Under the pieces are notes generated by a model. That model did no database searches and was not told the origin of the DNA. It worked only from the letters and a program-made list of their open reading frames with translations. From Clostridia bacterium (GTDB lineage: Bacteria; Bacillota; Clostridia; Christensenellales; CAG-138), in assembly GCA_017388175.1 (NCBI GenBank), contig JAFOTD010000009.1:1-62005 (forward strand): a stretch of 62,005 nt of DNA. The letters run 5' to 3'. A program made the position numbers and the translations under genes. This document shows, in pieces, positions 1-62,005 of the stretch; position 1 is the stretch's first letter, and each line of letters opens with the position of its first letter.

Positions 1-2148
1 GAAGAGAAGAACGGACACATCACGATCGAGAAGATCACGACCTCGACGCCTGCAAACGGCAGCACGTACGCGCTGGGCGAGACGATCTCCTACAAGATCA
101 CGGTGAAGAACGACGGCAACCTGACGATCACGGACATCGAAGTGAAGGATGAACTGACCGGCGAGACCTGGACGATCGCGTCCCTCGCACCGGGTGCAGA
201 GGAAGTCTTCACGACGAGTTACACAGTCACCGAAGCAGACGTCCTGGCGGGCAAGGTTGTGAACGTTGCAACGGCAACGGGCACGAGCCCCGATCCGGAC
301 AAACCCGACGTACCGGTTGTCCCGGGCGAAGATCCCGAACCGATCGAAGAGGTCAACGCGCATCTGACGCTTGCGAAGGAGACGACCTCCACGCCGGCTG
401 ATGAGAAGTACGTCCTTGACGAAGTGATCACCTATAAGGTGACGGCAACGAACGACGGCAACGTCACGCTGACAAACGTCGTCGTAACGGATGAACTGAC
501 GGGCGACGAGTGGACGATCGCGTCTCTCGAACCGGGCGCAAGCGAGACCTTCACCGCGAGCTACACGGTCACGGTCGACGACGTCGTGGCAGGCAGCGTT
601 AAGAACGTTGTTACCGCAACCGGTACGGATCCGAACGGCGACGACGCCGAGACGGTACCGGCAGAGGTTGAAGACACGACCAAGAAGCGCGACGACAACG
701 AGATCACGCCGGAGCCCGGCGATGAAAGTGAATCGATGGACGTCGATTCCGGCAGCATCACGGCCGAGTACGACGGTCAGGCGCACACCATGACCGCAAC
801 CGCGACCGCGGAAGGATCGACCGTCTGGTACAGCACCGACGGCGGCGCAACGTGGACCACCACGGCGCCGAGCCGCACGGATGTCGGCACCACCGAGTTC
901 TCGATCAAGGCGACCAACCCGGCGTACGAAGACGTTGTGAAGACCGGCTTCACGCTGACGGTCACACCGAAGAAACTGACGGTTAAGATCGACGATCAGT
1001 CGAAGTACTACGGTGAAGCGGATCCTGAATTCACCTACACGGTCGAAGGGCTTGTGGAAGGCGAGGAGATCCCCGAAGGCACGTTCGATATTTACCGCGA
1101 CGAAGGCGAGGCGGTCGGAACCTATACGATCCACGGCAAGGTCGCCGGCAGAATGTTCCGTACGATTGCAACGATGCGAAATGTACGTGCAGCGCGTCTT
1201 GCAAACATCCTCGGCGTCAACGTAACGAGAGCGGCAAATACTTTCTCCGTGTCGAACTACGAAATCACGTTCGAGGAAGGCACGCTGGAAATCCTCGGTT
1301 ACGGCGGACAGCCGACGGAAACCCTCGGCGACTTCACGCTGGTATGGCTTTCCGACCTGCTGCTTGCGGGCGAAGGCGCACGTGACGAAGCGTTCAAAGC
1401 GATCACCGCATACGCCGCGAAGAATGAAGAGAAAGCCATCGCAATACTCCATTCCGGCAACATGGTCGATTCGTTTGACAATGAAGCGGCATGGACTGCG
1501 GCACAGGATGCGCTGAAGGCGCTTGCGATCCCGTTCTACGGCGTCGCTGGCACGAAGGACGTCAACGGCGACGAGATGAGCTATGACGCATATCTCGCGG
1601 CTGCATTGAACGATCACACGCAGAGCTTCGAGGACGGTTCGATCTGGTATCAGGAGCTGAAGGATCAGCCCGTGCTGGTCGTCGGCATCGGACATCAGAA
1701 GCTCGCGGAAACCGACGAGGAGAAGGAACGTCAGGATCAGTGGCTGAAGTTCGTCAACGACGCAATCGCATCGCATGATGAATTCACGATCCTCGTAGTC
1801 AACGACTACATCGACGCAAACGGCGAGCTGACAGCGTTCGGCAAGCTGATTGAGGAGAACGTCGTTGCGAACAATGAGGACGTACGCCTCATCCTCAGCG
1901 GCAACGCGGACGGAGCGGCAACGTGGGAGAAGACCTACGGTGAACGCAAGGTCGTTGCGCTCATGTACAACTACGTCGCGGATGAAGAGAACGGTCTGGG
2001 CTTCATGAGAGTCCTCGCGTACAACAGCGAAGACCAGGTCATCACGGTCACCACGATCAATCCGTTGACCGATGCGACCGCGTATGACGAGGAGCATCCC
2101 GAATACGATCAGTTCGTAATCGAGGGCATCTTCGACCCGGCTGAATAA
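1..2148 (+). CDS. Large secreted repeat protein, C-terminal part (5' end outside window)
   Basis: The reading frame is open from base 1, so the gene starts upstream; 715 codons are visible. In order, I see two DUF7507/DUF11-like beta-sandwich repeats (about residues 7-98 and 119-207, each with a KNDGN or TNDGN and a DELTG motif), an Ig-like domain (about 240-322), an MBG-type domain (about 323-435) and a C-terminal domain (about 443-700) with the layout of calcineurin-like phosphoesterases. That last domain has lost most metal ligands: HTGD reads HSGN (residue 487), GNHD reads GTKD (517-520) and the late SGH motif reads SGNAD. It is therefore probably a non-catalytic binding module. No LPXTG anchor is visible at the C-terminus. 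The protein is probably exported and surface-exposed. Confidence is high for the gene and moderate for the domain calls. Confidence 0.85.
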   Translation, partial: EEKNGHITIEKITTSTPANGSTYALGETISYKITVKNDGNLTITDIEVKDELTGETWTIASLAPGAEEVFTTSYTVTEADVLAGKVVNVATATGTSPDPDKPDVPVVPGEDPEPIEEVNAHLTLAKETTSTPADEKYVLDEVITYKVTATNDGNVTLTNVVVTDELTGDEWTIASLEPGASETFTASYTVTVDDVVAGSVKNVVTATGTDPNGDDAETVPAEVEDTTKKRDDNEITPEPGDESESMDVDSGSITAEYDGQAHTMTATATAEGSTVWYSTDGGATWTTTAPSRTDVGTTEFSIKATNPAYEDVVKTGFTLTVTPKKLTVKIDDQSKYYGEADPEFTYTVEGLVEGEEIPEGTFDIYRDEGEAVGTYTIHGKVAGRMFRTIATMRNVRAARLANILGVNVTRAANTFSVSNYEITFEEGTLEILGYGGQPTETLGDFTLVWLSDLLLAGEGARDEAFKAITAYAAKNEEKAIAILHSGNMVDSFDNEAAWTAAQDALKALAIPFYGVAGTKDVNGDEMSYDAYLAAALNDHTQSFEDGSIWYQELKDQPVLVVGIGHQKLAETDEEKERQDQWLKFVNDAIASHDEFTILVVNDYIDANGELTAFGKLIEENVVANNEDVRLILSGNADGAATWEKTYGERKVVALMYNYVADEENGLGFMRVLAYNSEDQVITVTTINPLTDATAYDEEHPEYDQFVIEGIFDPAE

Positions 2149-2160
2149 TCCAAAACAGAA

Positions 2161-2197
2161 GAGACGCCTTCCGAAAACCGGAGGGCGTCTCTTTTTT
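2161..2197 (+). terminator. Intrinsic terminator after the surface protein gene
   Basis: The arms GAGACGCC and GGGCGTCTC pair, extended by TTCCG/CCGGA with one wobble, and are followed by six T residues. It lies 12 bases after the stop codon and faces the convergent rarA gene. Confidence 0.85.
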
Positions 2198-2241
2198 GCA
2201 ACAAAACATCCCTGCCTCAGACGGACAGGGATGATTCCGTA

Positions 2242-3567
2242 TTATTTCTTTTCCTGCGCGGCTTTCCACGCCTTGATACTTTCCAATCGCTCCTTGAACC
2301 GGGATTCCAGCCCCTGATCGGTCGGCTCGTAATATACGCGCCCGTTGAGAGAATCCGGCAGGCAGCGCATGTCGGTGAGCTTTTCCGCCGTGTCGTGCGC
2401 GTATTGGTAGCCCTTTCCGTAGCCCTCATCCTTCATGAGCTTCGTGACGGCGTTGCGGATGTGCAGCGGCACGGGCTCCGCAAGCTGCGTGATCGCGTCG
2501 CGTTTCGCCGTTTCATAGGCCATATACAATGCGTTTGATTTCGGCGCGAGCGAGAGATAAACAACCGCCTGCGTCAAATGCACCGAGCATTCGGGCATGC
2601 CGATGAAATGACACGCCTGGTACGCGGCGACCGCAAGCTCTAAAGCGCGCGGATCCGCAAGGCCGACGTCCTCACTTGCAAATCGCGTCACGCGCCGCGC
2701 AACGAACAGCGGGTCCTCGCCTGCCTCAAGCATGCGTGCAAGCCAGTAAACCGCCGCATCCGGGTCGGAATTTCGCATCGACTTGTGCAGGGCGGAAATC
2801 AGGTTATAATGCTCCTCACCGCTCTTGTCATACAGAAGCGATTTTTTCGAGGTGCATTGCTCGACCGTGTCGGTCGTGACCGTCGTAACGCCGTACTCGT
2901 AATCGCCGTTTAGGATCGCCATCTCGAGCGTGGAGAGCGCGGTTCTGGCGTCGCCGTTTGCGAAGACCGCAATCAGGCGCAGCACGTCGTCGGCGATTTC
3001 GACCTTCTGTTCACCAAACCCTTTCGGGTTTTCGATGGCGCGGCGAAGGAGCGTGAAAAGGTCGTCCTCCGAAAGCGCTTTCAGCACGAACACCTTGCAG
3101 CGCGACAGCAGCGCTCCGTTGACTTCGAACGACGGGTTTTCGGTTGTTGCGCCGATCAGAATGATGCTGCCCTTTTCCACGAACGGCAAAAACGCGTCCT
3201 GCTGCGCTTTGTTGAAGCGGTGGATCTCGTCGACGAATACGATCGTCTTTTCACCGTACAGACGGTTCTCGTCCGCCTGCTGCATGACCGTGCGGATTTC
3301 CCGAATGCCGCTTGTGACCGCGGAGAAATTGATAAACTTTGCCTTTGTGTGATTTGCGATCACGTGCGCGAGCGTCGTTTTGCCCACGCCCGGCGGGCCC
3401 CAGAAGATCATCGAGGAAACCGCGTCCTGTTCGATGATGCGGCGCAGGATCCGGTTCGGTCCCAAAAGATGCGTCTGCCCCACGATCTCGTCGATCGTTT
3501 CCGGGCGCAGCCGTGCCGCCAGAGGTTCCGAAATAGTTGCATCGAGCAGCGTCATCTGATCGTTCAC
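2242..3567 (-). CDS. rarA: Replication-associated recombination protein A (RarA/MgsA AAA+ ATPase)
   Basis: RarA is a clamp-loader-like AAA+ ATPase that acts at stalled replication forks in the cytoplasm. The protein has a Walker A motif GPPGVGKTT (about residues 57-65), Walker B FVDEIHRF, the sensor segment GATTENPSFE with an arginine in ALLSR, and the conserved C-terminal oligomerisation region. Its length (441 aa) is usual for the family. I place the start at the GTG at 3567: a longer frame opens at an ATG at 3582, but that ATG lies inside the best ribosome binding site (GGGAGG, seven bases before the GTG). It is a single-gene unit with its own promoter (3601-3629). Confidence 0.95.
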   Translation of the reverse strand: MNDQMTLLDATISEPLAARLRPETIDEIVGQTHLLGPNRILRRIIEQDAVSSMIFWGPPGVGKTTLAHVIANHTKAKFINFSAVTSGIREIRTVMQQADENRLYGEKTIVFVDEIHRFNKAQQDAFLPFVEKGSIILIGATTENPSFEVNGALLSRCKVFVLKALSEDDLFTLLRRAIENPKGFGEQKVEIADDVLRLIAVFANGDARTALSTLEMAILNGDYEYGVTTVTTDTVEQCTSKKSLLYDKSGEEHYNLISALHKSMRNSDPDAAVYWLARMLEAGEDPLFVARRVTRFASEDVGLADPRALELAVAAYQACHFIGMPECSVHLTQAVVYLSLAPKSNALYMAYETAKRDAITQLAEPVPLHIRNAVTKLMKDEGYGKGYQYAHDTAEKLTDMRCLPDSLNGRVYYEPTDQGLESRFKERLESIKAWKAAQEKK

Positions 3568-3600
3568 GCGCAGCCCTCCCATCCATGGTTCTTATTCTTT

Positions 3601-3629
3601 AGTATAGCAGAAAGACGCAGAGTTGGCAA
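3601..3629 (-). promoter_or_regulatory. SigA-type promoter for rarA
   Basis: On the minus strand, TTGCCA and TATACT are separated by 17 bases, with TGC directly before the -10 (extended -10). The -10 is 33 bases upstream of the chosen GTG. Confidence 0.75.
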
Positions 3630-3660
3630 TCACCGGGCCACAGAAGCGCACGAAAAAAGG

Positions 3661-3688
3661 TTGCATATTTGATCGTACGGTGTACAAT
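3661..3688 (+). promoter_or_regulatory. Candidate promoter for the XRE regulator
   Basis: TTGCAT and TACAAT are separated by 16 bases, about 120 bases before the ATG. The -35 match is weak and the leader is long, so this is only a candidate. Confidence 0.4.
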
Positions 3689-3807
3689 AAAGGAAAGGGA
3701 CGGAATTTCTTAAAATGCAACCGCAGGTTGCGAAAGTTCAAGGTACGGATGGTGGAACGCAACCGGCCGATCCGGTATGATCCGGGCAGAAAAGCAAGGA
3801 GGAAACG

Positions 3808-4398
3808 ATGATGAAGCTTTCGGAAAAGATAACGTACTGCCGCCGCAAAAGCGGCTTATCGCAGGAGGGGCTTGCGGAGAAACTCGGCGTCTCAAGACAA
3901 GCGGTCAGCAAGTGGGAGACCGGCGAGGCACAGCCGGAGCTCTCGAAGCTGAAGCAGCTTTCCGACGTGTTCGGCGTTACCGCCGATTGGCTGCTGAGTG
4001 AAGACGAGCCGAGCGAGCCGCAGCCGCAGAACGAAACGCCGGAACAGACGCCGTCCTTTGCGGACCGGCTTCCCGGTCTGATCGGAAAACTGTTCCGCCG
4101 CTACGGTTGGCTTGCCGGGGTGTATGCCATGATTATTGGCGCAGTGTTCGGGCTGATCGGCGGAGCAGCGATCCTGATTTCAAACGGAATCTTTCGTACG
4201 TTTGAGCAGAATTCTTCCCGGATGTTCGATGCAGTGGGAGGATACGGCTTGGAACCGATGACTGCGGCGACCGTGCCGAACCCCGTTTCAATCGTCGGCA
4301 AGGTGCTCATCGGTGTCGGTGTGCTGATCTTCATATTCGGCGTTGTGTTGACGATCATGTTCCTTCACGCAAGAAAAAAGGAACAGAGTGAGCAGTAA
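3808..4398 (+). CDS. XRE-family regulator with membrane-spanning C-terminus
   Basis: A 196-residue protein. Residues 7-60 form a Cro/C1-type helix-turn-helix (LSQEGLAEKLGVSRQAVSKW), the pattern of SinR/Xre-like repressors. After an acidic, proline-rich linker come two hydrophobic segments (about 110-138 and 163-187), so the DNA-binding domain is probably tethered to the cytoplasmic membrane. A strong AAGGAGG lies four bases before the ATG. Such fusions usually act as local transcription regulators; no target operator could be identified here. It is monocistronic and converges on the papain-like protease gene. Confidence 0.85.
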   Translation: MMKLSEKITYCRRKSGLSQEGLAEKLGVSRQAVSKWETGEAQPELSKLKQLSDVFGVTADWLLSEDEPSEPQPQNETPEQTPSFADRLPGLIGKLFRRYGWLAGVYAMIIGAVFGLIGGAAILISNGIFRTFEQNSSRMFDAVGGYGLEPMTAATVPNPVSIVGKVLIGVGVLIFIFGVVLTIMFLHARKKEQSEQ

Positions 4399-4410
4399 CA
4401 GATATCCTCA

Positions 4411-4447
4411 AAGAAAAAAGGCGCTGCCCCGAAAGGAGCAGCGCCTT
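4411..4447 (-). terminator. Intrinsic terminator of the papain-like protease gene
   Basis: The arms AAGGCGCTGC and GCAGCGCCTT form a ten-base-pair stem. The T-rich tract follows only when read on the minus strand, so it mainly serves the minus gene; it may also slow readthrough of the convergent XRE gene. Confidence 0.8.
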
Positions 4448-4465
4448 GTACGTTGCTTTGCGCGA

Positions 4466-7400
4466 TCAGCCGATCACGGTGGTGTAAACTGTCGACGAGG
4501 CGGCGTCGCCGAGCTTCCAGAAGAAGATATCTGCGCTCGAGCTGTTGACCATGAAGTAGTTCTTGGCGGTCGAGAAGGTCAGATGCGGACGCGCCTTGCT
4601 TGCGGCGTTCGTCGCATCGACAGCGCCTTCGGCCATTGCAAACGACCAGAGGCAGTAGCTCGTCGCAAGCGTCTTGTAGCTGTAAAGATAGCTGCCGCGG
4701 TTCGCGAGGTACGTGCCGGTCTGCGCATTCTGAATGACGAACTTGTCGCCGTTCGCGGTCACCGTGAAGACGTACGCGTCAGTCACGTTATTCAGCGCCG
4801 TGCCATCGATGGTCATGCCGGCATCCGCAAATGCAGCGGTTGCGCCCGCGCTTGCGGCTTCGAGCTTCTTGGTGCCCGCAACGCCCTTCAGAACGGTCAT
4901 ATCACCGCTCTTGCCGTAGGTGATGACGTAGCTGCCTTCCCAGGATTCAGGCGCTTCGGTGATCAGCTCATAGCCCGCGGCACTGGTCTCGGTGTGCGAG
5001 TACAGCGCCTTGAGCGTGACGTCGGCGGTCGCGGCGTAGCTGCCGGTAAGAACGGTCGGCAGCGCGGAGACGTTGGTGTAATCTTCCGTGACCCAGCCGA
5101 GGAACGTATAGCCTGCGGGTGCGCCCGCGGTGGGCAGGCTGATGGTCTCGCCGTCTTTGCAGTTCATTGCGGCGGGAGCTGTGACGCCCGCCGGAACGGA
5201 GAAGGTGACCGTGTAGCCCAAAGCATCGACATAGCTATCCACGAAGGTGTAGCCGCAGACGGTGCAGGTGTGGGTCGTGTAGCCCTGCTCGGTAACGGTC
5301 GGCGCGGTAACGACGTCATTGTACGTGCAGCTTTCGGTAACGACGTCGCCGCATTCAGCACAGGCGTGGCTGTGTGTGCCGTCGTTGTTCGAAGTCCATT
5401 CGCCGTAGGTGTGTTCATGCGCGCCTTCCGGACCGGTGGTGTAGTAATTGACGCCTTCCACTTCTTCTTTCCAGAACTGCGTCTTGTTGGTGGTGTAACC
5501 GGTATTGACGACGAAGTAGGAGTTGGAGCCTTTTACCAGATACGTGTAGTTGGTGCTCGCCACGTTTGCAACCTTCATACAGATGTTGTAGAGGTCGTAC
5601 GAAACGTTCCAGTCGGAATAATCCGTCTGATACGAACCCATGTTGTGCAGGTACGTAGACTGCGTGCCGATCCAGAAGCCGGTGGACTCGTTCTTGATGG
5701 TGTATGCGCTGCCGGAAGGCGCAATGTGGAATACATACTCGGGAGCAACGTTTCGCAGAAGCTCGCCGTCGAGCGTCATGCCGGTGTTGGCGTATGCAAC
5801 GGATGCGCCGGAGGTGGCGTTTTCAATGCGCTGATCGGTCGTTATGCTCTTCAGAGCGATCAGGCTCGTATCCTTGCCGCTCGTAATGACGTAGTTGCCG
5901 GTCCAGTCGGACAGATTGTCGTTGACAAGGCGATAGATCAGGTTGCCGGTGCCCTCGAGACGATTGAACAGCGCGTACAGCGTGACGTTTGCGGTGACGG
6001 TGTATTCCGCGCCGGGCTCGTAGAACGTGGGCTCGGTCGTAGTCTCGGGAAGTTCAGCGCTGATCCAGCCGATGAAGGTCCAGCCGTTCGGCGTGTTGCT
6101 GACGGTGGAGGGAAGCGTGACGGTGTCATAGATCTGCGCGGTCGTGCTGCCTGCGGACGAGCCCGCGGACTGGTAGTTTACCGTATAGGTGGGCTTCGGA
6201 GCGAAGATGACCTTGATGGTGCAGTCGGTTTCCGGAGCGACATTGATGACGTTGCCGTTGATCGTTGCCGTTGCGGTACCGGCGGTGACTTCATAGCCGG
6301 ATACGTAGTAGCCGGTTGCGGGCGTTGCGGTGATCTTGGTTCCGTTGACGGAGACGGTGCCCCATGCGGTGTTGTTGGAAACGGCGGTGACGACGTAGGT
6401 CAGATCGTTGGTGTACGCCTTGATGCGATAGTCGCCGTTGTCGGGGCAGTCGGTCCAGGAACCGTTCGGCTCTTTATAATAGGACGTGTTGCCGTGATTT
6501 GCGTGCGTCCAGCTTGCCCAGCTTACGACGTCGCTGTTGTTAAACGTCGCGTCGTAGGGGGTGTGGACGTAGTTGCCGTCTTCGTCGGCCTCCGCAACGT
6601 TCTGCGTGAAGACGACCGAGAAGGTGTCGCCCGCGGCGAGCGTGACCGGGTTGTCGAGTTTGACGGTGTAGTAGCCCGGGAAGGTGAACGAACCGCTCTG
6701 CGAGGTCATCAGCGTACCGGAGGACGGATTGCCCGCGGTCGGGTTCTTGTAGATCTCGACCGTGTAGGTCATCGCTTCGTCCCAGTTGCACAGCGCGACC
6801 GCCTCGAGAAGCTGGCTGCCGGTTGCGGTGAAGACGTTCGCGACCTTGGTGCCGTTCGCAAAGCCTACGTAATAATCCGAGGAGGACGGCCAGCCCTTGC
6901 CGTAGCAGACGACGTTGCAGGTGCCGTCGTACTGATAGTTGTGCGCGTAGTTGTCGATCGGCTCTGCGTCGTAGAAGAAGATGCTGCCCTCGAGAACAGA
7001 GGTGTCCTCATAGGAGATGTACATGTAGCCCTGGCTGAAATAGCCGGTGCCCCAACTGTTCTTGCAAAGCCATGCGCCCGCGCTCGAAGGCTTATTCGGG
7101 GAGAATCTGCTCGTTGCGATGCTGTCGTCCCAGCCGACGATGGTGATGGCGTGGTTTGCCCATTTGTGGGAGCTGCTTTCCTGGCTGGTCGTGTCCTTCG
7201 TGCAGGTATAAGTGTATGCGCTGCCGGACTCATAGTAGCTGATATTGCCCGCACCGTACTTCATGATCGCCTGCTTGACGGCCTCGATGTCCGAACCGGG
7301 AATCCACTCGGAATTCTGTACGTGGCTGACGTTGGAGCCGTAGGCGTACTGGCTGGCAAGACCGGAGCTTGCGACTGTGCTCGCCTTAGAATACGCAAGC

Positions 7401-7996
7401 GCGGAGACAGATTCGCTCGCGGAGCCCGCCCAGCGCTGCAGCGTATAGGCGGACATTTCACCGTTGCCGCCCTGATCCAGACAGCCGTCCGAGCAGCTCG
7501 ATTTATCGCCGGTCAGCATGCCCTCCGCGTCGTAGGCGTTGGTGTAGTTGAAGAAGCAGTGCTGCGTCTCGGAGAGGTTCAGGCTCGTCGTTGCGGCTGC
7601 GCCGGTGGTGCCGACCTCAACGCCGTACTTGATCATGTAGCTTTCAACGCTCGCCATTGCCGCGTGCGCCCAGCAGGAGCCGTACGGGTTCTGGTTCTTG
7701 ACGGAGGTGATGTAGTTATAGTCGCGGCTGTCGTACTTGGAAGGCAGCGTGTCGCGCGTTGCCTCGCGGCCGGAAAGACGGTAATACGTCTCCATATCGC
7801 CGCGCAGATACGCGTTTGTAACTGCACGCGTACCCGGAATTTCCACCGGGATATAACCGGTGACTTTCGGCGTTTCGGGCTGCGATTCTCTGCGGTCCTT
7901 GATCCGTCCCTCTGCGAACGCTGCGCTCGGGATCAGAGCCAGGACCATAACCATTGCCAGCAGAAGGGCAAACAGTTTCAAGGTCGTTCTTTTCAT
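4466..7996 (-). CDS. Secreted papain-family (C1) cysteine protease with InlB-type repeats
   Basis: A 1176-residue exported protein. Residues 1-29 are a signal peptide ending AAFA. The C1 protease domain has Cys108 in GSCWAHA, the histidine in WANHAITIVGWDD (about 282) and the asparagine in KNSWGTG (about 313), so the catalytic triad is complete. A beta-sandwich (lectin-like) region follows. After that come Listeria/Bacteroides (InlB B-type) repeats with GYTFLGW and GWTFIGW motifs, two similar beta-rich modules with LIYRLVNDNLSDWTGNYVIT and YELITEAPESWEGSYVIT starts, and between them a two-CxxC segment (HACAECGD, HTCTVCGY). There is no sortase motif. I choose the ATG at 7996, preceded by AGGAG with a seven-base gap. 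It probably degrades or binds extracellular protein or wall material. It has its own promoter and terminator. Confidence 0.9.
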   Translation of the reverse strand: MKRTTLKLFALLLAMVMVLALIPSAAFAEGRIKDRRESQPETPKVTGYIPVEIPGTRAVTNAYLRGDMETYYRLSGREATRDTLPSKYDSRDYNYITSVKNQNPYGSCWAHAAMASVESYMIKYGVEVGTTGAAATTSLNLSETQHCFFNYTNAYDAEGMLTGDKSSCSDGCLDQGGNGEMSAYTLQRWAGSASESVSALAYSKASTVASSGLASQYAYGSNVSHVQNSEWIPGSDIEAVKQAIMKYGAGNISYYESGSAYTYTCTKDTTSQESSSHKWANHAITIVGWDDSIATSRFSPNKPSSAGAWLCKNSWGTGYFSQGYMYISYEDTSVLEGSIFFYDAEPIDNYAHNYQYDGTCNVVCYGKGWPSSSDYYVGFANGTKVANVFTATGSQLLEAVALCNWDEAMTYTVEIYKNPTAGNPSSGTLMTSQSGSFTFPGYYTVKLDNPVTLAAGDTFSVVFTQNVAEADEDGNYVHTPYDATFNNSDVVSWASWTHANHGNTSYYKEPNGSWTDCPDNGDYRIKAYTNDLTYVVTAVSNNTAWGTVSVNGTKITATPATGYYVSGYEVTAGTATATINGNVINVAPETDCTIKVIFAPKPTYTVNYQSAGSSAGSTTAQIYDTVTLPSTVSNTPNGWTFIGWISAELPETTTEPTFYEPGAEYTVTANVTLYALFNRLEGTGNLIYRLVNDNLSDWTGNYVITSGKDTSLIALKSITTDQRIENATSGASVAYANTGMTLDGELLRNVAPEYVFHIAPSGSAYTIKNESTGFWIGTQSTYLHNMGSYQTDYSDWNVSYDLYNICMKVANVASTNYTYLVKGSNSYFVVNTGYTTNKTQFWKEEVEGVNYYTTGPEGAHEHTYGEWTSNNDGTHSHACAECGDVVTESCTYNDVVTAPTVTEQGYTTHTCTVCGYTFVDSYVDALGYTVTFSVPAGVTAPAAMNCKDGETISLPTAGAPAGYTFLGWVTEDYTNVSALPTVLTGSYAATADVTLKALYSHTETSAAGYELITEAPESWEGSYVITYGKSGDMTVLKGVAGTKKLEAASAGATAAFADAGMTIDGTALNNVTDAYVFTVTANGDKFVIQNAQTGTYLANRGSYLYSYKTLATSYCLWSFAMAEGAVDATNAASKARPHLTFSTAKNYFMVNSSSADIFFWKLGDAASSTVYTTVIG

Positions 7997-8046
7997 CAAA
8001 GGTCTCCTCTTTTTAAATTTGTGCCGTCCGGCACATCAACAAATAT

Positions 8047-8075
8047 ATCATATCACATCTCGTATAATTTTTCAA
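8047..8075 (-). promoter_or_regulatory. SigA-type promoter of the papain-like protease gene
   Basis: On the minus strand, TTGAAA and TATGAT are separated by exactly 17 bases, about 50 bases before the ATG, in an AT-rich stretch unlike the GC-rich surroundings. Confidence 0.8.
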
Positions 8076-8120
8076 TTTTTATGTACAAAAATTAAGAAGA
8101 AAAATTTGCGCGGCGGAGCA

Positions 8121-8153
8121 GAAAAAAAGAGACGTTTTCGGTAAAAACGTCTC
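8121..8153 (-). terminator. Intrinsic terminator of the glycine cleavage operon
   Basis: The arms GAGACGTTTT and AAAACGTCTC form a perfect ten-base-pair stem and are followed by a T run on the minus strand. It ends the operon after lpdA. Confidence 0.85.
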
Positions 8154-8178
8154 GCGGAAAAGATATTTGGTTTAACGA

Positions 8179-9543
8179 TCATCCGAGCTTTGCCGAGAGA
8201 TCGCGGAGCGCGTCGGTCAGCGCTTCCTCGAAAGTCGGGTGCGGACGCATCGCTTTCAGAAGATCGTCGGGGGTCAGTCCGTTCGCGATCGCCTGTCCCA
8301 GCTCGCCGATCATGTCGGATACGTTCACGCCCATCATCTGCACGCCGAGGATCTTTTTCGTTTCCGCATGCGCGAGCACCTTCATAAAGCCGCGGTCGCC
8401 GTTGACGATGACGGTGCGGCCGTTAGAAAACAGCGTGACCTTAGAGGTCTTCACGGGGATTTCCGCGTCCTTTGCTTCCTGCTCGGTCATGCCGACGGAA
8501 GCGATTTCCGGACGGGTGTAGACACAGCTCGGCACGATCGAAAGATCGACGCCGTTGGGCCTTTTCGCGATCTCGTTGACCGCGTAGAGCCCCTGCGCCG
8601 TCGCGACGTGCGCAAGCTGGATCTTCGCGGAAACGTCGCCGATCGCGTAAACGCCTTTCATCGAGGTTTCGAATTTCTCGTTGACCTTGATCCGGCGACC
8701 GTCCATCTCGAGCGAAACGCCTTCGCCGAACAGTCCGTCGGTATAGGGACGGCGGCCGATCGCACAAAGCACGACCTCCGCTTCGGCGCTCGCGGAAGCG
8801 CCCTTCTGTTCAAAGTTGACGGAAAGACCCGTTTCGGTTTTGGTGACCGATTTGACCATTGCGCCGGTAAAGATCTTGACACCGCGCTTTTTCATGATCA
8901 TGGAAAGGTTCTGTCCAAGCTCCTTGTCTAAAAGAGGCAGCAGACGGTCGAGCCCTTCGACGACGGTCACGTCGACGTCGAGATCGTTGAAGAACGTCGC
9001 AAACTCCATGCCGATCACGCCGCCGCCGATGATGACGATCGACTTGAACGGCACAACACCCGAAAGGAGCTCGTCGGAGGTCAGAACGCCCGGAAGGTCC
9101 AGACCCGGGATCGGGGGACGGGCGGGTACGGAGCCGGTCGCGAGCAGGACGTTTTCCGCGGTATAGCTTGTTTCGCCGACCGTGACGGTGTGTTCCGCGC
9201 TGAGCGTGCCGACGCCGGAGAGAACCGTGACTTTTGCGCTCTTCAAGAGCCCTTCCACGCCGCCGCGCAGCTTTTCCACAACCTGCTGCTTATAAGCGTA
9301 GATCGCGGAAAGGTCATAGGCGGGTTCCGCCGTAATGCCGAGGTCCGCGCCGTTTTTCGCTTCCTCATAGACGGAGGAGGCGTGCAAAAGTGCCTTGGTC
9401 GGGATGCAGCCGCGATTCAGGCACGTGCCGCCGACAAAGTCCTTTTCGACGAGCGCGGTATGAAGACCGAGTTTCGCGGCAAAGAGAGCCGCTTCGTATC
9501 CGCCGGGGCCGCCGCCCACGACGATCAGATCGAAATCGTACAT
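8179..9543 (-). CDS. lpdA: Dihydrolipoyl dehydrogenase (L-protein)
   Basis: This flavoprotein reoxidises the dihydrolipoyl arm of GcvH with NAD+. The FAD-binding motif GGGPGGYEAA sits at the N-terminus, and the redox-active disulfide is C41/C46 in CLNRGCIPTK. The NAD-binding glycine motif is IGGGVIGMEFA, the second FAD segment is YAIGDV, and the C-terminal catalytic His-Glu pair is in HPTFEEA. At 454 aa it has the normal family length. It is the last gene of the gcv operon, one base after lplA, which supports a dedicated role in glycine cleavage. Confidence 0.95.
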   Translation of the reverse strand: MYDFDLIVVGGGPGGYEAALFAAKLGLHTALVEKDFVGGTCLNRGCIPTKALLHASSVYEEAKNGADLGITAEPAYDLSAIYAYKQQVVEKLRGGVEGLLKSAKVTVLSGVGTLSAEHTVTVGETSYTAENVLLATGSVPARPPIPGLDLPGVLTSDELLSGVVPFKSIVIIGGGVIGMEFATFFNDLDVDVTVVEGLDRLLPLLDKELGQNLSMIMKKRGVKIFTGAMVKSVTKTETGLSVNFEQKGASASAEAEVVLCAIGRRPYTDGLFGEGVSLEMDGRRIKVNEKFETSMKGVYAIGDVSAKIQLAHVATAQGLYAVNEIAKRPNGVDLSIVPSCVYTRPEIASVGMTEQEAKDAEIPVKTSKVTLFSNGRTVIVNGDRGFMKVLAHAETKKILGVQMMGVNVSDMIGELGQAIANGLTPDDLLKAMRPHPTFEEALTDALRDLSAKLG

Positions 9544-9544
9544 A

Positions 9545-10519
9545 TCATATCTCCTGTTCCGTAAACATTTTTATGAGATCCGCCGCATGCGGAAGGGATT
9601 GCTCGTTCAGGCGCGAAGCGATCGCGGCAAGCGAGAACGGACAGCCGCAGAGAGCCGCTTTGAGCTTGTCCGCAAGCCCGTCGTCCATGTCGTCGGTATA
9701 GATCTTTGCGCCGGTGATCACGCCTTCGTTGACAGAAAGCTGCACCTCGACGCCGCCCCATGAAAAACGCGATTCACAGCGGAACGTGAACGGCAGCTTC
9801 TGTCCGAACAGCCACGCGTCGCTTGCGTAATGCGCTGTCAGTTCACGCACCCTTGCTTCGCGGAGGACGGGCGGAGAGGAAACGGGAAGCCCGTAGACTT
9901 TCGAAAACGCGGATTTCAGAGCCGTTTTCAGCGATTGTACCGTGACCACAGGGCTGAGTTCGCTTAGATTTACGACCCTTGCGCGCACGCTTTCGACGCC
10001 CTTTGCTTCGAGCTTTGCCTTCGAGGGACTCAGGTATCTGCTCATCGCATCGCGATCGGTGCGGATGAGCAGCGTGCCGTGATGGTACGCGCGTCCCTCG
10101 TGATGATAAAACGCGTTTCCGGAGAACTTGCGCCCGGAGGCTAAAAGGTCGTTTCTGCCCGAGCGCTCCGTGCGGACGCCGAGCGTTTCACACGCGGTCT
10201 GAATGACCGAAAGCTGCCGGTCGAGGTCGTAATCCTCCTCGCGCATCAGAAACGTGAAGTTCAGGTTTTCAAGATCGTGATAGACCGCGCCGCCGCCGGA
10301 CAGCCGACGGGCAAGACGTCCGCCCTCTTCGATCAGCAGTGTTGTGCGGCATTCCGCCCACGCGTTCTGGTTTTTACCGATGACGACCGTGCGCTCGTTT
10401 TGCCACAGATAAAGAAGGCAGCACCCGCCTTCAACGGTTTCCAGCAGGTGCTGCTCGATTGCGAGATTGCGATAGGGGTCAACCCCGTCGCTTTCATAGA
10501 TCCGGATCGTTTCGATCAT
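9545..10519 (-). CDS. lplA: Lipoate-protein ligase A
   Basis: It attaches free lipoate, via lipoyl-AMP, to a lysine of lipoyl proteins; here the obvious substrate is GcvH. Family motifs include LYLWQNERTVVIGKNQNAW, the RRLSGGGAVYHD glycine loop and NDLLASGRKFSGNA. At 324 aa it has the two-domain LplA length (catalytic plus C-terminal accessory domain). The start codon overlaps the gcvPB stop (ATGA), so the two are translationally coupled. The location inside the operon suggests scavenged lipoate; no lipoate synthase is in this window. Confidence 0.93.
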   Translation of the reverse strand: MIETIRIYESDGVDPYRNLAIEQHLLETVEGGCCLLYLWQNERTVVIGKNQNAWAECRTTLLIEEGGRLARRLSGGGAVYHDLENLNFTFLMREEDYDLDRQLSVIQTACETLGVRTERSGRNDLLASGRKFSGNAFYHHEGRAYHHGTLLIRTDRDAMSRYLSPSKAKLEAKGVESVRARVVNLSELSPVVTVQSLKTALKSAFSKVYGLPVSSPPVLREARVRELTAHYASDAWLFGQKLPFTFRCESRFSWGGVEVQLSVNEGVITGAKIYTDDMDDGLADKLKAALCGCPFSLAAIASRLNEQSLPHAADLIKMFTEQEI

Positions 10520-11919
10520 GCAAAGGTGTAGCGCACGATCGGGTTGCGCGCTGCTTTGACCTCGTCCGGACGGCCGATCGGGGTATGATGCGGCGCGTTG
10601 TGCATGAACTCCGGATCGGTTTTGCCGAGCTCATAGAGCTTACGGAACACGTCCGCCGCCCAGTCGAGCGTTTCCTTGCCTTCCGTTTCGGTCGGTTCGA
10701 GCATCAGCGCTTCGTGCACGATCAGCGGGAAGTACATTGTCGGCGGATGCATGCCGTAGTCGATCAGCGACTTCGCAACGTCGAGCGCGGAGACGCCGGT
10801 TTCCTTTTCGTACCGGGAAAGGTCGAGTACGAATTCGTGCATGCAGATGCGGTCAAACGCGGGCGAAAACGTGCCCTTGATCCGGCTCATCAGGTAGTTC
10901 GCATTCAGAACAGCGTTCGTCGCCGCTTCCGGAATGCCCTCGCGGCCGAGCGTCATGACGTATGCCAGCGCGCGGACGCAAACGAGGAAGTTGCCCATGA
11001 AGCCGCGGACCTGCAGGCTTCCCGGACGCTCCATCAGCGCGGAGTGCGGGAGGAACGGCTTTAAGAATTCCTTGCAGCCGACCGCGCCTGCGCCGGGACC
11101 GCCGCCGCCGTGCGGGGTGGCGAACGTCTTGTGGAGGTTCAGATGGATGCAGTCGAAGCCCATGTCGCCGGGACGCACGATGCCCATGATCGCGTTCGTG
11201 TTTGCGCCGTCGTAATAGCACAGACCGCCCGCCTCGTGCACGAGCTTCGTGATCTCGAGGATGTTTTCATCGAAGATGCCGACCGTGTTCGGGTTCGTCA
11301 GCATCAGACCCGCAACGTCGTCGCCGAGGACTTTTTTGAGCTCCTCGAGGTCGACACAGCCGTCGGGCGCGGACGGAATGTTCACGACCTGATAGCCGCA
11401 CATCGCCGCTGTCGCGGGGTTGGTTCCGTGCGCGGAATCCGGCACGATGATCTTGGTGCGCTTCTTATCGTTTCTCGAATCGTGGTACTGCTTGATCAGA
11501 AGCACGCCGGTGAATTCGCCGTGCGCGCCGGCCGCGGGCTGGAACGTCATGCCGTCCATGCCGGTGATCTCGCAAAGATCGGTGCGCAGCGTGTCGAGCA
11601 CTTCGAGACAACCGCGGACGGAGGATTTGGGCGCGAGCGGATGGATGTTTGTAAAGCCTTCCATTGCCGCCGCTTCCTCGTCGATGCGCGGGTTGTACTT
11701 CATGGTGCAGGAGCCGAGCGGGTAGAAGCCGCAGTTCACGCCGTGCACCTGTTTATTCAGCTCGGTATAATGGCGGGAAACGTCGGTTTCGCTCATCTCG
11801 GGAAGCCGCGGCGCGGCCTCGCGCATGAGTCCTTCGGGAAGCTGTACCGCTTCCACGTCGCACTTCGGCAGGATGTCGCACTTGCGGCCTTTTACGCTTT
11901 TTTCAAAAATCAGCTTCAT
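10516..11919 (-). CDS. gcvPB: Glycine dehydrogenase (decarboxylating) subunit 2
   Basis: This is the PLP-carrying half of the split P-protein, which decarboxylates glycine and passes the aminomethyl group to GcvH. The Schiff-base lysine is in HLNLHKTFATPHGGGGPG. Other conserved segments are GFYPLGSCTMKYNP near the N-terminus and PDSAHGTNPATA. At 467 aa it is typical of the split bacterial form. It overlaps gcvPA by four bases (ATGA), as expected for subunits made in equal amounts. Confidence 0.96.
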   Translation of the reverse strand: MKLIFEKSVKGRKCDILPKCDVEAVQLPEGLMREAAPRLPEMSETDVSRHYTELNKQVHGVNCGFYPLGSCTMKYNPRIDEEAAAMEGFTNIHPLAPKSSVRGCLEVLDTLRTDLCEITGMDGMTFQPAAGAHGEFTGVLLIKQYHDSRNDKKRTKIIVPDSAHGTNPATAAMCGYQVVNIPSAPDGCVDLEELKKVLGDDVAGLMLTNPNTVGIFDENILEITKLVHEAGGLCYYDGANTNAIMGIVRPGDMGFDCIHLNLHKTFATPHGGGGPGAGAVGCKEFLKPFLPHSALMERPGSLQVRGFMGNFLVCVRALAYVMTLGREGIPEAATNAVLNANYLMSRIKGTFSPAFDRICMHEFVLDLSRYEKETGVSALDVAKSLIDYGMHPPTMYFPLIVHEALMLEPTETEGKETLDWAADVFRKLYELGKTDPEFMHNAPHHTPIGRPDEVKAARNPIVRYTFA

Positions 11920-13229
11920 GCGAGCACCTCCTTTACGACGGAAACGACCGTGTCAAGCGTTTCCTTACTGACCTTTTCGGTGACGCACCAGAGCATACCG
12001 TCTTCATACGGAAGACCGGAGAGGATGCCCTTTTCCATGAGCGCCTGTTCAATCTCTTTGCATTTCGGCATGTCGAGCAGAAACTCGTGGAAGAACGGCG
12101 CGTCGTAGCGCAGCTTGACGCCGGGGATCGCCGTCAGCGCTTTTTCCAGATAGTGCGCCTTTGCCATCGACTGGTTGGCGACCTCCGCCATGCCGTCGGG
12201 TCCCATCGTTGCCATATAAAGGCCGGCGGTCAAAGCGCACAGCGCCTCGTTCGAGCAGATGTTGGAGCTCGCCTTTTCACGGCGGATGTGCTGTTCGCGC
12301 GCCTGCAGCGAAAGCACGTACGCGCGGTTGCCGTCGTGGTCGGTTGTCTCGCCGACGATGCGGCCGGGCAGCCTGCGGATGTTCTTCTGCGTCGTCGCCA
12401 TAAAGCCGAGGTACGGACCGCCGAAGCCGATCGGCATGCCCAGAGGCTGGCCTTCGCCGACCGCGACGTCCGCGCCGCAGTCCTTCGGGGTCTTCATGAT
12501 CGCGAGCGCGATGGGGTTGCAGCCCATGACGAACATGGCGCCGGCTTCATGCACGAGCTTTCCGAGCTCGTCGGCGTCCTCGAAAACGCCGTAGAAGTTC
12601 GGCTGCTGCACGTAGAACGAGGCGACGCCGTCGTTCAGCATGGATTTCAGCGCTTCCGTATCGGTCTTGCCGTCCTTAGCGGGGACAACGAGAAGCTCGT
12701 CGTTCGTGCCGTAGCAGTAGGTGCGGACGGTGTTGATCACGTCGGGATGCGTCGTCGCCGAGATCAGCGTCACGCGGCGCTTGCGGTCGCGGCACATGGC
12801 GGCGGCTTCCGCTGCCGCGGTCGCGCCGTCATACACGGACGCGTTGCTCGCGTCCATGCCGGTCAGCTCCGCGATCATCGTTTGATACTCGAAGATCGAC
12901 TGAAGGACGCCCTGCGAGATCTCCGCCTGATAGGGCGTGTATGCGGTGAGGAATTCTTCTTTTGCGGGAATATACTTTACGATCGAGGGAATGTAATGAT
13001 CGTACGCGCCTGCGCCGCGGAGCACGGTCTTATAAACCGTGTTCTTCGCCGCGAGCTCTGCCATGGCGTTGCGCACTTCCATCTCGCTCTTGCCTTCCGG
13101 CAGATCGAGCGGACGGTTTAAGATCATGCTTTCCGGCACGTCGCGATAGAGCTCACGATAGTCCGAAAGGCCTACGCCGGCCAGCATTTCCCGACGCTCT
13201 TCCTCAGTGGAAGGAACGTAGCTTCCCAT
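11916..13229 (-). CDS. gcvPA: Glycine dehydrogenase (decarboxylating) subunit 1
   Basis: This is the N-terminal half of the split P-protein of the glycine cleavage system. It begins with the family-typical YVPSTEEERREML and contains TPYQAEISQGVLQSIFEYQT and the YDGATAAAEAAAMC segment. At 437 aa it has the normal length. It lies three bases from gcvH upstream and overlaps gcvPB downstream. It forms the P-protein heterotetramer with GcvPB. Confidence 0.96.
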   Translation of the reverse strand: MGSYVPSTEEERREMLAGVGLSDYRELYRDVPESMILNRPLDLPEGKSEMEVRNAMAELAAKNTVYKTVLRGAGAYDHYIPSIVKYIPAKEEFLTAYTPYQAEISQGVLQSIFEYQTMIAELTGMDASNASVYDGATAAAEAAAMCRDRKRRVTLISATTHPDVINTVRTYCYGTNDELLVVPAKDGKTDTEALKSMLNDGVASFYVQQPNFYGVFEDADELGKLVHEAGAMFVMGCNPIALAIMKTPKDCGADVAVGEGQPLGMPIGFGGPYLGFMATTQKNIRRLPGRIVGETTDHDGNRAYVLSLQAREQHIRREKASSNICSNEALCALTAGLYMATMGPDGMAEVANQSMAKAHYLEKALTAIPGVKLRYDAPFFHEFLLDMPKCKEIEQALMEKGILSGLPYEDGMLWCVTEKVSKETLDTVVSVVKEVLA

Positions 13230-13232
13230 GCG

Positions 13233-13607
13233 TTATGCCTCCGCGCAGAAGGCTTCGTAGGCTGCCGCGTCGAGCAGTTCTTCCGTTGCGGTAACGTCGG
13301 AAACCTTGATGATCCATGCGCCGTACGGATCGTTGTTCAGCATCTCGGGCGCGTCTAAAAGCTCCTCGTTGATCTCGGCAACGGTGCCGGAGACCGGGGA
13401 AAGCAGGTCGGAAACCGCCTTAACGGATTCGACGTCGCCGAACGCTTCACCCGCAGTGACCGCGTCGCCGACTTCGGGCAGATTCACAAACACGAGATCG
13501 CCGAGCGCGTCCTGCGCAAAATCGGAGATACCGATCACGAAGAGGTCGTCTTCCTTTTTGACCCACTCATGGTCCTTGCTGTACTGTAATTCGGGCTTGA
13601 TTGTCAT
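13233..13607 (-). CDS. gcvH: Glycine cleavage system H protein
   Basis: GcvH is the lipoyl shuttle between the P, T and L proteins. At 124 aa it has the usual size; the lipoylated lysine is K63 in ESVKAVSDLLSP. The start has a GGAGG ribosome binding site. It sits between gcvT and gcvPA on one transcript under glycine riboswitch control. LplA from the same operon is the likely modifying enzyme. Confidence 0.97.
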   Translation of the reverse strand: MTIKPELQYSKDHEWVKKEDDLFVIGISDFAQDALGDLVFVNLPEVGDAVTAGEAFGDVESVKAVSDLLSPVSGTVAEINEELLDAPEMLNNDPYGAWIIKVSDVTATEELLDAAAYEAFCAEA

Positions 13608-13625
13608 GATATGATCCTCCTGAAA

Positions 13626-14867
13626 TTATTTTGCTTTATAAATGACCGGCACCACGTAGGGCGGGACATTGTTCGTGATGTGCTTCGAGGGAATGACGGC
13701 TTTCAGACGCTTGCCGCGGACGTCGACCTCGACTTCGCCGTTGACCGGGACGTCGGACGCGATGTAGCAGATGCCGATCGCGCGCTTGCCGGTTTCATCC
13801 AGCAGCTTTACGTTTTCGCCTTCGCCTTCGGTCTTGAAGTACGGAATCATCGTGCCGCTGGTGACCCAGCCGATCTGCTCGCCGTTCCGGTAAACGCCCA
13901 TGCCGTGACGCATGACGCCGCGATCCAAAAGTGCGATCGGGCGGACGCGCTTACGCAGCGTTTCCATCGCTTCGGGGGTATAGTTCTTTGCGCGGAACGA
14001 AGCCGCCGCTTCGGACTGTTTCAAAAGTGCTTCGCGGCCGATGAAGTTGCCCTTTGCTTCGTCGAAGGAGACCGCAAACCGGGCGAGCGCGAGCGCGAAG
14101 ATCGGCATCGGTTTGCCTTCTTCATCGACGCCCATCTCGTCGCCGTACAGCGGGAGCATGCCTTCCATGCGCAGCGTGTCGCGCGCGCCGAGACCCGCGG
14201 GCTTGCCGCCGAGCTCGATGAGGCGGTTCCACATCCAGTACGCGTCTTCGTTTTTCAGGAACAGCTCATAGCCGATCGGTTCCGCCGTGTAGCCGGTTCT
14301 GGAAACGAGGACCTTGCGGCCTTCCATCATCAGCGTGGAAAGGTTGTTGCGCGCGGGCTTGGTGACTTCGTCGACGCCCGCGAGCTTCTTCAGGATTTCT
14401 TCGCTCTTCGGACCCTGCACCGCGATCGAGACGGTCTCGCCCGTGATGTTTCTGATCGTGCAGTCGAAGTTCTTTACGATCGGCTCGAACCATGCAAGAT
14501 CCTTATCGGTGTTGGACGCGTTGACAACGAGCAGGAACCGGTCCTCTTCAAACCGGTAGAGATACGCGTCGTCGACAGCGCTGCCGTCCTCGGCGGGAAT
14601 GATGCAGTACTGCGCCTGATTGAGACCGAGGCTTTCCACGTTGCTGGAAAGCACGTGCTGCAAAAATGCCACGCGCTCCGGTCCTTCGATGATCAGACGG
14701 CCCATGTGGGACACGTCGAAGAGTCCGCACGCGCTTCTGGTGTACAGATGCTCGGCAACGATGCCTTCGGGATACTGGATCGGCATTTCCCATCCGCCGA
14801 AGTCGACCATCGTAGCGCCTGCTTTCACGTGTGCGTCATACAGTTGGGTGCGTTTGAGTTCGCTCAT
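13626..14867 (-). CDS. gcvT: Aminomethyltransferase (T-protein)
   Basis: GcvT transfers the methylene group from the GcvH aminomethyl arm to tetrahydrofolate and releases ammonia. Recognisable features are LYDAHVKAGATMVDFGGWEMP at the start, the GLFDVSHMGR segment, TGYTAEPIGYELF and LGARDTLRMEGMLPLYG. The frame extends further upstream, but it would translate through the riboswitch. The ATG at 14867, with AAGGAGG just upstream, gives a normal 413-aa protein. It is the first gene of the operon. An insertion of about 40 residues (VDEEGKPMPIF to RPIALL) makes it slightly longer than compact GcvT proteins. Confidence 0.95.
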   Translation of the reverse strand: MSELKRTQLYDAHVKAGATMVDFGGWEMPIQYPEGIVAEHLYTRSACGLFDVSHMGRLIIEGPERVAFLQHVLSSNVESLGLNQAQYCIIPAEDGSAVDDAYLYRFEEDRFLLVVNASNTDKDLAWFEPIVKNFDCTIRNITGETVSIAVQGPKSEEILKKLAGVDEVTKPARNNLSTLMMEGRKVLVSRTGYTAEPIGYELFLKNEDAYWMWNRLIELGGKPAGLGARDTLRMEGMLPLYGDEMGVDEEGKPMPIFALALARFAVSFDEAKGNFIGREALLKQSEAAASFRAKNYTPEAMETLRKRVRPIALLDRGVMRHGMGVYRNGEQIGWVTSGTMIPYFKTEGEGENVKLLDETGKRAIGICYIASDVPVNGEVEVDVRGKRLKAVIPSKHITNNVPPYVVPVIYKAK

Positions 14868-14910
14868 GAGAGTCCTCCTTCTGTTTTTGAACGTTTGCGG
14901 CCCCGCCGCG

Positions 14911-14949
14911 AAAAAATGAAAAAGCGCAAAGTACGCCCGTACCCTGCGC
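14911..14949 (-). terminator. Riboswitch-controlled terminator before gcvT
   Basis: On the minus strand the arms GCGCAGGGTAC and GTACTTTGCGC pair (with G-U wobbles) around a four-base loop, followed by TTTTTC and TTTTTTC. It lies directly between the glycine aptamers and gcvT, so it is the likely expression platform: glycine binding should prevent it from forming. Confidence 0.8.
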
Positions 14950-15119
14950 CTCCGTAACGAGCCTGAGAGATTCCCGCAAAGATGCGGTTGCACCATCGGC
15001 GTAAAGGGCGAGCCCTTTCCTTTCCGGAGCCTCGTCCGGGTCCGATCCTTCTGCCTGAGAGTTTCTGCAGTTCCCCTTCGGCGCCGAACAGCTTCGGCCT
15101 CTCCCGGGCCCATCATCCG
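14950..15119 (-). promoter_or_regulatory. Tandem glycine riboswitch
   Basis: Two glycine aptamers follow each other on the minus strand. The first has GGGAGAGG near 15099-15110, GCCGAAGGGGAA near 15070-15085 and ACTCTCAGGCAGAAGGA near 15046-15063. The second has CGCCGATGGTGCAA near 14988-15003 and AATCTCTCAGGCTC near 14958-14971. These are the hallmark joining segments of gcvT-type RNAs. The downstream genes are the whole glycine cleavage system, so this should be an ON switch that senses excess glycine. Confidence 0.95.
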
Positions 15120-15147
15120 AGAACATATGCTATTTTTACCCTTGTAT

Positions 15148-15177
15148 ACGATACCGCGAAAACGGTGCCTTTGTCAA
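15148..15177 (-). promoter_or_regulatory. Promoter of the glycine cleavage operon
   Basis: On the minus strand, a consensus TTGACA and TATCGT are separated by 18 bases, and transcription would begin just before the first glycine aptamer. Confidence 0.7.
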
Positions 15178-15241
15178 GAGGAAAAGCGTCGAATCCGGGA
15201 AAATGTTCTTATTATGTTTACACGGATCCGCGCGCGTGAGG

Positions 15242-15270
15242 TTGCATTTTTTGCATACCTGTGCTATGAT
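15242..15270 (+). promoter_or_regulatory. Promoter of the polysaccharide cluster
   Basis: TTGCAT and TATGAT are separated by 17 bases, with TGC before the -10. It lies about 75 bases before the first gene of the cluster; the leader holds a weak CGCTA/TAGCG hairpin with a T-rich loop. Confidence 0.7.
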
Positions 15271-15344
15271 ACGGTTATGGTAGTATAGTCGCATAAGTGC
15301 GCGCTATTACAGTTTTTTAGCGAAACAGTGATTTGGGAGAAGGC

Positions 15345-15959
15345 ATGTATCGAAAATTTTTGAAACGATTTTTGGATATCATTCTGTCGGGGCTGGCAGT
15401 CCTGATTCTTTCGCCGTTGTTTCTGATCATCGCGGTCTGGATCAAACTGGATTCGAGAGGTCCGGTCTTCTTCCGACAGACGCGCGTCGGCATCCGCAAG
15501 TCCACGTTTGAGATCCTGAAGTTCCGCACGATGAAAAAGGACGCGCCGAAGGACGTTCCGACGCATCTTTTGAGCAATTCGGATCAGTGGATCACACGGG
15601 CGGGGTGGATTTTAAGGCGGACGAGCCTTGATGAGCTTCCGCAGCTTTTGCAGATCTTTACCGGAAAGATGTCGATCGTGGGGCCGCGTCCCGCGCTCTG
15701 GAATCAGGAGGATCTGATCGCCGCGCGCGAGGAAAACGGCGCAAACGACGTTCGTCCCGGACTGACCGGATGGGCGCAGGTCAACGGACGGGACTCGATT
15801 TCCATTCAGGAAAAAGCGCGTCTTGACGGCGAATACGCCGCGCACGTGACGTTCGGCATGGACGTGAAGTGCCTTTGGAAAACGGTCTCCGCAGTTCTGA
15901 CGCGCAAAGGCTTTCAGGAAGGCGAGAATCCGGACGTACAAGAGAGCGACGACAAATGA
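15345..15959 (+). CDS. Bacterial sugar transferase priming a surface glycan
   Basis: The protein is of the polyprenyl-phosphate phosphosugar transferase class, which puts the first sugar-1-phosphate on undecaprenyl phosphate at the cytoplasmic membrane face. The family signature is clear: one N-terminal membrane helix (LSGLAVLILSPLFLIIAVWI), then KLDSRGPVFFRQTRVG, FEILKFRTM, RTSLDELPQL and VGPRPAL, and RPGLTGWAQVNGRD near the end. I prefer the ATG at 15345 (GGGAGAAGG upstream) over a TTG four codons earlier, giving 204 aa. It opens a cluster of nine mostly overlapping glycan genes. The donor sugar cannot be told from sequence. Confidence 0.92.
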   Translation: MYRKFLKRFLDIILSGLAVLILSPLFLIIAVWIKLDSRGPVFFRQTRVGIRKSTFEILKFRTMKKDAPKDVPTHLLSNSDQWITRAGWILRRTSLDELPQLLQIFTGKMSIVGPRPALWNQEDLIAAREENGANDVRPGLTGWAQVNGRDSISIQEKARLDGEYAAHVTFGMDVKCLWKTVSAVLTRKGFQEGENPDVQESDDK

Positions 15960-16783
15960 AGCGGATCTTAATCACCGGTCAAAACGGATATATCGGTACG
16001 CATCTTGCGGCGTATCTTTCGTCTTTTCCGGATCGGTATGAAGTCGTCATGCTTCCGATGAAGGGGCACACGCCGGACGAGTATGCGTTTCGCGGCGCGG
16101 ACGCAATCGTCCATACGGCGGCGATCGTGCATCAGAAGGAATCGAAGGAAACGCTGCCGCTGTACGACGCGGTCAACCGCGGGCTGACGATCGCGCTTGC
16201 CGAAAAAGCAAAGCGTGAAGGCGTAAAGCAGTTCGTATTCTTCAGCTCAATGAGCGTGTACGGCATGGATACCGGAACGATCACGGAGAAGACCGTCCCG
16301 GCGCCGAAGACGGCATACGGCCGCTCGAAGCTCGAGGCGGAGACGGCGATTGCGCCGCTTGCGGACGACGGCTTTTTTATCACGATTCTGCGCCCGCCGA
16401 TGGTGATCGGCTCCGGCGCAAAGGGTAATCCGGCAAGGCTTTCGGCGCTCGCAAAGAAGCTGCCGTTCTGTCCGGATTTTCAAAACCGCCGCAGCATGGT
16501 TTCGATCGAAACGCTGTGCAGAACGGTTAAAGATACTTTGGACAAGCCGCTTTCCGGGATCGTTTTTCCGCAGGAACGCGAACCGCTTTCCACGGCGGCG
16601 CTTATGGAGCAGGCAAAACGGGAGCAGGGCAAAGCGCCGAAAAAAACGAAATTGTTTAATCCTGCGATCCGGGTACTGCGCGCATGTACGCGCGTCGGCA
16701 AAAAAGCGTTCGGCGATCTCGTTTACGAGGGACTTTATAAACGCGCGCTGCCCTTGCCGAAAGGAAAGGAGGAACCGCAATGA
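15956..16783 (+). CDS. NAD-dependent epimerase/dehydratase-like sugar-nucleotide enzyme
   Basis: A 275-residue extended short-chain dehydrogenase. It has the Rossmann motif TGQNGYIGTHL, the FFSSMSVYG strand with its serine, and the catalytic tyrosine-lysine in AYGRSKLEAE. The start is the ATG at 15956, which overlaps the stop of the sugar transferase (ATGA); a longer frame overlapping the previous gene is not needed. Family members modify UDP- or dTDP-sugars, or reduce lipid-linked sugars. The position next to the priming transferase suggests it makes or modifies the first sugar. Confidence 0.85.
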   Translation: MKRILITGQNGYIGTHLAAYLSSFPDRYEVVMLPMKGHTPDEYAFRGADAIVHTAAIVHQKESKETLPLYDAVNRGLTIALAEKAKREGVKQFVFFSSMSVYGMDTGTITEKTVPAPKTAYGRSKLEAETAIAPLADDGFFITILRPPMVIGSGAKGNPARLSALAKKLPFCPDFQNRRSMVSIETLCRTVKDTLDKPLSGIVFPQEREPLSTAALMEQAKREQGKAPKKTKLFNPAIRVLRACTRVGKKAFGDLVYEGLYKRALPLPKGKEEPQ

Positions 16784-17529
16784 CGTCGCTTGTCAGCGTA
16801 ATTATACCGACGTATCGGTGTGCAGGGACGATCGAACAGAGCGTTCGTTCCGCGCTTTCCCAAACGGTTTCCGACATCGAGGTGGTTGCCGTGGACGATA
16901 TGTCCGACGACGGAACGGCCGACATTTTGCACGCGATCGAAAAACAGGATCCGCGGCTCAAGGTGATTGAGCTTACCGAGCCCGGCGACGCCGCAAGCAC
17001 CCGGAACTGCGCCGTGCGCGCGGCGAAGGCCGACTGGATTGCCTTTTTGGACAGCGACGATTTGTGGGAGCCGGACAAGCTTGCCCGTGAGCTCGCGGCC
17101 GCAAAAGAAACCGGTGCGTCATTCGTGTATACCGCGGCCGCGTGCATGGACGAAACAGGCGCGCCGACGGGGAAGGTCTTTTCCGTGCCGGATTCGGTGA
17201 CCGCAAAGAAGCTTCTTTACGGAAACGACGTGATCACCAGCACGGTGCTGGTAAAACGCGCGCTGTACGAAACGCATCCGATGGAGCGCGGCGACCTGCA
17301 TGAGGATCTGATCTGCTGGTACCACCTTTTAAAGACCGGCGCAAAGACGGCCGGCATCAATGAGCCGCTCGTACGCTATCGTGTCAGCAAAAATTCCAAG
17401 TCCGGGAACAAGCGCAAGTCCGCCGTAATGGCGTGGAAGACCTATCGGCATCTCGGGATCGGCTTCTTCCCGCGGATTGCGTGCTTTTTCGGTTATTGCC
17501 TGCACGGGATCAGACGGTACTGGCTATGA
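16780..17529 (+). CDS. GT2 glycosyltransferase
   Basis: A 249-residue family 2 glycosyltransferase. It has the start SLVSVIIPTYRCAGTIEQSV, the VVAVDDMSDDGT nucleotide-binding loop, and the DxD-type metal site in FLDSDDLWEPDKL. It probably adds one sugar to the lipid-linked glycan in the cytoplasm. It overlaps both neighbours by four bases (ATGA), showing tight coupling within the operon. Donor and acceptor are unknown. Confidence 0.9.
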   Translation: MTSLVSVIIPTYRCAGTIEQSVRSALSQTVSDIEVVAVDDMSDDGTADILHAIEKQDPRLKVIELTEPGDAASTRNCAVRAAKADWIAFLDSDDLWEPDKLARELAAAKETGASFVYTAAACMDETGAPTGKVFSVPDSVTAKKLLYGNDVITSTVLVKRALYETHPMERGDLHEDLICWYHLLKTGAKTAGINEPLVRYRVSKNSKSGNKRKSAVMAWKTYRHLGIGFFPRIACFFGYCLHGIRRYWL

Positions 17530-18743
17530 AGGAGTCGCTTCTTGCGAAACTGAAACGTATTCGCCCGTGCGACGTCGGGCACTTCTTTCTTTTTCTTCTT
17601 GCGCTGCTGCCCGCGGCGATCTACCGGAGAAAACGAAAGCACCTTTGGCTGCTTTGCGAATACGCGAACGAGGCGCAGGACAACGCGTTCGCGCTGTTTA
17701 GGCATCTGCGGAAAAAGCATCCGGAGATCGACGCCGTCTACGCGATCAAACGCCGCTCGCCCGCGTACGAAACGGTCGCCGCAATCGGACCGACGGTTGA
17801 TTTCGGAAGCCTGAAGCACTGGATCTTTTATCTTGCCGCGGAGGTCAACATCTCGAGCCAGAAGGGCGGCAAGCCGAACGCCGCGGTGTGCTACGTTTTT
17901 GAGGTTGTGCTGGGCTGGCTCAAAAACCGCCGCGTATTTTTGCAGCACGGCGTGACGAAGGACGATCTGCCGTTTCTGCATGCGGAAAACGCGAAGCTTT
18001 CGCTGTTCTGCTGCGCGGCAAAGCCGGAGTACGAATTCGTGCGGGACACGTTCGGGTACGCGCCGGGCGTGGTGCAGTACACGGGATTTTGCCGGTTCGA
18101 CGCGCTGCTTGACACGGCGCCCGACCCGAAGCTTGTGCTGATTCTTCCGACGTGGCGGATGTGGCTGGAGCGCGACTGCAAAACGGAGGAAGCGTTTCAA
18201 AAAAGCGCGTACTTTGCCGGCTGGAGCGCGTTTTTAAAGGACCCCGCGCTGGACACGCTGCTGCGGGAAAACGATCTGCATGCCGTGTTTTGCGTGCACC
18301 GCAACATGTCGCGGTTCGAGACCTGTTTCTCTGCGGCGTCGGATCGGATTGCGGTGAAGCGGTGGAGTGAGGTTTCGGTGCCGGAGCTGATTAAAAAGGC
18401 GTCGGTGCTCGTAACCGATTTTTCAAGCGTTTATATGGACTTTGCGTTCATGAAAAAACCGGTCGTGTATTATCAGTTCGACCGGGAGGCGTTCCGGGAC
18501 GGGCACTTGCCGACGGGTTACTTTGATTATGAACGGGACGGGTTCGGTCCGATCGCCGAAACCGAAACGGATGCGGTCGGTGCCCTGCGGGGCGTGATCG
18601 AAAACGGCTGCCGCATGGACGCGTGCTATGAGGAGCGGGTCGACCGGTTTTTCACGCTGCGCGACGGCGACAGCGCGGAACGGACGACGCAAGCGATTAA
18701 GGAGATGATCAAACGAAATGGGAAAAATCTTGAGATGGTGTAA
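17526..18743 (+). CDS. CDP-glycerol glycerophosphotransferase-like protein (TagB/TagF family)
   Basis: A 405-residue protein of the teichoic-acid primase/polymerase family. After a short basic N-terminus and a hydrophobic segment (HFFLFLLALLPAAIYR) comes the region with YFLAAEVNISSQ-type residues, FLQHGVTKDD (the HG pair that binds CDP-glycerol), GFCRFDALL and LILPTWRMWL. The end has the LVTDFSSVYMDFAFMKKPVVYYQ segment containing the conserved TDFSS. The family transfers glycerol- or ribitol-phosphate from CDP-polyols to a membrane glycan. Its presence suggests that the polymer carries polyol-phosphate. The start overlaps the GT2 stop (ATGA). Confidence 0.88.
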   Translation: MKESLLAKLKRIRPCDVGHFFLFLLALLPAAIYRRKRKHLWLLCEYANEAQDNAFALFRHLRKKHPEIDAVYAIKRRSPAYETVAAIGPTVDFGSLKHWIFYLAAEVNISSQKGGKPNAAVCYVFEVVLGWLKNRRVFLQHGVTKDDLPFLHAENAKLSLFCCAAKPEYEFVRDTFGYAPGVVQYTGFCRFDALLDTAPDPKLVLILPTWRMWLERDCKTEEAFQKSAYFAGWSAFLKDPALDTLLRENDLHAVFCVHRNMSRFETCFSAASDRIAVKRWSEVSVPELIKKASVLVTDFSSVYMDFAFMKKPVVYYQFDREAFRDGHLPTGYFDYERDGFGPIAETETDAVGALRGVIENGCRMDACYEERVDRFFTLRDGDSAERTTQAIKEMIKRNGKNLEMV

Positions 18744-19563
18744 AAGCTGGGTACTGAAGTTCACCAAGTACTGGGATCTTCTGGTATTGCTCGTGCAGCG
18801 CGATATCAAGCTGAAATACAGGAGAAGCTTTTTGGGCTACGTCTGGAGCGTACTGAATCCGCTCCTCTCGATGCTCGTCATGGTTATCGTATTTTCCACG
18901 ATGTTTAAACGCAAGATCGAGAACTTTCCGGTATACCTGATCTGCGGCAACATTCTGTTCTCGTTCATGCGTGAAGCGACGACCAAGTCGATGACCTCGG
19001 TCATCGAAAACGCGTCGCTGCTCAAGAAGGCGAACGTGCCGAAGTACATTTTTACGCTCAGCAAGGTAACGAGCAGCATGGTCAATTTTGTCCTGTCGCT
19101 CGGCGCGCTGATTATCGTTATGATCGCGACGGGCGTACCGTTCCGCTTTACGAATCTTCTGATCATCGTTCCGATCCTGGAGCTGTACGTGTTCTGCGTC
19201 GGGCTCGGACTGTTCCTTGCGGCGGCGACGGTATTCTTCCGCGACATCAGAAACATCTGGGGCGTGGTCACGCTCGCGTGGATGTATATGACGCCGATCT
19301 TCTATTCGCTGGGCAGCTTTTATGACGACAAAGCGCCGGACAAAAGTCAGGCGGCGACCGCGCTCGGTCTGTTCATCCGCCGCTACAATCCGATGTACAT
19401 GTACATTCAGCAGTTCCGCTATTTTATCATCAACAATGCGGACGTATGGGAGGTCCCCACGCCGGAGCTCATGTGGCGCGGCGCGATCGTCGCCTTCGGC
19501 GCGCTCGTGATCGGCGCGCTGATGTTCAAGTCGATCAAGAACAAATTCATCCTTTATATTTGA
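18718..19563 (+). CDS. ABC polysaccharide/teichoic acid exporter, permease subunit (TagG-like)
   Basis: A 281-residue membrane protein of the ABC-2 type with six predicted helices. The family-typical N-terminal stretch is DLLVLLVQRDIKLKYRRSFLGYVWSVLNPLL, and the FRDIRNIWGV and TPIFYS segments follow. It moves lipid-linked polymer across the membrane together with the ATPase encoded next. Its start lies 26 bases inside the preceding gene. Confidence 0.92.
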   Translation: MGKILRWCKSWVLKFTKYWDLLVLLVQRDIKLKYRRSFLGYVWSVLNPLLSMLVMVIVFSTMFKRKIENFPVYLICGNILFSFMREATTKSMTSVIENASLLKKANVPKYIFTLSKVTSSMVNFVLSLGALIIVMIATGVPFRFTNLLIIVPILELYVFCVGLGLFLAAATVFFRDIRNIWGVVTLAWMYMTPIFYSLGSFYDDKAPDKSQAATALGLFIRRYNPMYMYIQQFRYFIINNADVWEVPTPELMWRGAIVAFGALVIGALMFKSIKNKFILYI

Positions 19564-19568
19564 CGTCT

Positions 19569-20360
19569 ATGGAACAGATCGAAAAAAGCAGAGAGCAGGG
19601 CAAGCCCTGCATTCAGATCAAGGACGCTTCCGTGCGGTTCAACATCGCGGGGGAGAAGGTCGACAACCTCAAGGAATACTTTATCAAGCTCGTAAAGCGC
19701 GAGCTGCGCTTCAAGGAATTCTATGCGCTGAAGGACATCGACCTGACGATCCGGCAGGGTGAATCCTGGGCGCTGATCGGTTCCAACGGTGCGGGCAAGA
19801 GCACGCTTTTGAAGCTTATATGCGGGATTCTTGCGCCACACACCGGGTCGGTCAAGGTCAGCGGCAGCATCGCGCCGATGATCGAGCTCGGCGCGGGCTT
19901 CGATCCGAATCTGACCGCAAAGGAGAACATTTTCATCAACGGCGCGGTACTGGGACACAGCCGCAAATTCATGAGGGAGCAATACGATAAGATCGTCGAG
20001 TTCGCCGAGCTCCGGGATTTCATGGAGCTGCCGATCAAAAACTATTCAAGCGGCATGCGTGCTCGGCTCGGGTTTGCGGTCGCAACGATCGTCGATCCCG
20101 ATATTCTGATCATCGACGAGGTCCTTGCCGTCGGAGACGCGAAATTTCAGGAAAAATGCCGTAAGCGCATCGCGGAACTTCTGGACCGCGGCACGACGCT
20201 GCTGTTCGTTTCGCACGCGAAAGCGCCGGTGCTGGAGCTTTGCAAAAACGCGGTCTGGCTGGATCACGGCAGGATTCGCATGACGGATTCGCCGGAGACG
20301 GTCTATCAGGCGTACGAGAGCTTTCTCGGGCTTGAGAAGAAGGAGAAGGCGGAACCGTAA
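19569..20360 (+). CDS. ABC polysaccharide/teichoic acid exporter, ATP-binding subunit (TagH-like)
   Basis: A 263-residue ATPase. It has the Walker A GSNGAGKSTLLK, the signature YSSGMRARLGFAV, Walker B DILIIDEVLAVGD and the H-loop FVSHAK. The N-terminal VDNLKEYFIKLVKRELRFKEFYAL is typical of polysaccharide exporters of the TagH/Wzt type. There is no long C-terminal sugar-binding domain, so substrate recognition is probably like TagH without its extracellular tail. I use the ATG at 19569, five bases after the permease stop; an upstream frame would overlap the permease. Confidence 0.93.
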   Translation: MEQIEKSREQGKPCIQIKDASVRFNIAGEKVDNLKEYFIKLVKRELRFKEFYALKDIDLTIRQGESWALIGSNGAGKSTLLKLICGILAPHTGSVKVSGSIAPMIELGAGFDPNLTAKENIFINGAVLGHSRKFMREQYDKIVEFAELRDFMELPIKNYSSGMRARLGFAVATIVDPDILIIDEVLAVGDAKFQEKCRKRIAELLDRGTTLLFVSHAKAPVLELCKNAVWLDHGRIRMTDSPETVYQAYESFLGLEKKEKAEP

Positions 20361-20392
20361 CAGAATAAACAAAGAGGGGGCAAGAGGAGTAA

Positions 20393-21595
20393 ATGCTGTT
20401 TGGAAAAAAGAAAGAGGATCCGGAAGAGCGTCTGACGGCGGAAGCCGAGGAAGAGACGATCGAAGAAGAGGAGATCGAGGACCGATTTACGCCGGACGAG
20501 GAGCCGGGGCAGCCGGAAACGTCGCTTCTGAGCGTCGTGATCCCGGTCTATAACGCAGAAACGGATCTGCCCGCCTGTCTGAAATCGATCCGGCAGCAGA
20601 ACTACCAAAACTGGGAAGTCATTCTGGTGGACGACGGCTCGAAGGACGGCAGCGGCCGCATCTGCGACGAAGCGGCGGCAGCGGATCCGCGGTTCCGCGT
20701 CATCCACAAGGAGAACGCCGGCGTATCCAACGCGAGAAACGACGGGATCGAGGCGGCGAAGGGCCGGTATCTGATGTTCATCGACGCGGATGACGTTGTT
20801 GCGCCGTACTACTTCAAGCATATGGTGCGGGCGGCAGAGAAGTACAATCCGGATCTTTTGATCTGCGGCTTCGAGCGGTTCAATGACACGTGGCAGCAGC
20901 GTTATAAGCTGACGAATTTCCACATTGCGATGTTCCGGGACATCAAGCAGTACCTGATGCTTTACACGGTGCCGAAGACGAATATGTTCGGCGTCTCCAT
21001 CTGGGCAAAGCTGTACCGGATGGACATGATCAACGAGCATCATCTGCGCTTCGATCCTTCGATCAGCTACGAGGAGGACTGCAACTTCATCGCGGATCTC
21101 TTAAAGCACGTCAAAACGGTCGCGGCGATGGGCGCGGTGATGTATCGCTACCGGCAGCAGGAGGAATCGCTGTCGAAAGGATACCGCAAGGATACGTTCC
21201 GTTTTCTGGTCAACGGGTACAACAGAAGATGCGGTCTTTTGAAGGACAACGATCTTTCGCAGTTCCTGCCGAAGCTCAAGAGCATCTTCTTTACCGTTGT
21301 CAAAACTACCTGCAAGAAGATCCTGAACGCGGACCTTCCGCAGGAGGAAAAGATCGAGGAATACCGGAAGCTGATAGAGTTTCCCGAGGTGAGGGACGCG
21401 ACCACGTTTGAACGGAAATCCAAGTCCGGGTTTACCAACCGCATCTGCACCGCGATCAAGGAAAAGGATCCGAAGAAGCTCGATCGCGTCATGCGGTCGT
21501 GGCAGACGAAGGACAAGGCGTTCGCGTTCCTTTATAAGATCAAGCGCGGCGTGAAAAAGGTCCTCAAAAAAATCAAAAGGCTGGTGAAAAGATGA
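20393..21595 (+). CDS. GT2 glycosyltransferase with acidic N-terminal extension
   Basis: A 400-residue protein. The first 40 residues are strongly acidic (EAEEETIEEEEIEDRF) and are not part of the fold. Residues about 44-260 are a GT2 domain with LSVVIPVYNAETDLPACL, VDDGSKDGSG and the metal-binding FIDADD. The C-terminal 60 residues are lysine-rich (KIKRGVKKVLKKIKRLVKR), suggesting contact with the membrane surface. GAGGAG precedes the ATG. It belongs to the glycan operon and overlaps the next start (ATGA). Confidence 0.88.
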   Translation: MLFGKKKEDPEERLTAEAEEETIEEEEIEDRFTPDEEPGQPETSLLSVVIPVYNAETDLPACLKSIRQQNYQNWEVILVDDGSKDGSGRICDEAAAADPRFRVIHKENAGVSNARNDGIEAAKGRYLMFIDADDVVAPYYFKHMVRAAEKYNPDLLICGFERFNDTWQQRYKLTNFHIAMFRDIKQYLMLYTVPKTNMFGVSIWAKLYRMDMINEHHLRFDPSISYEEDCNFIADLLKHVKTVAAMGAVMYRYRQQEESLSKGYRKDTFRFLVNGYNRRCGLLKDNDLSQFLPKLKSIFFTVVKTTCKKILNADLPQEEKIEEYRKLIEFPEVRDATTFERKSKSGFTNRICTAIKEKDPKKLDRVMRSWQTKDKAFAFLYKIKRGVKKVLKKIKRLVKR

Positions 21596-24585
21596 AAGTC
21601 GGCATCATCACGTTCCATTTCCCGTTTAACTGCGGCGCGGCGCTGCAATGCTATGCCCTGCAGACGAAACTCGAATCGCTCGGCAACGAGGCGAAGGTCA
21701 TCAACTATACGCCGTGGTATCATTGGAACCGCTATGCGGCGCACAAGAACCCGATCTATTACGGCGGCAGAAAGTTCCGCGAGCCCGCGCGCAACATCGT
21801 GACGCGTACGTATCACGGCGCAAAGGGCTTTTACGACACGGTGCGTTCGTGGAAAAACGCCAAGGTGAAGCAGCCGCGGCAAGAGAAGTTCAAAGCGTTC
21901 CGCAAGGCGCAGCTGCACGAAACGCGGACGTACCGCACGATTCAGGCGCTGCGCGCAAACCCGCCGAAATGCGACCTGTATATCGCGGGCAGCGATCAGC
22001 TCTGGAACAGCAAGCTGACCGACGGCAAGTTTGACCCGGCGTATTTTCTGGACTTCGGCGGCGAAAAGGTCAAGCGCGCCACGTACGCGGTCGGCACGTA
22101 CTTTGACGACGCAAAGGCGGCAAAGACGCAGATCGCGCCGATGGTGAAGAAGCTCGACGCCGTTTCCCTGCGCGAAATGAAGTTTTTGCGGCCGGTGGCA
22201 GAGGCGGCGAACGAAAAAACGCCGCTGCACGTGGACGTCGACCCGACGCTGCTTTTAGACGCCAAGGCGTACGACGCGCTGCTGCCGAAGGAGCCGCTCG
22301 AAAAGGGCAAGTTCGTTGCGGTCTACACAATGCCCGGCCCCGCGCAAAAGCAGCTCAACGACGCGGCGAAGCTCGTCGAAAAGCAGAAGGGCGTGCACCT
22401 GATCGACGTGAACGGCAATCCGAATGCCGAAAACTGCCGGATCAAGGATCATCGCGTCTGTTCGCCGGAGGAGTTCCTTTGGTATATCAAAAACGCGGAA
22501 TTCGTGCTGACGAACTCGTTCCACGGGACGGTCTTTTCGGTGCTGTATCACAAGCCGTTCGCCGTGATTCTGCATAAGGAGACGGGCAACCGCGTTTCGG
22601 AGCTGCTCACAAAGCTCGGTCTTTCCGACCGGTTTACGGAGGAGACGGCAGACGTCGCAAAGATCATCGAACAGCCGGTCGACTGGAATGCTGTCGACGC
22701 CGCGCTCGAAACGCTCCGCGCAGAATCCGTACGCTACCTGAAGAACCTGTGCGGCGGAACGGAACAGCCGACGTACGTAACCGAGGAAGAGCTGAAAGCG
22801 CTGCCGGAGGAACCGGTCACGAAGACGTCCGCGCCGGCAAAAGCGCCGGCGAAAGCGCCTGCGGCGAAGGCGCCCGCGGCAAGTCCTGTCCCGGTGCGCG
22901 ATCAGATCGAAGCCGCAAAGAAGGCAAAGACGATGTATACCGACGATAAAAACGCGCAGGTCGTGCTTGCGCTGCTCAAGAAATACAATATCAAAAAGAT
23001 CGTCGTGTCGCCCGGCACGACCAACGTTCCGATCGCGCGCGCGGTGCAGCTCGATCCGTTCTTCGAGGGCTACTCCGCGGTCGACGAGCGCGGCGCGGCA
23101 TACCTCGCGGGCGGGCTTGCATTCGCCACGGGCGAACCGGTCGCGATTTCCTGCACGGGCGCGACCGCCTCGCGTGATTATGTTCCGGGACTGACAGAAG
23201 CATACTATCGCGGACTGCCGGTGATCGCGATCACCTCGCAGCACCATTCGCCGTGTCCCACCGACCTGATGCCGCAGATGACGGACCGTACCGTTTCGCA
23301 AAACGATATCAAACGGTTCGCTGCGATCCTGCCGCTCATCAAGGACGACGAGGATTACCGCGCCTGTGTGCAGCTCGTCAATGAGGCGCTGTACACCGCA
23401 ACCCGCAGGGACGCGGGCCCGGTGCATATCAATCTTCCGGTCGGCAACCTGTATTCGTTCACGACGAAGGAGCTGCCGGACGTGCAGAAGATCGACGTGT
23501 ACGACGCCGAGGACTTCCCGGCGGACGCGCTGAGGACTGCGCTGCGGGGGAAAAAGGTCGCTCTGTTCATCGGCTCGCACAAGCCGTTCGACAAAGAAAC
23601 GAAGGCGGCGATTGAGTCGTTCGCCGTGCGGATGGACGCGCCGGTGTTCTGCGACAACACTGCGAACTATACCGGTAAAAACCGTGTGCTGAGCGAGGTC
23701 GCGGGGGATCTTGCGGAGCTTAATAACCTTCCGGATCTTGTCATTGATCTCGGCTCCGTGTCCGGCGACTACAGCGCGTCGCGGCTGTTCAAAGACCGCC
23801 GCGTGTGGCGCATCTCGGAAGATCGGAAGTTCCATAACCGTCATGGCGCGGAGATCGTCGAAAAGCTGTTCTTCTGCTCGGAACGTTACTTCTTCCAAAG
23901 CCTGTCCGATGCGGACGGCGGCGCGAAGTATTACGGATTCGTTCGTGAATCGGTTCGGGAGACGCAGGTTCCCGCGATTCCGCTGTCCAATATCTACGCG
24001 GCTTCGAAGCTGGCGAAACTGCTGCCCGAAAACAGCTTCCTCCACCTGGGGATTCTGAATTCTTTGCGCAGTATGAATTATTTTGCGCCGGATCCGAGCG
24101 TGACCGTCAGCTGCAACGTCGGCGGCTTCGGCATCGACGGCGCGCTGTCCACGGCGCTCGGGCAATCGCTTGCGGATCCGAAACGGCTGTCGTTCTGTCT
24201 GCTCGGCGACCTCGCGTTCTTCTACGATATGAACGCGCTCGGCAACCGGCATGTGGGCAACAACCTGCGTATCCTTCTGATCAACAACGAACGCGGCATG
24301 GAGTTCCGTCTGAATGCCAGCCTCGAGCGGCTGTGGGGATCCGACACCGACAACTATATCGCCGCGCGCGGACACTTCGGCAGCGCGAAGGCGTGGGCGG
24401 AGTCGATGGGATTTACGTACATGACTGCCGACACGAAGGAGGCGTTTGACAAACAGATCGAATCGTTCTGTGACGCGAACCCGAACCGCTTCGGGCATCC
24501 GGTCGTATTTGAGATCTTCACCGACGTCGAGAATGAAAAGACGGCGCTTTCGAGCCTTCGTGCTTTTAACCGGCCGATCCGGTAA
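21592..24585 (+). CDS. Fusion: polysaccharide pyruvyl transferase + MenD-like thiamine-diphosphate enzyme
   Basis: A 997-residue two-part enzyme. Residues 1-about 400 match the polysaccharide pyruvyl transferase family (FNCGAALQCYALQTKL, YIAGSDQLWNS, NSFHGTVFSVLYHKPF), which places pyruvate ketals from phosphoenolpyruvate on glycans. A linker rich in Ala, Lys and Pro (about 414-435) leads to a complete ThDP enzyme most like MenD. This part has VSPGTTNVPIARA, the catalytic-type glutamate E499 in VDERGAAYLAGG, a middle domain, and the ThDP-binding GDL (872-874) with paired asparagines about 24 residues later. No stop or frameshift lies between the parts. No menaquinone genes are nearby, so the second half is more likely to make a glycan building block. 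The reaction is unknown. Overlapping ATGA with the previous gene. Confidence 0.85.
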   Translation: MKVGIITFHFPFNCGAALQCYALQTKLESLGNEAKVINYTPWYHWNRYAAHKNPIYYGGRKFREPARNIVTRTYHGAKGFYDTVRSWKNAKVKQPRQEKFKAFRKAQLHETRTYRTIQALRANPPKCDLYIAGSDQLWNSKLTDGKFDPAYFLDFGGEKVKRATYAVGTYFDDAKAAKTQIAPMVKKLDAVSLREMKFLRPVAEAANEKTPLHVDVDPTLLLDAKAYDALLPKEPLEKGKFVAVYTMPGPAQKQLNDAAKLVEKQKGVHLIDVNGNPNAENCRIKDHRVCSPEEFLWYIKNAEFVLTNSFHGTVFSVLYHKPFAVILHKETGNRVSELLTKLGLSDRFTEETADVAKIIEQPVDWNAVDAALETLRAESVRYLKNLCGGTEQPTYVTEEELKALPEEPVTKTSAPAKAPAKAPAAKAPAASPVPVRDQIEAAKKAKTMYTDDKNAQVVLALLKKYNIKKIVVSPGTTNVPIARAVQLDPFFEGYSAVDERGAAYLAGGLAFATGEPVAISCTGATASRDYVPGLTEAYYRGLPVIAITSQHHSPCPTDLMPQMTDRTVSQNDIKRFAAILPLIKDDEDYRACVQLVNEALYTATRRDAGPVHINLPVGNLYSFTTKELPDVQKIDVYDAEDFPADALRTALRGKKVALFIGSHKPFDKETKAAIESFAVRMDAPVFCDNTANYTGKNRVLSEVAGDLAELNNLPDLVIDLGSVSGDYSASRLFKDRRVWRISEDRKFHNRHGAEIVEKLFFCSERYFFQSLSDADGGAKYYGFVRESVRETQVPAIPLSNIYAASKLAKLLPENSFLHLGILNSLRSMNYFAPDPSVTVSCNVGGFGIDGALSTALGQSLADPKRLSFCLLGDLAFFYDMNALGNRHVGNNLRILLINNERGMEFRLNASLERLWGSDTDNYIAARGHFGSAKAWAESMGFTYMTADTKEAFDKQIESFCDANPNRFGHPVVFEIFTDVENEKTALSSLRAFNRPIR

Positions 24586-24590
24586 CGCCT

Positions 24591-25748
24591 ATGGAAGAGA
24601 GTAAACGCATTCTGCTGCTCGGAGGAACCGGCGCAATCGGCGCAAGCGTCGCGCCGGAGCTTTTGCGGCGCGGTTTTTCGGTGTACATTACGAGTCGTTC
24701 GGCGCACGCGTCGAACGAGCCCGGAATCATTTATATTCAGGGCAACGCCAAGGACGATGCGTTCTTGGACGAGCTTCTCGCGGAGCGGTTCGACGCGATC
24801 GTCGATTTCATGATCTACACGACCGAATCGTTTGCCGCGCGATACGAAAAGCTGCTTTCCGCTGCGGAGCATTACGTGTTTTTGTCCTCATACCGGGTGT
24901 ACGGCGACAACGGCGCAAAACCGATCACGGAGCAAAGCCCGCGGCTTTTGGACAGCGTCAACGATCCGGAATATCTGAAGACGGATGAGTACGGGCTCAC
25001 CAAGGCGAGGCAGGAGGATCTCCTTCGCGCCGGAAGCCGGAAGAACTTCACGATCATTCGTCCCGCGATCACCTATGCCGGCGACCGTTTCCAGCTCGGC
25101 ACGATGGAAGCGAACGAATTTCTCGTACGGGTGAAAAACAAAAAAGTCGTAATCTTCCCGAAGGAGATGCTGAATAAGCAGGCGACCATGACGTGGGCGG
25201 GCGACGTCGGCAAAATGATCGCCCGGCTCGTGCTGAACGAGAAGGCGTACGGCGAAACGTACACGGCGGCGACGGCGGAGCATCACACGTGGGGAGAGAT
25301 CCTGAAGACGTATGAGCGCATTCTCGGCATGCGGACGAAGCTCGTTCCGCTCGACGTTTACCGGAACGTCGTCGGACGGCAGTGGCAGATCAAGTACGAT
25401 CGCATGCTGGACCGTGTGATCGACAACACGAAAGTGCTGACGGCGACGGGAATGCGGCAGAAGGAGCTGATGCCGCTTTCGGAGGGGCTTCGCATCGAGC
25501 TGTACGGGTTCATGAAAAACCCGAAGTTCAAGACCGTAGACAAGGAGATGCAAGCGCGGTTCGACCGTGTCACGGGAGACGCGTCCAAAGCGACGAGAGC
25601 ACGGCGCAAGCTGTCGGACGTGCTGCGCCGCGCGCGAGAGTATCACAAAAAAGGGATACTAAAAAAGGCGATCAGGGAAAAGCTGTATCGTGTTCAGCCG
25701 CTTCGCAAAGCGGTGCACGGCATAAAGCGTGTGTTCGGCAAAAAATGA
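24591..25748 (+). CDS. NAD-dependent epimerase-like protein with basic tail
   Basis: A 385-residue short-chain dehydrogenase-like protein with LLLGGTGAIGASVA (nucleotide loop), DFMIYTTESF, the FLSSYRVYGD strand and a Tyr-Gly-Leu-Thr-Lys catalytic motif (EYGLTKARQED). Residues 1-about 300 are the fold; the last 60 residues are a highly basic tail without a known domain. It starts five bases after the fusion gene, so it is in the same operon and probably modifies a sugar nucleotide or an intermediate of the ThDP enzyme. A clear ribosome binding site is not visible. Confidence 0.82.
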   Translation: MEESKRILLLGGTGAIGASVAPELLRRGFSVYITSRSAHASNEPGIIYIQGNAKDDAFLDELLAERFDAIVDFMIYTTESFAARYEKLLSAAEHYVFLSSYRVYGDNGAKPITEQSPRLLDSVNDPEYLKTDEYGLTKARQEDLLRAGSRKNFTIIRPAITYAGDRFQLGTMEANEFLVRVKNKKVVIFPKEMLNKQATMTWAGDVGKMIARLVLNEKAYGETYTAATAEHHTWGEILKTYERILGMRTKLVPLDVYRNVVGRQWQIKYDRMLDRVIDNTKVLTATGMRQKELMPLSEGLRIELYGFMKNPKFKTVDKEMQARFDRVTGDASKATRARRKLSDVLRRAREYHKKGILKKAIREKLYRVQPLRKAVHGIKRVFGKK

Positions 25749-25758
25749 CAGCAAGGAT

Positions 25759-25781
25759 AAGGGGGCGCAAGCCTCCTTTTG
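25759..25781 (+). terminator. Terminator of the glycan operon
   Basis: AAGGGGGC and GCCTCCTT pair (one mismatch) around a GCAA tetraloop, followed by a short TT tract. It ends the polysaccharide cluster. Confidence 0.6.
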
Positions 25782-25823
25782 CGTCATAAATGTATCAAAT
25801 CGGTAAACCTTCCGCGGATTCGC

Positions 25824-25852
25824 TTGCAATTATTTGTCCGCTTCGGTAAGAT
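25824..25852 (+). promoter_or_regulatory. Candidate promoter for the glycosidase/LCP unit
   Basis: TTGCAA and TAAGAT are separated by 17 bases. The predicted leader of about 115 bases is GC-rich with several short inverted repeats; I do not recognise a known riboswitch in it. Confidence 0.5.
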
Positions 25853-25976
25853 ATAGGCGGTAATATTATCGGCTGTCGAAGCCGGGCGGACGCCGGTTTG
25901 TCTCAGACACAAATCACGCGGGAAGCGGTGCGTGTCACAATCATGACGCCGCCGGAGGGAAACAGAAAGGACCAAC

Positions 25977-27089
25977 ATGATCAAATACGGAAAACAATGG
26001 ATCTGCGCGGCGCTGTGCGCGCTGCTTCTGATCGGAACGGCGGGATGTAAAACGAACGATCCTGATACGGAGCATAATGCATCGGGAACAAATTCTTCCG
26101 ATGATTTCGGCGAGGACACGATCCGCGTGGAAGGCGGCGCGGAGGAAGGGCAAACGTCTATGCAGACGCTACCCACGCCGCAGCAAAGGCCGTCGTCCGA
26201 ACCCGGCGCGACGCCGTTCCCGACGCGCGCCCCGATCGAAGGCGACGTGGCAACCGGCACGTTCCCGGATTACGATACCGGCCGCGATGCCGACTGGAGC
26301 TATCAGAGCGACGAGCTGCGCGTGGCGATCAAGCGCTATGAAAATACGGAAGATCAGATCGTCTTTTATGTAGCGGATATCTGGGTGCGGAATATTGCGA
26401 GCTTCCGTATGGGATTCGGCAACGGAAAATTCGATTCCGGCCGCGAGAATCCGGAAGACTTTGCCAAGCGGGAACACGCGATCTTTGCTGTCAGCGGCAC
26501 CATGAATTCCGGGCTTGTCATTCACAACGGCGTGAAATACAAGGGCGTTGAGAAGAGCGATATCACATTCCGTTCGGGCATCGTCGTAATCTATCGCGAC
26601 GGATCGGTCAAAACGATCAACCGCGCAAAGAAACAGAGCTTCAACAATAAAGCCGAGGATCAGAACAACGGCGGCATTCTGCACGCGTTCCAGTTTGGGC
26701 CGATTCTCGTGCAGAACGGCGAGATTCCTTCCGGACTCAAACAGAACGGCCGTCATCCGCGCATTATGTTCGGCTATTATGAGCCGGGACATTACGTGAT
26801 GGTCGCGGTCGACGGCAGAACCAAAAAGTCGATCGGCATGACGGAACAGGAGATGGCGGAGCTGATGCAGTCGCTCGGATGTAAGGACGCGATGAATCTG
26901 GACGGCGGCAACAGCGCGGTCATGCTGTTCATGGGCAAGACGATCAACACGCCCTCCGGCAAGGACCGCGACGGCGACGGCGTCGCCGGACGCAACGTCG
27001 TGGATATGCTGACGTTTGCGGAATACGACGCGGACGGCAACGCGCCGGAGCTTTCGACGGTCAAAGCGGATAAAACGCGTGAGGAGTAA
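25977..27089 (+). CDS. Lipoprotein with phosphodiester glycosidase (NAGPA-like) domain
   Basis: A 370-residue exported protein. Residues 1-24 form a lipoprotein signal with the lipobox GTAGC (Cys24 would be lipidated). Residues 25-95 are a disordered Thr/Pro-rich spacer, as expected for reaching through the wall. Residues about 105-355 match the NAGPA/YngK-like domain (AIFAVSGTMNSG, AFQFGPILVQNGE, the MNLDGGNSAVM core motif near the end). Characterised relatives remove covering sugars from phosphodiesters; a wall polymer is the natural substrate next to a teichoic-type cluster and an LCP gene. AGAAAGGA precedes the ATG. Confidence 0.88.
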   Translation: MIKYGKQWICAALCALLLIGTAGCKTNDPDTEHNASGTNSSDDFGEDTIRVEGGAEEGQTSMQTLPTPQQRPSSEPGATPFPTRAPIEGDVATGTFPDYDTGRDADWSYQSDELRVAIKRYENTEDQIVFYVADIWVRNIASFRMGFGNGKFDSGRENPEDFAKREHAIFAVSGTMNSGLVIHNGVKYKGVEKSDITFRSGIVVIYRDGSVKTINRAKKQSFNNKAEDQNNGGILHAFQFGPILVQNGEIPSGLKQNGRHPRIMFGYYEPGHYVMVAVDGRTKKSIGMTEQEMAELMQSLGCKDAMNLDGGNSAVMLFMGKTINTPSGKDRDGDGVAGRNVVDMLTFAEYDADGNAPELSTVKADKTREE

Positions 27090-27092
27090 CGT

Positions 27093-27200
27093 ATGAGACG
27101 ACGCACAATCAAAAAAACAGGCTGGATCATCGGCATTGTGATCATGTCGATTCTGACGCTCGCCGTGCTTGCGGCGGACGTCGTGTTGATTGTGCTGTAA
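27093..27200 (+). CDS. 35-residue single-pass membrane peptide
   Basis: A small gene three bases after the glycosidase stop. GAGGAG lies exactly six bases before the ATG, an ideal ribosome binding site. The peptide has a basic start (MRRRTIKKTG) and then one continuous hydrophobic helix rich in Ile, Leu and Val to the end. The following LCP gene has its own GGAGGG directly after this stop codon. It is probably a membrane micropeptide that partners the glycosidase or LCP protein; no homologue is known to me. Confidence 0.7.
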   Translation: MRRRTIKKTGWIIGIVIMSILTLAVLAADVVLIVL

Positions 27201-27210
27201 GGAGGGCGGT

Positions 27211-28461
27211 ATGGAAGCGTCGGAAAAACCGAAAAAACCGTTCCGAAAGCTTCGGATCGCCTTTTTCGCGCTGTGCATCGTCTTTGCGCTCCTCTGTGTG
27301 CTGTGCGTCATCCTTTGTCAGACCAAAGTGCCGTTGTGCCGCGACGCGCGCCTTTTCACCAACGACAGCCGGGGTTTTAGGCTGATCTCCTGCGGCGTGC
27401 AGATCGTGAAGCGCAGCGGCGAAGCGATCGACGTCAACACGCTGCCGACGCCGGATGCGGAGCTGTTCGACGAGGCGATGCGAACGGACATGGATTATTA
27501 CGAGACCGGCGAGATCAAGAAGATCCCGATCTACGAGCAGAGAAGGATCGACAGCAGTATTTTCAGCATGGTCGTTGTGGTGCAGAACGGATCCGTTAAG
27601 GAGGAAAACGCGACGACCGACATGATCTTTATCGCGTCGTTCAGCCAACCGAGACAGAAGTTTACGGTCATTTCCGTCGCGCGGGACATGCTTGTGCCGC
27701 TTTCCGAAAGCGAATGGAAGCGCATCAATACGGCGTATGCAAACGGCGGAATCGGCATGCTGATCAACACGATCAACGATACCTTTGATCTGGACATTCA
27801 AAACTACGTGATTACCGGAACAAAGGAGCTGGCGGCGCTTGCGGACGGCGTCGAGGGCATTCCGGCAATGCTGACCGAGGCGGAAGCGGCAACGGTCAAC
27901 GCCACGTGCGGCTCGTCGCTGACTGCGGGCAAACAGCAGCTTTCCGGCGAGCAGATTGTCACGCTGCTGCTCGATCGCACGTCCGATAACAAGGGCGATC
28001 TCGGCAGAGCGGACCGGCAGGTCGAAATCGTCGAGGACGCGTTCTTGTACATGCAGGACAAGTTCGACAGCAAGTTTCTCTATCCGTTTTTCCGCACGAT
28101 CTTCAATTCCATCCTCACGAACTTCGATTTCGAAACGCTGCGCGACGTGGGCTATGAGATGGCGGTTTCGGACGAGCTGACGTTTGAAACGCTGCGTCTG
28201 CCGTTCGACGAGGCATATACCGAGCTCAACGCGGACGGCGCGTACGCGCTGCTCCCTGCGTTCGAAAAGAACCGGATCCTGCTCCGGCAGGCATTGTACG
28301 GCAAGGAAGATATTCAGCGCGAGGCGGGCAGCGAAGCGCCGCAAGACGCGTGGGTGCTGCCGGCTGTGCTCGGCGTCTTAACTTTCGGCATCGCCGCATG
28401 CATCGTCATATTCGCCGTAAAACGTCGTAAAAAGAAGAAGCAGGAAGCAAAACAAGCATAA
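27211..28461 (+). CDS. LytR-CpsA-Psr (LCP) family wall-polymer ligase
   Basis: A 416-residue protein. LCP enzymes transfer lipid-linked teichoic or capsule polymers to peptidoglycan outside the membrane. A basic N-terminus is followed by one helix (about 16-36). The LCP domain has TTDMIFIASF, VISVARDMLVPL (first arginine), RINTAYANGGIGMLINTIND and the GDLGRADRQVEIV motif that binds the pyrophosphate lipid. Unusually, a second helix (LPAVLGVLTFGIAACIVIFAV) and a lysine-rich cytoplasmic tail end the protein, so both ends lie inside. I use the ATG at 27211, with GGAGGG five bases before it. It follows the glycan cluster that would supply its substrate. Confidence 0.9.
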   Translation: MEASEKPKKPFRKLRIAFFALCIVFALLCVLCVILCQTKVPLCRDARLFTNDSRGFRLISCGVQIVKRSGEAIDVNTLPTPDAELFDEAMRTDMDYYETGEIKKIPIYEQRRIDSSIFSMVVVVQNGSVKEENATTDMIFIASFSQPRQKFTVISVARDMLVPLSESEWKRINTAYANGGIGMLINTINDTFDLDIQNYVITGTKELAALADGVEGIPAMLTEAEAATVNATCGSSLTAGKQQLSGEQIVTLLLDRTSDNKGDLGRADRQVEIVEDAFLYMQDKFDSKFLYPFFRTIFNSILTNFDFETLRDVGYEMAVSDELTFETLRLPFDEAYTELNADGAYALLPAFEKNRILLRQALYGKEDIQREAGSEAPQDAWVLPAVLGVLTFGIAACIVIFAVKRRKKKKQEAKQA

Positions 28462-28465
28462 GAAA

Positions 28466-28486
28466 AGAGCGGTATCAAACCGCTCT
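28466..28486 (+). repeat. Terminator hairpin, left copy flanking repeat element 1
   Basis: AGAGCGGT and ACCGCTCT form a hairpin after the LCP gene. Its T tract is missing because the element at 28487 begins directly at its 3' foot. The identical 21 bases recur at 28711-28731. Confidence 0.85.
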
Positions 28487-28710
28487 CAGCTTGTCAAAAA
28501 ACCTTTTGACAAGCTGAGCAGGCTGTTGGGAAGGGTGGCAGAATTCGTGTTTTCACGATGGAGCTATACTGAAGTATGCGACTGAATGAAAACACGAATA
28601 GTTTGCGACGAAATAATAAAAAGAAAGGGCATTTTTCTGCCCTTTCATCCTGCAAGTGTTCATTTGAAACATATCGCCGCAAACGGTCTGACCCCTTTTA
28701 CGACAGCCTG
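28487..28710. mobile_element. Small non-coding repeat element, copy 1 (224 bp, MITE-like)
   Basis: Boundaries are defined by comparison with the second copy at 56085-56432. The ends are imperfect inverted repeats (CAGCTTGTC at the left, CAGGCTGTC as the complement of the right). Inside are three hairpins: CAGCTTGTCAAAA with TTTTGACAAGCTG, ATTCGTGTTTTCA with TGAAAACACGAAT, and AAAGGGCA with TGCCCTTT. Short open frames cross it on both strands but have no ribosome binding site and differ between copies. It is flanked by exact 21-base direct repeats that are themselves a terminator hairpin. No transposase is encoded, so movement would be in trans. Confidence 0.85.
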
Positions 28711-28735
28711 AGAGCGGTATCAAACCGCTCTTTTA
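28711..28735 (+). terminator. Terminator hairpin, right copy flanking repeat element 1
   Basis: The same AGAGCGGT/ACCGCTCT hairpin as at 28466, here still followed by TTTT. This copy is the functional terminator for LCP transcripts that read through the element. Confidence 0.8.
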
Positions 28736-28749
28736 CGTTTATACGGGTT

Positions 28750-29589
28750 TCAAAACAACCGCAGCGCGTGCGTTTCTGCTTTGTACGCTTCAAAGCCCTC
28801 CTTGCGCGCCTGATGCTTGTCCGCCATCGGAATGCTGACGATCAAAAACATCGCGGTGTTCAGAACCGCCCCGAGCAGAAGCTGCCAGACGCCGCCGAGC
28901 GCGGCGATCGACGCGAGCGCAACGCCCCACCACATCAGTATTTCGCCCAGATAGTTCGGATGCCGCGTATGCTTCCAAAGCCCTTCACGGATGAACCCCG
29001 TGCGGTGCGTTCTACGGAAGCGGTGAAGCTGCCAGTCGGACAAGCCCTGTAAAACGGTTGCAAACAGCGAGAGCAGAATTCCTCCAAGGCACAGCGGGTT
29101 CCAAGCCGCGCCGCGCTCGATCGTGACGACGGCGGGCAGCGTGACGCAGTATACCACGAGCGTCGGAAACAGGTGAATGCCGAAAAAGTTGACGAAAGGA
29201 TAGAGCTTTCCGGTCTTTTCGCGCAGCATCGTATAGCGCCAATCCTGATGCTCGAGATCGCGGAACGTATACGCCCAGTTCGCGGTCAGCCGCACGCCCC
29301 AGATCGAAACGACAAGCAGCAGCGCCGCGCCGATCGGCGTGAGCCCGCTCCGCAGCGCAAAGCCCGAAAGGATCACGATCGGCTGTACGCTCCAGTACGG
29401 GTCGTAGACCGACGCGTTCTGAAAGATGACGCTGAACGCGAACACGAACGCGGTCGCCGCAACGTCTGCAAGCAGAAGCCGAAGCCAGTAAGCGCCATTC
29501 AGGACCGAGAACACAAAGACGCCGAACGCGATCGCAAGCAAGTAGACCGCGGCAATGATGAGAAATCCGATACCCCGTTTGTTTTTCAT
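28750..29589 (-). CDS. DUF1295 / steroid 5-alpha-reductase-like membrane protein
   Basis: A 279-residue membrane protein with about seven hydrophobic helices. The family features are DPYWSVQPI, RLTANWAY, RDLEHQDWRY and the C-terminal TRHPNYLGEILMWWG, which in relatives binds the cofactor. Family members are membrane oxidoreductases or methyltransferase-like proteins whose bacterial substrates are mostly unknown. I choose the ATG at 29589, with GGAGGGC four bases upstream, over an extended frame reading through the promoter. It is monocistronic, and its promoter is near perfect. Confidence 0.85.
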   Translation of the reverse strand: MKNKRGIGFLIIAAVYLLAIAFGVFVFSVLNGAYWLRLLLADVAATAFVFAFSVIFQNASVYDPYWSVQPIVILSGFALRSGLTPIGAALLLVVSIWGVRLTANWAYTFRDLEHQDWRYTMLREKTGKLYPFVNFFGIHLFPTLVVYCVTLPAVVTIERGAAWNPLCLGGILLSLFATVLQGLSDWQLHRFRRTHRTGFIREGLWKHTRHPNYLGEILMWWGVALASIAALGGVWQLLLGAVLNTAMFLIVSIPMADKHQARKEGFEAYKAETHALRLF

Positions 29590-29610
29590 AATGCCCTCCG
29601 AAACGCTCCT

Positions 29611-29640
29611 ATTATAGCATTGCATGGCGCATGCTGTCAA
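29611..29640 (-). promoter_or_regulatory. Strong SigA promoter of the DUF1295 gene
   Basis: On the minus strand, TTGACA and TATAAT (both full consensus) are separated by 18 bases, with TGC before the -10. Confidence 0.85.
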
Positions 29641-29647
29641 TGCGGGG

Positions 29648-29676
29648 TTGCAAGGACGGAGAAAAACTGGTATACT
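29648..29676 (+). promoter_or_regulatory. SigA promoter of the yitT-like gene
   Basis: TTGCAA and TATACT are separated by 17 bases. It lies back to back with the minus-strand promoter at 29611-29640. Confidence 0.75.
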
Positions 29677-29705
29677 GTATTATGAGGGAATTTATGGGAG
29701 GACGC

Positions 29706-30641
29706 ATGAAAGCTACGCAGAAAAAACAGCGCGACCCGGAACGCGGACGCAGGCTGTTGCGGGAGGGAAGGGCCCTTCTGCTGATGACGCTGATGATCAC
29801 GATCCAGGCGCTTGCCGTCACGCTTTTGTACACGCCGGCGGGCGTCGTCACGGGCGGCGTGACCGGTATCGCAATGCTGATCACGTACGCGACAAACGGC
29901 GCAGTCCCGAGCTGGATATTCGTCGTGATCGCGAACACGCCGCTGCTGATCCTTGCGTTTCGATACCTGCACATCCGGTTCACGGTATATACGCTCTTCA
30001 TGACGGTGCTGTTTGCCGCGGAGCTTGCGCTGTTCGACAATCTGGAGTTTCCGCAGTTGTTCAACGTGGAGGAACCCGCATGGCGCGTGGTCAGCGTGGT
30101 GTTCGGTGCGGTCACGATGGGCGTTACGGGCGGTTTGATCGTGCGGCTCGGCGGAAGCACGGGCGGCATGGACATCGTTTCGCTGCTCCTAAACCGAAAG
30201 TATTCGATCTCGATGGGCACGATCTCCATGTCGCTGAACGTCGTGATTGCGCTTGCGCTCGGCGTGGTCCGCGCGATCGGCGCGGGCGTTTTTCGCATCG
30301 GCGTGGAGAGCGCTTCGCTTTCCATCATCGCGCTGTTTGTCATGAGCATCGCGTTCAACAACATCATTCTCGGCATCAACCGTACCAAGACGCTGTTCAT
30401 CATCTCCGACAAGTGGGATGACATCGCGCCGGACGTGCTGAATAAGATGCACCGCGGCGTCACGTATATTCCGTGCCGCGGCGCATACACGAATCAGGAA
30501 AAGACGCTGGTCTATATCCTTACGAAGACGATCGAGCTTGCGAGCATTCGCCGGATCGTGCTCGAAAAGGATCCGAAGGCCATCATCTCCATTATCGATA
30601 CGCGGGAAGTCATCGGCAAGGGCTTCTCCGCCGTCAACTGA
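29706..30641 (+). CDS. YitT family membrane protein with DUF2179 domain
   Basis: A 311-residue protein. Five to six N-terminal helices carry the YitT signature (GVVTGGVTGIAML, GGSTGGMDIVSLLLNRK), and a C-terminal soluble DUF2179 domain (about 225-305) has RGVTYIPCRGAYTNQEKTLV and IRRIVLEKDPKAIISIIDTREV. The family is widespread in Bacillota and its transport role is not settled. The ATG at 29706 has GGGAGG four bases before it; a longer upstream frame would cross the promoter. It is followed by the peptidase/two-component genes, 18 bases apart. Confidence 0.9.
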   Translation: MKATQKKQRDPERGRRLLREGRALLLMTLMITIQALAVTLLYTPAGVVTGGVTGIAMLITYATNGAVPSWIFVVIANTPLLILAFRYLHIRFTVYTLFMTVLFAAELALFDNLEFPQLFNVEEPAWRVVSVVFGAVTMGVTGGLIVRLGGSTGGMDIVSLLLNRKYSISMGTISMSLNVVIALALGVVRAIGAGVFRIGVESASLSIIALFVMSIAFNNIILGINRTKTLFIISDKWDDIAPDVLNKMHRGVTYIPCRGAYTNQEKTLVYILTKTIELASIRRIVLEKDPKAIISIIDTREVIGKGFSAVN

Positions 30642-30659
30642 CAGAAAGGAAGGAACAAC

Positions 30660-31991
30660 ATGAAGAATTGGATCGAAAAAACGCTGCCCGACCAGATCGA
30701 GGACCTCAAAGCGCTCGTGCGCATTCCGTCCGTATCCCGCGGCGATCCCGCGGAGCCGGGCAAACCGTTCGGCAAGACCGTGTATGAAGCGCTGCAGGCG
30801 GCGCTCGCGATCGCGCGTAAGCTCGGTCTTCGGGCGTGGGACGTCGACGGCTACTGCGGCGTGGTCGAGTACGGCGAGGGCGAAGAGCTTTTGGGCATCC
30901 TTGCGCATATGGACGTCGTGCCGGAGGGCGAGGGTTGGAGCGTTCCGCCGTATTCCGCAACCGAAAAGGACGGCCGCATCATCGGACGCGGCACGCTGGA
31001 CGACAAGAGCCCGGCGCTTTCCGCGATCTACGCGCTCGCCGCGATCAAGGAGAGCGGAGCGAAAATGAAGCGCCGCGTGCGCGTCATCCTCGGCTGCGAC
31101 GAGGAGATCGGGTCTCTGGGCGTCGAACATTATCTCAAGGTCGAAGGACAGCCGACGCTGGCGTTCACGCCGGACGCGGAATACCCGGTCGTTAATTCCG
31201 AAATGGGTATCATGCACACCACGTACGAAAAGAAATACGTGTCCGGGCTCAGAATCGACTGCGGCACGGCGGCAAACGTCATCCCCGGCGTGATCCGCGC
31301 GACGCTTCCGTGCGAGGCGATCCCGGTCAATGCGCCCGAGGGCTATACGGTGACTTATGAGGGCAACCGCATCACGGTCGAAGGCCGCGGCGGACACGCG
31401 TCCATGCCGGAGTTTGCGAAGAACGCGCTGCAGGCGCTGCTTCTGATCCTGGTGCAGCAGCCGCTGCCGAAGGAAGACAAGGCGACGGTTCTGGCGCTGC
31501 ATGCGCTCTGGAAGCTTGATATGCACGGCGAATCGCTCGGCATTGACGTGACCGACGAATCGGGCCGTATCACCTATCAGCCCGACGTGATCCGCTTCGA
31601 CGAAAACGGCGTACGCTTCATCGCCGACTGCCGCCACCCGTTCACCGCAAAGGCGGAGGATCTCCTGAAAACGTGGGATGAAGCATACGGAAAGGCAGGC
31701 TTTGCCCGCACCGATACGGTCATCAAGCCGGGGCACTTCATTCCGGCGGATTCCGAACTCGTTTCCACGCTGATGAACGTCTACAACGAGCTGAACCACT
31801 CCGATTCGAAGCCGCTGTCGATGGGCGGCGGCACCTACGCGCGCGAGATGGAAAACGCCGTCGCGTTCGGAACCGTGCGCGAGGGCGAGGAGAGCCTTTG
31901 CCATATGCCGGACGAGTCGATCTCGATCGAGGACATCCGCTTCAACACGATGGTCATGGCTGAGGCGATCCGCCGGCTCGCAACCGTTTGA
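30660..31991 (+). CDS. M20 family dipeptidase (PepV-like)
   Basis: A 443-residue cytoplasmic metallopeptidase. The metal ligands are visible in AHMDVVPEGEGW (His and Asp), GTLDDKSPALSAIYAL (bridging Asp), CDEEIGS (catalytic Glu and metal Glu), TPDAEYPV (Asp) and the late MGGGTYAREM. Between the two halves is the lid/dimer domain. PepV-type enzymes cleave dipeptides and Xaa-His substrates for amino acid supply. GAAAGGAAGG lies before the ATG. The response regulator starts one base after its stop, so peptidase and signalling genes share a transcript. Confidence 0.92.
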   Translation: MKNWIEKTLPDQIEDLKALVRIPSVSRGDPAEPGKPFGKTVYEALQAALAIARKLGLRAWDVDGYCGVVEYGEGEELLGILAHMDVVPEGEGWSVPPYSATEKDGRIIGRGTLDDKSPALSAIYALAAIKESGAKMKRRVRVILGCDEEIGSLGVEHYLKVEGQPTLAFTPDAEYPVVNSEMGIMHTTYEKKYVSGLRIDCGTAANVIPGVIRATLPCEAIPVNAPEGYTVTYEGNRITVEGRGGHASMPEFAKNALQALLLILVQQPLPKEDKATVLALHALWKLDMHGESLGIDVTDESGRITYQPDVIRFDENGVRFIADCRHPFTAKAEDLLKTWDEAYGKAGFARTDTVIKPGHFIPADSELVSTLMNVYNELNHSDSKPLSMGGGTYAREMENAVAFGTVREGEESLCHMPDESISIEDIRFNTMVMAEAIRRLATV

Positions 31992-31992
31992 C

Positions 31993-32661
31993 ATGGCGCT
32001 CGTTTATATCGTCGAAGACGACGTTGACATTCGCGAAATGGAGGCCTACGCTCTGAAGAGCGCAGGCCTTTCGGTCGAGTCGTTTTCGGAAAGCGGCGCG
32101 TTTTTCCGCGCGGTAAATGTACAGAAACCGGATCTTGTTCTGCTTGACATCATGCTGCCGGGCATGGACGGGATGACGGTTTTAAAGCGGCTTCGCGGCG
32201 AAGCGGACACGCAGACGATCCCGATCATCATGGTCACGGCAAAAACGTCGGAGGCGGACCGCGTCAAAGGACTCGATTCCGGCGCGGATGACTACCTCGT
32301 AAAGCCGTTCGGCATCATGGAGCTCGTATCGCGCTGCAACGCGCTTATGCGGCGCGCGCACCGAAACGCGGTCGTGCGCTCGTTCGGGCCGATCGAAATA
32401 GACGATGATTGCCATCGTGTCACCGTAGACGGATGCGAAACGGAACTGACGTTCAAAGAATACGGGCTTTTGAAATACCTCATGCAAAACCGCGGAACGG
32501 CAGTCTCGCGCGATCGGCTGATGGAAGCCGTTTGGGGCTTTGCGTTCACCGGCGAGACGCGCACCGTGGATATGCACATCAAGACGCTGCGTAAAAAGCT
32601 CGGAGCTGCTGGACAGTTGATTGAGACTGTGCGTAACGTGGGCTACCGGCTCGGGAGGTAG
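31993..32661 (+). CDS. Response regulator, OmpR/PhoB family
   Basis: A 222-residue transcription regulator. The receiver domain (1-about 115) has the acidic pair EDD, the phosphorylation aspartate in LVLLDIMLPGMDG, the threonine in VTAKTSE and the lysine in YLVKPFG. The C-terminal winged helix (about 130-220) has LTFKEYGLLKYLMQNRG and RTVDMHIKTLRKKLG. It is paired with the kinase encoded two bases downstream. Its targets are not visible here; the PepV-like gene and the secreted protein in the same run are candidates. Confidence 0.93.
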   Translation: MALVYIVEDDVDIREMEAYALKSAGLSVESFSESGAFFRAVNVQKPDLVLLDIMLPGMDGMTVLKRLRGEADTQTIPIIMVTAKTSEADRVKGLDSGADDYLVKPFGIMELVSRCNALMRRAHRNAVVRSFGPIEIDDDCHRVTVDGCETELTFKEYGLLKYLMQNRGTAVSRDRLMEAVWGFAFTGETRTVDMHIKTLRKKLGAAGQLIETVRNVGYRLGR

Positions 32662-32663
32662 GC

Positions 32664-33647
32664 ATGAATGAAACGATGCTATCCGGTATTCTTGACGCAA
32701 TGGAGGACGGCGTCGCCGTGTTCGATCTCGAGGGCACAGCGCTGTTCTGCAACGCGGCGGCGTGCGCGCTTCTGCATGTAGCGCAGGGCGAGTTCAGATG
32801 TCTTCGCGACATGCCTGACGAAGTGCGCGCGTTCTTCGGAGGCGTACGATCCGGCAGCAGCGAAACGATTGAGCTTTACGGGCAGGCGGTTCGTCTGCAT
32901 TATCAGGATCTCCGGGAAAACGGCATGCGCACAGGCGCCGTTCTGATTTTAACCGATCTCGGTCAGCAGCAGCGGGCGGACCGCATCCGTCATGAATTCA
33001 CGGCGAATGTTTCGCACGAACTGAAAACGCCGCTCACGTCGATTTCCGGCTATGCGGAAATGATCGAAAACGGCATGGCGAAGGACGCGGATATCCGCAC
33101 GTTTGCCGAGCGCATCCGGCGCGAGTCGAACCGTATGCTTTTACTCGTATCGGACATCATTACGCTTTCGGAGCTTGATGAACGCGCGCTGGAGGAACAG
33201 GCGGAAACGGTCGATCTGTTTGTGATTGCCGAAAAAACCGTGGAAACGTTGAAAAGCGCCGCCATGGTGCGCGGCGTGACGGTGCAGCTCTTCGGCGGGC
33301 AGGTAATGGTGCACGGCATTCCCGTGCTGCTTTCGGAGCTGGTTTATAACCTTCTGGACAACGCGATCCGTTATAACCGAGACAACGGAACGGTATCCGT
33401 GCGCGTGGCGGACCAAACGCTCACCGTGCGCGATACCGGTATCGGCATTCCGAAGCATCATCAGAACCGCATCTTCGAACGGTTCTACCGCGTCGATAAG
33501 AGCCGCAGTAAGGCGACGGGCGGCACGGGGCTCGGGCTTGCGATCGTCAAACACATCTGTGAACAGCACCACGCGCTGCTGACGCTCAAAAGCGCCGAAG
33601 GCATCGGCACCGAGATAACGGTGCGTTTTCCCGCGGATCATGCATAA
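32664..33647 (+). CDS. Soluble PAS-type sensor histidine kinase (PhoR-like)
   Basis: A 327-residue kinase. Residues about 1-95 are PAS-like (ILDAMEDGVAVFDLEGTALFCN). Next comes the phosphoacceptor helix with His118 in NVSHELKTPLTSISGY. The ATP-binding domain follows, with the N box NLLDNAIRYN, the G1 box RDTGIGIP, the F box ERFYRVDKS and the G2 box GGTGLGLAIVKHI. No membrane helix is present, unlike most PhoR proteins, so it probably senses a cytoplasmic signal or partner protein. GGGAGG lies before the ATG, and the regulator gene is immediately upstream. Confidence 0.92.
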   Translation: MNETMLSGILDAMEDGVAVFDLEGTALFCNAAACALLHVAQGEFRCLRDMPDEVRAFFGGVRSGSSETIELYGQAVRLHYQDLRENGMRTGAVLILTDLGQQQRADRIRHEFTANVSHELKTPLTSISGYAEMIENGMAKDADIRTFAERIRRESNRMLLLVSDIITLSELDERALEEQAETVDLFVIAEKTVETLKSAAMVRGVTVQLFGGQVMVHGIPVLLSELVYNLLDNAIRYNRDNGTVSVRVADQTLTVRDTGIGIPKHHQNRIFERFYRVDKSRSKATGGTGLGLAIVKHICEQHHALLTLKSAEGIGTEITVRFPADHA

Positions 33648-33662
33648 ACATCCCAGACTCGT

Positions 33663-35117
33663 ATGAAAAAATTTTTTTCCTGTTTGATTTGCATCTGCCT
33701 GATGCTGCTTCTCTGCCCGTCGGTCGGTGCGGCGGAGGACGTTACATCCGTTGCATCGCGCGAAGATCTGGAGCGCATCGCGGAACGGCCGTCCGGCAGC
33801 TACGAGCTGACGGCAGATATCGACATGGGCGCAGAGGACTGGCAGCCCATTCCGTTCTCCGGCCGGCTGAACGGAAACGGACATACGATCTATAATCTGA
33901 CCGTACGCGCGCCGGGCGCGGACGGAGCTGAGACCTACGACGGAAACGGCAAGAAGTATGATACGGCCCTCGGCGGGTTGTTTTCCACGGTGACCGGCGC
34001 GGAGATCTCCGATCTGCATCTGAAAAATGCCGTCGTTTGCGTGGAAACGGACCGGCATTGCTTTCTCGGCGCTTTTGCGGGCTGCGCGGCCGATTCCGTC
34101 TTCACGAATTGCACCGCCGATTGCCGAAACCGGCTCACCGTCTCCTCGGTCAACGCGGGCGTGGGCGGAATGACCGGTTTTTCGCTCGACTGCGAGTTTG
34201 ATTCATGCGGCGTCGACGCCGAACTCGTCTTTACCGACGTCAACACGGAAACGCCCTGCGAATCTTTTTTGGGCGGCATGTACGCCTGCGGGTACGGCAA
34301 CGTCAAAAGCTGTGCCGTCCGCATTCACGGGTTTGCCGAAGTTTACGGCTATGCGCACAACGGCGGCGTGATCGGCATGTTCCGGCTGCCGCAGCGGCTC
34401 AAAAAATCGTTCGCCGTGCGAGATACCGCCGTGGACGCGGAGATCTCATTTTTCGAAATCGCTCCGTCCCGCCGCGCGTATTGCGACCCGCTGATCGGAG
34501 AAAATCTCGCCGGGGCGTGCCATCTATATAACAACAGGGTTCAGAATTATCAAAAGAACGAGTTCAGAACGCCGGTACGGCTTTCTCCGGAACAGTGCGA
34601 AGCACCGCAATACAGCGAGGAAATCACGCCTCCGACGTGCACGGAATGGGGGTATACGACCTATACGTGCCCTGTTTGCGGCTACTTCTATCGCGACCGG
34701 TACACGCCTGCGGCGCACGACTATACGGAAATGCGAATCGAGCCGACCCGCACGAAGGACGGCAGCGTTACCTATACCTGCGCCGTCTGTCACGACAGCT
34801 ATACCGAGATCCTGCCCTATATTTGGGCGGAGCGCGTGGAGCTTACGCCGGAAACGCTCAATCTGCCGTTTCTGGGACAGGCGCAATTATCTGCGGCTGT
34901 GTTCCCGAAAAACGTCGCCGAGCCCGGCGTGACCTATTCGAGCGCCGACGCGTCCGCGGTAACGGTTTCGCCGGACGGTATTGTAACGGCATTCAAAAAA
35001 GGCACGGTTGTGATCACCTGCAAAAGCGCTGACGAGCGCGTCAAAAGCGTCTGCGTCGTAACGGTGACAAGCTCGGCGTGGGAGTGGTTTTGCAACGGGT
35101 TCCGGAAGATCGGCTGA
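33663..35117 (+). CDS. Secreted beta-helix protein with cysteine-pair motifs and Big2-like domain
   Basis: A 484-residue exported protein. It has a signal peptide of about 23 residues ending SVGAA. Residues about 25-290 have short strand repeats of the right-handed beta-helix/GLUG kind (ADIDMGAEDWQPI, LNGNGHTIYNLTV, GGLFSTVTGAEISDLHL). Next are two CxxC segments (TYTCPVCGYFYRD, TYTCAVCHDSY) like those in the papain-like protease of this window, and a bacterial Ig-like (Big2) domain with VTYSSADASAVTVSPDGIVT. There is no sortase motif. It is probably an adhesive or scaffold surface protein. It is 15 bases after the kinase gene and may be under that two-component system. Confidence 0.82.
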   Translation: MKKFFSCLICICLMLLLCPSVGAAEDVTSVASREDLERIAERPSGSYELTADIDMGAEDWQPIPFSGRLNGNGHTIYNLTVRAPGADGAETYDGNGKKYDTALGGLFSTVTGAEISDLHLKNAVVCVETDRHCFLGAFAGCAADSVFTNCTADCRNRLTVSSVNAGVGGMTGFSLDCEFDSCGVDAELVFTDVNTETPCESFLGGMYACGYGNVKSCAVRIHGFAEVYGYAHNGGVIGMFRLPQRLKKSFAVRDTAVDAEISFFEIAPSRRAYCDPLIGENLAGACHLYNNRVQNYQKNEFRTPVRLSPEQCEAPQYSEEITPPTCTEWGYTTYTCPVCGYFYRDRYTPAAHDYTEMRIEPTRTKDGSVTYTCAVCHDSYTEILPYIWAERVELTPETLNLPFLGQAQLSAAVFPKNVAEPGVTYSSADASAVTVSPDGIVTAFKKGTVVITCKSADERVKSVCVVTVTSSAWEWFCNGFRKIG

Positions 35118-35125
35118 TTAGATCG

Positions 35126-35151
35126 AAAAAAGCGCCTGCAGGCGCTTTTTT
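35126..35151. terminator. Bidirectional intrinsic terminator
   Basis: AAAAAAGCGCC and GGCGCTTTTTT pair perfectly around a TGCA loop, with T tracts on both strands. It separates the plus-strand secreted protein from the convergent minus-strand gene. Confidence 0.9.
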
Positions 35152-35159
35152 ACGTTCAT

Positions 35160-35612
35160 TTATCTGCTGCGCTTAACGCGTTCCAAAAACGCTGCGCGTT
35201 CCTCTCGGCATTCCTCAAGAAACCGTTCATACCTGCTTTTTTTCCGGGAGGTCCACGTCAGCTTTTCCAAAAGGAAGCGCTTTGTCCGTTCAAAGAACAG
35301 CGCGTGACGAAGCGTTGCGCCGTGTGTGATGAAATACAGCTTATCGCCGACTCTGGCGCGGACGTCGTTCCGCTCGCGCACGTAGAAAATGTAGCTTACG
35401 ATTACCGTGAGGAGCATGATGTGCAGTACCGTCAAAATGACCCACCACGGACCGAGCGCCTTTGCGTTCATGATGATCAGCCGGAACTGGATCAGATATA
35501 TGATCGCTGCAAAGACCAGAACGACGGAGAGGATGGACAGCACGGCGAGGATGGAAAAAACGACGGAGTACAAGGGCGAATCCGCAAAGAATTTCTTAGA
35601 GCGTTTTTCCAT
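35160..35612 (-). CDS. Small membrane protein of unknown function
   Basis: About 150 residues with two hydrophobic helices (VVFSILAVLSILSVVLVFAAIIYLI and WVILTVLHIMLLTVIVSYIFYV) followed by a basic and acidic cytoplasmic tail rich in Arg, Glu and Lys. I do not recognise a family. Two ATG codons are possible; I prefer the second (35612), because AAGGAG lies eight bases before it and only two before the first (35618). It is a single gene between convergent and codirectional neighbours. Confidence 0.65.
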   Translation of the reverse strand: MEKRSKKFFADSPLYSVVFSILAVLSILSVVLVFAAIIYLIQFRLIIMNAKALGPWWVILTVLHIMLLTVIVSYIFYVRERNDVRARVGDKLYFITHGATLRHALFFERTKRFLLEKLTWTSRKKSRYERFLEECREERAAFLERVKRSR

Positions 35613-35664
35613 GGGCATGTCTCCTTTCCGGATCAGATGAACGGCGCAGCGCGCGGGATCAGAA

Positions 35665-36381
35665 TCAAGGGGTGATTAATTCAAATTGCAGCGACTGCGC
35701 AGGCGTAAAATACAGCACGTCGAGAAGGAGCGGCTGATCCCTGTAGGTTCTGCAGAAAAAGCGCAGCTCCAGCACCGCCGTTCCCTGCGGGATCGACAGC
35801 GCGGCGGCGACCGTCTCGTCGGCTTTGACAGCGAGGCATTCCAGAGTGCGGACCGACAGGTGCAGATGCAGCGACTCGCGCACGAGGCTGCTCAAAGAGG
35901 TTTTAAAATCGCGCTTGAAAAACGGCGGAACAAGGTCCGCGCGCAGGTAGCCGACGCAGTATACGGCCGGCACACCGTCGATCGTGCGCACGCGGGAAAC
36001 CTTTCGCACCTTTGTGCCGCGCGGGATTTCCAGCGAGTCGGTAATCTCCGACGGTGCGCGGACGAGCGTGATGGATAGATCCGAAATGCCGCTGGTCGTT
36101 CCGATCCGGCGGATATGGCTTGCCACGTCCTCGGACAGATGCGCGCGATACGTCGGCACGTTCGGCTGGGAACGGAACGAGCCGCGGCCCTGTGAACGAA
36201 CGAGAAGACCCTCCTGCTCCAGAACGTTGAGCGCCTGACGGATCGTGCCGCGGCTGACGCCGTACGCTTCGGTCAGCGCATGCTCCGTTTCAAACGGCGC
36301 GCCGAGCGGCAGCTTCCGAAGCTTTACGCGCAGCTCGTCGGCGATGCGCAGATATTGCGGAAGGTCGGGATGATTCTTCAT
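35665..36381 (-). CDS. GntR/HutC family transcription regulator
   Basis: A 238-residue regulator. The N-terminal winged helix (about 8-75) has LPLGAPFETEHALTEAYGVS and RGTIRQALNVLEQEGLL. The C-terminal UTRA domain (about 95-235) binds small molecules and has SLEIPRGTKVRKVSRVRTIDG and GTAVLELRFFCR. Such proteins often repress sugar or amino-sugar uptake genes; no such operon is adjacent, so the target is elsewhere or is the neighbouring patatin gene. GGAG lies nine bases before the ATG. Confidence 0.88.
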   Translation of the reverse strand: MKNHPDLPQYLRIADELRVKLRKLPLGAPFETEHALTEAYGVSRGTIRQALNVLEQEGLLVRSQGRGSFRSQPNVPTYRAHLSEDVASHIRRIGTTSGISDLSITLVRAPSEITDSLEIPRGTKVRKVSRVRTIDGVPAVYCVGYLRADLVPPFFKRDFKTSLSSLVRESLHLHLSVRTLECLAVKADETVAAALSIPQGTAVLELRFFCRTYRDQPLLLDVLYFTPAQSLQFELITP

Positions 36382-36435
36382 GGAATGTTTCTCCGTTGCG
36401 GTTGATGAGGTCGCGGGGGACGGGCGGAAAAATAC

Positions 36436-37221
36436 TCAGCTCAGGAGCGCTTCGATTTCGGGCAGCGCGCGTTCGGCGCATTCGCGGCCGATGCGGATCG
36501 CTTCCGCGGCGCCTGCGGTGGAGATCATCCCCATGAACGAAACGTCGGGCTTGATACGCACGTCGACGGGATCGGCGCGCAGGCGGGTGATTTCTTTTTG
36601 CAGCATATCGAACGCGCGCAGCACCGTCTGGTGTGCGCCGGGAGCCTTGTTTTCGGTGATGACAAAGCGTTTTTTGATCGAGAGATCGACGCCGATGACG
36701 ACGTCCGCGCCGTGCGTGCGCAGAACCTCAACGGGCAGCTCCTGCAGCGTGCCGCCGTCGATATACCAGTGCCCGTCGATGTTGACCGGCGTAAATACGC
36801 CCGGGATCGCCATGCTCGCGCGCGCCGCTTCATACAGCTTGCAATGCTCAAAGATATGGAACTCGGACGTTTCGAGATCGGCAGCGCCGATAAAGCAGGG
36901 GAGCTTCGTCTGCTCGATCGTGAGATCGTGCGTCAGCACGCGCATGAGCTCCGAAACCTTGTTGCCGGAGATGAACCCGCCGCGGGTCACCATGGTCGGG
37001 TCTATGAGGTCCTTCGGCGCGAGCGTGCAGAGATATTTTTCCAGCATGTGCAGGTCGGTTCCCGCCGCGAAGATTGCGGCAACCAGTGCGCCGGCGCTGC
37101 AGCCGGAGATCAGGTCGATCGGGATATTGTGCTCGGTCAATACCTGCAGCACGCCTACGTGCGCCGCGCCGCGGCCGCCGCCGGAGGCAAGCGCAAGGCC
37201 GACTTTTTTGCGTTCTTCCAA
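36436..37221 (-). CDS. Patatin-like phospholipase (RssA/YchK type), TTG start
   Basis: A 261-residue serine hydrolase. It has the oxyanion loop SGGGRGAAHVG, the nucleophile in GCSAG (Ser42) and the catalytic aspartate in YIDGGTLQELPVEVL. Relatives release fatty acids from phospholipids or lysophospholipids at the membrane. The start is a TTG codon: no ATG or GTG fits, the fold begins straight after it, and AAAGGA lies about ten bases upstream. The strong promoter 37266-37294 precedes it, and the GntR gene follows after 54 bases. Confidence 0.88.
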   Translation of the reverse strand: MEERKKVGLALASGGGRGAAHVGVLQVLTEHNIPIDLISGCSAGALVAAIFAAGTDLHMLEKYLCTLAPKDLIDPTMVTRGGFISGNKVSELMRVLTHDLTIEQTKLPCFIGAADLETSEFHIFEHCKLYEAARASMAIPGVFTPVNIDGHWYIDGGTLQELPVEVLRTHGADVVIGVDLSIKKRFVITENKAPGAHQTVLRAFDMLQKEITRLRADPVDVRIKPDVSFMGMISTAGAAEAIRIGRECAERALPEIEALLS

Positions 37222-37265
37222 CTTGATGATTCCTTTCAGGTGGGACTAACCCATTATTTAATTCC

Positions 37266-37294
37266 ATTATAGCAATACGAACGATTCTTTGCAA
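37266..37294 (-). promoter_or_regulatory. SigA promoter of the patatin-like gene
   Basis: On the minus strand, TTGCAA and TATAAT are separated by 17 bases, with TGC before the -10. Confidence 0.8.
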
Positions 37295-37375
37295 GGCTAT
37301 GCCGCGAAAAAACGGCGCGCACAGAGGGGTTCAATTCGTTACGGAGGAAGGCCGCGCGCTTCCCGCGCGTACGAT

Positions 37376-37423
37376 GCTCCACTGTGTTAAGGGAGCTGCC
37401 GTTTTAGGCGACTGAGGAATTGA
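37376..37423. repeat. Solo half-unit of the palindrome family
   Basis: Read on the minus strand, this segment resembles the end of the arrays at 47064 and 47717: a near-ATTCCTCAGTCGCC start, then GGCAGCTCCCTT and an ACAC segment. It lies alone in the 340-base gap between the patatin and DUF937 genes and has no second arm, so it is probably a decayed copy. The rest of the gap holds the patatin promoter and the DUF937 terminator, and no gene. Confidence 0.5.
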
Positions 37424-37510
37424 CGGACGGATCGGCAGCTCGCTTTTCACAGCGTTGCGCTGCGCCTCTGACGTTCGGGAGCAGCGGGAGACGCTTCTTT
37501 TGAAAGCACC

Positions 37511-37553
37511 AAAAAGGAGCCGCTAAGCGCCCCTTCGGGTTTTTAGCGGCTCC
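37511..37553 (-). terminator. Terminator of the DUF937 operon
   Basis: GGAGCCGCTAA and TTAGCGGCTCC pair (11 base pairs) around a loop, followed by a T run on the minus strand. Confidence 0.85.
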
Positions 37554-37564
37554 CTCTGTCTTCG

Positions 37565-38470
37565 TTATTTCTTTGTCGTCTTCTTCGCGGTCTTCTTGCC
37601 GGTCGAAGTCGTACCCGCCTTCTTTGCGGAAGAGGCCGTTCCGGTCTTCTTCGCGGTCTTCTTGCCCGTGGAGCTCGTCGCCGTACCGGTTTTCTTGCCG
37701 CTCGTCGTGCCGGTCTTTTTGCCGGTCTTCTTCTTTCCGGAGGTCGTCGTTTCTTCCTTTCCGGAAGACAGCGCGGAGCTGTCGCCGAACAGATTCATCG
37801 CGAGCGATCCGAGACCGCCGAGCAGGGAGCCGGAGGAGGATTCTTCCTCTTTTTCTTCTTCCTGTTCATTACTGTTTCCGCCCAAAAGCCCGCCTAAGAG
37901 TCCGCCGAGCAGGGAGCCGGAGGAGGACTGCTGCTGCGTGGAGCCGCCGAGGAGACTGCCGAGAAGCGTCGAGCCGATGCTCGGGGAGCTCGTTTGAGAA
38001 CCCCCGCCCAAAAGCCCGCCTAAAAGTCCGCCGAGCGCGGAGCTTCCCGCGTTGTCGTCATCCTTCTTGTTGCCGATCTGGGTAAGCAGCAGCGGCGCGA
38101 CCATCGCAAGGATTGTGCCGACCTTGGAGCCGGAAACGCCGCTCTTTTTTGAGATCGCTTTCGTCGCGGCACTTTCGTCCGCGCCTAAGATGTGGCCGAG
38201 GATCTTTTTGCCGTCCGCGGTGTCGGCGGAGGCAAGGAACGACGCGGCGTCGATCAGCTCGCCGGTCCTATGCTCGTTCAGCGCCTTGTTCAGCGATTCC
38301 GCGCCGGTCTTGGTGGAGGCGTTGTCCGACATTTTGCCGACAAGCACCGGAAGCGCGTCGGAAAGGACCGCCTGCACCTTTGGCCCGCTCGTATTGGTCA
38401 GCTTCGACAGCGTTTTGACGCCGTCGCTGCCGATCATCCCCATCAGGGAATTGAGATCGATATCTGCCAT
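37565..38470 (-). CDS. DUF937 protein with histone H1-like lysine-rich tail
   Basis: A 301-residue protein. Residues 1-about 140 match DUF937 (LNSLMGMIGSDGVKTLSKLTN, ISKKSGVSGSKVGTILAMVAPLLL). Residues about 145-235 are Gly/Ser/Leu-rich repeats (SALGGLLGGLLGG). The last 60 residues are repeats of GKKTG, AKKTG and GKKTAKK, like eukaryotic H1 tails and bacterial H1-like proteins. The tail could bind DNA or acidic polymers. DUF937 itself has no agreed function (YidB family). It is the second gene after a membrane protein gene and ends before a strong terminator. Confidence 0.85.
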   Translation of the reverse strand: MADIDLNSLMGMIGSDGVKTLSKLTNTSGPKVQAVLSDALPVLVGKMSDNASTKTGAESLNKALNEHRTGELIDAASFLASADTADGKKILGHILGADESAATKAISKKSGVSGSKVGTILAMVAPLLLTQIGNKKDDDNAGSSALGGLLGGLLGGGSQTSSPSIGSTLLGSLLGGSTQQQSSSGSLLGGLLGGLLGGNSNEQEEEKEEESSSGSLLGGLGSLAMNLFGDSSALSSGKEETTTSGKKKTGKKTGTTSGKKTGTATSSTGKKTAKKTGTASSAKKAGTTSTGKKTAKKTTKK

Positions 38471-38473
38471 GGC

Positions 38474-39346
38474 TTATTCCTCGGGTGCAACGGTGAGATC
38501 GTTTGCCGTTTCGTCGGCTCCTGCAATCGTGCCGTCTTCAAGAACGATGCCCTTGAGATCCTTGCCTTCCTTTTCCGCATCTCTTGCACAGAACGCGCAC
38601 AGACCGGTGCAGCCGTTGTCCATGGCGACTCTGACCGCGGGCACGTACTCGCCGTCGATCTCTTCGCCTTCGCTGTAGCTGATGTCGGTGGAATTCCGGA
38701 TCGCCTGACATTTTTCATACAGATGATACTTGTGACCGTATCTGGTCCAATAGACCTTCTCGAAAGAGCTGAGCTGCTGTGCGGCATCCGCTTTCTGCTC
38801 CGCGGTAAGCGGATGGAAATCGATGCCGAGCAGACACGCGATCGCAAGCAGGATGCATGCGACGACGGTCACGATGGTCTTGGTCTTTTTGTCGAGCTTA
38901 TCTTCCTTTCTGGTAAGCACGATGATGATCAGCGGAAGCAGACAGACCGCAGCCATGATCGCACCGAGCTGGGACAGAATGAAGAACAGGAACTTGTTCT
39001 TGCCGCTGAACGGATCCAGATGACTTGCCTTCTTCCAAAGCAGACCCGCTATGACGCAGCAGATGAAATCTACGACGATGAAGCCGAGGATCCACCATAT
39101 CCGCGCTTTTTCAAGACCCGGCAGACGGAGCGCTCTGAAGACGACCAGAATGGCGAGAACTTCGCAGGCGATCGCGACCAGCCAAAGGATCGCGGAGACG
39201 ATGCGCAGCGTGGTCGCCTTGCTCTTTTCTTCCGCTTTGGTCATACCTTCGACCTTCTTGCCGGTCGCCTTTACTTCTTCTGCGGCTTCGCTCGCAGCTT
39301 TTCTGCTGCTCTGCACTTTCGTGACAGTTCTTTTCTTTTCTTCCAT
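38474..39346 (-). CDS. Membrane protein with C-terminal cysteine/histidine metal-type domain
   Basis: A 290-residue protein. A charged N-terminus (about 1-45) is followed by four hydrophobic helices (about 45-165). The C-terminal soluble part has VYWTRYGHKYHLYEKCQAI and GCTGLCAFCARD, the YH..C plus CxxC pattern of small domains found in many Bacillota surface proteins and probably metal-binding. The ATG at 39346 has GAGAGGGG before it; a longer frame crosses the promoter. It is the first gene of the DUF937 operon, separated by only three bases, so the two probably work together. Confidence 0.75.
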   Translation of the reverse strand: MEEKKRTVTKVQSSRKAASEAAEEVKATGKKVEGMTKAEEKSKATTLRIVSAILWLVAIACEVLAILVVFRALRLPGLEKARIWWILGFIVVDFICCVIAGLLWKKASHLDPFSGKNKFLFFILSQLGAIMAAVCLLPLIIIVLTRKEDKLDKKTKTIVTVVACILLAIACLLGIDFHPLTAEQKADAAQQLSSFEKVYWTRYGHKYHLYEKCQAIRNSTDISYSEGEEIDGEYVPAVRVAMDNGCTGLCAFCARDAEKEGKDLKGIVLEDGTIAGADETANDLTVAPEE

Positions 39347-39405
39347 GCAAACCCCTCTCATTTCTATAATTGGTTTGGAACGAATGATATACATTCTTAT
39401 CATAT

Positions 39406-39434
39406 ATTTTACTTGAACCCATCTGCAATGTCAA
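39406..39434 (-). promoter_or_regulatory. SigA promoter of the DUF937 operon
   Basis: On the minus strand, consensus TTGACA and TAAAAT are separated by 17 bases, about 60 bases before the ATG. Confidence 0.8.
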
Positions 39435-39555
39435 TAACGGATTGGTGTATTTTTGTCGCAATGTTTGCGTGTCGGGACGGTTTTTGCAAGTCGCCTCTTG
39501 ACAATTCGCCCGATTGCGTCCAAACTGAAAAGAGAAACGTTTTCGGAGGATTCAG

Positions 39556-40233
39556 ATGGACTGGTGGAAGATCGCGCTGATCGTGCTCGGCGGAGCAGCG
39601 GTTTTGTTCGGCGGCTTTATGGGCCTGCGCCGCGCAACGGCGGGCTGGCGCAGCCGGCTGAGCGTGTTGAAAAACGCGCTCGATGAAGCGATCGCGGCGG
39701 ATAAGGAGCCGGAAAAACCGCGCTCGCTTTCCTCGCTCGAATCGGTCGTGCTGCCGAAGATCCTGAAGGATTTTCCGGATTTTAATCCGGAGGTATTCGC
39801 GCAGCGCGTCAGGCGTGACGCGAAAACGTATTATGAGAGCGGCGTCGAGGGGAAGGTGCTCTATGCGGACGATGCAACGGAGACGTTCAAGGACGCGTTT
39901 TCCGACCGTCTTCCGTCCGACGTGGCGGACGGGATTACGGTGCACCGTGTGACGATCGCGGGCTATGACGGTGCGACGAACAAGAAGATTCTGACGTGTC
40001 AGGCGGCCGCGGGCTATAACGATCCGACCGGAACGCTTCGCGAACGGCGGCTGATCTTAAAATACATCGCGGGATACGCCGACGATCCGGAGAGTCCGAT
40101 CGTCGGGTACAACTGTCCGAACTGCGGCGCGCCGCTGCCCGCTGCCGGCGCGCGCGTCTGCGTGTACTGCGGGACGGCGTTTTCGGCGCCGGTGAGCCTC
40201 GGATGGCTCCTCTTTGACGCCTTTGAAAGATAA
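39556..40233 (+). CDS. Membrane-anchored zinc-ribbon protein, Tim44-like
   Basis: A 225-residue protein with one N-terminal helix (IALIVLGGAAVLFGGFMGL). A middle domain (about 55-180) has LPKILKDFPDFNPEVFAQRVRRD, resembling Tim44-like/TrbF-fold proteins, and a C-terminal zinc ribbon has CPNCGAPLP and CVYCG. It is probably a cytoplasmic domain tethered to the membrane. GGAGG precedes the ATG. It is a single gene; the function is unknown. Confidence 0.7.
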   Translation: MDWWKIALIVLGGAAVLFGGFMGLRRATAGWRSRLSVLKNALDEAIAADKEPEKPRSLSSLESVVLPKILKDFPDFNPEVFAQRVRRDAKTYYESGVEGKVLYADDATETFKDAFSDRLPSDVADGITVHRVTIAGYDGATNKKILTCQAAAGYNDPTGTLRERRLILKYIAGYADDPESPIVGYNCPNCGAPLPAAGARVCVYCGTAFSAPVSLGWLLFDAFER

Positions 40234-40236
40234 AAA

Positions 40237-40286
40237 AGCCCCGAACGGGGCTGAAACGTGCGCTTGCTGACGGCAGGCGCTTTTTA
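40237..40286 (+). terminator. Double hairpin terminator
   Basis: AGCCCCG and CGGGGCT form a first hairpin (40237-40252). A second, GCGCTTGC with GCAGGCGC (40260-40280), is followed by TTTTTATTT. It overlaps the end of the convergent dacF-like gene. Confidence 0.75.
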
Positions 40287-41852
40287 TTTGTGCTTTCTTC
40301 GGTAAATGAGAAGTCCCGCAAGCGCTCCGAAAAGCAGAACCAGCGCGATCGGCGCCCAGAGGAACGTCTTGAGGTTCGGCTCGTTTTTTTGCCGCATTTC
40401 GACGGGCGCAGCGTCCGGCGCACCGGTCGGCGCGGGGGTAAGCGGCGCGGGCGAGGCGGTCAGCGTTTCACCTTCGATCGTGACCGGCGCAAGCGGGGTC
40501 GGCGTTTCCGAGAGAGGCGGGGGCGTCGGCGTCGGAGCCGGGGTTGGAGTATACAGATCGGCGGGGACGAATTCTTCAACCGAGCGCGACGCATACACCG
40601 GCAGCGTGAACCAGACGCGGCCGCCGTAGGAAAAGATGGCGTTTGCGACATGCTGCCCTTCCGAAATCGGCGCGGTCGGGGACGCGTCGAACGTGACGGC
40701 AAATTCCGCTTTGCCCGAGAGCAGCGATTCGATCTCGGCGATCGGCCGGAACACGGTGACGTCCTCGGTGCCGACGTTCAGCGCCAGCATGCCGTTTTCC
40801 GGATCGGTGACGCGCGCGTTTTCAACAGCGACGGTAAGCGTCTTTCCTGCGAGCATCGTTTCTGCGGTGACGTGATCGTATTCATAGGTAAACACGTACT
40901 CGAATAGCTCGCGTGCGCGCTTGAACAGCTCCTTCGAGCGCAGGCCGAAATCATCGCCGGTTACGCCGAGCTGCGAGCAGATGATCGTCACGTCTTCCTT
41001 CGTTGCGGCGGCGATCAGACTGTTGCCGGTGCCGGTGGAGCCGGTTTTGACGCCGATCGCGTACTCGTAGTAATACCCTTTTCCGGGCGGATCGGAGATC
41101 AGCTTGTTGCGGTTTGTCATGACCATCGCCTTTTTCCGGACGTCGTTGGGCTGGATGGTGTAAGAAACGGTGGAAACGATCGTGCGGAACGTCTCGTTTT
41201 GCAGCGCAACCTGCGTCAGAAGCGTCATATCGTAGGCCGATGAGACGTTTCCGTTCCGGTTTTTTCCGCTGGGATTGGTAAAATGCGTATCGGTCATGCC
41301 GAGCTCTTTTGCGCGATCGTCCATGACCTTTCCGAACGCGTCCTCCGACCCGGACAGATGAAACGCGAGCGTAACCGCCGCATCGTTGCCCGAGCACAGC
41401 ATCAATCCGTACAGAAGCTCTTCCACGGTCAGCGTTTCGTTTTTCAGAAGGCCCATCAAGGAATCGGAGCCGCCAAGCCGCGTCGCTTCCTGCGGGGCGG
41501 TTTCTTTCTCGTCGAGCGCGCACTGTTCCAGAATCACCAGCGCGGTCATGATCTTGGTCGTACTTGCGGGATGGATGCCGACATGCTCTTTTCTCGCGAA
41601 ATAGCCGCGCGTAATATCGCATGCGTCGGCGACGTAAATGCCTTCCGCCTTCGCGTTCTTTTCAATCGACTTGTATGCCTTTTCACGCTCCTTGCGCCAC
41701 GCGTCGTCGTGTCCGGTCAGCGCGCCGAATGCCGGCTCGTCCGCGTCGTCGGGCGATTCGGAATGCGCGTCCTGCTGTTCGGCGTGCGCGCCTGCGGGCA
41801 AAAGCAGCAGGGCGATCCATATGAAAATGAGTATCCGGCACAGGTTTTTCAT
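40284..41852 (-). CDS. D-alanyl-D-alanine carboxypeptidase (S11, DacF-like)
   Basis: A 522-residue penicillin-binding protein. It has a signal peptide of about 24 residues (ending GAHA), the SxxK motif STTK (Ser97, Lys100), SGND (the SxN motif) and VKTGSTG (the KTG motif); the serine triad is intact. A C-terminal beta domain follows, then a Pro/Thr-rich linker with repeated PTPAP and a membrane helix (LWAPIALVLLFGALAGLLIY) with a basic tail. The family trims pentapeptides of peptidoglycan; DacF types are often tied to sporulation. Its promoter -10 lies seven bases before the ATG, so the mRNA may be leaderless. Confidence 0.9.
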   Translation of the reverse strand: MKNLCRILIFIWIALLLLPAGAHAEQQDAHSESPDDADEPAFGALTGHDDAWRKEREKAYKSIEKNAKAEGIYVADACDITRGYFARKEHVGIHPASTTKIMTALVILEQCALDEKETAPQEATRLGGSDSLMGLLKNETLTVEELLYGLMLCSGNDAAVTLAFHLSGSEDAFGKVMDDRAKELGMTDTHFTNPSGKNRNGNVSSAYDMTLLTQVALQNETFRTIVSTVSYTIQPNDVRKKAMVMTNRNKLISDPPGKGYYYEYAIGVKTGSTGTGNSLIAAATKEDVTIICSQLGVTGDDFGLRSKELFKRARELFEYVFTYEYDHVTAETMLAGKTLTVAVENARVTDPENGMLALNVGTEDVTVFRPIAEIESLLSGKAEFAVTFDASPTAPISEGQHVANAIFSYGGRVWFTLPVYASRSVEEFVPADLYTPTPAPTPTPPPLSETPTPLAPVTIEGETLTASPAPLTPAPTGAPDAAPVEMRQKNEPNLKTFLWAPIALVLLFGALAGLLIYRRKHK

Positions 41853-41859
41853 ACCCTTC

Positions 41860-41888
41860 AGTATAGCATACGGGCAAATGATTGGCAA
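41860..41888 (-). promoter_or_regulatory. Promoter of the dacF-like gene, leaderless type
   Basis: On the minus strand, TTGCCA and TATACT are separated by 17 bases, with TGC before the -10. Only GAAGGGT separates the -10 from the ATG, placing the transcript start at or near the start codon. Confidence 0.65.
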
Positions 41889-41963
41889 GCCGGGCGCGTT
41901 CGCCTCTTCCCTTTTTTTTCGGCATCTGCTATACTGATGGCGAAACGGAAAGGGAGAGATCGC

Positions 41964-42794
41964 ATGGGACCGATGGACAAGGAAGATTACGTCGAGCCGC
42001 GCTGCCTTCTGTGTGAAGAGCCGTACGGGGCGGAGGCAAAGATTCGCCCGGTGCCGCAGCAGCGGATTATGGAGAAGGTCGATGAGTACATGTCGCGCCG
42101 CGATTACGCAGGCGTGGAGCGGCATCTTTTGTACTGGCTCGAGGAAGCGAAGCTCGGCCGCGATGAAAAGGGCGAGCTGATGATAGAAAACGAGCTCGTC
42201 GGGCATTACCGCAAGGTCGGCGCCCGCGAAAACGCGCTTCGGCACGGCGCGGAAGCGATCCGGCTTCTGGATGAGATCGGGTTCGAGGGCTCGATCTCGG
42301 CTGGCACGACGTACGTGAACGTCGCCACGGCGCATCAGGCGTTCGGCGCGTACGAAGACGCGTTTGCGCTATTTGAAAAGGCGCGCGCGGTCTATGAGTC
42401 GATCCCGTCCGTAAAGCCTTCTCTGCTCGGCGGGCTCTACAACAACATGGGGCTGACGCTCGTATCGCTCGGCCGCTTTGCGGAAGCGAACGAGTTGTAT
42501 CAAAAAGCGATTGAAACGATGGGCAAGGCCGAACACGGCGCGCTCGAACAGGCGATTACGTACCTCAATATGGCAAACGCTGCCGAGGACGAAAAGGGAC
42601 TGTTGGACGCGTCCGAAACGATCGACGCGTATCTTGAGACGGCGCAGACGCTTTTGAACACGCCGTCCGTCCCGCGCGACGGGTATTACGCGTTCGTGTG
42701 CGAGAAATGCGCGCCGACGTTTGAGTATTACGGCTGGTTCGCGGCGGCGAACGAGCTCAACGAAAGGGCGAGGGGACTGTATGAACGGGCTTGA
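41964..42794 (+). CDS. Tetratricopeptide repeat protein
   Basis: A 276-residue alpha-helical protein. Four or five TPR-like helix pairs span about 80-260 (GTTYVNVATAHQAFGAYEDAFALFEKA, LLGGLYNNMGLTLVSLGRFAEANELYQKAIE). The N-terminus (PRCLLCEEPYGAE) has a CxxC. It uses the ATG at 41964 with AGGGAGAG upstream; a longer antisense-overlapping frame was rejected. The next gene (nucleotidyltransferase-like) overlaps its stop by 14 bases, so the pair is translationally coupled and may form a complex. Confidence 0.8.
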   Translation: MGPMDKEDYVEPRCLLCEEPYGAEAKIRPVPQQRIMEKVDEYMSRRDYAGVERHLLYWLEEAKLGRDEKGELMIENELVGHYRKVGARENALRHGAEAIRLLDEIGFEGSISAGTTYVNVATAHQAFGAYEDAFALFEKARAVYESIPSVKPSLLGGLYNNMGLTLVSLGRFAEANELYQKAIETMGKAEHGALEQAITYLNMANAAEDEKGLLDASETIDAYLETAQTLLNTPSVPRDGYYAFVCEKCAPTFEYYGWFAAANELNERARGLYERA

Positions 42795-43722
42795 GCTTTC
42801 GGAACGGTTTTTTGAGGAGTGCGGGCGGCCGATGCTCGAAGAGCAGTTTCCGGACCTGCTGCCGCTGCTTGCGGCCGGTCTGTTCGGCGGCGGCTCGGAA
42901 TGCATGGGCTTCGACGACGAGCAAAGCTGCGATCACGATTTTGAGCCGGGATTTCTGATCCTGCTTCCGGGCGAGGACGTGATCAACCGAAACAGTGCGT
43001 TTCGGCTTGAGCGCGCGTACGCAAAGCTCCCGAAGGAATTCATGGGCGTGCGGCGCAGCGCGATCGCACCGGTCGGCGGCGCGCGGCACGGCGTGATCCG
43101 AACGGCGGAGTTTTTCACGGAAAAGGTCGGCGCGGCGGACGGGGTTCTCAGCGTTTCGCAATGGATGACCGTGCCGGAACAGTCGCTCATTGAAGCGACG
43201 AACGGAAAGCTGTTTTTCGACGGACGCGGGGAAGTGACCGTCATCCGCGAATCGCTTTCGCGCTTTCCGGACGATATCCGCAAAAAGAAGCTCGCCGGCA
43301 GTCTTCTTTTGATGGCGCAGGCGGGGCAGTATAACTATCTGCGCTGCATCCGCCACGGCGAGACCGGCGCGGCGCAGCTCGCGGTCGCGGAATTTGCAAA
43401 GGCGGCGATGCATACGGCGTTTCTTTTGAACGACGCGTATATGCCCTACTATAAATGGAGCTTCCGGGCGATGCGGGCGTTACCGAAGCTGCCGCTGCTT
43501 GCCGAAACGCTCGAGGTGCTTCTGACGACGGACAACGCGCCCGAAAACGCGGCGTCCAAGTACGACATGATCGAAGACGCCGCATCCGACGTGATCGAAG
43601 AACTGCAGACGCAGGGGCTAACCAAGGCGATCTGCGGCGATCTCGAAAAGCACGCGTACTCGGTCAACGACACGATCGAAGACGGAGAAATCCGCAACCT
43701 GCACATCCTCGCCGCAATCTGA
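42781..43722 (+). CDS. DUF4037-type nucleotidyltransferase-fold protein
   Basis: A 313-residue protein. Near residue 38 is a GGGSECMGFDDEQSCDHDFEP segment, the GS-plus-DxD pattern of polymerase-beta-like nucleotidyltransferases. The C-terminal helical part (about 150-310) has the DUF4037 look (MAQAGQYNYLRCIRHGE, DAYMPYYKWSFRAMRALP). It may transfer nucleotides to protein or small-molecule targets. It overlaps the TPR gene and is followed 11 bases later by the radical-SAM activase. Confidence 0.8.
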   Translation: MNGLELSERFFEECGRPMLEEQFPDLLPLLAAGLFGGGSECMGFDDEQSCDHDFEPGFLILLPGEDVINRNSAFRLERAYAKLPKEFMGVRRSAIAPVGGARHGVIRTAEFFTEKVGAADGVLSVSQWMTVPEQSLIEATNGKLFFDGRGEVTVIRESLSRFPDDIRKKKLAGSLLLMAQAGQYNYLRCIRHGETGAAQLAVAEFAKAAMHTAFLLNDAYMPYYKWSFRAMRALPKLPLLAETLEVLLTTDNAPENAASKYDMIEDAASDVIEELQTQGLTKAICGDLEKHAYSVNDTIEDGEIRNLHILAAI

Positions 43723-43733
43723 AAGGAGCCGGT

Positions 43734-44423
43734 ATGAACATTCACGGTTTACAAAAAATGACGCTTCTGGACTTTCCCGGGCGCGTGGCGTGTACGGTCT
43801 TTTTGGGCGGATGCGATTTACGCTGCCCGTTCTGCCACAACGCCGAGCTCATCGACGGCACGGCAAAGCCCGTTATGGACGACACGGAGCTTCTGGCGTT
43901 TCTGGAAAAGCGCAAAGGGCTATTGGACGGCGTGGCGTTTACGGGCGGAGAGCCGACGCTTCGGCCCGACCTTCCCGAACTAATCAAAAAGATCCGCGCG
44001 ATGGGGTATCCCGTCAAGCTCGACACGAACGGCATGCATCCGGATCGGCTCAAAGTCATGCTCGACGAGGGGCTTTTAGACTACGTCGCAATGGACGTCA
44101 AGGGCGGACCGCATCATTATGCGCATATATGCGGTTTCCCTAAAATGGATCTTGCGCCGATTTCCGAAAGCATTTCGATCCTTTTAAACAGCAAAATCGA
44201 CTACGAATTCCGCACGACCGTCGTGGACGAACTGCACGATCTGTCAGATTTTACCGCCATTTCCGAGTGGATCGCGGGCGCAAAGGCCTACTACCTGCAG
44301 GCGTTTACCGACCGCGATACGGTGGTCTACGAGAACTTTCACGCACCCACAAGAGAATGCATGGAAACGTATGCCGCTGCTGTCCGAAAAACCGTACCGA
44401 ATACCGCGCTGAGGGGCTTGTAA
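43734..44423 (+). CDS. nrdG: Radical SAM activase of the anaerobic ribonucleotide reductase
   Basis: A 229-residue radical SAM protein with the cluster motif CDLRCPFC (CX3CX2C) near residue 27 and the glycine motif FTGGEPTL. It begins with MNIHGLQKMTLLDFPG, typical of NrdG-like activases of the class III reductase. It should use a 4Fe-4S cluster and S-adenosylmethionine to place the glycyl radical on NrdD, which is encoded 205 bases downstream. AAAGGAG precedes the ATG at 43734; an upstream frame overlapping the previous gene was discarded. Confidence 0.88.
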   Translation: MNIHGLQKMTLLDFPGRVACTVFLGGCDLRCPFCHNAELIDGTAKPVMDDTELLAFLEKRKGLLDGVAFTGGEPTLRPDLPELIKKIRAMGYPVKLDTNGMHPDRLKVMLDEGLLDYVAMDVKGGPHHYAHICGFPKMDLAPISESISILLNSKIDYEFRTTVVDELHDLSDFTAISEWIAGAKAYYLQAFTDRDTVVYENFHAPTRECMETYAAAVRKTVPNTALRGL

Positions 44424-44463
44424 TCTGACTTTTTTCGCCGCCGGCGCGCCGTATACGCCTTTT

Positions 44464-44497
44464 TGCATATGCAACGCATAAATACAAGATATTGTAT
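44464..44497. promoter_or_regulatory. Palindromic sites upstream of nrdD
   Basis: Two short palindromes lie in the AT-rich gap: TTGCATATGCAA (44464-44475) and ATACAA-GATA-TTGTAT (44482-44497). They could be operator sites for a regulator of nrdD; NrdR is a candidate but the match to its box is not good enough to claim. Confidence 0.35.
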
Positions 44498-44523
44498 GAT
44501 TTGTTAACAATCACCACTACATA

Positions 44524-44553
44524 TTGACACAAGACCCCCACATATGGTAAAGT
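44524..44553 (+). promoter_or_regulatory. Candidate nrdD promoter
   Basis: TTGACA and TAAAGT are separated by 18 bases. The -10 overlaps the left arm (TGGTAAAGT) of the long inverted repeat 44545-44613, so if this promoter is used the repeat acts only as DNA. Confidence 0.45.
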
Positions 44554-44613
44554 GGCACTGCTCGGAATCGCGGGATTTTTCCGGCGGTCCCAAAAGGATT
44601 ACAAACTTTACCA
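44545..44613 (+). promoter_or_regulatory. Inverted repeat enclosing the nrdD leader
   Basis: TGGTAAAGT (44545-44553) and ACTTTACCA (44605-44613) are perfect complements with about 50 bases between, including GGGA/TCCC pairing. The right arm directly abuts the ribosome binding site (GCGGGGGT) of nrdD. It could be a regulatory RNA if transcription begins upstream. Confidence 0.4.
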
Positions 44614-44628
44614 GCGGGGGTATTTTTT

Positions 44629-47064
44629 ATGTACGAAGTCATTAAAAGAGACGGAAAGCTCGCCGAATTTTCGATCGGCAAGATCACCGCGGCGATCACG
44701 AAGGCGTTTGAAGCGACGGGGAAACAGTACCATCCGAGCGTGATCGAGCTGCTTGCTTTGCACGTCACGAGCGATTTTGAAAACAAGGTCAAGGACGACA
44801 AGATCACGGTCGAAGAGATCCAGGACAGCGTGGAAAAGGTGCTGTCGGAATCCGGCTATGCGGACGTCGCCAAGGCGTACATTCTCTACCGCAAGCAGCG
44901 TGAGAAGATCCGCAACATCAATTCCACGATGTTGAACTACAAGGACCTCGTCGACAACTATCTGAAGATCAACGACTGGCGCGTCAAGGAGAACTCGACG
45001 GTCACGTATTCGGTCGGCGGCCTGATCCTTTCGAACTCCGGCGCGATCACGGCAAACTATTGGCTTTCCGAGATCTACGACAGCGAGATCGCGGAAGCGC
45101 ACCGCTCCGCGGCGATCCATCTGCACGATCTTTCCATGCTCACCGGCTACTGCGCGGGCTGGAGCTTAAAGCAGCTTATCCAGGAGGGCCTCGGCGGCGT
45201 TCCCGGCAAGATCACGTCCTCGCCGGCAAGCCATCTTTCCACACTGTGCAACCAGATGGTCAACTTCCTCGGCATCATGCAGAACGAATGGGCGGGCGCG
45301 CAGGCGTTCTCGTCGTTCGACACGTATCTTGCGCCGTTCGTCAAGGTCGACAACCTGACGCAGAAGGAAGTCAAGCAGTGCGTGCAGTCGTTCATCTACG
45401 GCGTCAACACGCCGTCCCGCTGGGGCACGCAGGCGCCGTTCAGTAACATTACCCTCGACTGGACGGTCCCGAAGGATCTTGAAAACCTGCCCGCGATCGT
45501 CGGCGGCAAGGAGATGGACTTCACCTACGGCGACTGCAAGAAGGAAATGGACATGGTCAACAAGGCGTTCATCGAGGTCATGATCGAGGGCGACGCCAAC
45601 GGCCGCGGCTTCCAGTACCCGATCCCCACGTACTCGATCACGCGCGACTTCGACTGGAGCGAGACCGAGAACAACAAGCTGCTGTTTGAGATGACCGCAA
45701 AGTACGGCACGCCGTATTTCTCGAACTACATCAACTCGGACATGGAGCCGAGCGACGTGCGTTCGATGTGCTGCCGTCTGCGTCTCGACCTTCGCGAGCT
45801 TCGCAAGAAGTCCGGCGGCTTCTTCGGCTCCGGCGAATCGACGGGTTCCGTCGGCGTCGTTACGATCAACATGCCGCGCATCGCGTACCTCGCAAAGGAC
45901 GAAAAGGAATTCTATGCCGAGCTCGACAGAATGATGGACATCGCCGCGCGTTCCCTGAAGACCAAGCGCACCGTCATCACGAAGCTCCTCGACGCGGGCC
46001 TGTATCCGTACACCAAGCGCTATCTCGGCACGTTCAACAACCACTTCTCCACGATCGGTCTGATCGGCATGAACGAGGTCGGTCTGAATGCCAAGTGGCT
46101 CCGTAAGGACCTCACGCATCCCGAGACGCAGAAGTTCACCCGCGAGGTATTGAACCACATGCGCGAACGCCTCTCCGATTATCAGGAGATGTACGGCGAT
46201 CTTTACAACCTTGAAGCGACGCCTGCGGAGTCCACGACCTACCGCTTTGCAAAGCATGACAAGGCGAAGTACCCGGATATCATCACGGCGAACATGAACG
46301 GCACGCCGTACTACACCAACTCGTCGCACCTGCCGGTCGGCTACACCGAGGATATCTTCTCGGCGCTCGACATTCAGGACGATCTGCAGACGCTTTACAC
46401 CTCCGGCACCGTGTTCCACGCGTTCCTCGGCGAGAAGCTGCCCGATTGGAAGGCCGCGGCAAACCTCGTCCGCAAGATCGCGGAGAACTATAAGCTGCCG
46501 TACTACACGATTTCGCCGACGTATTCGGTCTGCAAGGACCACGGCTACATCACGGGCGAGCACTTCACCTGCCCGATCTGCGGCGCGAAGACCGAGGTCT
46601 ACTCCCGCATCACCGGCTACTATCGCCCGGTCCAGAACTGGAACGACGGCAAGGCGCAGGAGTTCAAGGACCGCAAGGTCTACAACATCGGCCGTTCGCA
46701 CCTCACGCATCAGGGACCGAACCCCGCACCCGACGACACGATTGCGGACGCGGCGATCGAAGCCGCGCAGGAAGCGGCCTGCTGCGCGCCGGTTGAGCCG
46801 ATGATGCAGGAAGCGCCGAAGGCGGAAGCGGCAAACGCGCTGCTCTTTAAGACGCCGACCTGCCCGAACTGTAAGCTCGCGACCGCGCTGCTTGAAAAAG
46901 CGGGCGTCCCGTTCGTCGCGCTGAACGCGAACGAAGAGAAGGAGCTCGTTGAAAAGTACGGGATCAAGCAGGCGCCGACACTCGTTCTTCTGAAGGACGA
47001 CGGCTTCGAGAAATATCGCGGCGTTTCCGACATCAAGGGCTGGCTGATGCATAAGGACGCGTAA
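44629..47064 (+). CDS. nrdD: Anaerobic ribonucleoside-triphosphate reductase fused to a redoxin domain
   Basis: An 811-residue class III reductase that makes dNTPs without oxygen. Residues 1-about 90 are an ATP-cone (YEVIKRDGKLAEFSIGKITA), which senses ATP/dATP. The barrel holds STLCNQMVNFLG and SMCCRLRLDLRE with active-site cysteines. Near the end, CPICG (648-652) is metal-type and RITGYYRPVQNW carries the likely glycyl radical Gly663. After a linker, residues about 738-811 form a glutaredoxin/NrdH-like domain with CPNC (745-748) and the cis-proline IKQAPTLVLL. The fusion suggests a thiol electron donor in place of formate. The activase gene precedes it, and a thioredoxin-reductase-like gene follows beyond the palindrome module. 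Confidence 0.93.
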   Translation: MYEVIKRDGKLAEFSIGKITAAITKAFEATGKQYHPSVIELLALHVTSDFENKVKDDKITVEEIQDSVEKVLSESGYADVAKAYILYRKQREKIRNINSTMLNYKDLVDNYLKINDWRVKENSTVTYSVGGLILSNSGAITANYWLSEIYDSEIAEAHRSAAIHLHDLSMLTGYCAGWSLKQLIQEGLGGVPGKITSSPASHLSTLCNQMVNFLGIMQNEWAGAQAFSSFDTYLAPFVKVDNLTQKEVKQCVQSFIYGVNTPSRWGTQAPFSNITLDWTVPKDLENLPAIVGGKEMDFTYGDCKKEMDMVNKAFIEVMIEGDANGRGFQYPIPTYSITRDFDWSETENNKLLFEMTAKYGTPYFSNYINSDMEPSDVRSMCCRLRLDLRELRKKSGGFFGSGESTGSVGVVTINMPRIAYLAKDEKEFYAELDRMMDIAARSLKTKRTVITKLLDAGLYPYTKRYLGTFNNHFSTIGLIGMNEVGLNAKWLRKDLTHPETQKFTREVLNHMRERLSDYQEMYGDLYNLEATPAESTTYRFAKHDKAKYPDIITANMNGTPYYTNSSHLPVGYTEDIFSALDIQDDLQTLYTSGTVFHAFLGEKLPDWKAAANLVRKIAENYKLPYYTISPTYSVCKDHGYITGEHFTCPICGAKTEVYSRITGYYRPVQNWNDGKAQEFKDRKVYNIGRSHLTHQGPNPAPDDTIADAAIEAAQEAACCAPVEPMMQEAPKAEAANALLFKTPTCPNCKLATALLEKAGVPFVALNANEEKELVEKYGIKQAPTLVLLKDDGFEKYRGVSDIKGWLMHKDA

Positions 47065-47335
47065 CGATCCCTCAGTCACCTGCGGTGACAGCCCCCTTTA
47101 CACAAGGGGGCCTCTGCTTTTTACGCGAAGAACCATTCAAAAGTCTCCTCCTTGCAAGAGGAGGGATGGCGACACGCACCCCAAATGCCGCACTTGTGCA
47201 TAGGGAGGTGGGTCGGCGAAGCGACATCTCAAAAGCCTCCCCCTGTGTAAAGGGAGGCGGCGGGCGAAGCGACACCCCCAAAAGCCTCCCTTGTGTAAAG
47301 GGAGGTGGCGGGCGAAGCCCGACGGAGGGATTGTT
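47064..47335. repeat. Palindrome array, left, with inverted ends
   Basis: It begins with CGATCCCTCAGTCACC, then CAGCCCCCTTTACACAAGG, and ends with GGGAGGTGGCGGG and GACGGAGGGATTGT; the end is roughly the complement of the beginning. About four diverged hairpin units of 45-55 bases lie between, each with a CCTCC-type arm and a GGGAGG-type arm. The gap between nrdD and the DUF559 gene holds only this array. Confidence 0.8.
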
Positions 47336-47348
47336 GAAAGGAAGCATC

Positions 47349-47735
47349 ATGATTCGCAAGCACAACCCGAGTCTGGTCGGAAATGCTAAGGCATTAAGGA
47401 AAGAAATGACTCCGGAAGAACGGCACTTGTGGTACGACTTTCTTCGTACGTATCCCGTCAGATTTCTGCGGCAGAAGATATTGGGAAGGTACATCGTAGA
47501 TTTCTACTGCGCACAAGCAAGGATTGTCGTCGAGCTGGACGGATCGCAGCATTATGATGAGAAGCAGAAAGGCTATGATGCGGAACGGACCGCGTTTCTG
47601 TCCGGATATGGGCTCTGCGTGCTGCGAATTTCGAATACAGAAGTGAACCGAAATTTCCGCGGAGTTTGCGAGTGGATAGATTTGGAAGTAAAAAAGGGAA
47701 TTAAACGAGAACGCGACAATCCCCCAGCCGGCTGA
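47349..47735 (+). CDS. DUF559 endonuclease-domain protein (Vsr-like fold)
   Basis: A 128-residue protein covering the full DUF559 domain, which belongs to the restriction-endonuclease-like/Vsr group. Visible conserved residues are the basic helix start (RKEMTPEERHLWYDFLR), FLRQKILGRYIVDFYC with Asp51, and IVVELDGSQHYD with Glu62 and Asp64 as likely metal ligands, then RISNTEVNRN. AAAGGAAG lies before the ATG. The last residues (DNPPAG) are encoded by the first bases of the right palindrome array, so the gene runs into the repeat. Its arrangement between two arrays of the same palindromes suggests that it acts on them; this is inference. Confidence 0.88.
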   Translation: MIRKHNPSLVGNAKALRKEMTPEERHLWYDFLRTYPVRFLRQKILGRYIVDFYCAQARIVVELDGSQHYDEKQKGYDAERTAFLSGYGLCVLRISNTEVNRNFRGVCEWIDLEVKKGIKRERDNPPAG

Positions 47736-48079
47736 CGCCGGCAGCCCCCTTTGCACAAGGGGGCCTCTGTACCCTCCAAAAGCCTCCCTTGTGCATAGGG
47801 AGGTGGGGTGGTGACACGACACCTCCAAAAGCCTCCCTTGTGCATAGGGAGGTGGGTTGGTGACACGACACCCCCAAAAGCCTCCCTTGTGCATAGGGAG
47901 GTGGGTTGGTGACACGGCACCCTCCAAAAGCCTCCCTTGTGCATAGGGAGGTGGGTTGGTGACACGACACCCCCAAAAGCCTCCCTTGTGCATAGGGAGG
48001 TGGGTTGGTGACACGACACCTCCAAAAGCCTCCCTTGTGTAAAGGGAGGTGGCGGGCGAAGCCCGACGGAGGGATTGTA
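47717..48079. repeat. Palindrome array, right: tandem 49-50-bp hairpin units with inverted ends
   Basis: A start segment (ACAATCCCCCAGCCGG to CCCCCTTTGCACAAGGGGG) is followed by five units at 47771, 47821, 47870, 47919 and 47969, each 49-50 bases. Each has the arms CCTCCCT and AGGGAGG and the tail GGTGACACGACAC. A sixth, divergent unit (48018-48079) ends GACGGAGGGATTGT. The last 50 bases are the near-perfect complement of the first 50, giving long inverted ends. Units differ only in the two or three bases before AAAAGCC, which implies recent amplification. No gene lies here. Confidence 0.9.
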
Positions 48080-48112
48080 AAGAACGGACAGAATCTATCA
48101 GGAGGAACAACC

Positions 48113-49030
48113 ATGTACGATATGATCGTGATCGGCGGCGGTCCCGCGGGCATGACGGCGGCGCTGTACGCGCTCAGAAACGGCAAGACGGTGCTTGTGC
48201 TTGAAAAGCACGGCTTCGGCGGGCAGATTACGCACTCGCCGAAGGTGGAAAATTATCCCGGTACGCTCCAGATGAGCGGCAACGAGTTTGCGGACCGCTT
48301 CCTGGAGCAGATCCTTGCGCAGGGCGCGGACGTGGAGCTGGAGAAGGCGATCGCGGTGAAAACCGAGGGCAATCTGAGGATCGTCGAGACCGAAGAGGGC
48401 GGGCGCTACGAGACGCTGACCGTGGTGATCGCGACCGGCGTCAAGCACCGCATGCTCGGACTCGAGGGCGAAAACGAGCTCGTCGGCGAGGGCATCTCGT
48501 TCTGCGCGGTCTGCGACGGCGATTTCTATACGGACCGGACCGTCTGCGTCGCGGGCGGCGGCAACTCGGCACTGCAGGAAGCGATCCTGCTCGCGGAAAA
48601 GTGCAAAGAGGTCATCATCCTGCAGGATCTGCCCGCGCTCACCGGCGAGGTGCGGCTTCAGCAGGTGCTCGAATCGCGCAAAAACGTACGCGTACTGACA
48701 AATCTCAAAATCAACAAGCTTCTGAAAAACGGCGAAGCGCTCGCGGGCGTCGAGGTCGAAAACCGCACGACCGGACAGAAGCGCGAGATCGCGTGCGACG
48801 GCCTGTTCGTCGCGATCGGTCTGATCCCCGAAAACGAGCCGTTCAAAGACCTCGCGAAGCTCAACAAATTCGGCTATTTCGATACCGACGAGCAGTGTGA
48901 AACGATAACGCCGGGCGTGTACGTTGCGGGCGACTGCCGCTCGAAATTTGTGCGTCAGCTCACCACCGCGGTCGCCGACGGCGCGACCGCCGCGCTTGCA
49001 GCCTGCCGCTACATCAACGAGCGCAAATAA
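48113..49030 (+). CDS. Thioredoxin reductase-like flavoprotein lacking the NADPH HRR motif
   Basis: A 305-residue low-molecular-weight TrxB-like protein. FAD sites are GGGPAGMTAALYA at the start and GVYVAGDCRSK near the end; the redox disulfide is CAVCDGDF. The second nucleotide loop is CVAGGGNSALQEA. The arginine-rich HRRxxxR that grips the NADPH phosphate in classic TrxB is replaced by LQDLPALTGE. It may therefore use NADH, reduced flavin or ferredoxin, as reported for some clostridial relatives. The likely partner is the redoxin domain at the end of NrdD. AGGAGG precedes the ATG. Confidence 0.88.
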   Translation: MYDMIVIGGGPAGMTAALYALRNGKTVLVLEKHGFGGQITHSPKVENYPGTLQMSGNEFADRFLEQILAQGADVELEKAIAVKTEGNLRIVETEEGGRYETLTVVIATGVKHRMLGLEGENELVGEGISFCAVCDGDFYTDRTVCVAGGGNSALQEAILLAEKCKEVIILQDLPALTGEVRLQQVLESRKNVRVLTNLKINKLLKNGEALAGVEVENRTTGQKREIACDGLFVAIGLIPENEPFKDLAKLNKFGYFDTDEQCETITPGVYVAGDCRSKFVRQLTTAVADGATAALAACRYINERK

Positions 49031-49041
49031 AGCAAAAAAAT

Positions 49042-49086
49042 AAGGCTGTTCCCTTGCAAAGGCGCAAAGGAGCAGCCTGTTTTTTA
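49042..49086. terminator. Terminator between the convergent trxB-like and DegV genes
   Basis: AGGCTG and CAGCCT pair, with further GTTCC/GGAG pairing, followed by TTTTTT on the plus strand and A/T-rich sequence on the other side. Confidence 0.75.
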
Positions 49087-50064
49087 TTCCTTCGATCCGC
49101 CGGTGACGGAGTTTTTCAGCTTCGTGATCGTCGAGCGCGCGCCCGAAAGCAGACTTTTGAGCTTGTCGGGAATCACGTCGAGCCCCCTGACGGCGCGCAC
49201 GCCTTCCGCGCTTTCAAAGAACAGCGCAAGCGCGCCCGGACCGACGTGTGCGCCGGTGACGGGTTCATAGTCGACGAGCAGGATATCCTTCGGGGGATGT
49301 TCGCCTTCCCGGATCAAACGGATCAGTTCTTCCGCGTCCTCGCGGCAGGCGGCATGCGCGATGCCGATCGTCTGCGTTTCGGCGTCGACGACGTATTTGT
49401 CGTACTGCGCGGCAAGCGCTTTGATGGAACGCTTGCGGCTTCTGACCGTATCGAACGCGGAGATGCGGCCGTCTTCGCCGCCCTTCAGGATCGGCTTGAT
49501 GCCGAGCACGGTGCCGACGACCGCGGAGAGATTAGAAAGCCTTCCGCCGCGGCGCAGAAACATCAGGTCGTTGACTGTAAACACGTTGAACATGCGCTCC
49601 GAAAGATCCCGAAGCTGCTTTGCCGCATCCGCAGCGGAAAGCCCCTCGTCGCGAAGCTTAGCCGCCTCGACTGCCACAAGCCCTTCGCCGAGCGACGCGC
49701 CGCGTGTATCAACGATCTCAATCGCGCGGTCCGGATAGCGTTCCAGAAGCATTTGTGCGCCGAGCGTCGCCGACTGGCACGAGCCGGAAATGCCCGAGGA
49801 CATCGCAACGTAAACGATGTCCTTGCCGTCCTTTACGAACGGCTCGAAGAATTCCGCGTACTCCGCGGGATTGATCTGCGTCGTTTTGACCTCGGTGGTT
49901 TTGAGCTGCGCATAGAAGGCTTCGGAGTCGAACGTCTCGGTGTCGAGACAGGTGAAACGCTCTTCACCGATAAAATATGCAAAGGGGATCATTTTTAAAT
50001 CGTGTTCCCGCGCAAGGGGCGAGGGAAGGTTGCCGGACGTATCCGTGACCGCAACAAACTGCAT
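49084..50064 (-). CDS. DegV family fatty-acid-binding protein
   Basis: A 326-residue protein of the DegV/FakB group, which binds a fatty acid for phosphorylation by a FakA kinase. It has VTDTSGNLP at the start, MSSGISGSCQSA (the SGIS binding loop), IVDTRGASLGEG and the C-terminal VGPGALALFF. It is about 40 residues longer than the second DegV protein in this window because of a lysine-rich C-terminal tail. The ATG at 50064 has GGAGGT six bases before it. Confidence 0.9.
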   Translation of the reverse strand: MQFVAVTDTSGNLPSPLAREHDLKMIPFAYFIGEERFTCLDTETFDSEAFYAQLKTTEVKTTQINPAEYAEFFEPFVKDGKDIVYVAMSSGISGSCQSATLGAQMLLERYPDRAIEIVDTRGASLGEGLVAVEAAKLRDEGLSAADAAKQLRDLSERMFNVFTVNDLMFLRRGGRLSNLSAVVGTVLGIKPILKGGEDGRISAFDTVRSRKRSIKALAAQYDKYVVDAETQTIGIAHAACREDAEELIRLIREGEHPPKDILLVDYEPVTGAHVGPGALALFFESAEGVRAVRGLDVIPDKLKSLLSGARSTITKLKNSVTGGSKE

Positions 50065-50126
50065 GTGTGCACCTCCGTATAAAACGTCTGCGGCGCAAAT
50101 CACTTTGCCGCCGCATCATCATGCTC

Positions 50127-50156
50127 ATTATACGCGCGTGCGAAGGATTCGGTCAA
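50127..50156 (-). promoter_or_regulatory. SigA promoter of the degV-like gene (49084)
   Basis: On the minus strand, TTGACC and TATAAT are separated by 18 bases. Confidence 0.8.
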
Positions 50157-50290
50157 TCTACCCGATCGTTTTCGGACCCTACCAACCGGATTGCGGCGGA
50201 TAGAACCGGGAAATCGGCTCTACTCTCGGTAGAATGCTCGAAAAACAGGGCATTTTTTCACCCGTTCACCGCGGGAACACGTCCCTCGCC

Positions 50291-50319
50291 TTGCAAAAGT
50301 GCGCAAACGCTGTTATACT
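50291..50319 (+). promoter_or_regulatory. SigA promoter of the GT2 gene (50346)
   Basis: TTGCAA and TATACT are separated by 17 bases, 26 bases before the ATG. The AAAGGAG ribosome site lies between. Confidence 0.75.
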
Positions 50320-50345
50320 GAATCTATCGGGCAAAGGAGCACGCT

Positions 50346-51347
50346 ATGGAGAAGGAACGGGCGAAAGCGAAGGTCAGCGTCATCGTCCCCGTGTACAACA
50401 CGGCGGCGTTTCTTCCCGCATGCGCAGAAAGCCTTTCGGGGCAGACGCACGCCGATCTCGAACTGATTTTTGTCGACGACGGCTCGACCGACGGCAGCGG
50501 CGCGCTGCTCGATGCGTACGCGGCGGACGATTCGCGCATCCGCGTGATCCATCAAAGAAACGGCGGGGTCTCTGCAGCCCGCAACGCGGGCATTGAAGCG
50601 GCGACGGGGGCGTATATCGGGTTTGTCGACTCGGACGATTTTGTTGAGCCGGTTTATTGCGAAGCGCTGCTTTCCGCGTTTTCGGAGCATCCGGAGATCG
50701 GCGTCAGTATCTGCAACCGCTTCATCCACGGCCATCCGAACGGCCGTGAAACCGGCGGCGCGGCGGGCGCGGGGCGGGTGCTTGCGCCGGACGAGGCGAT
50801 CCGGTACATGGTTTCGATCGGCAAAAGCTTCGAAGGCTATCTCTGGAACAAACTGTTCAAAGCAGAGCTTTTCCATGAAATGCAGAACGGCAAACCACGG
50901 TTCCGGCTCGATGAAAGCCTCGCAATCTGCGAGGACTTGCTTTTGTGCACGGAGATTTTTGCGTCGGGACAAAGCGCGTACTATAACGGGACGCCGCTCT
51001 ACCATTATAATTATCGCGAGAGCGGCGCGCTGCGCACGCTTGATGACAAGCGCATGACGGAGTTCGAAGCCCGCGCGAGAATCGAATTGATTGCCGGGGG
51101 CTGCGGTACGGACGTTCTGCACGCGGCCGAGCTTTCGCACGTCAAGGCGGCGCTGAACCTGCTTGCGGCGGCAAAGGAGCAGAAGAACGGCCCGCTTGCC
51201 GCTGCGATGAAACGCCGCATCGACGCGCGGATGAAAGGGCTTTTAAAGGCGAAGGATCTTAAAAAATCGGAGCGCGGGAAGCTTCTTATCCGCCGTGCTT
51301 TTCCGGTTTTATCCCTTCGCATCTTCAACCGTTTCGGCGCGAAATAA
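50346..51347 (+). CDS. GT2 glycosyltransferase
   Basis: A 333-residue family 2 transferase. It has KVSVIVPVYNTAAFLPACAESL, FVDDGSTDGSGALLD, GGVSAARNAG and the FVDSDDF metal site; a C-terminal region of about 90 residues is basic (LLKAKDLKKSERGKLLIRRAFPVL). It resembles the GT2 enzymes of the 15-25 kb cluster but is a separate unit with its own promoter. It probably decorates a surface glycan or lipid. Confidence 0.9.
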   Translation: MEKERAKAKVSVIVPVYNTAAFLPACAESLSGQTHADLELIFVDDGSTDGSGALLDAYAADDSRIRVIHQRNGGVSAARNAGIEAATGAYIGFVDSDDFVEPVYCEALLSAFSEHPEIGVSICNRFIHGHPNGRETGGAAGAGRVLAPDEAIRYMVSIGKSFEGYLWNKLFKAELFHEMQNGKPRFRLDESLAICEDLLLCTEIFASGQSAYYNGTPLYHYNYRESGALRTLDDKRMTEFEARARIELIAGGCGTDVLHAAELSHVKAALNLLAAAKEQKNGPLAAAMKRRIDARMKGLLKAKDLKKSERGKLLIRRAFPVLSLRIFNRFGAK

Positions 51348-51418
51348 ACCTGTTAATCACAGGTCAGGACGCAAAAAACGGCGTCCGGACGAAACAATAA
51401 AGCACAGGAGGAAACACA

Positions 51419-51757
51419 ATGAAAAAAGCGGTTGCAATTCTGTTGATCGCCGTTATGGCGCTGGGGCTGCTTGCCTGCACGCCGGAAAAAGAAAACGAGC
51501 CCGCGGAAAAAGCGGACGGGATCGTCGGCACGTGGGAAGGCAGCGGCGATCGGTTCACCTTTAACAGCGACGGCACCGGAACGTGGGCGGAGGGCCGCAA
51601 CGCGGACGGAACGTTCGGCGAGGGCGCTCCGATCCGCTATACGATCGACGGCAACGTCCTCACCATCGATGAAGAGGAAACCTGCACGTTCTCCGTCGAC
51701 GGCGATACGCTGATCCTGAACTTCTTCGGCGTCGATCAGACGTTTACAAGAAAATAA
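51419..51757 (+). CDS. Small lipoprotein with lipocalin-like fold (DUF5640-like)
   Basis: A 112-residue exported protein. It has a lipoprotein signal with Cys20 in GLLAC, a short acidic spacer, then a beta-barrel-like sequence with GTWEGSGDRFTFNSDGTGTW and TIDEEETCTFSVDGDTLILN, the strand pattern of lipocalin-like proteins. CAGGAGG precedes the ATG. Function unknown; it may bind a hydrophobic ligand at the cell surface. Confidence 0.8.
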   Translation: MKKAVAILLIAVMALGLLACTPEKENEPAEKADGIVGTWEGSGDRFTFNSDGTGTWAEGRNADGTFGEGAPIRYTIDGNVLTIDEEETCTFSVDGDTLILNFFGVDQTFTRK

Positions 51758-51772
51758 CCCGAAACACGCAAA

Positions 51773-51802
51773 CAGGGCCGTCGTTTGACGGCCCCGTTTT
51801 TG
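51773..51802 (+). terminator. Intrinsic terminator after the small lipoprotein
   Basis: GGGCCGTC and GACGGCCC pair around GTTT and are followed by GTTTTTG. Confidence 0.85.
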
Positions 51803-51805
51803 CGT

Positions 51806-52498
51806 TCATCCGTTCAAAAGCTTTTTCCGCTCTTTCCACTCGGGCATGTATTGATCGAGGATCGCTTTGAAATCCGCGCCGTGCCCGTGCACCCGAAGAT
51901 GCGCAAGCTCGTGCAGAATTACGTACTCGAGACAGGCGGCGGGGTAGTGCGCGAGCTGCAGGTTCAGCGTGATCTTTCCGGTCCGCGTATTGCAGCTTCC
52001 CCAGCGCGAGGTCATGTTCCGGACCGTCCATTCCGATGGAATGAGGCCCGTGCGTTCGCTCCAGATGGGCATATAGTGCGCTATCTCCGCCTTCAGACGT
52101 TCACGCAGCCAGTCGTTCAGGACGGCTGCGCGCTTTTCCGTCGGCGCGGGGCCTTTGAAAGACAGCGTGATGTGATCGGCGTCGAGCGAGACGCCGGTTT
52201 TCTTTTGGTTTTCAAGGATATGCAGGGAATAGAGAAGACCGAAAAACCAGACGCGCTCACCGGTTTTGTAGTTTTTCGGTGCGTTGGAGCGCCTTGTTTG
52301 CGTTGCTTCGACGTGCTTTTTAATCCAGTCCGCCTTCTGTTCAATAAAGGCGCGGATCGACGCCTCCGGATAAAACCGCGGCGCGGATATGCGCACTTCG
52401 CCGTCCGGCGGCAGGATCGTGATGCGGACGGTTTTGACGTTTTTCCGGACGAGGGTCGCCTCGATGCCGGCGACTGTGATACGTTTTTCCGTGTTCAT
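51806..52498 (-). CDS. YgjP-like zinc metallopeptidase domain protein
   Basis: A 230-residue cytoplasmic protein. The signature is the late zinc site ILHELAHLRVHGHGADF (HELAH plus the following His) with RNMTSRWGSCNTRTGKITLNLQL before it, as in the YgjP/SprT-related family. Substrates are not known; some relatives act on DNA-bound proteins. It overlaps rlmH by four bases (ATGA), making a three-gene minus-strand operon with rlmH and the yycJ-like gene. Confidence 0.88.
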   Translation of the reverse strand: MNTEKRITVAGIEATLVRKNVKTVRITILPPDGEVRISAPRFYPEASIRAFIEQKADWIKKHVEATQTRRSNAPKNYKTGERVWFFGLLYSLHILENQKKTGVSLDADHITLSFKGPAPTEKRAAVLNDWLRERLKAEIAHYMPIWSERTGLIPSEWTVRNMTSRWGSCNTRTGKITLNLQLAHYPAACLEYVILHELAHLRVHGHGADFKAILDQYMPEWKERKKLLNG

Positions 52499-52971
52499 TT
52501 GTGATACGCTTCGTGCGCGTTGATTTTGAACCCGCGATAGAGCTGTTCTAAAAGCAGCAGCCTTGCGACGCGGTGCGGGAAAGTCATCTTCGAAAACGAA
52601 AGCTTCGCGTTTGCGCGCGCGTATACCTCCGGAGAAAGCCCCAGAGAGCCGCCGATCACAAACGTCAGCGGACGCGCTTCGGCTTCCTTTTCCGTAAGAT
52701 ATGCGGCGAACGCTTCCGAGGTCATCTGACGCCCGTCGATGGCGAGTACTGTGACGAAGTCCTTCGGGCCGATGCTTTTCAGGATGCGCCTGCCTTCCTT
52801 TTCACGCACGAGATCCTCATCCTTCGGGTGCAGAGATTCCGGCGCTTTTTCGTCCGCGACCTCGACCACCTCAAGCGCGCAATACCGGCTGAGCCTCTTT
52901 TGAAACTCGGCGCAGGCGTCCGTAAAGAACGCTTCCTTCAGCTTGCCGACACAGACGATCCGCACGTTCAT
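52495..52971 (-). CDS. rlmH: 23S rRNA (pseudouridine1915-N3)-methyltransferase
   Basis: A 158-residue SPOUT methyltransferase that modifies helix 69 of 23S rRNA in assembled 70S ribosomes. The knot motif FVIGGSLGLSPEV and the C-terminal KMTFPHRVARLLLLEQLYRGFKI are diagnostic. It overlaps the yycJ-like gene upstream and the YgjP gene downstream by four bases each, an arrangement common in Bacillota. Confidence 0.96.
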   Translation of the reverse strand: MNVRIVCVGKLKEAFFTDACAEFQKRLSRYCALEVVEVADEKAPESLHPKDEDLVREKEGRRILKSIGPKDFVTVLAIDGRQMTSEAFAAYLTEKEAEARPLTFVIGGSLGLSPEVYARANAKLSFSKMTFPHRVARLLLLEQLYRGFKINAHEAYHK

Positions 52972-53753
52972 ACGATCTCAAACACCCCCGTCGGTTCCTC
53001 GCGCGCGGCAATCGCGATCTGCATATCTTCGGCGATTCCCGCCTCCTCCAGCGCGGCGCGCACGGCGACCATCGCAAGCGCGGGGTGGTTGTTTTCCTTG
53101 CTGAGATGGCCCAAGATCACGTTTTTCACGCCGGTTTCATGCAGCTTTACGAGCGCTTTTCCGCAGTCGTCGTTGTTCATGTGCCCGATGCCGGACAGGA
53201 TGCGCTTTTTCAAAAGATACGGGTAGTTCCCTGCCATCAGCATATCCACGTCGTGATTCGCCTCGAACAGCAGCAGGTCACAGCCGGACAGGATCGAAAG
53301 GATCCGCGCGTCGACGTGCCCGAGGTCGGTGCATACGCCGACCTTGTGCCCCGCGGCGGAAACGGTGAACCCCACGCAATGGATCGCGTCGTGCGGAACG
53401 GAGAACGGCAGCACGCGCGCGCCGGCAAGGTAAAAATCGCGGTCGGATTCGAACACGCAGACGTTTTTCGGCGCGACGTCCTTAAGCGGAGCCTTCAGCA
53501 TCGACCACGTATCGGCGTTTGCGTAAACCGGCAGGTCGTATTTTTTGGACAGAATATTCACGCCGCGCACGTGATCGACGTGCTCGTGCGTAATCAGAAT
53601 CGCGGAGAGCTGACGCGGATCGACGCCGATCTTGGAAAGGAGCTCCGTGATGCGCTTGCACGAAAGCCCTGCGTCGATCAGAAGCCGCGCGCTGCCCGCT
53701 TCGATATAGGTTGCGTTCCCGGAGGAGCCGCTGCATAAGGGACAAAGTTTCAT
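52968..53753 (-). CDS. MBL-fold hydrolase of the YycJ/WalJ group
   Basis: A 261-residue metallo-beta-lactamase-fold protein. The metal motif is ITHEHVDHVRGV with further ligands in VCTDLGHVD and the late GHLSKENNH. YycJ proteins are 5' exonuclease-like and are usually next to rlmH, as here. Its promoter -10 (TATAAT) lies seven bases before the ATG with no ribosome binding site between, so the message may be leaderless. Confidence 0.9.
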   Translation of the reverse strand: MKLCPLCSGSSGNATYIEAGSARLLIDAGLSCKRITELLSKIGVDPRQLSAILITHEHVDHVRGVNILSKKYDLPVYANADTWSMLKAPLKDVAPKNVCVFESDRDFYLAGARVLPFSVPHDAIHCVGFTVSAAGHKVGVCTDLGHVDARILSILSGCDLLLFEANHDVDMLMAGNYPYLLKKRILSGIGHMNNDDCGKALVKLHETGVKNVILGHLSKENNHPALAMVAVRAALEEAGIAEDMQIAIAAREEPTGVFEIV

Positions 53754-53760
53754 GTAACCG

Positions 53761-53766
53761 ATTATA
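53761..53766 (-). promoter_or_regulatory. -10 element of the yycJ-rlmH-ygjP operon, leaderless type
   Basis: TATAAT on the minus strand is separated from the ATG at 53753 by only CGGTTAC. The -35 region (TTTTCC, 17-18 bases upstream) is weak. Confidence 0.55.
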
Positions 53767-53798
53767 CCACATCCGTCCGCGCGGGAAAAGGGTTTTTC

Positions 53799-53827
53799 TT
53801 GCGTTCTGAAATAAGCCGTGCTATACT
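53799..53827 (+). promoter_or_regulatory. Promoter of ispE, leaderless type
   Basis: TTGCGT and TATACT are separated by 17 bases, with TGC before the -10. Only TTTCGC lies between the -10 and the ATG, so transcription should start at the codon. Confidence 0.65.
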
Positions 53828-53833
53828 TTTCGC

Positions 53834-54655
53834 ATGATCATTGAAGAACTGGCGCTCGCCAAACTGAATTTGACGCTCGGCGTGCTCTATAAGCGAGAGG
53901 ACGGGTATCATGCGCTCGACACCGTGATGCAGACGACGTCGCTGTTCGACCGCGTTTTCGTGGAAAAATCCCGCACGGTCGAGGTGCACGTGACCGGCAT
54001 GACGCTGCCGCAGGAGAACACGCTCTATAAAGCTGCGACGCTCTATAAGGCGGCGACCGGCTGCGGAGCGAAGATCCGATGTGAAAAGCGCATTCCCGCC
54101 GAAGCGGGCATGGGCGGCGGCAGCGCCGACGCGGCGGCCGTTCTGCGGGGATTACAGCGGCTGCACCGCATGGCGGACGATCGCACGCTCAAAGAGATCG
54201 CGCTGAAGGTCGGCGCGGACGTTCCGTTCTGCCTTGTCGGCGGCACCTGCAGGTGCGAGGGCGTGGGGGAGATCCTGACGCCGTTTGCTTTGGGAAAGCG
54301 GCTGTGGTTCGTGATCGCGAAGCCGAAGGAGGGCGTCAGCACGCGCGAGCTGTTTTCAAGGCTTCCGCTGCCGCGGCCGAGGGTTCAGACGCTTTCCGCG
54401 GTCTCCGCGCTCGCAAGAGGCGACCTTCGTTCTCTTGCCGCATCTATGAAAAACGTCCTTGAGCCCGCGGCGATCGAGCTGGTGCCGGAGATCGGCAGCC
54501 TGAAGCAAAAACTGCTCGACGCCGGAGCGCTCGCGGCGCAGATGACCGGCAGCGGCTCCGCCGTGTTCGGCCTGTTTGAAACGGAGGAGGCGGCAAAGAA
54601 TGCGCTGCCCGCCGTGTCCGACGCCGCGTTTTCCACCGTATGTCATTCGTTATAA
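53834..54655 (+). CDS. ispE: 4-diphosphocytidyl-2-C-methyl-D-erythritol kinase
   Basis: A 273-residue GHMP kinase of the non-mevalonate isoprenoid pathway. AKLNLTLGVLYKREDGYHALDTVMQT starts the protein, PAEAGMGGGSADAAAVLRGL binds ATP, and MTGSGSAVFGLF is the third motif. It supplies the undecaprenyl carrier needed by the glycan genes. It has no ribosome binding site but a strong -10 six bases before the ATG. The ECF gene follows nine bases after its stop. Confidence 0.95.
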   Translation: MIIEELALAKLNLTLGVLYKREDGYHALDTVMQTTSLFDRVFVEKSRTVEVHVTGMTLPQENTLYKAATLYKAATGCGAKIRCEKRIPAEAGMGGGSADAAAVLRGLQRLHRMADDRTLKEIALKVGADVPFCLVGGTCRCEGVGEILTPFALGKRLWFVIAKPKEGVSTRELFSRLPLPRPRVQTLSAVSALARGDLRSLAASMKNVLEPAAIELVPEIGSLKQKLLDAGALAAQMTGSGSAVFGLFETEEAAKNALPAVSDAAFSTVCHSL

Positions 54656-54664
54656 GGAGATAAA

Positions 54665-55138
54665 ATGAACGATCGGCAAATTCGTCTGTTGACGACCGCG
54701 GGCGTGTCAGCCGCCGCGATCTTTCTGCTGACCCTGCTCGTGCGGATCCCGATCCCGATGGGATATCTGAACCTCGGCGACGCAGGAGTGTTCCTCGTCG
54801 CCATCCTGCTCCCCGCAGGGTATGCCGCGCTGTGCGCGGGCGTCGGCAGCGCGCTTGCGGACCTTATCGGCTTCCCGCTGTACGCGCCGGTCACGTTCGC
54901 CGTCAAGGGGCTTGCCGCGCTTGCGTTCGCGCTGATGTGGAGAAAGCTTCCCGGAAAGCTCCGCTATCTGGCGTTTATCGCTGTGCTGATCGTGCCGCTC
55001 GGGTATTTCGTGTTCGAGACCGTCGCCGAAGGCGCCGTTGCATGGGCCGATCTCCCGCTGAACCTTTTGCAGGCGGCCGTCGGCGCGGGGCTGGCATGGG
55101 TGATTGACCGCGCGACAAAAAGCCGGTTTTCCATCTGA
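54665..55138 (+). CDS. ECF transporter S component
   Basis: A 157-residue membrane protein with about five to six helices. The S-component pattern is MGYLNLGDAGVFLVAILLPAGYAA and LADLIGFPLYAPVTFAVKGLAALAF. It binds one vitamin-type ligand and works with shared EcfAT subunits that are not in this window. The ligand is not identifiable from sequence alone. AAGGAG lies before the ATG; it is co-transcribed with ispE. Confidence 0.85.
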   Translation: MNDRQIRLLTTAGVSAAAIFLLTLLVRIPIPMGYLNLGDAGVFLVAILLPAGYAALCAGVGSALADLIGFPLYAPVTFAVKGLAALAFALMWRKLPGKLRYLAFIAVLIVPLGYFVFETVAEGAVAWADLPLNLLQAAVGAGLAWVIDRATKSRFSI

Positions 55139-55143
55139 ACGGA

Positions 55144-55172
55144 TTGCGCACGGCGCGATTCTGTGATATACT
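55144..55172 (+). promoter_or_regulatory. SigA promoter of the degV-like gene (55203)
   Basis: TTGCGC and TATACT are separated by 17 bases, 30 bases before the ATG. Confidence 0.75.
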
Positions 55173-55202
55173 ACACTTTACCGTTTTTTAAAGGAGGCTA
55201 TT

Positions 55203-56048
55203 ATGCGCATCCGCATTTCCGCAGACAGTACCTGCGATCTGAGCCCCGAGCTCATCGAACAGTATGACGTTGCGATCACGCCGCTGTATATCCGTCTCGG
55301 CGAGAAGGATTTCAAGGACTCAATCGAGGTCACGCGCGAGGATATTTTCAGTTACGTCGAAAAGACCAAGTCGATCCCGAAGACCGCGGCGGTCAACGTC
55401 GGGGATTACGTCGAGCTTTTCAAAAAGGCGAAGGAAGAGGGCTACGACGGCGTCGTACATTTCACGATCTCGTCCGATATGTCGAGCTGCTACCAGAACG
55501 CATGCCTTGCGGCGCAGGGCTTCGAGAACGTGTATATCGTCGACTCGCGCACGCTGTCCTCGGGCATCGGGCATCTCGTGCTCGACGCGTGCATTTTGCG
55601 CGACGAGGGCAAGAGCGCAAAGGAGATCTTCGAGATCCTCGACGAGCGCAAGAACAAGCTCGACGTCAGCTTCGTCATCGATACGCTGCGCTATCTTGCG
55701 CTCGGCGGCCGCTGCAACTCGCTTCTGGCGTTCGGCGCGAACCTATTGAACATCAAGCCGTCGATTCAGGTCAAGGACGGCAAGATGGGCGTGGACAAAA
55801 AATACCGCTGCTCGCTCGAGCGCGCGGTGGTGCGTTACGTCAACGACAAGCTCGAAGACAAGGATTCGCTCGATCTTCGGCGTATCTTCATCACCGATTC
55901 CGGCGTGAGCGACGACATCTTCAACGCGGTCAGGGACGCCGTTTTAAAGAACGCGCCGTTCGTCGAGGTCCTTCATACCCGCGCGGGCTGCACGGTCTCT
56001 TCGCACTGCGGTCCCGGCACGATCGGCATATTGTTTTACAGAAAATAA
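55203..56048 (+). CDS. DegV family fatty-acid-binding protein (second copy)
   Basis: A 281-residue DegV/FakB-like protein. It has ISADSTCDLSPELIEQYDVAITPLYIRLG, the TISSDMSSCYQNA loop, IVDSRTLSSGIGHLVL and the late SHCGPGTIGILFY. It is closer to typical DegV length than the protein at 49084. AAAGGAGG precedes the ATG. Two members in one window fit the usual multiplicity of FakB proteins with different fatty-acid preferences. Confidence 0.92.
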   Translation: MRIRISADSTCDLSPELIEQYDVAITPLYIRLGEKDFKDSIEVTREDIFSYVEKTKSIPKTAAVNVGDYVELFKKAKEEGYDGVVHFTISSDMSSCYQNACLAAQGFENVYIVDSRTLSSGIGHLVLDACILRDEGKSAKEIFEILDERKNKLDVSFVIDTLRYLALGGRCNSLLAFGANLLNIKPSIQVKDGKMGVDKKYRCSLERAVVRYVNDKLEDKDSLDLRRIFITDSGVSDDIFNAVRDAVLKNAPFVEVLHTRAGCTVSSHCGPGTIGILFYRK

Positions 56049-56062
56049 TGAATATCGGTTCA

Positions 56063-56084
56063 AAGCCTCCCTTTGGGGAGGCTT
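56063..56084 (+). repeat. Terminator hairpin, left copy flanking repeat element 2
   Basis: AAGCCTCCC and GGGGAGGCTT pair. As at copy 1, the T tract is missing because the element begins at the 3' foot of the stem. A near copy (two base differences) follows the element at 56433. Confidence 0.85.
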
Positions 56085-56432
56085 CAGCTTGTCAAAAAAC
56101 CTTTTGACAAGCTGAGCAGGCTGTTGGGAAGGGAGAGATGGCGACGCGCGGGAAGCGTGCGACGGCACCACTGAAACGAAGCGAAAGCGGAGTGATAAAG
56201 AATTCGCGTTCTTCGCGATGGAGCCATACTAAAGTATGCGACTGAGGATGGCGACGCGCGATCAAACGCGCGACGGCACCGCTGTAACGGAGCGAAGCGA
56301 AGTGGCTACGAAAACGCGGATAGTTTGCGGCGAAATAATAAAAAGAAAGGGCATTTTTCTGCCCTTTCATTCTGCAAGTGTTCATTTGAAACATATCGCC
56401 GCAAACGGTCTGACCCCTTTTACGACAGCCTG
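56085..56432. mobile_element. Small non-coding repeat element, copy 2 (348 bp)
   Basis: The first 49 bases and the last 110 bases match copy 1 (28487-28710) nearly exactly. The middle is longer because two copies of a GATGGCGACGCGCG-type block with CGACGGCACC and a GAAGCGAA-rich end have been inserted. The inner stem is kept by paired changes (ATTCGCGTT against AACGCGGAT). The 559-base gap between the DegV and symporter genes holds this element, its hairpins and a promoter, and no gene. Confidence 0.85.
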
Positions 56433-56458
56433 AAGCCTCCCTTCGGGGAGGTTTTTCG
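56433..56458 (+). terminator. Terminator hairpin, right copy flanking repeat element 2
   Basis: AAGCCTCCC and GGGGAGGTTT pair and are followed by TTTTT, so this copy has the intact terminator. Confidence 0.8.
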
Positions 56459-56499
56459 TATGAAGTTTCAAAAACATTGCATTAATAAAAATTTTCACT

Positions 56500-56527
56500 T
56501 TGCTTTTACATCCGTATGTATTATACT
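56500..56527 (+). promoter_or_regulatory. Promoter of the symporter operon
   Basis: TTGCTT and TATACT are separated by 16 bases in an AT-rich stretch about 80 bases before the ATG. Confidence 0.6.
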
Positions 56528-56607
56528 ATAAGCAAACTATACGGCGGCGCAGAAAAATGCGCGTCCGTCAGGGTTGAAAAAGGATAACAAGGGGGTTAAC
56601 GAACAAC

Positions 56608-58368
56608 ATGAAAACCAGAAGACTCACCAAGAAAGAGATGTGGATCTTCGCGATCGGTCAGCTCGGCTGGTCGATTCTCGGCGGTCTCATCAATGCATGG
56701 CTGGTCACGTTTTATCTGCCGACGTCGGGCGACGTTGCAAACGGCGCGCCGTTTTTCCTTCCGACGGGCCTGATCATTTTCGGCGTTTTGACCATTCTCG
56801 GTCTGATCTCGTTTATTTGCCGCATCTTTGACGCCGTCACCGACCCGCTGATCGCGTCCATGTCCGACCGCAGCAAGAACCCGAACGGCCGCCGCATTCC
56901 GTTCATGCGCCGCGCGGCGATCCCGTTTGCGGTCATCGCGGTGCTCGTGTTCTGCGCGCCGGTTGAGGCGATCAGCACGATCAACATCATCTGGGTTCTC
57001 GGATTTTTGATTCTGTTCTATCTGTTCATGACGATGTATTGCACGCCGTACAATGCGTTGATCTCTGAGTTCGGCAAGACGCAGGAAGACCGTATGTACA
57101 TCTCCACCGCGATTTCTCTGACGTTCTTCGTCGGAACGCTTTTGAGCTACATCCCGTTCGTATTGGCTCCTGTCCTTCGCAACACGATCGGCGCAAGCTT
57201 CCCGTGGAGCTACCGTATCTGCTTCATCGTGCTTGCTGCAGTCGCGTTGATCTGCATGCTGATTCCGACCTTCAAGCTGAAGGAAAGAGATTTTGTCGAT
57301 GCGCAGCCCGCCGACAAAGACAGCAGCAACACTGTCAAGAGCCTTATCAAGACCTTCAAGAACAAAGAGTTTTTGAAGTTCTCTGCATCCGATATCGCGT
57401 ACTTCATCGCGCTGACCCTGTTCCAGACCGGTCTTCCGTTCTTCGTCAAGGTCTCCATGAAGCTGGATGAATCCTGGGCCATGTACTTCCTCGGCGGCAT
57501 GACGGTGCTGTCCGCATGCTTCTATCCGATCGTTTCCGGACTTGTGAAAAAGTTCGGCAAGAAAAAGCTCGTTATCTGTGGCTTTATCGGTCTTGCGCTT
57601 GCATACGTCGTGACCGCGCTGATCGGCGTGGTTCCGGGCTTCACGGGCATGCTTCCGGGCATCCTGATCGTCGTGATCGCGGCGTTCCCGATGGCTCTAC
57701 TCGGCATCATCCCGCAGGCAATCATTGCGGACGTCGCGGAAGAGGATGCGATTCTCACCGGCGAAAAGCGCGAGGGCATGTTCTTTGCGGCGCGCACGTT
57801 CGCGATGAAGATGGGTCAGTCCGTTGCGGCGCTCGTATTCACCTCCCTTGCGATCCTGCTGCCGATGCGTGACGTCAACATTCAGGTTGTCGGGCACAAT
57901 GACATCAAGGTGTATCAGGAAAAAACGGAACAGACCATGGACGCCGATCCTGCGCCGTATGATATCGTCGTTTCCGAAAATGCAAAGGGCGTAACGGCGG
58001 AAAATGTCACGGTTCAGACGAAGGCGGAGAGCAAGGAAAAGATCATTGCAAAGGGAACCGATGTCGGCAGCTATGCGCAGTCGCTGTATGATGACGACCT
58101 TGAAGTTACCGTTCCGGACGGCGCAAGCTACAACGTCGTTGTACAGCCCGGCCGACTGATCATCGTGCAGGACGAAACGAAGGCGGAAGAGATGCGGAAC
58201 AAGTTGGGCAGCAACGACCTGACAGCCTCCAATTTCGGTCTTCGCATCATTGCGATTGTGGCGGTCGTATTCTGTCTGCTCGGCGCAGTGATCCTTGCGT
58301 TCTATAAGGAAAAGAAGGTCATGGGCGTCATCGAAGAGGCGCATGCGAAAGAGAATCTTCCCGAATAA
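56608..58368 (+). CDS. GPH-family sugar symporter (MelB-like) with inserted soluble domain
   Basis: A 586-residue member of the glycoside-pentoside-hexuronide cation symporters (MFS fold), with twelve helices. The diagnostic loop is FDAVTDPLIASMSDRSKNPNGRRIPFM, with TMYCTPYNALISEFGKTQEDR later. Usual length is about 450-480; here about 120 extra residues (about 421-540, DVNIQVVGHNDIKVYQ onward) lie before the last helix, rich in charged residues and with no helix of their own. The ribosome site is weak (AAGGGGG, 12 bases away). The next gene follows after 12 bases. Confidence 0.88.
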   Translation: MKTRRLTKKEMWIFAIGQLGWSILGGLINAWLVTFYLPTSGDVANGAPFFLPTGLIIFGVLTILGLISFICRIFDAVTDPLIASMSDRSKNPNGRRIPFMRRAAIPFAVIAVLVFCAPVEAISTINIIWVLGFLILFYLFMTMYCTPYNALISEFGKTQEDRMYISTAISLTFFVGTLLSYIPFVLAPVLRNTIGASFPWSYRICFIVLAAVALICMLIPTFKLKERDFVDAQPADKDSSNTVKSLIKTFKNKEFLKFSASDIAYFIALTLFQTGLPFFVKVSMKLDESWAMYFLGGMTVLSACFYPIVSGLVKKFGKKKLVICGFIGLALAYVVTALIGVVPGFTGMLPGILIVVIAAFPMALLGIIPQAIIADVAEEDAILTGEKREGMFFAARTFAMKMGQSVAALVFTSLAILLPMRDVNIQVVGHNDIKVYQEKTEQTMDADPAPYDIVVSENAKGVTAENVTVQTKAESKEKIIAKGTDVGSYAQSLYDDDLEVTVPDGASYNVVVQPGRLIIVQDETKAEEMRNKLGSNDLTASNFGLRIIAIVAVVFCLLGAVILAFYKEKKVMGVIEEAHAKENLPE

Positions 58369-58380
58369 TGAGGAGATGCC

Positions 58381-59823
58381 ATGGATAAAACAAGCGTAAT
58401 CTTCGGCAATCCGATCGATAAAAAGACCGTCAAAAAGGCGGAAAAGAGCAAGGCGAAGTTCATAAAGAAGTTCGGCGACGATACCAACAAGGAATACCAT
58501 CTGAGACTGAAACCCATCGACGAGATCAAGGAGATCAAAATCCAGAATCTCGTGCTTGCGGATAAGCCCTTGGAGCTTCCGAAGGACGCCGTGATCGTCG
58601 GCAACATCCGCATGGGCTTCGGTCACTACCGCATCGCAATGGCGATCGCGTCCTGCGCGCAAGCGCTCGGGCGCACGCCGGTGTGGATGGACCTTGCGTC
58701 GTTCGACGCGACCGGCTCCGCTATGATCCGCAGTCAGAACGATCTCTATTCGCTGGGCTCTAAGCTTTCGCAGAAGATCGGGCTTTTCAACAAGCTCGTG
58801 TGGGAGCCGATGAACAGCGAAGGCTTCAAGAAGATCACCTATAACGCGGCGGATCAGAAAAACTCCGAGCTTTTAGCGCCTTTATACGAGGATCTTCCGA
58901 AGGATATTCCGTACATCGGCACACACGTATGGCCCTCTCAGGGCGCGGTGCACGCGGGGCTGACGCACGTCGTCAACGCGATCCCGGATAACTGGCCGAT
59001 GGGTCTGCATCTTGCGGAGGGCTCGATCCACGCCGTGCAGACGCCGTTCGCCTACCTCGGCTATAAGAAGCTGAACGGCTTTGCGAAGACGGCACTGAAG
59101 CCGATGCCGGACGAGGACCTCAAGCTTGTCGGGCACTATATCGACCATGAGCTTGTCGAAAACGTCGAGCACGACTGCGCAAAGCGCGTGGAGCGTCTCG
59201 AAACCGGCGCGCCGATCCGCTTCCTCATGACGGTCGGCGGCGCGGGCGCGGGCGGCGACCTGTACCTTGCGATGACGAAGCATCTTCTGCCGTACGTAAA
59301 GGCGGGCAAGGCGGAGCTGTGGATCAACTTCGGCGACCACCTCACCATGTGGGACGTGTTCAAAAAGAGCATTCCCGGCATCGAAAAGGAAGCGAAAGCC
59401 TACTTCGACGATTACAAGGGCCTCTCCGATTGGGCGGAAACGCTCGACAATCCGAGCAAGGCGGGCGTCACCGTGTTCTGCAACAAGAACATCTTCGAGG
59501 CAGTATATTCGACGAACCTGCTGATGCGCAAGTGCGACGTGCTGATCACAAAGCCCTCAGAGCTGGCGTTCTATCCAGTGCCGAAGCTCATGATGCGCCA
59601 CATCGGCGGTCACGAGGTCTACGGCGCGATCTACGCGCGCGAGATGGGCGACTCGACCTTCGAGTGCGAAACCCCCGCCGCGCTGTGCGACATGATCGAC
59701 ACGCTCCTGAACGACAAGGCGATCTTAAAGCAGCTCAACAAGCGCATCGTGGAGCTCAAAAACTTCGGCGTCTACAACGGCGGCTACGAGGTCGTCAAGC
59801 TCGCGATCGAAGGCAAAAAGTAA
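58381..59823 (+). CDS. GT-B-like protein of unknown function (DUF6937-like)
   Basis: A 480-residue protein whose motifs resemble MurG/monogalactosyldiacylglycerol-synthase glycosyltransferases: GNIRMGFGHYRIAMAIA (about 74-90), FLMTVGGAGAGGDLYLA near the middle, and LLMRKCDVLITKPSELAFYPVPKLMM near the end. The first two match a nucleotide-sugar cleft and the last the acceptor/donor edge. I recall a family named DUF6937, but the number is from memory. It is 12 bases after the symporter and ends before a strong terminator, so it should act on the imported sugar. Confidence 0.7.
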   Translation: MDKTSVIFGNPIDKKTVKKAEKSKAKFIKKFGDDTNKEYHLRLKPIDEIKEIKIQNLVLADKPLELPKDAVIVGNIRMGFGHYRIAMAIASCAQALGRTPVWMDLASFDATGSAMIRSQNDLYSLGSKLSQKIGLFNKLVWEPMNSEGFKKITYNAADQKNSELLAPLYEDLPKDIPYIGTHVWPSQGAVHAGLTHVVNAIPDNWPMGLHLAEGSIHAVQTPFAYLGYKKLNGFAKTALKPMPDEDLKLVGHYIDHELVENVEHDCAKRVERLETGAPIRFLMTVGGAGAGGDLYLAMTKHLLPYVKAGKAELWINFGDHLTMWDVFKKSIPGIEKEAKAYFDDYKGLSDWAETLDNPSKAGVTVFCNKNIFEAVYSTNLLMRKCDVLITKPSELAFYPVPKLMMRHIGGHEVYGAIYAREMGDSTFECETPAALCDMIDTLLNDKAILKQLNKRIVELKNFGVYNGGYEVVKLAIEGKK

Positions 59824-59837
59824 CTCGAAGGCAATCA

Positions 59838-59863
59838 AAAAGCGCCGCATCCGCGGCGCTTTT
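59838..59863. terminator. Bidirectional terminator after the symporter operon
   Basis: AAAAGCGCCGC and GCGGCGCTTTT pair perfectly around ATCC, with T tracts on both strands. Confidence 0.9.
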
Positions 59864-59965
59864 GTTTTGTAATCATACGCGTTATTCCGGGCGAAAAACT
59901 GAGGATTCTTCGTGTTCGGTTCAGAATGACGCAGGGGATAAAGCAGCGGGCTGCTTCAAAAGCCG

Positions 59966-60442
59966 TCAGATGGGAAGGCTCCTCACCCAATCCTTGAGCT
60001 CGCGCTCGGAGACCTTCGGCGGGAAGACCCGGCCCGGCAGGATCGTTGCCTTGGAAAGCTCGCCCATGCGCGCAGGCGCCTTGCCGAGACCCGAGCCGCC
60101 GGAGGTGGCGAACGGAATGACCGTCTTGCCCGCAAAGTCGTACGCCTCGAGGAACGTATCGATGATCGAGGGCTCGCGGTACCACCAGATCGGGAAACCG
60201 ACAAAGATGACGTCGTAGTCCTTGACCGGGGCGTCGTGGTTCTGAAGCGGCGGCCGCGACGCTTCGTCGCGCATTTCGACCGTGCTCCTTGCGCTTTTGT
60301 CCATCCAGTTCAGGTCGTCGTTTGTATACGGCGTTTCGGGCGCGATCTCATAGAGCTCAGCGCCGACGCCCCTTGCAAGACGCGCCGCAACGGAAGCCGT
60401 CACGCCGCTTGCGCTGAAAAATGCAACCAGTGATTTCATCAT
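59966..60442 (-). CDS. Flavodoxin
   Basis: A 158-residue short-chain flavodoxin-like protein. The FMN phosphate loop is FFSASGVTASVA, followed by FVGFPIWWYREPSIID (the isoalloxazine-binding Trp/Tyr) and FATSGGSGLGKA. It is the kind that carries electrons in the cytoplasm of anaerobes. AGGAGG lies nine bases before the ATG. It is the last gene of a three-gene operon behind an MBL-fold hydrolase. Confidence 0.9.
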   Translation of the reverse strand: MMKSLVAFFSASGVTASVAARLARGVGAELYEIAPETPYTNDDLNWMDKSARSTVEMRDEASRPPLQNHDAPVKDYDVIFVGFPIWWYREPSIIDTFLEAYDFAGKTVIPFATSGGSGLGKAPARMGELSKATILPGRVFPPKVSERELKDWVRSLPI

Positions 60443-60460
60443 AATGCAGTACCTCCTTGT

Positions 60461-61063
60461 TTATTCAGTTTGATTTCGTGTCGGGATTTTGATCTCGATC
60501 GGGGCGGGATCGGCCTGTGCCGCTTCAAGGAAGCGGTCGACCGGGTCGAGCCGGAAGGAGAGATCGCCCGTCGAAAAGTGCATCGGCACGACGGTCTTCG
60601 GCGCGATGCGCTTTGCGATCGCCCACGCGGCCGGGCCGTCCACAGTATAGACCCCGCCGACAGGGATGAGCAGCGCGTCGCATCCGTGGAGCGCTTCGAT
60701 CGTCGCATCGTCCGGCATATGCCCGAGATCGCCGCAATGCACGATGCGCTGTCCGTCCGCTTCGATCACAAAGATCGTGTTCGGCCCGCGCTTTGCGCCG
60801 TTGACCTCGTCGTGGAAGGTCGAAAACCCGCGGATCGAAAAGCCCGCAAGCGTCTCGGGTCCGCACGATTCCTTGATCGCGGGCGAGCCGCCGACGCGCT
60901 CGACGGCGCAGTGGTCGTGATGCCTGTGCGAGAGCGTGATAACGTCCGCGTCCACGCGTTTCAGGTCGGGCAGGCTTCGTTCGTCCACCGGGTCGGTGAC
61001 GAGCCGCCCGCCGGCGTCGTTGACGAGATAAAAGGTCGAATGGCCGAGCCAGGTCCGTTTCAT
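60461..61063 (-). CDS. MBL-fold metal-dependent hydrolase (UPF0173-like)
   Basis: A 200-residue compact MBL-fold protein. It has TWLGHSTFYLVN at the start and the metal motif LSHRHHDHCAVERV, then VHCGDLGHMPDD and a late VPMHFST. Family members hydrolyse thioesters or other esters. I use the ATG at 61063, which overlaps the previous stop (ATGA) and has GGAGG eight bases upstream. Confidence 0.85.
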   Translation of the reverse strand: MKRTWLGHSTFYLVNDAGGRLVTDPVDERSLPDLKRVDADVITLSHRHHDHCAVERVGGSPAIKESCGPETLAGFSIRGFSTFHDEVNGAKRGPNTIFVIEADGQRIVHCGDLGHMPDDATIEALHGCDALLIPVGGVYTVDGPAAWAIAKRIAPKTVVPMHFSTGDLSFRLDPVDRFLEAAQADPAPIEIKIPTRNQTE

Positions 61064-61590
61064 TGTTCGTTCCTCCGTTCCCATAGTAAGATCTTTGCGG
61101 CACGGTTCAGCCGCTGTTCAAGCGCGACGCGCACGTTTCCGTCAAGGCGGTGCGAAGCGCAAAGAAGCCGCTTTTCGCCGTCCGGTGCATGAAACAGCGC
61201 CGCGTAAAACCCGTCGAGAAGGTTCGGGTCGTCCGGCGTTTTCGCGTCCGGATGTTGCGCCATGATCCATAGCCGCCGGGAAAAGAACGACTCGTCCGGC
61301 TCTTCTGCGGGCGGGAGCGCCTTTGCGTACGCGTCGATCGCGTCCGCCGTAAAGAAGAACAGCAGCCAGCCGTTTTCTTCCCGGACCGACGCAAGCAGCG
61401 GAACGCCGAACAGCGTGCATTCCGGGACGTGCTGGGCGAGCGTCTCGGCAGCGGCTTTTGCACCCGTCCGAAGGAAGCTTCCCGAAGCGAGGTGCGCCTT
61501 TTTCGACGGCTTCAGCGTCGGCTCTGTGCCAGTATGCCGCGCGACGAATGCGCCGAGCGTTTGTTCGATCGATGCACGAAACGAAATCAT
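61060..61590 (-). CDS. Unknown protein, first gene of a flavodoxin operon
   Basis: A 176-residue protein that I do not recognise. It has a central hydrophobic strand-rich part (CTLFGVPLLASVREENGWLLFFFT) and an Arg-rich C-terminus (RLDGNVRVALEQRLNRAAKILLWERRN). It overlaps the MBL hydrolase gene by four bases. Its promoter -10 is only six bases before the ATG, so the message is probably leaderless. Confidence 0.65.
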   Translation of the reverse strand: MISFRASIEQTLGAFVARHTGTEPTLKPSKKAHLASGSFLRTGAKAAAETLAQHVPECTLFGVPLLASVREENGWLLFFFTADAIDAYAKALPPAEEPDESFFSRRLWIMAQHPDAKTPDDPNLLDGFYAALFHAPDGEKRLLCASHRLDGNVRVALEQRLNRAAKILLWERRNEQ

Positions 61591-61596
61591 ATATTC

Positions 61597-61625
61597 ATGG
61601 TATCGGATTCTCGCCGAAAAGTCAA
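61597..61625 (-). promoter_or_regulatory. Promoter of the flavodoxin operon, leaderless type
   Basis: On the minus strand, TTGACT and TACCAT are separated by 17 bases, and GAATAT separates the -10 from the ATG at 61590. Confidence 0.5.
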
Positions 61626-61676
61626 CAGGTATGGAACCGCAAAGGTTGGGAAATACTTGCTGCGAGGTGAAAAAAG

Positions 61677-62005
61677 ATGCGAAAACGATTTCTGACCGGA
61701 CTTTTGCTGCTCGTGCTCGGCACGGTCGGCGTTGTGAAGACCGCGGCGCCCGCGCTCAAAACGATCTCGTCCCATGACGGTATCCTGCGTCTGCACGTGA
61801 TCGCCGCAAGCGATTCCGAGGAGGACCAGAGCGCGAAGCTTCAGGTGCGCGACGCGATCCTGCCGCTGTTTTCCGCGGCGGAAAGCTACGAGGATGCGCG
61901 CGCGTTTCTGCTCTCGCACGGAAGCGAGATCCAATCGGCGGCCGAAGCGGTATTGAAAGGCCGCGGGCTCGATTACGGCGTGCAGCTTTCCCTGGGCACG
62001 GAGAC
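61677..62005 (+). CDS. spoIIR: Stage II sporulation protein R, N-terminal part (cut by window end)
   Basis: The frame runs off the right edge (109 codons seen). A signal/anchor segment (RFLTGLLLLVLGTVGVV) is followed by ILRLHVIAASDSEEDQSAKLQVRDAIL, the hallmark of SpoIIR. In spore formers it is made in the forespore and triggers processing of pro-SigmaE in the mother cell through SpoIIGA. GAGGTG lies seven bases before the ATG. It marks the organism as coming from a sporulating lineage. Confidence 0.9.
   Translation, partial: MRKRFLTGLLLLVLGTVGVVKTAAPALKTISSHDGILRLHVIAASDSEEDQSAKLQVRDAILPLFSAAESYEDARAFLLSHGSEIQSAAEAVLKGRGLDYGVQLSLGTE

Follow-up and report, generated by a model that had tools for sequence, protein, structure and literature searches.

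A transposase-free, probably IS1182-type element of Clostridia that appears to insert at terminator hairpins and duplicate them whole

A 224-bp element behind a LytR-CpsA-Psr (LCP) gene of a Clostridia bacterium lies between two identical copies of the hairpin that terminates this gene. We interpret it as a non-autonomous, IS1182-type MITE (probability about 0.8), which a transposase acting in trans would insert by joining it to both feet of a hairpin extruded from the target, so that target structure would set the duplication. The DNA analysed, hereafter the window, is a stretch of 62,005 nucleotides of contig JAFOTD010000009.1 (assembly GCA_017388175.1), and its relevant features are collected in Table 1.

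Table 1. Features of the window at the LCP gene end, and the second member of the repeat family
Feature	Position	Strand	Basis
LCP gene, its terminator being the target	27190..28461	+	ORF; PF03816, E 3.8e-24
Proximal (left) terminator hairpin copy, without T run	28466..28486	+	Sequence, repeat search, fold
224-bp element, non-autonomous; proposed IS1182-type MITE by ends and behaviour	28487..28710	+	Sequence, flank and end comparison
Left-end hairpin CAGCTTGTCAAAAAACCTTTTGACAAGCTG (30 bases)	28487..28516	+	Repeat search, fold
Inner left terminal repeat CAGGCTGTTGGGAAGGG.., pairing with 28687-28710	28519..28542	+	75% complementary
First internal stem-loop arm	28543..28599	+	Repeat search; covariation
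Second internal stem-loop arm	28601..28684	+	Repeat search; covariation
Internal hairpin, followed by TTTTTATTATT on the minus strand	28623..28646	-	Repeat search, fold, rows by eye
Right terminal repeat, terminating in GACAGCCTG	28687..28710	+	Sequence; matched to IS ends
Distal (right) terminator hairpin copy, followed by T run	28711..28731	+	Sequence, repeat search, fold
Convergent DUF1295 gene, on the far side of the element	28750..29640	-	PF06966, E 1.5e-42
Second family member, long form, 348 bp, after DegV gene	56085..56432	+	Window; row L024

The flanking sequence, AGAGCGGTATCAAACCGCTCT, occurs as two identical copies of 21 bp, each with an 8-bp stem and a 5-nt loop (-9.1 and -9.2 kcal/mol as DNA), a stability that none of 200 shuffles reached. 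The left copy begins four bases after the LCP gene and abuts the element directly, with no T run, and the right copy retains its T run on the 3' side (CTCTTTTACG). Between them the element starts with CAGCTTGTC, ends with GACAGCCTG and contains no transposase gene. An earlier, sequence-only reading had described this arrangement, including the unequal fate of the T tract, and both the sequence and the repeat search bear it out. The same reading took the whole hairpin to be the duplicated target site; at the window copy (row L028) the duplicated unit indeed runs exactly from foot to foot, with zero extra bases on either side. The long form elsewhere in the window is flanked by hairpins at about 56063-56084 and at 56433-56454 that show two differences between them, and it carries two additional inserted hairpin segments (gatggcgacgcgcg...).

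Other copies of the element were expected in the sequence-only reading to share these flanks, and this was examined at 64 loci, comprising 60 copies from the best matches among relatives and four from the window's own genome. Both ends are present in 35 copies and the left end is missing in 28; one locus (L112), with no right end in the match, belongs to neither group. A hairpin was counted if it started within 3 bases of the element end, and a direct repeat if it was ungapped and at least 14 bp long. Among the 35 complete copies, a hairpin stands at the right foot in 28 and at the left foot in 27, and a direct repeat flanks 19. When left flanks were paired with the right flanks of other copies, no such repeat was found in 1190 combinations, and random positions near the same copies showed a hairpin in 16 of 350. 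The flanking duplication is not chance, because the hairpin differs from locus to locus and yet the arrangement is the same, and because mispaired flanks never reproduce it. Complete copies thus bear out the expected flanks, and the contrary outcome, in which most copies lie off terminators or lack repeats, is absent among them. The expectation extends poorly to the 28 copies without a left end, in which the duplication is mostly missing (right hairpin in 10, left hairpin in 2, direct repeat in 1); these fit decay of the proximal hairpin copy and could also reflect another mode of insertion.

Unoccupied counterparts of these sites carry one hairpin. Fifteen loci orthologous to the LCP gene end, in other species of the genus, were read through the protein, and eight of them (L281, L282, L285, L287, L288, L292, L293, L294) have a single hairpin and no element. 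The hairpin is weaker at L283, and L284, L286, L291 and L295 could be read neither way. At L290 (L063 in the flank comparison; G008:C9) an element lies within a duplicated hairpin of its own, alike in the stem and different in the loop; it may have inserted independently at a favoured site or have been inherited. A remnant of an element end may be present at L289. For a second copy of the element, L011, seven of ten orthologous loci (L300-L304, L307, L309) likewise have a single hairpin without an element, a divergent relative of the element is found at L308 (G005:C137), and L305 and L306 show neither hairpin nor element. Because hairpin sequences vary by species, these unoccupied loci are homologous places and not identical empty alleles.

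The sequence-only reading proposed no mobiliser, and the evidence points to transposases of the IS1182 family. A PF13751 transposase domain was found in 8 of the 24 genomes reached through loci with the left-end hairpin. At L246 (G128:C11), a 488-aa transposase gene lies in an element with outer ends CAGAGTGTCAAAG and TTCTTTGACAGACTG and the same 37-base hairpin on either side. Positions 219-1971 of this locus form a composite, in which a MITE-like part, an end-hairpin and the IS1182 transposase gene share one duplicated terminator hairpin. Against the NCBIfam IS1182 model (NF033551, cut-off 270), L244, L245 and L246 score 442, 353 and 380 bits, and the remaining partners were assigned to the family by homology to L246. 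Ends of the form CAGNCTGTC[G/A]AAA are common to this partner subgroup and the element; comparison of the right end of the element, TTTTACGACAGCCTG, with the IS ends TTTTTCGACAGGCTG and TTCGACAGTCTG gives a match over the first ~10-15 bases, not the whole end. The partner transposases are putative movers of the ends that enclose them.

These partner elements also resemble the small element in their flanks. Thirty transposase loci were scanned for CAG-type ends; in 16 the two ends lie a plausible distance apart, and both flanks are available for 15 of these. As judged by eye, 12 of the 15 duplicate a flanking hairpin or palindrome (L246, L312, L313, L314, L315, L316, L318, L332, L338, L340, L274, L266), the palindrome of L266 being short and AT-rich, the copies at L274 slightly different and those at L312 inverted in the loop. 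At the other three (L317, L319, L263) the hairpins on the two sides differ, as they do at L320 and L323, which have variant ends. Four of the loci (L319, L332, L338, L340) hold the same IS of a single genome, and three of these four duplicate the hairpin. IS1182-like elements with other ends differ, with no flanking repeat in the six examined (L324, L325, L327, L329, L330, L331); IS1182 elements ending in GGRGCTGTTGACAAA showed no flanking hairpin repeat. In the transposase tree, a branch with support 80/99 separates the ten rows that are flanked by hairpins from the other-ended IS1182 transposases. The tree leaves out L266, L244, L323 and L264, for which the filter yielded no ORF; L121 and L122 were placed in its 'none' group by their ends alone, and the ungrouped L243, L336 and L339 are wrong-frame translations whose very long branches are meaningless.

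Relatives of the L246 transposase occur in 12 of 396 genomes searched in the window's order and in 21 of 295 in the order of L246; among viral contigs, three pattern matches yielded no confirmed relative. The partners nearest the window are L263 and L274, from the same family, and L266, from the same order, and all three have transposases in pieces. In the genome of the window, a draft of 111 contigs that is about 75% complete, no IS1182-type transposase was found (PF05598, 0 matches; L246 protein, 0 matches). The enzyme that would act in trans may lie in the missing part of this genome or have been lost. Within the genus, a DUF772 search gave matches in 4 of 41 genomes, with ends unlike those of the element; IS1182-type transposases with other ends are present (L121, L122), and no partner transposase with matching ends was found.

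Known relatives of these transposases suggest a different outcome at the target, namely replacement of the hairpin. IS1272 and TnSha1 of staphylococci have IS1182-family transposases and insert at the hairpins of inverted-repeat targets without a common sequence, several of them terminators. According to the passages of the two reports on which we draw, the hairpin is replaced in the case of IS1272 (Wan et al. 2017, PMC5678879) and partly deleted in that of TnSha1 (Furi et al. 2016, PMC4923244), and no duplication is seen with either. If the present element behaved likewise, its flanking hairpins would be its own or those of neighbours, and the IS copies with unlike hairpins on their two sides (L317, L319, L263) could be read in this way. 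The window copy contradicts this, as the hairpin is present twice in identical form and none has been removed; most complete elements lie between two hairpins that are peculiar to the locus and the same, or nearly the same, on both sides, and the orthologous sites carry one. Replacement is therefore very unlikely here, and duplication of the whole hairpin sets the element apart from IS1272 and TnSha1.

A duplicating outcome has been drawn before. In the portion of Wan et al. 2017 (PMC5678879) considered here, it appears as hypothetical pathway b, with attack at the 5' feet, and is assigned to no element. Palindrome-targeting IS1182 members are attributed by Furi et al. (PMC4923244), in the passage used here, to Siguier et al. 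2015. As far as the relevant statements in each go, a 2025 paper describes IS1182-related transposases as acting with or without target duplication, on sequence or structure (PMC12056078), and a survey finds IS1182 over-represented between convergent genes (PMC9208149). Both statements are in keeping with the mechanism proposed here.

The element itself is highly structured. Each arm of its left-end hairpin, CAGCTTGTCAAAAAACCTTTTGACAAGCTG, resembles a terminal repeat of the IS1182 partners, so that a whole hairpin of two end-like arms stands where the partner IS elements have simple left ends. The core (28519-28710, 192 bases) consists of imperfect inverted ends and two internal arms. Both strands of the element form much more stable folds than shuffled sequences do (z -10.4 and -11.3), and 18 of 35 predicted pairs in the core show paired changes. 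The internal hairpin on the minus strand resembles a terminator and, because a T-rich stretch follows it on that strand, may stop transcripts arriving from the right.

Such folding, together with the position of the element, brings to mind group IIC introns, which insert behind terminator stems, and an intron-like or other RNA-based element with this habit could account for both. A search of 28300-28900 against Rfam gave no match up to E 1, and thus no intron sequence, and neither domain V nor intron ends were recognised by eye. To our knowledge, introns leave no target duplication. The covariation fits RNA and DNA structure alike, being also expected of inverted repeats in DNA, and the ends and behaviour of the element match IS1182. 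We consider an RNA-based element highly improbable.

The length of the duplication bears on how the IS1182-type MITE would measure its target. The retrieved sequences were scanned for left ends that have a hairpin before them and its match on the far side of the element; of the 78 pairs obtained, nine were dropped by eye as unrelated hairpins (L012, L148, L152, L171, L175, L183, L184, L209, L241). The remaining 69, used for lengths and divergence only, give no frequency of duplication because they were selected for matching arms; only the 64-locus comparison does. In the 30 insertions with identical copies, repeats of 17-38 bp accompany hairpin spans of 16-36 (r 0.945), and the repeat is at most 5 bases longer and at most 3 bases shorter than the hairpin. 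Since the search for the repeat started from the hairpin, what this match tells us is that the repeat ends where the hairpin ends.

Ordinary DDE elements make fixed duplications, and a fixed stagger at a preferred sequence near terminators, coinciding with the hairpin by accident, would be the usual expectation. Two IS1182 members, ISCaa15 (PMC3196728) and ISPse1 (PMC3281130), are indeed listed with 4-bp duplications. The duplications seen here vary with the hairpin over 17 to 38 bp, at targets without an obvious common sequence. Because they end at the hairpin feet and follow hairpin length, a fixed stagger is practically excluded.

The insertions occupy unrelated hairpins at unrelated gene ends. 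Of 64 with enough flank, 62 adjoin a gene end directly and 37 lie between convergent genes. The proposal of the sequence-only reading that the element enters between stem and T tract holds for the window copy and does not extend to a rule on element direction. Of the 69 insertions, 15 have a T run on the right only and 23 on the left only, where it reads as an A run; 17 have one on both sides and 14 on neither. The direction is thus mixed, and an orientation rule with the T run always on one side was rejected. The constant feature across insertions is entry at the foot of a hairpin.

The repeat family is concentrated in the genus of the window. The window's own genome holds 55 matching pieces. 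Five are full copies that are nearly identical, two are half copies at the ends of contigs, and the rest are either longer forms carrying inserted hairpins or older, diverged copies. The element was matched in 23 of 61 related genomes, distributed as 22 of 23 in the genus, 1 of 14 in the rest of the family and 0 of 24 in the rest of the order; a wider search of the family found it in 32 of 103 genomes and 2 of 26 genera. The pattern of the left-end hairpin reaches further, occurring in at least 115 stretches of other Clostridia genomes and in none of the viral contigs, and the titles among the 80 left-hairpin matches listed read, without exception, Clostridia, Clostridiales, Oscillospiraceae or similar.

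Two larger elements have the same ends, L123 (G010:C31, about 502-2290) and L124 (G020:C4). They were rejected as autonomous copies, as they contain other small genes and no transposase. Their cargo comprises a 242-aa lipoprotein-like protein and a Cro/C1-type HTH protein (PF13443), and L123 is placed between identical hairpins. A search with the L123 protein returned full-length relatives with 41-48% identity in five genomes, along with many short, low-scoring matches.

On another contig of the window's genome, the right flank of the window is present behind a different copy of the element (L002, G000:C21:26456-27429), whose left hairpin matches the right hairpin of L006 on C25 (G000:C25); C21 has probably been misjoined at this repeat when the draft was assembled. 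Such a misjoin and the 111-contig draft might suggest that the duplications stem from faulty assembly or from recombination between repeats. This is the least credible explanation of all, since the hairpins vary by locus and genome and yet match across each element.

The proposed classification as a MITE draws on several properties. Like the bacterial MITEs described in the part of PMC10969869 drawn on here, the element is short, free of a transposase and strongly folded, with inverted ends and many intergenic copies; it is repeated in its own genome and across the genus. Its ends match those of autonomous elements over the first ~10-15 bases, and it shares their type of duplication. Unlike those MITEs, it shows a long duplication set by the structure of the target, and its left end is a complete two-arm hairpin. 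We read it as one of an IS1182-type MITE family with structure-set duplication of whole terminators. A search of the open-licence literature turned up no description of IS1182 elements, or of MITEs of this kind, that duplicate a whole terminator. ISfinder lists IS1182 duplications of up to about 60 bp; if this holds, long duplications are already on record for the family.

We propose that a transposase of the IS1182 subgroup with ends CAGNCTGTC[G/A]AAA moves the element in trans. The enzyme would recognise DNA structure and not sequence, its target being the palindrome of an intrinsic terminator, which probably extrudes to form a hairpin or cruciform. Strand transfer to both feet of the hairpin, one per strand, would flank the element with single-stranded gaps that each span the entire palindrome, and filling of these gaps by repair would duplicate it. 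The predicted product is hairpin, element, hairpin, with a duplication as long as the hairpin itself. At the LCP gene, a hairpin with its own T run remains distal to the gene, termination would probably be unharmed, as the sequence-only reading had held, and the element would be appended to the 3' end of the mRNA.

With less assurance, we think it rather probable that the same holds for a whole IS1182 clade. Its members would measure their target by structure, cutting at both feet of a DNA hairpin or cruciform, with the target dictating the length of the duplication. Duplication of whole terminators would offer many sites that spare genes, keep a T-run hairpin behind the gene and place a structured RNA on the 3' end of its mRNA, and small transposase-free elements, some carrying genes, would use this route across several Clostridia groups. 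DDE transposases are usually described by a fixed target duplication, and a group that follows the hairpin could serve as a natural test of cruciform or hairpin recognition. It would fill the duplication branch that has only been drawn as a model for IS1272, and would illustrate how a mobile element spreads through gene ends while leaving genes unbroken. Such transposases are also candidate natural enzymes for insertion at sites behind genes and, if transcribed, the element would provide host mRNAs with a new 3' end.

The two hairpin copies appear to diverge over time. In 39 of the 69 pairs they are no longer identical, and differences are denser in loops (50/308) than in stems (38/1471), a contrast that is partly built in because the arms were defined by pairing. 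Loops diverge more although at most one copy per direction should serve as a terminator. Pairs that differ number 6 of 18 at a sibling identity of at least 0.97, as against 8 of 12, 13 of 20 and 12 of 19 in three lower bands. Because pairs with near-identical siblings mostly agree, most differences look later than insertion, and the idea that the hairpin is copied with errors when the element inserts was not retained as a main claim. At L312, L232 and L189 the loops of the two copies are reverse complementary (AAGATT/AATCTT, ATC/GAT and TAT/ATA, respectively), with stems that are the same or nearly so.
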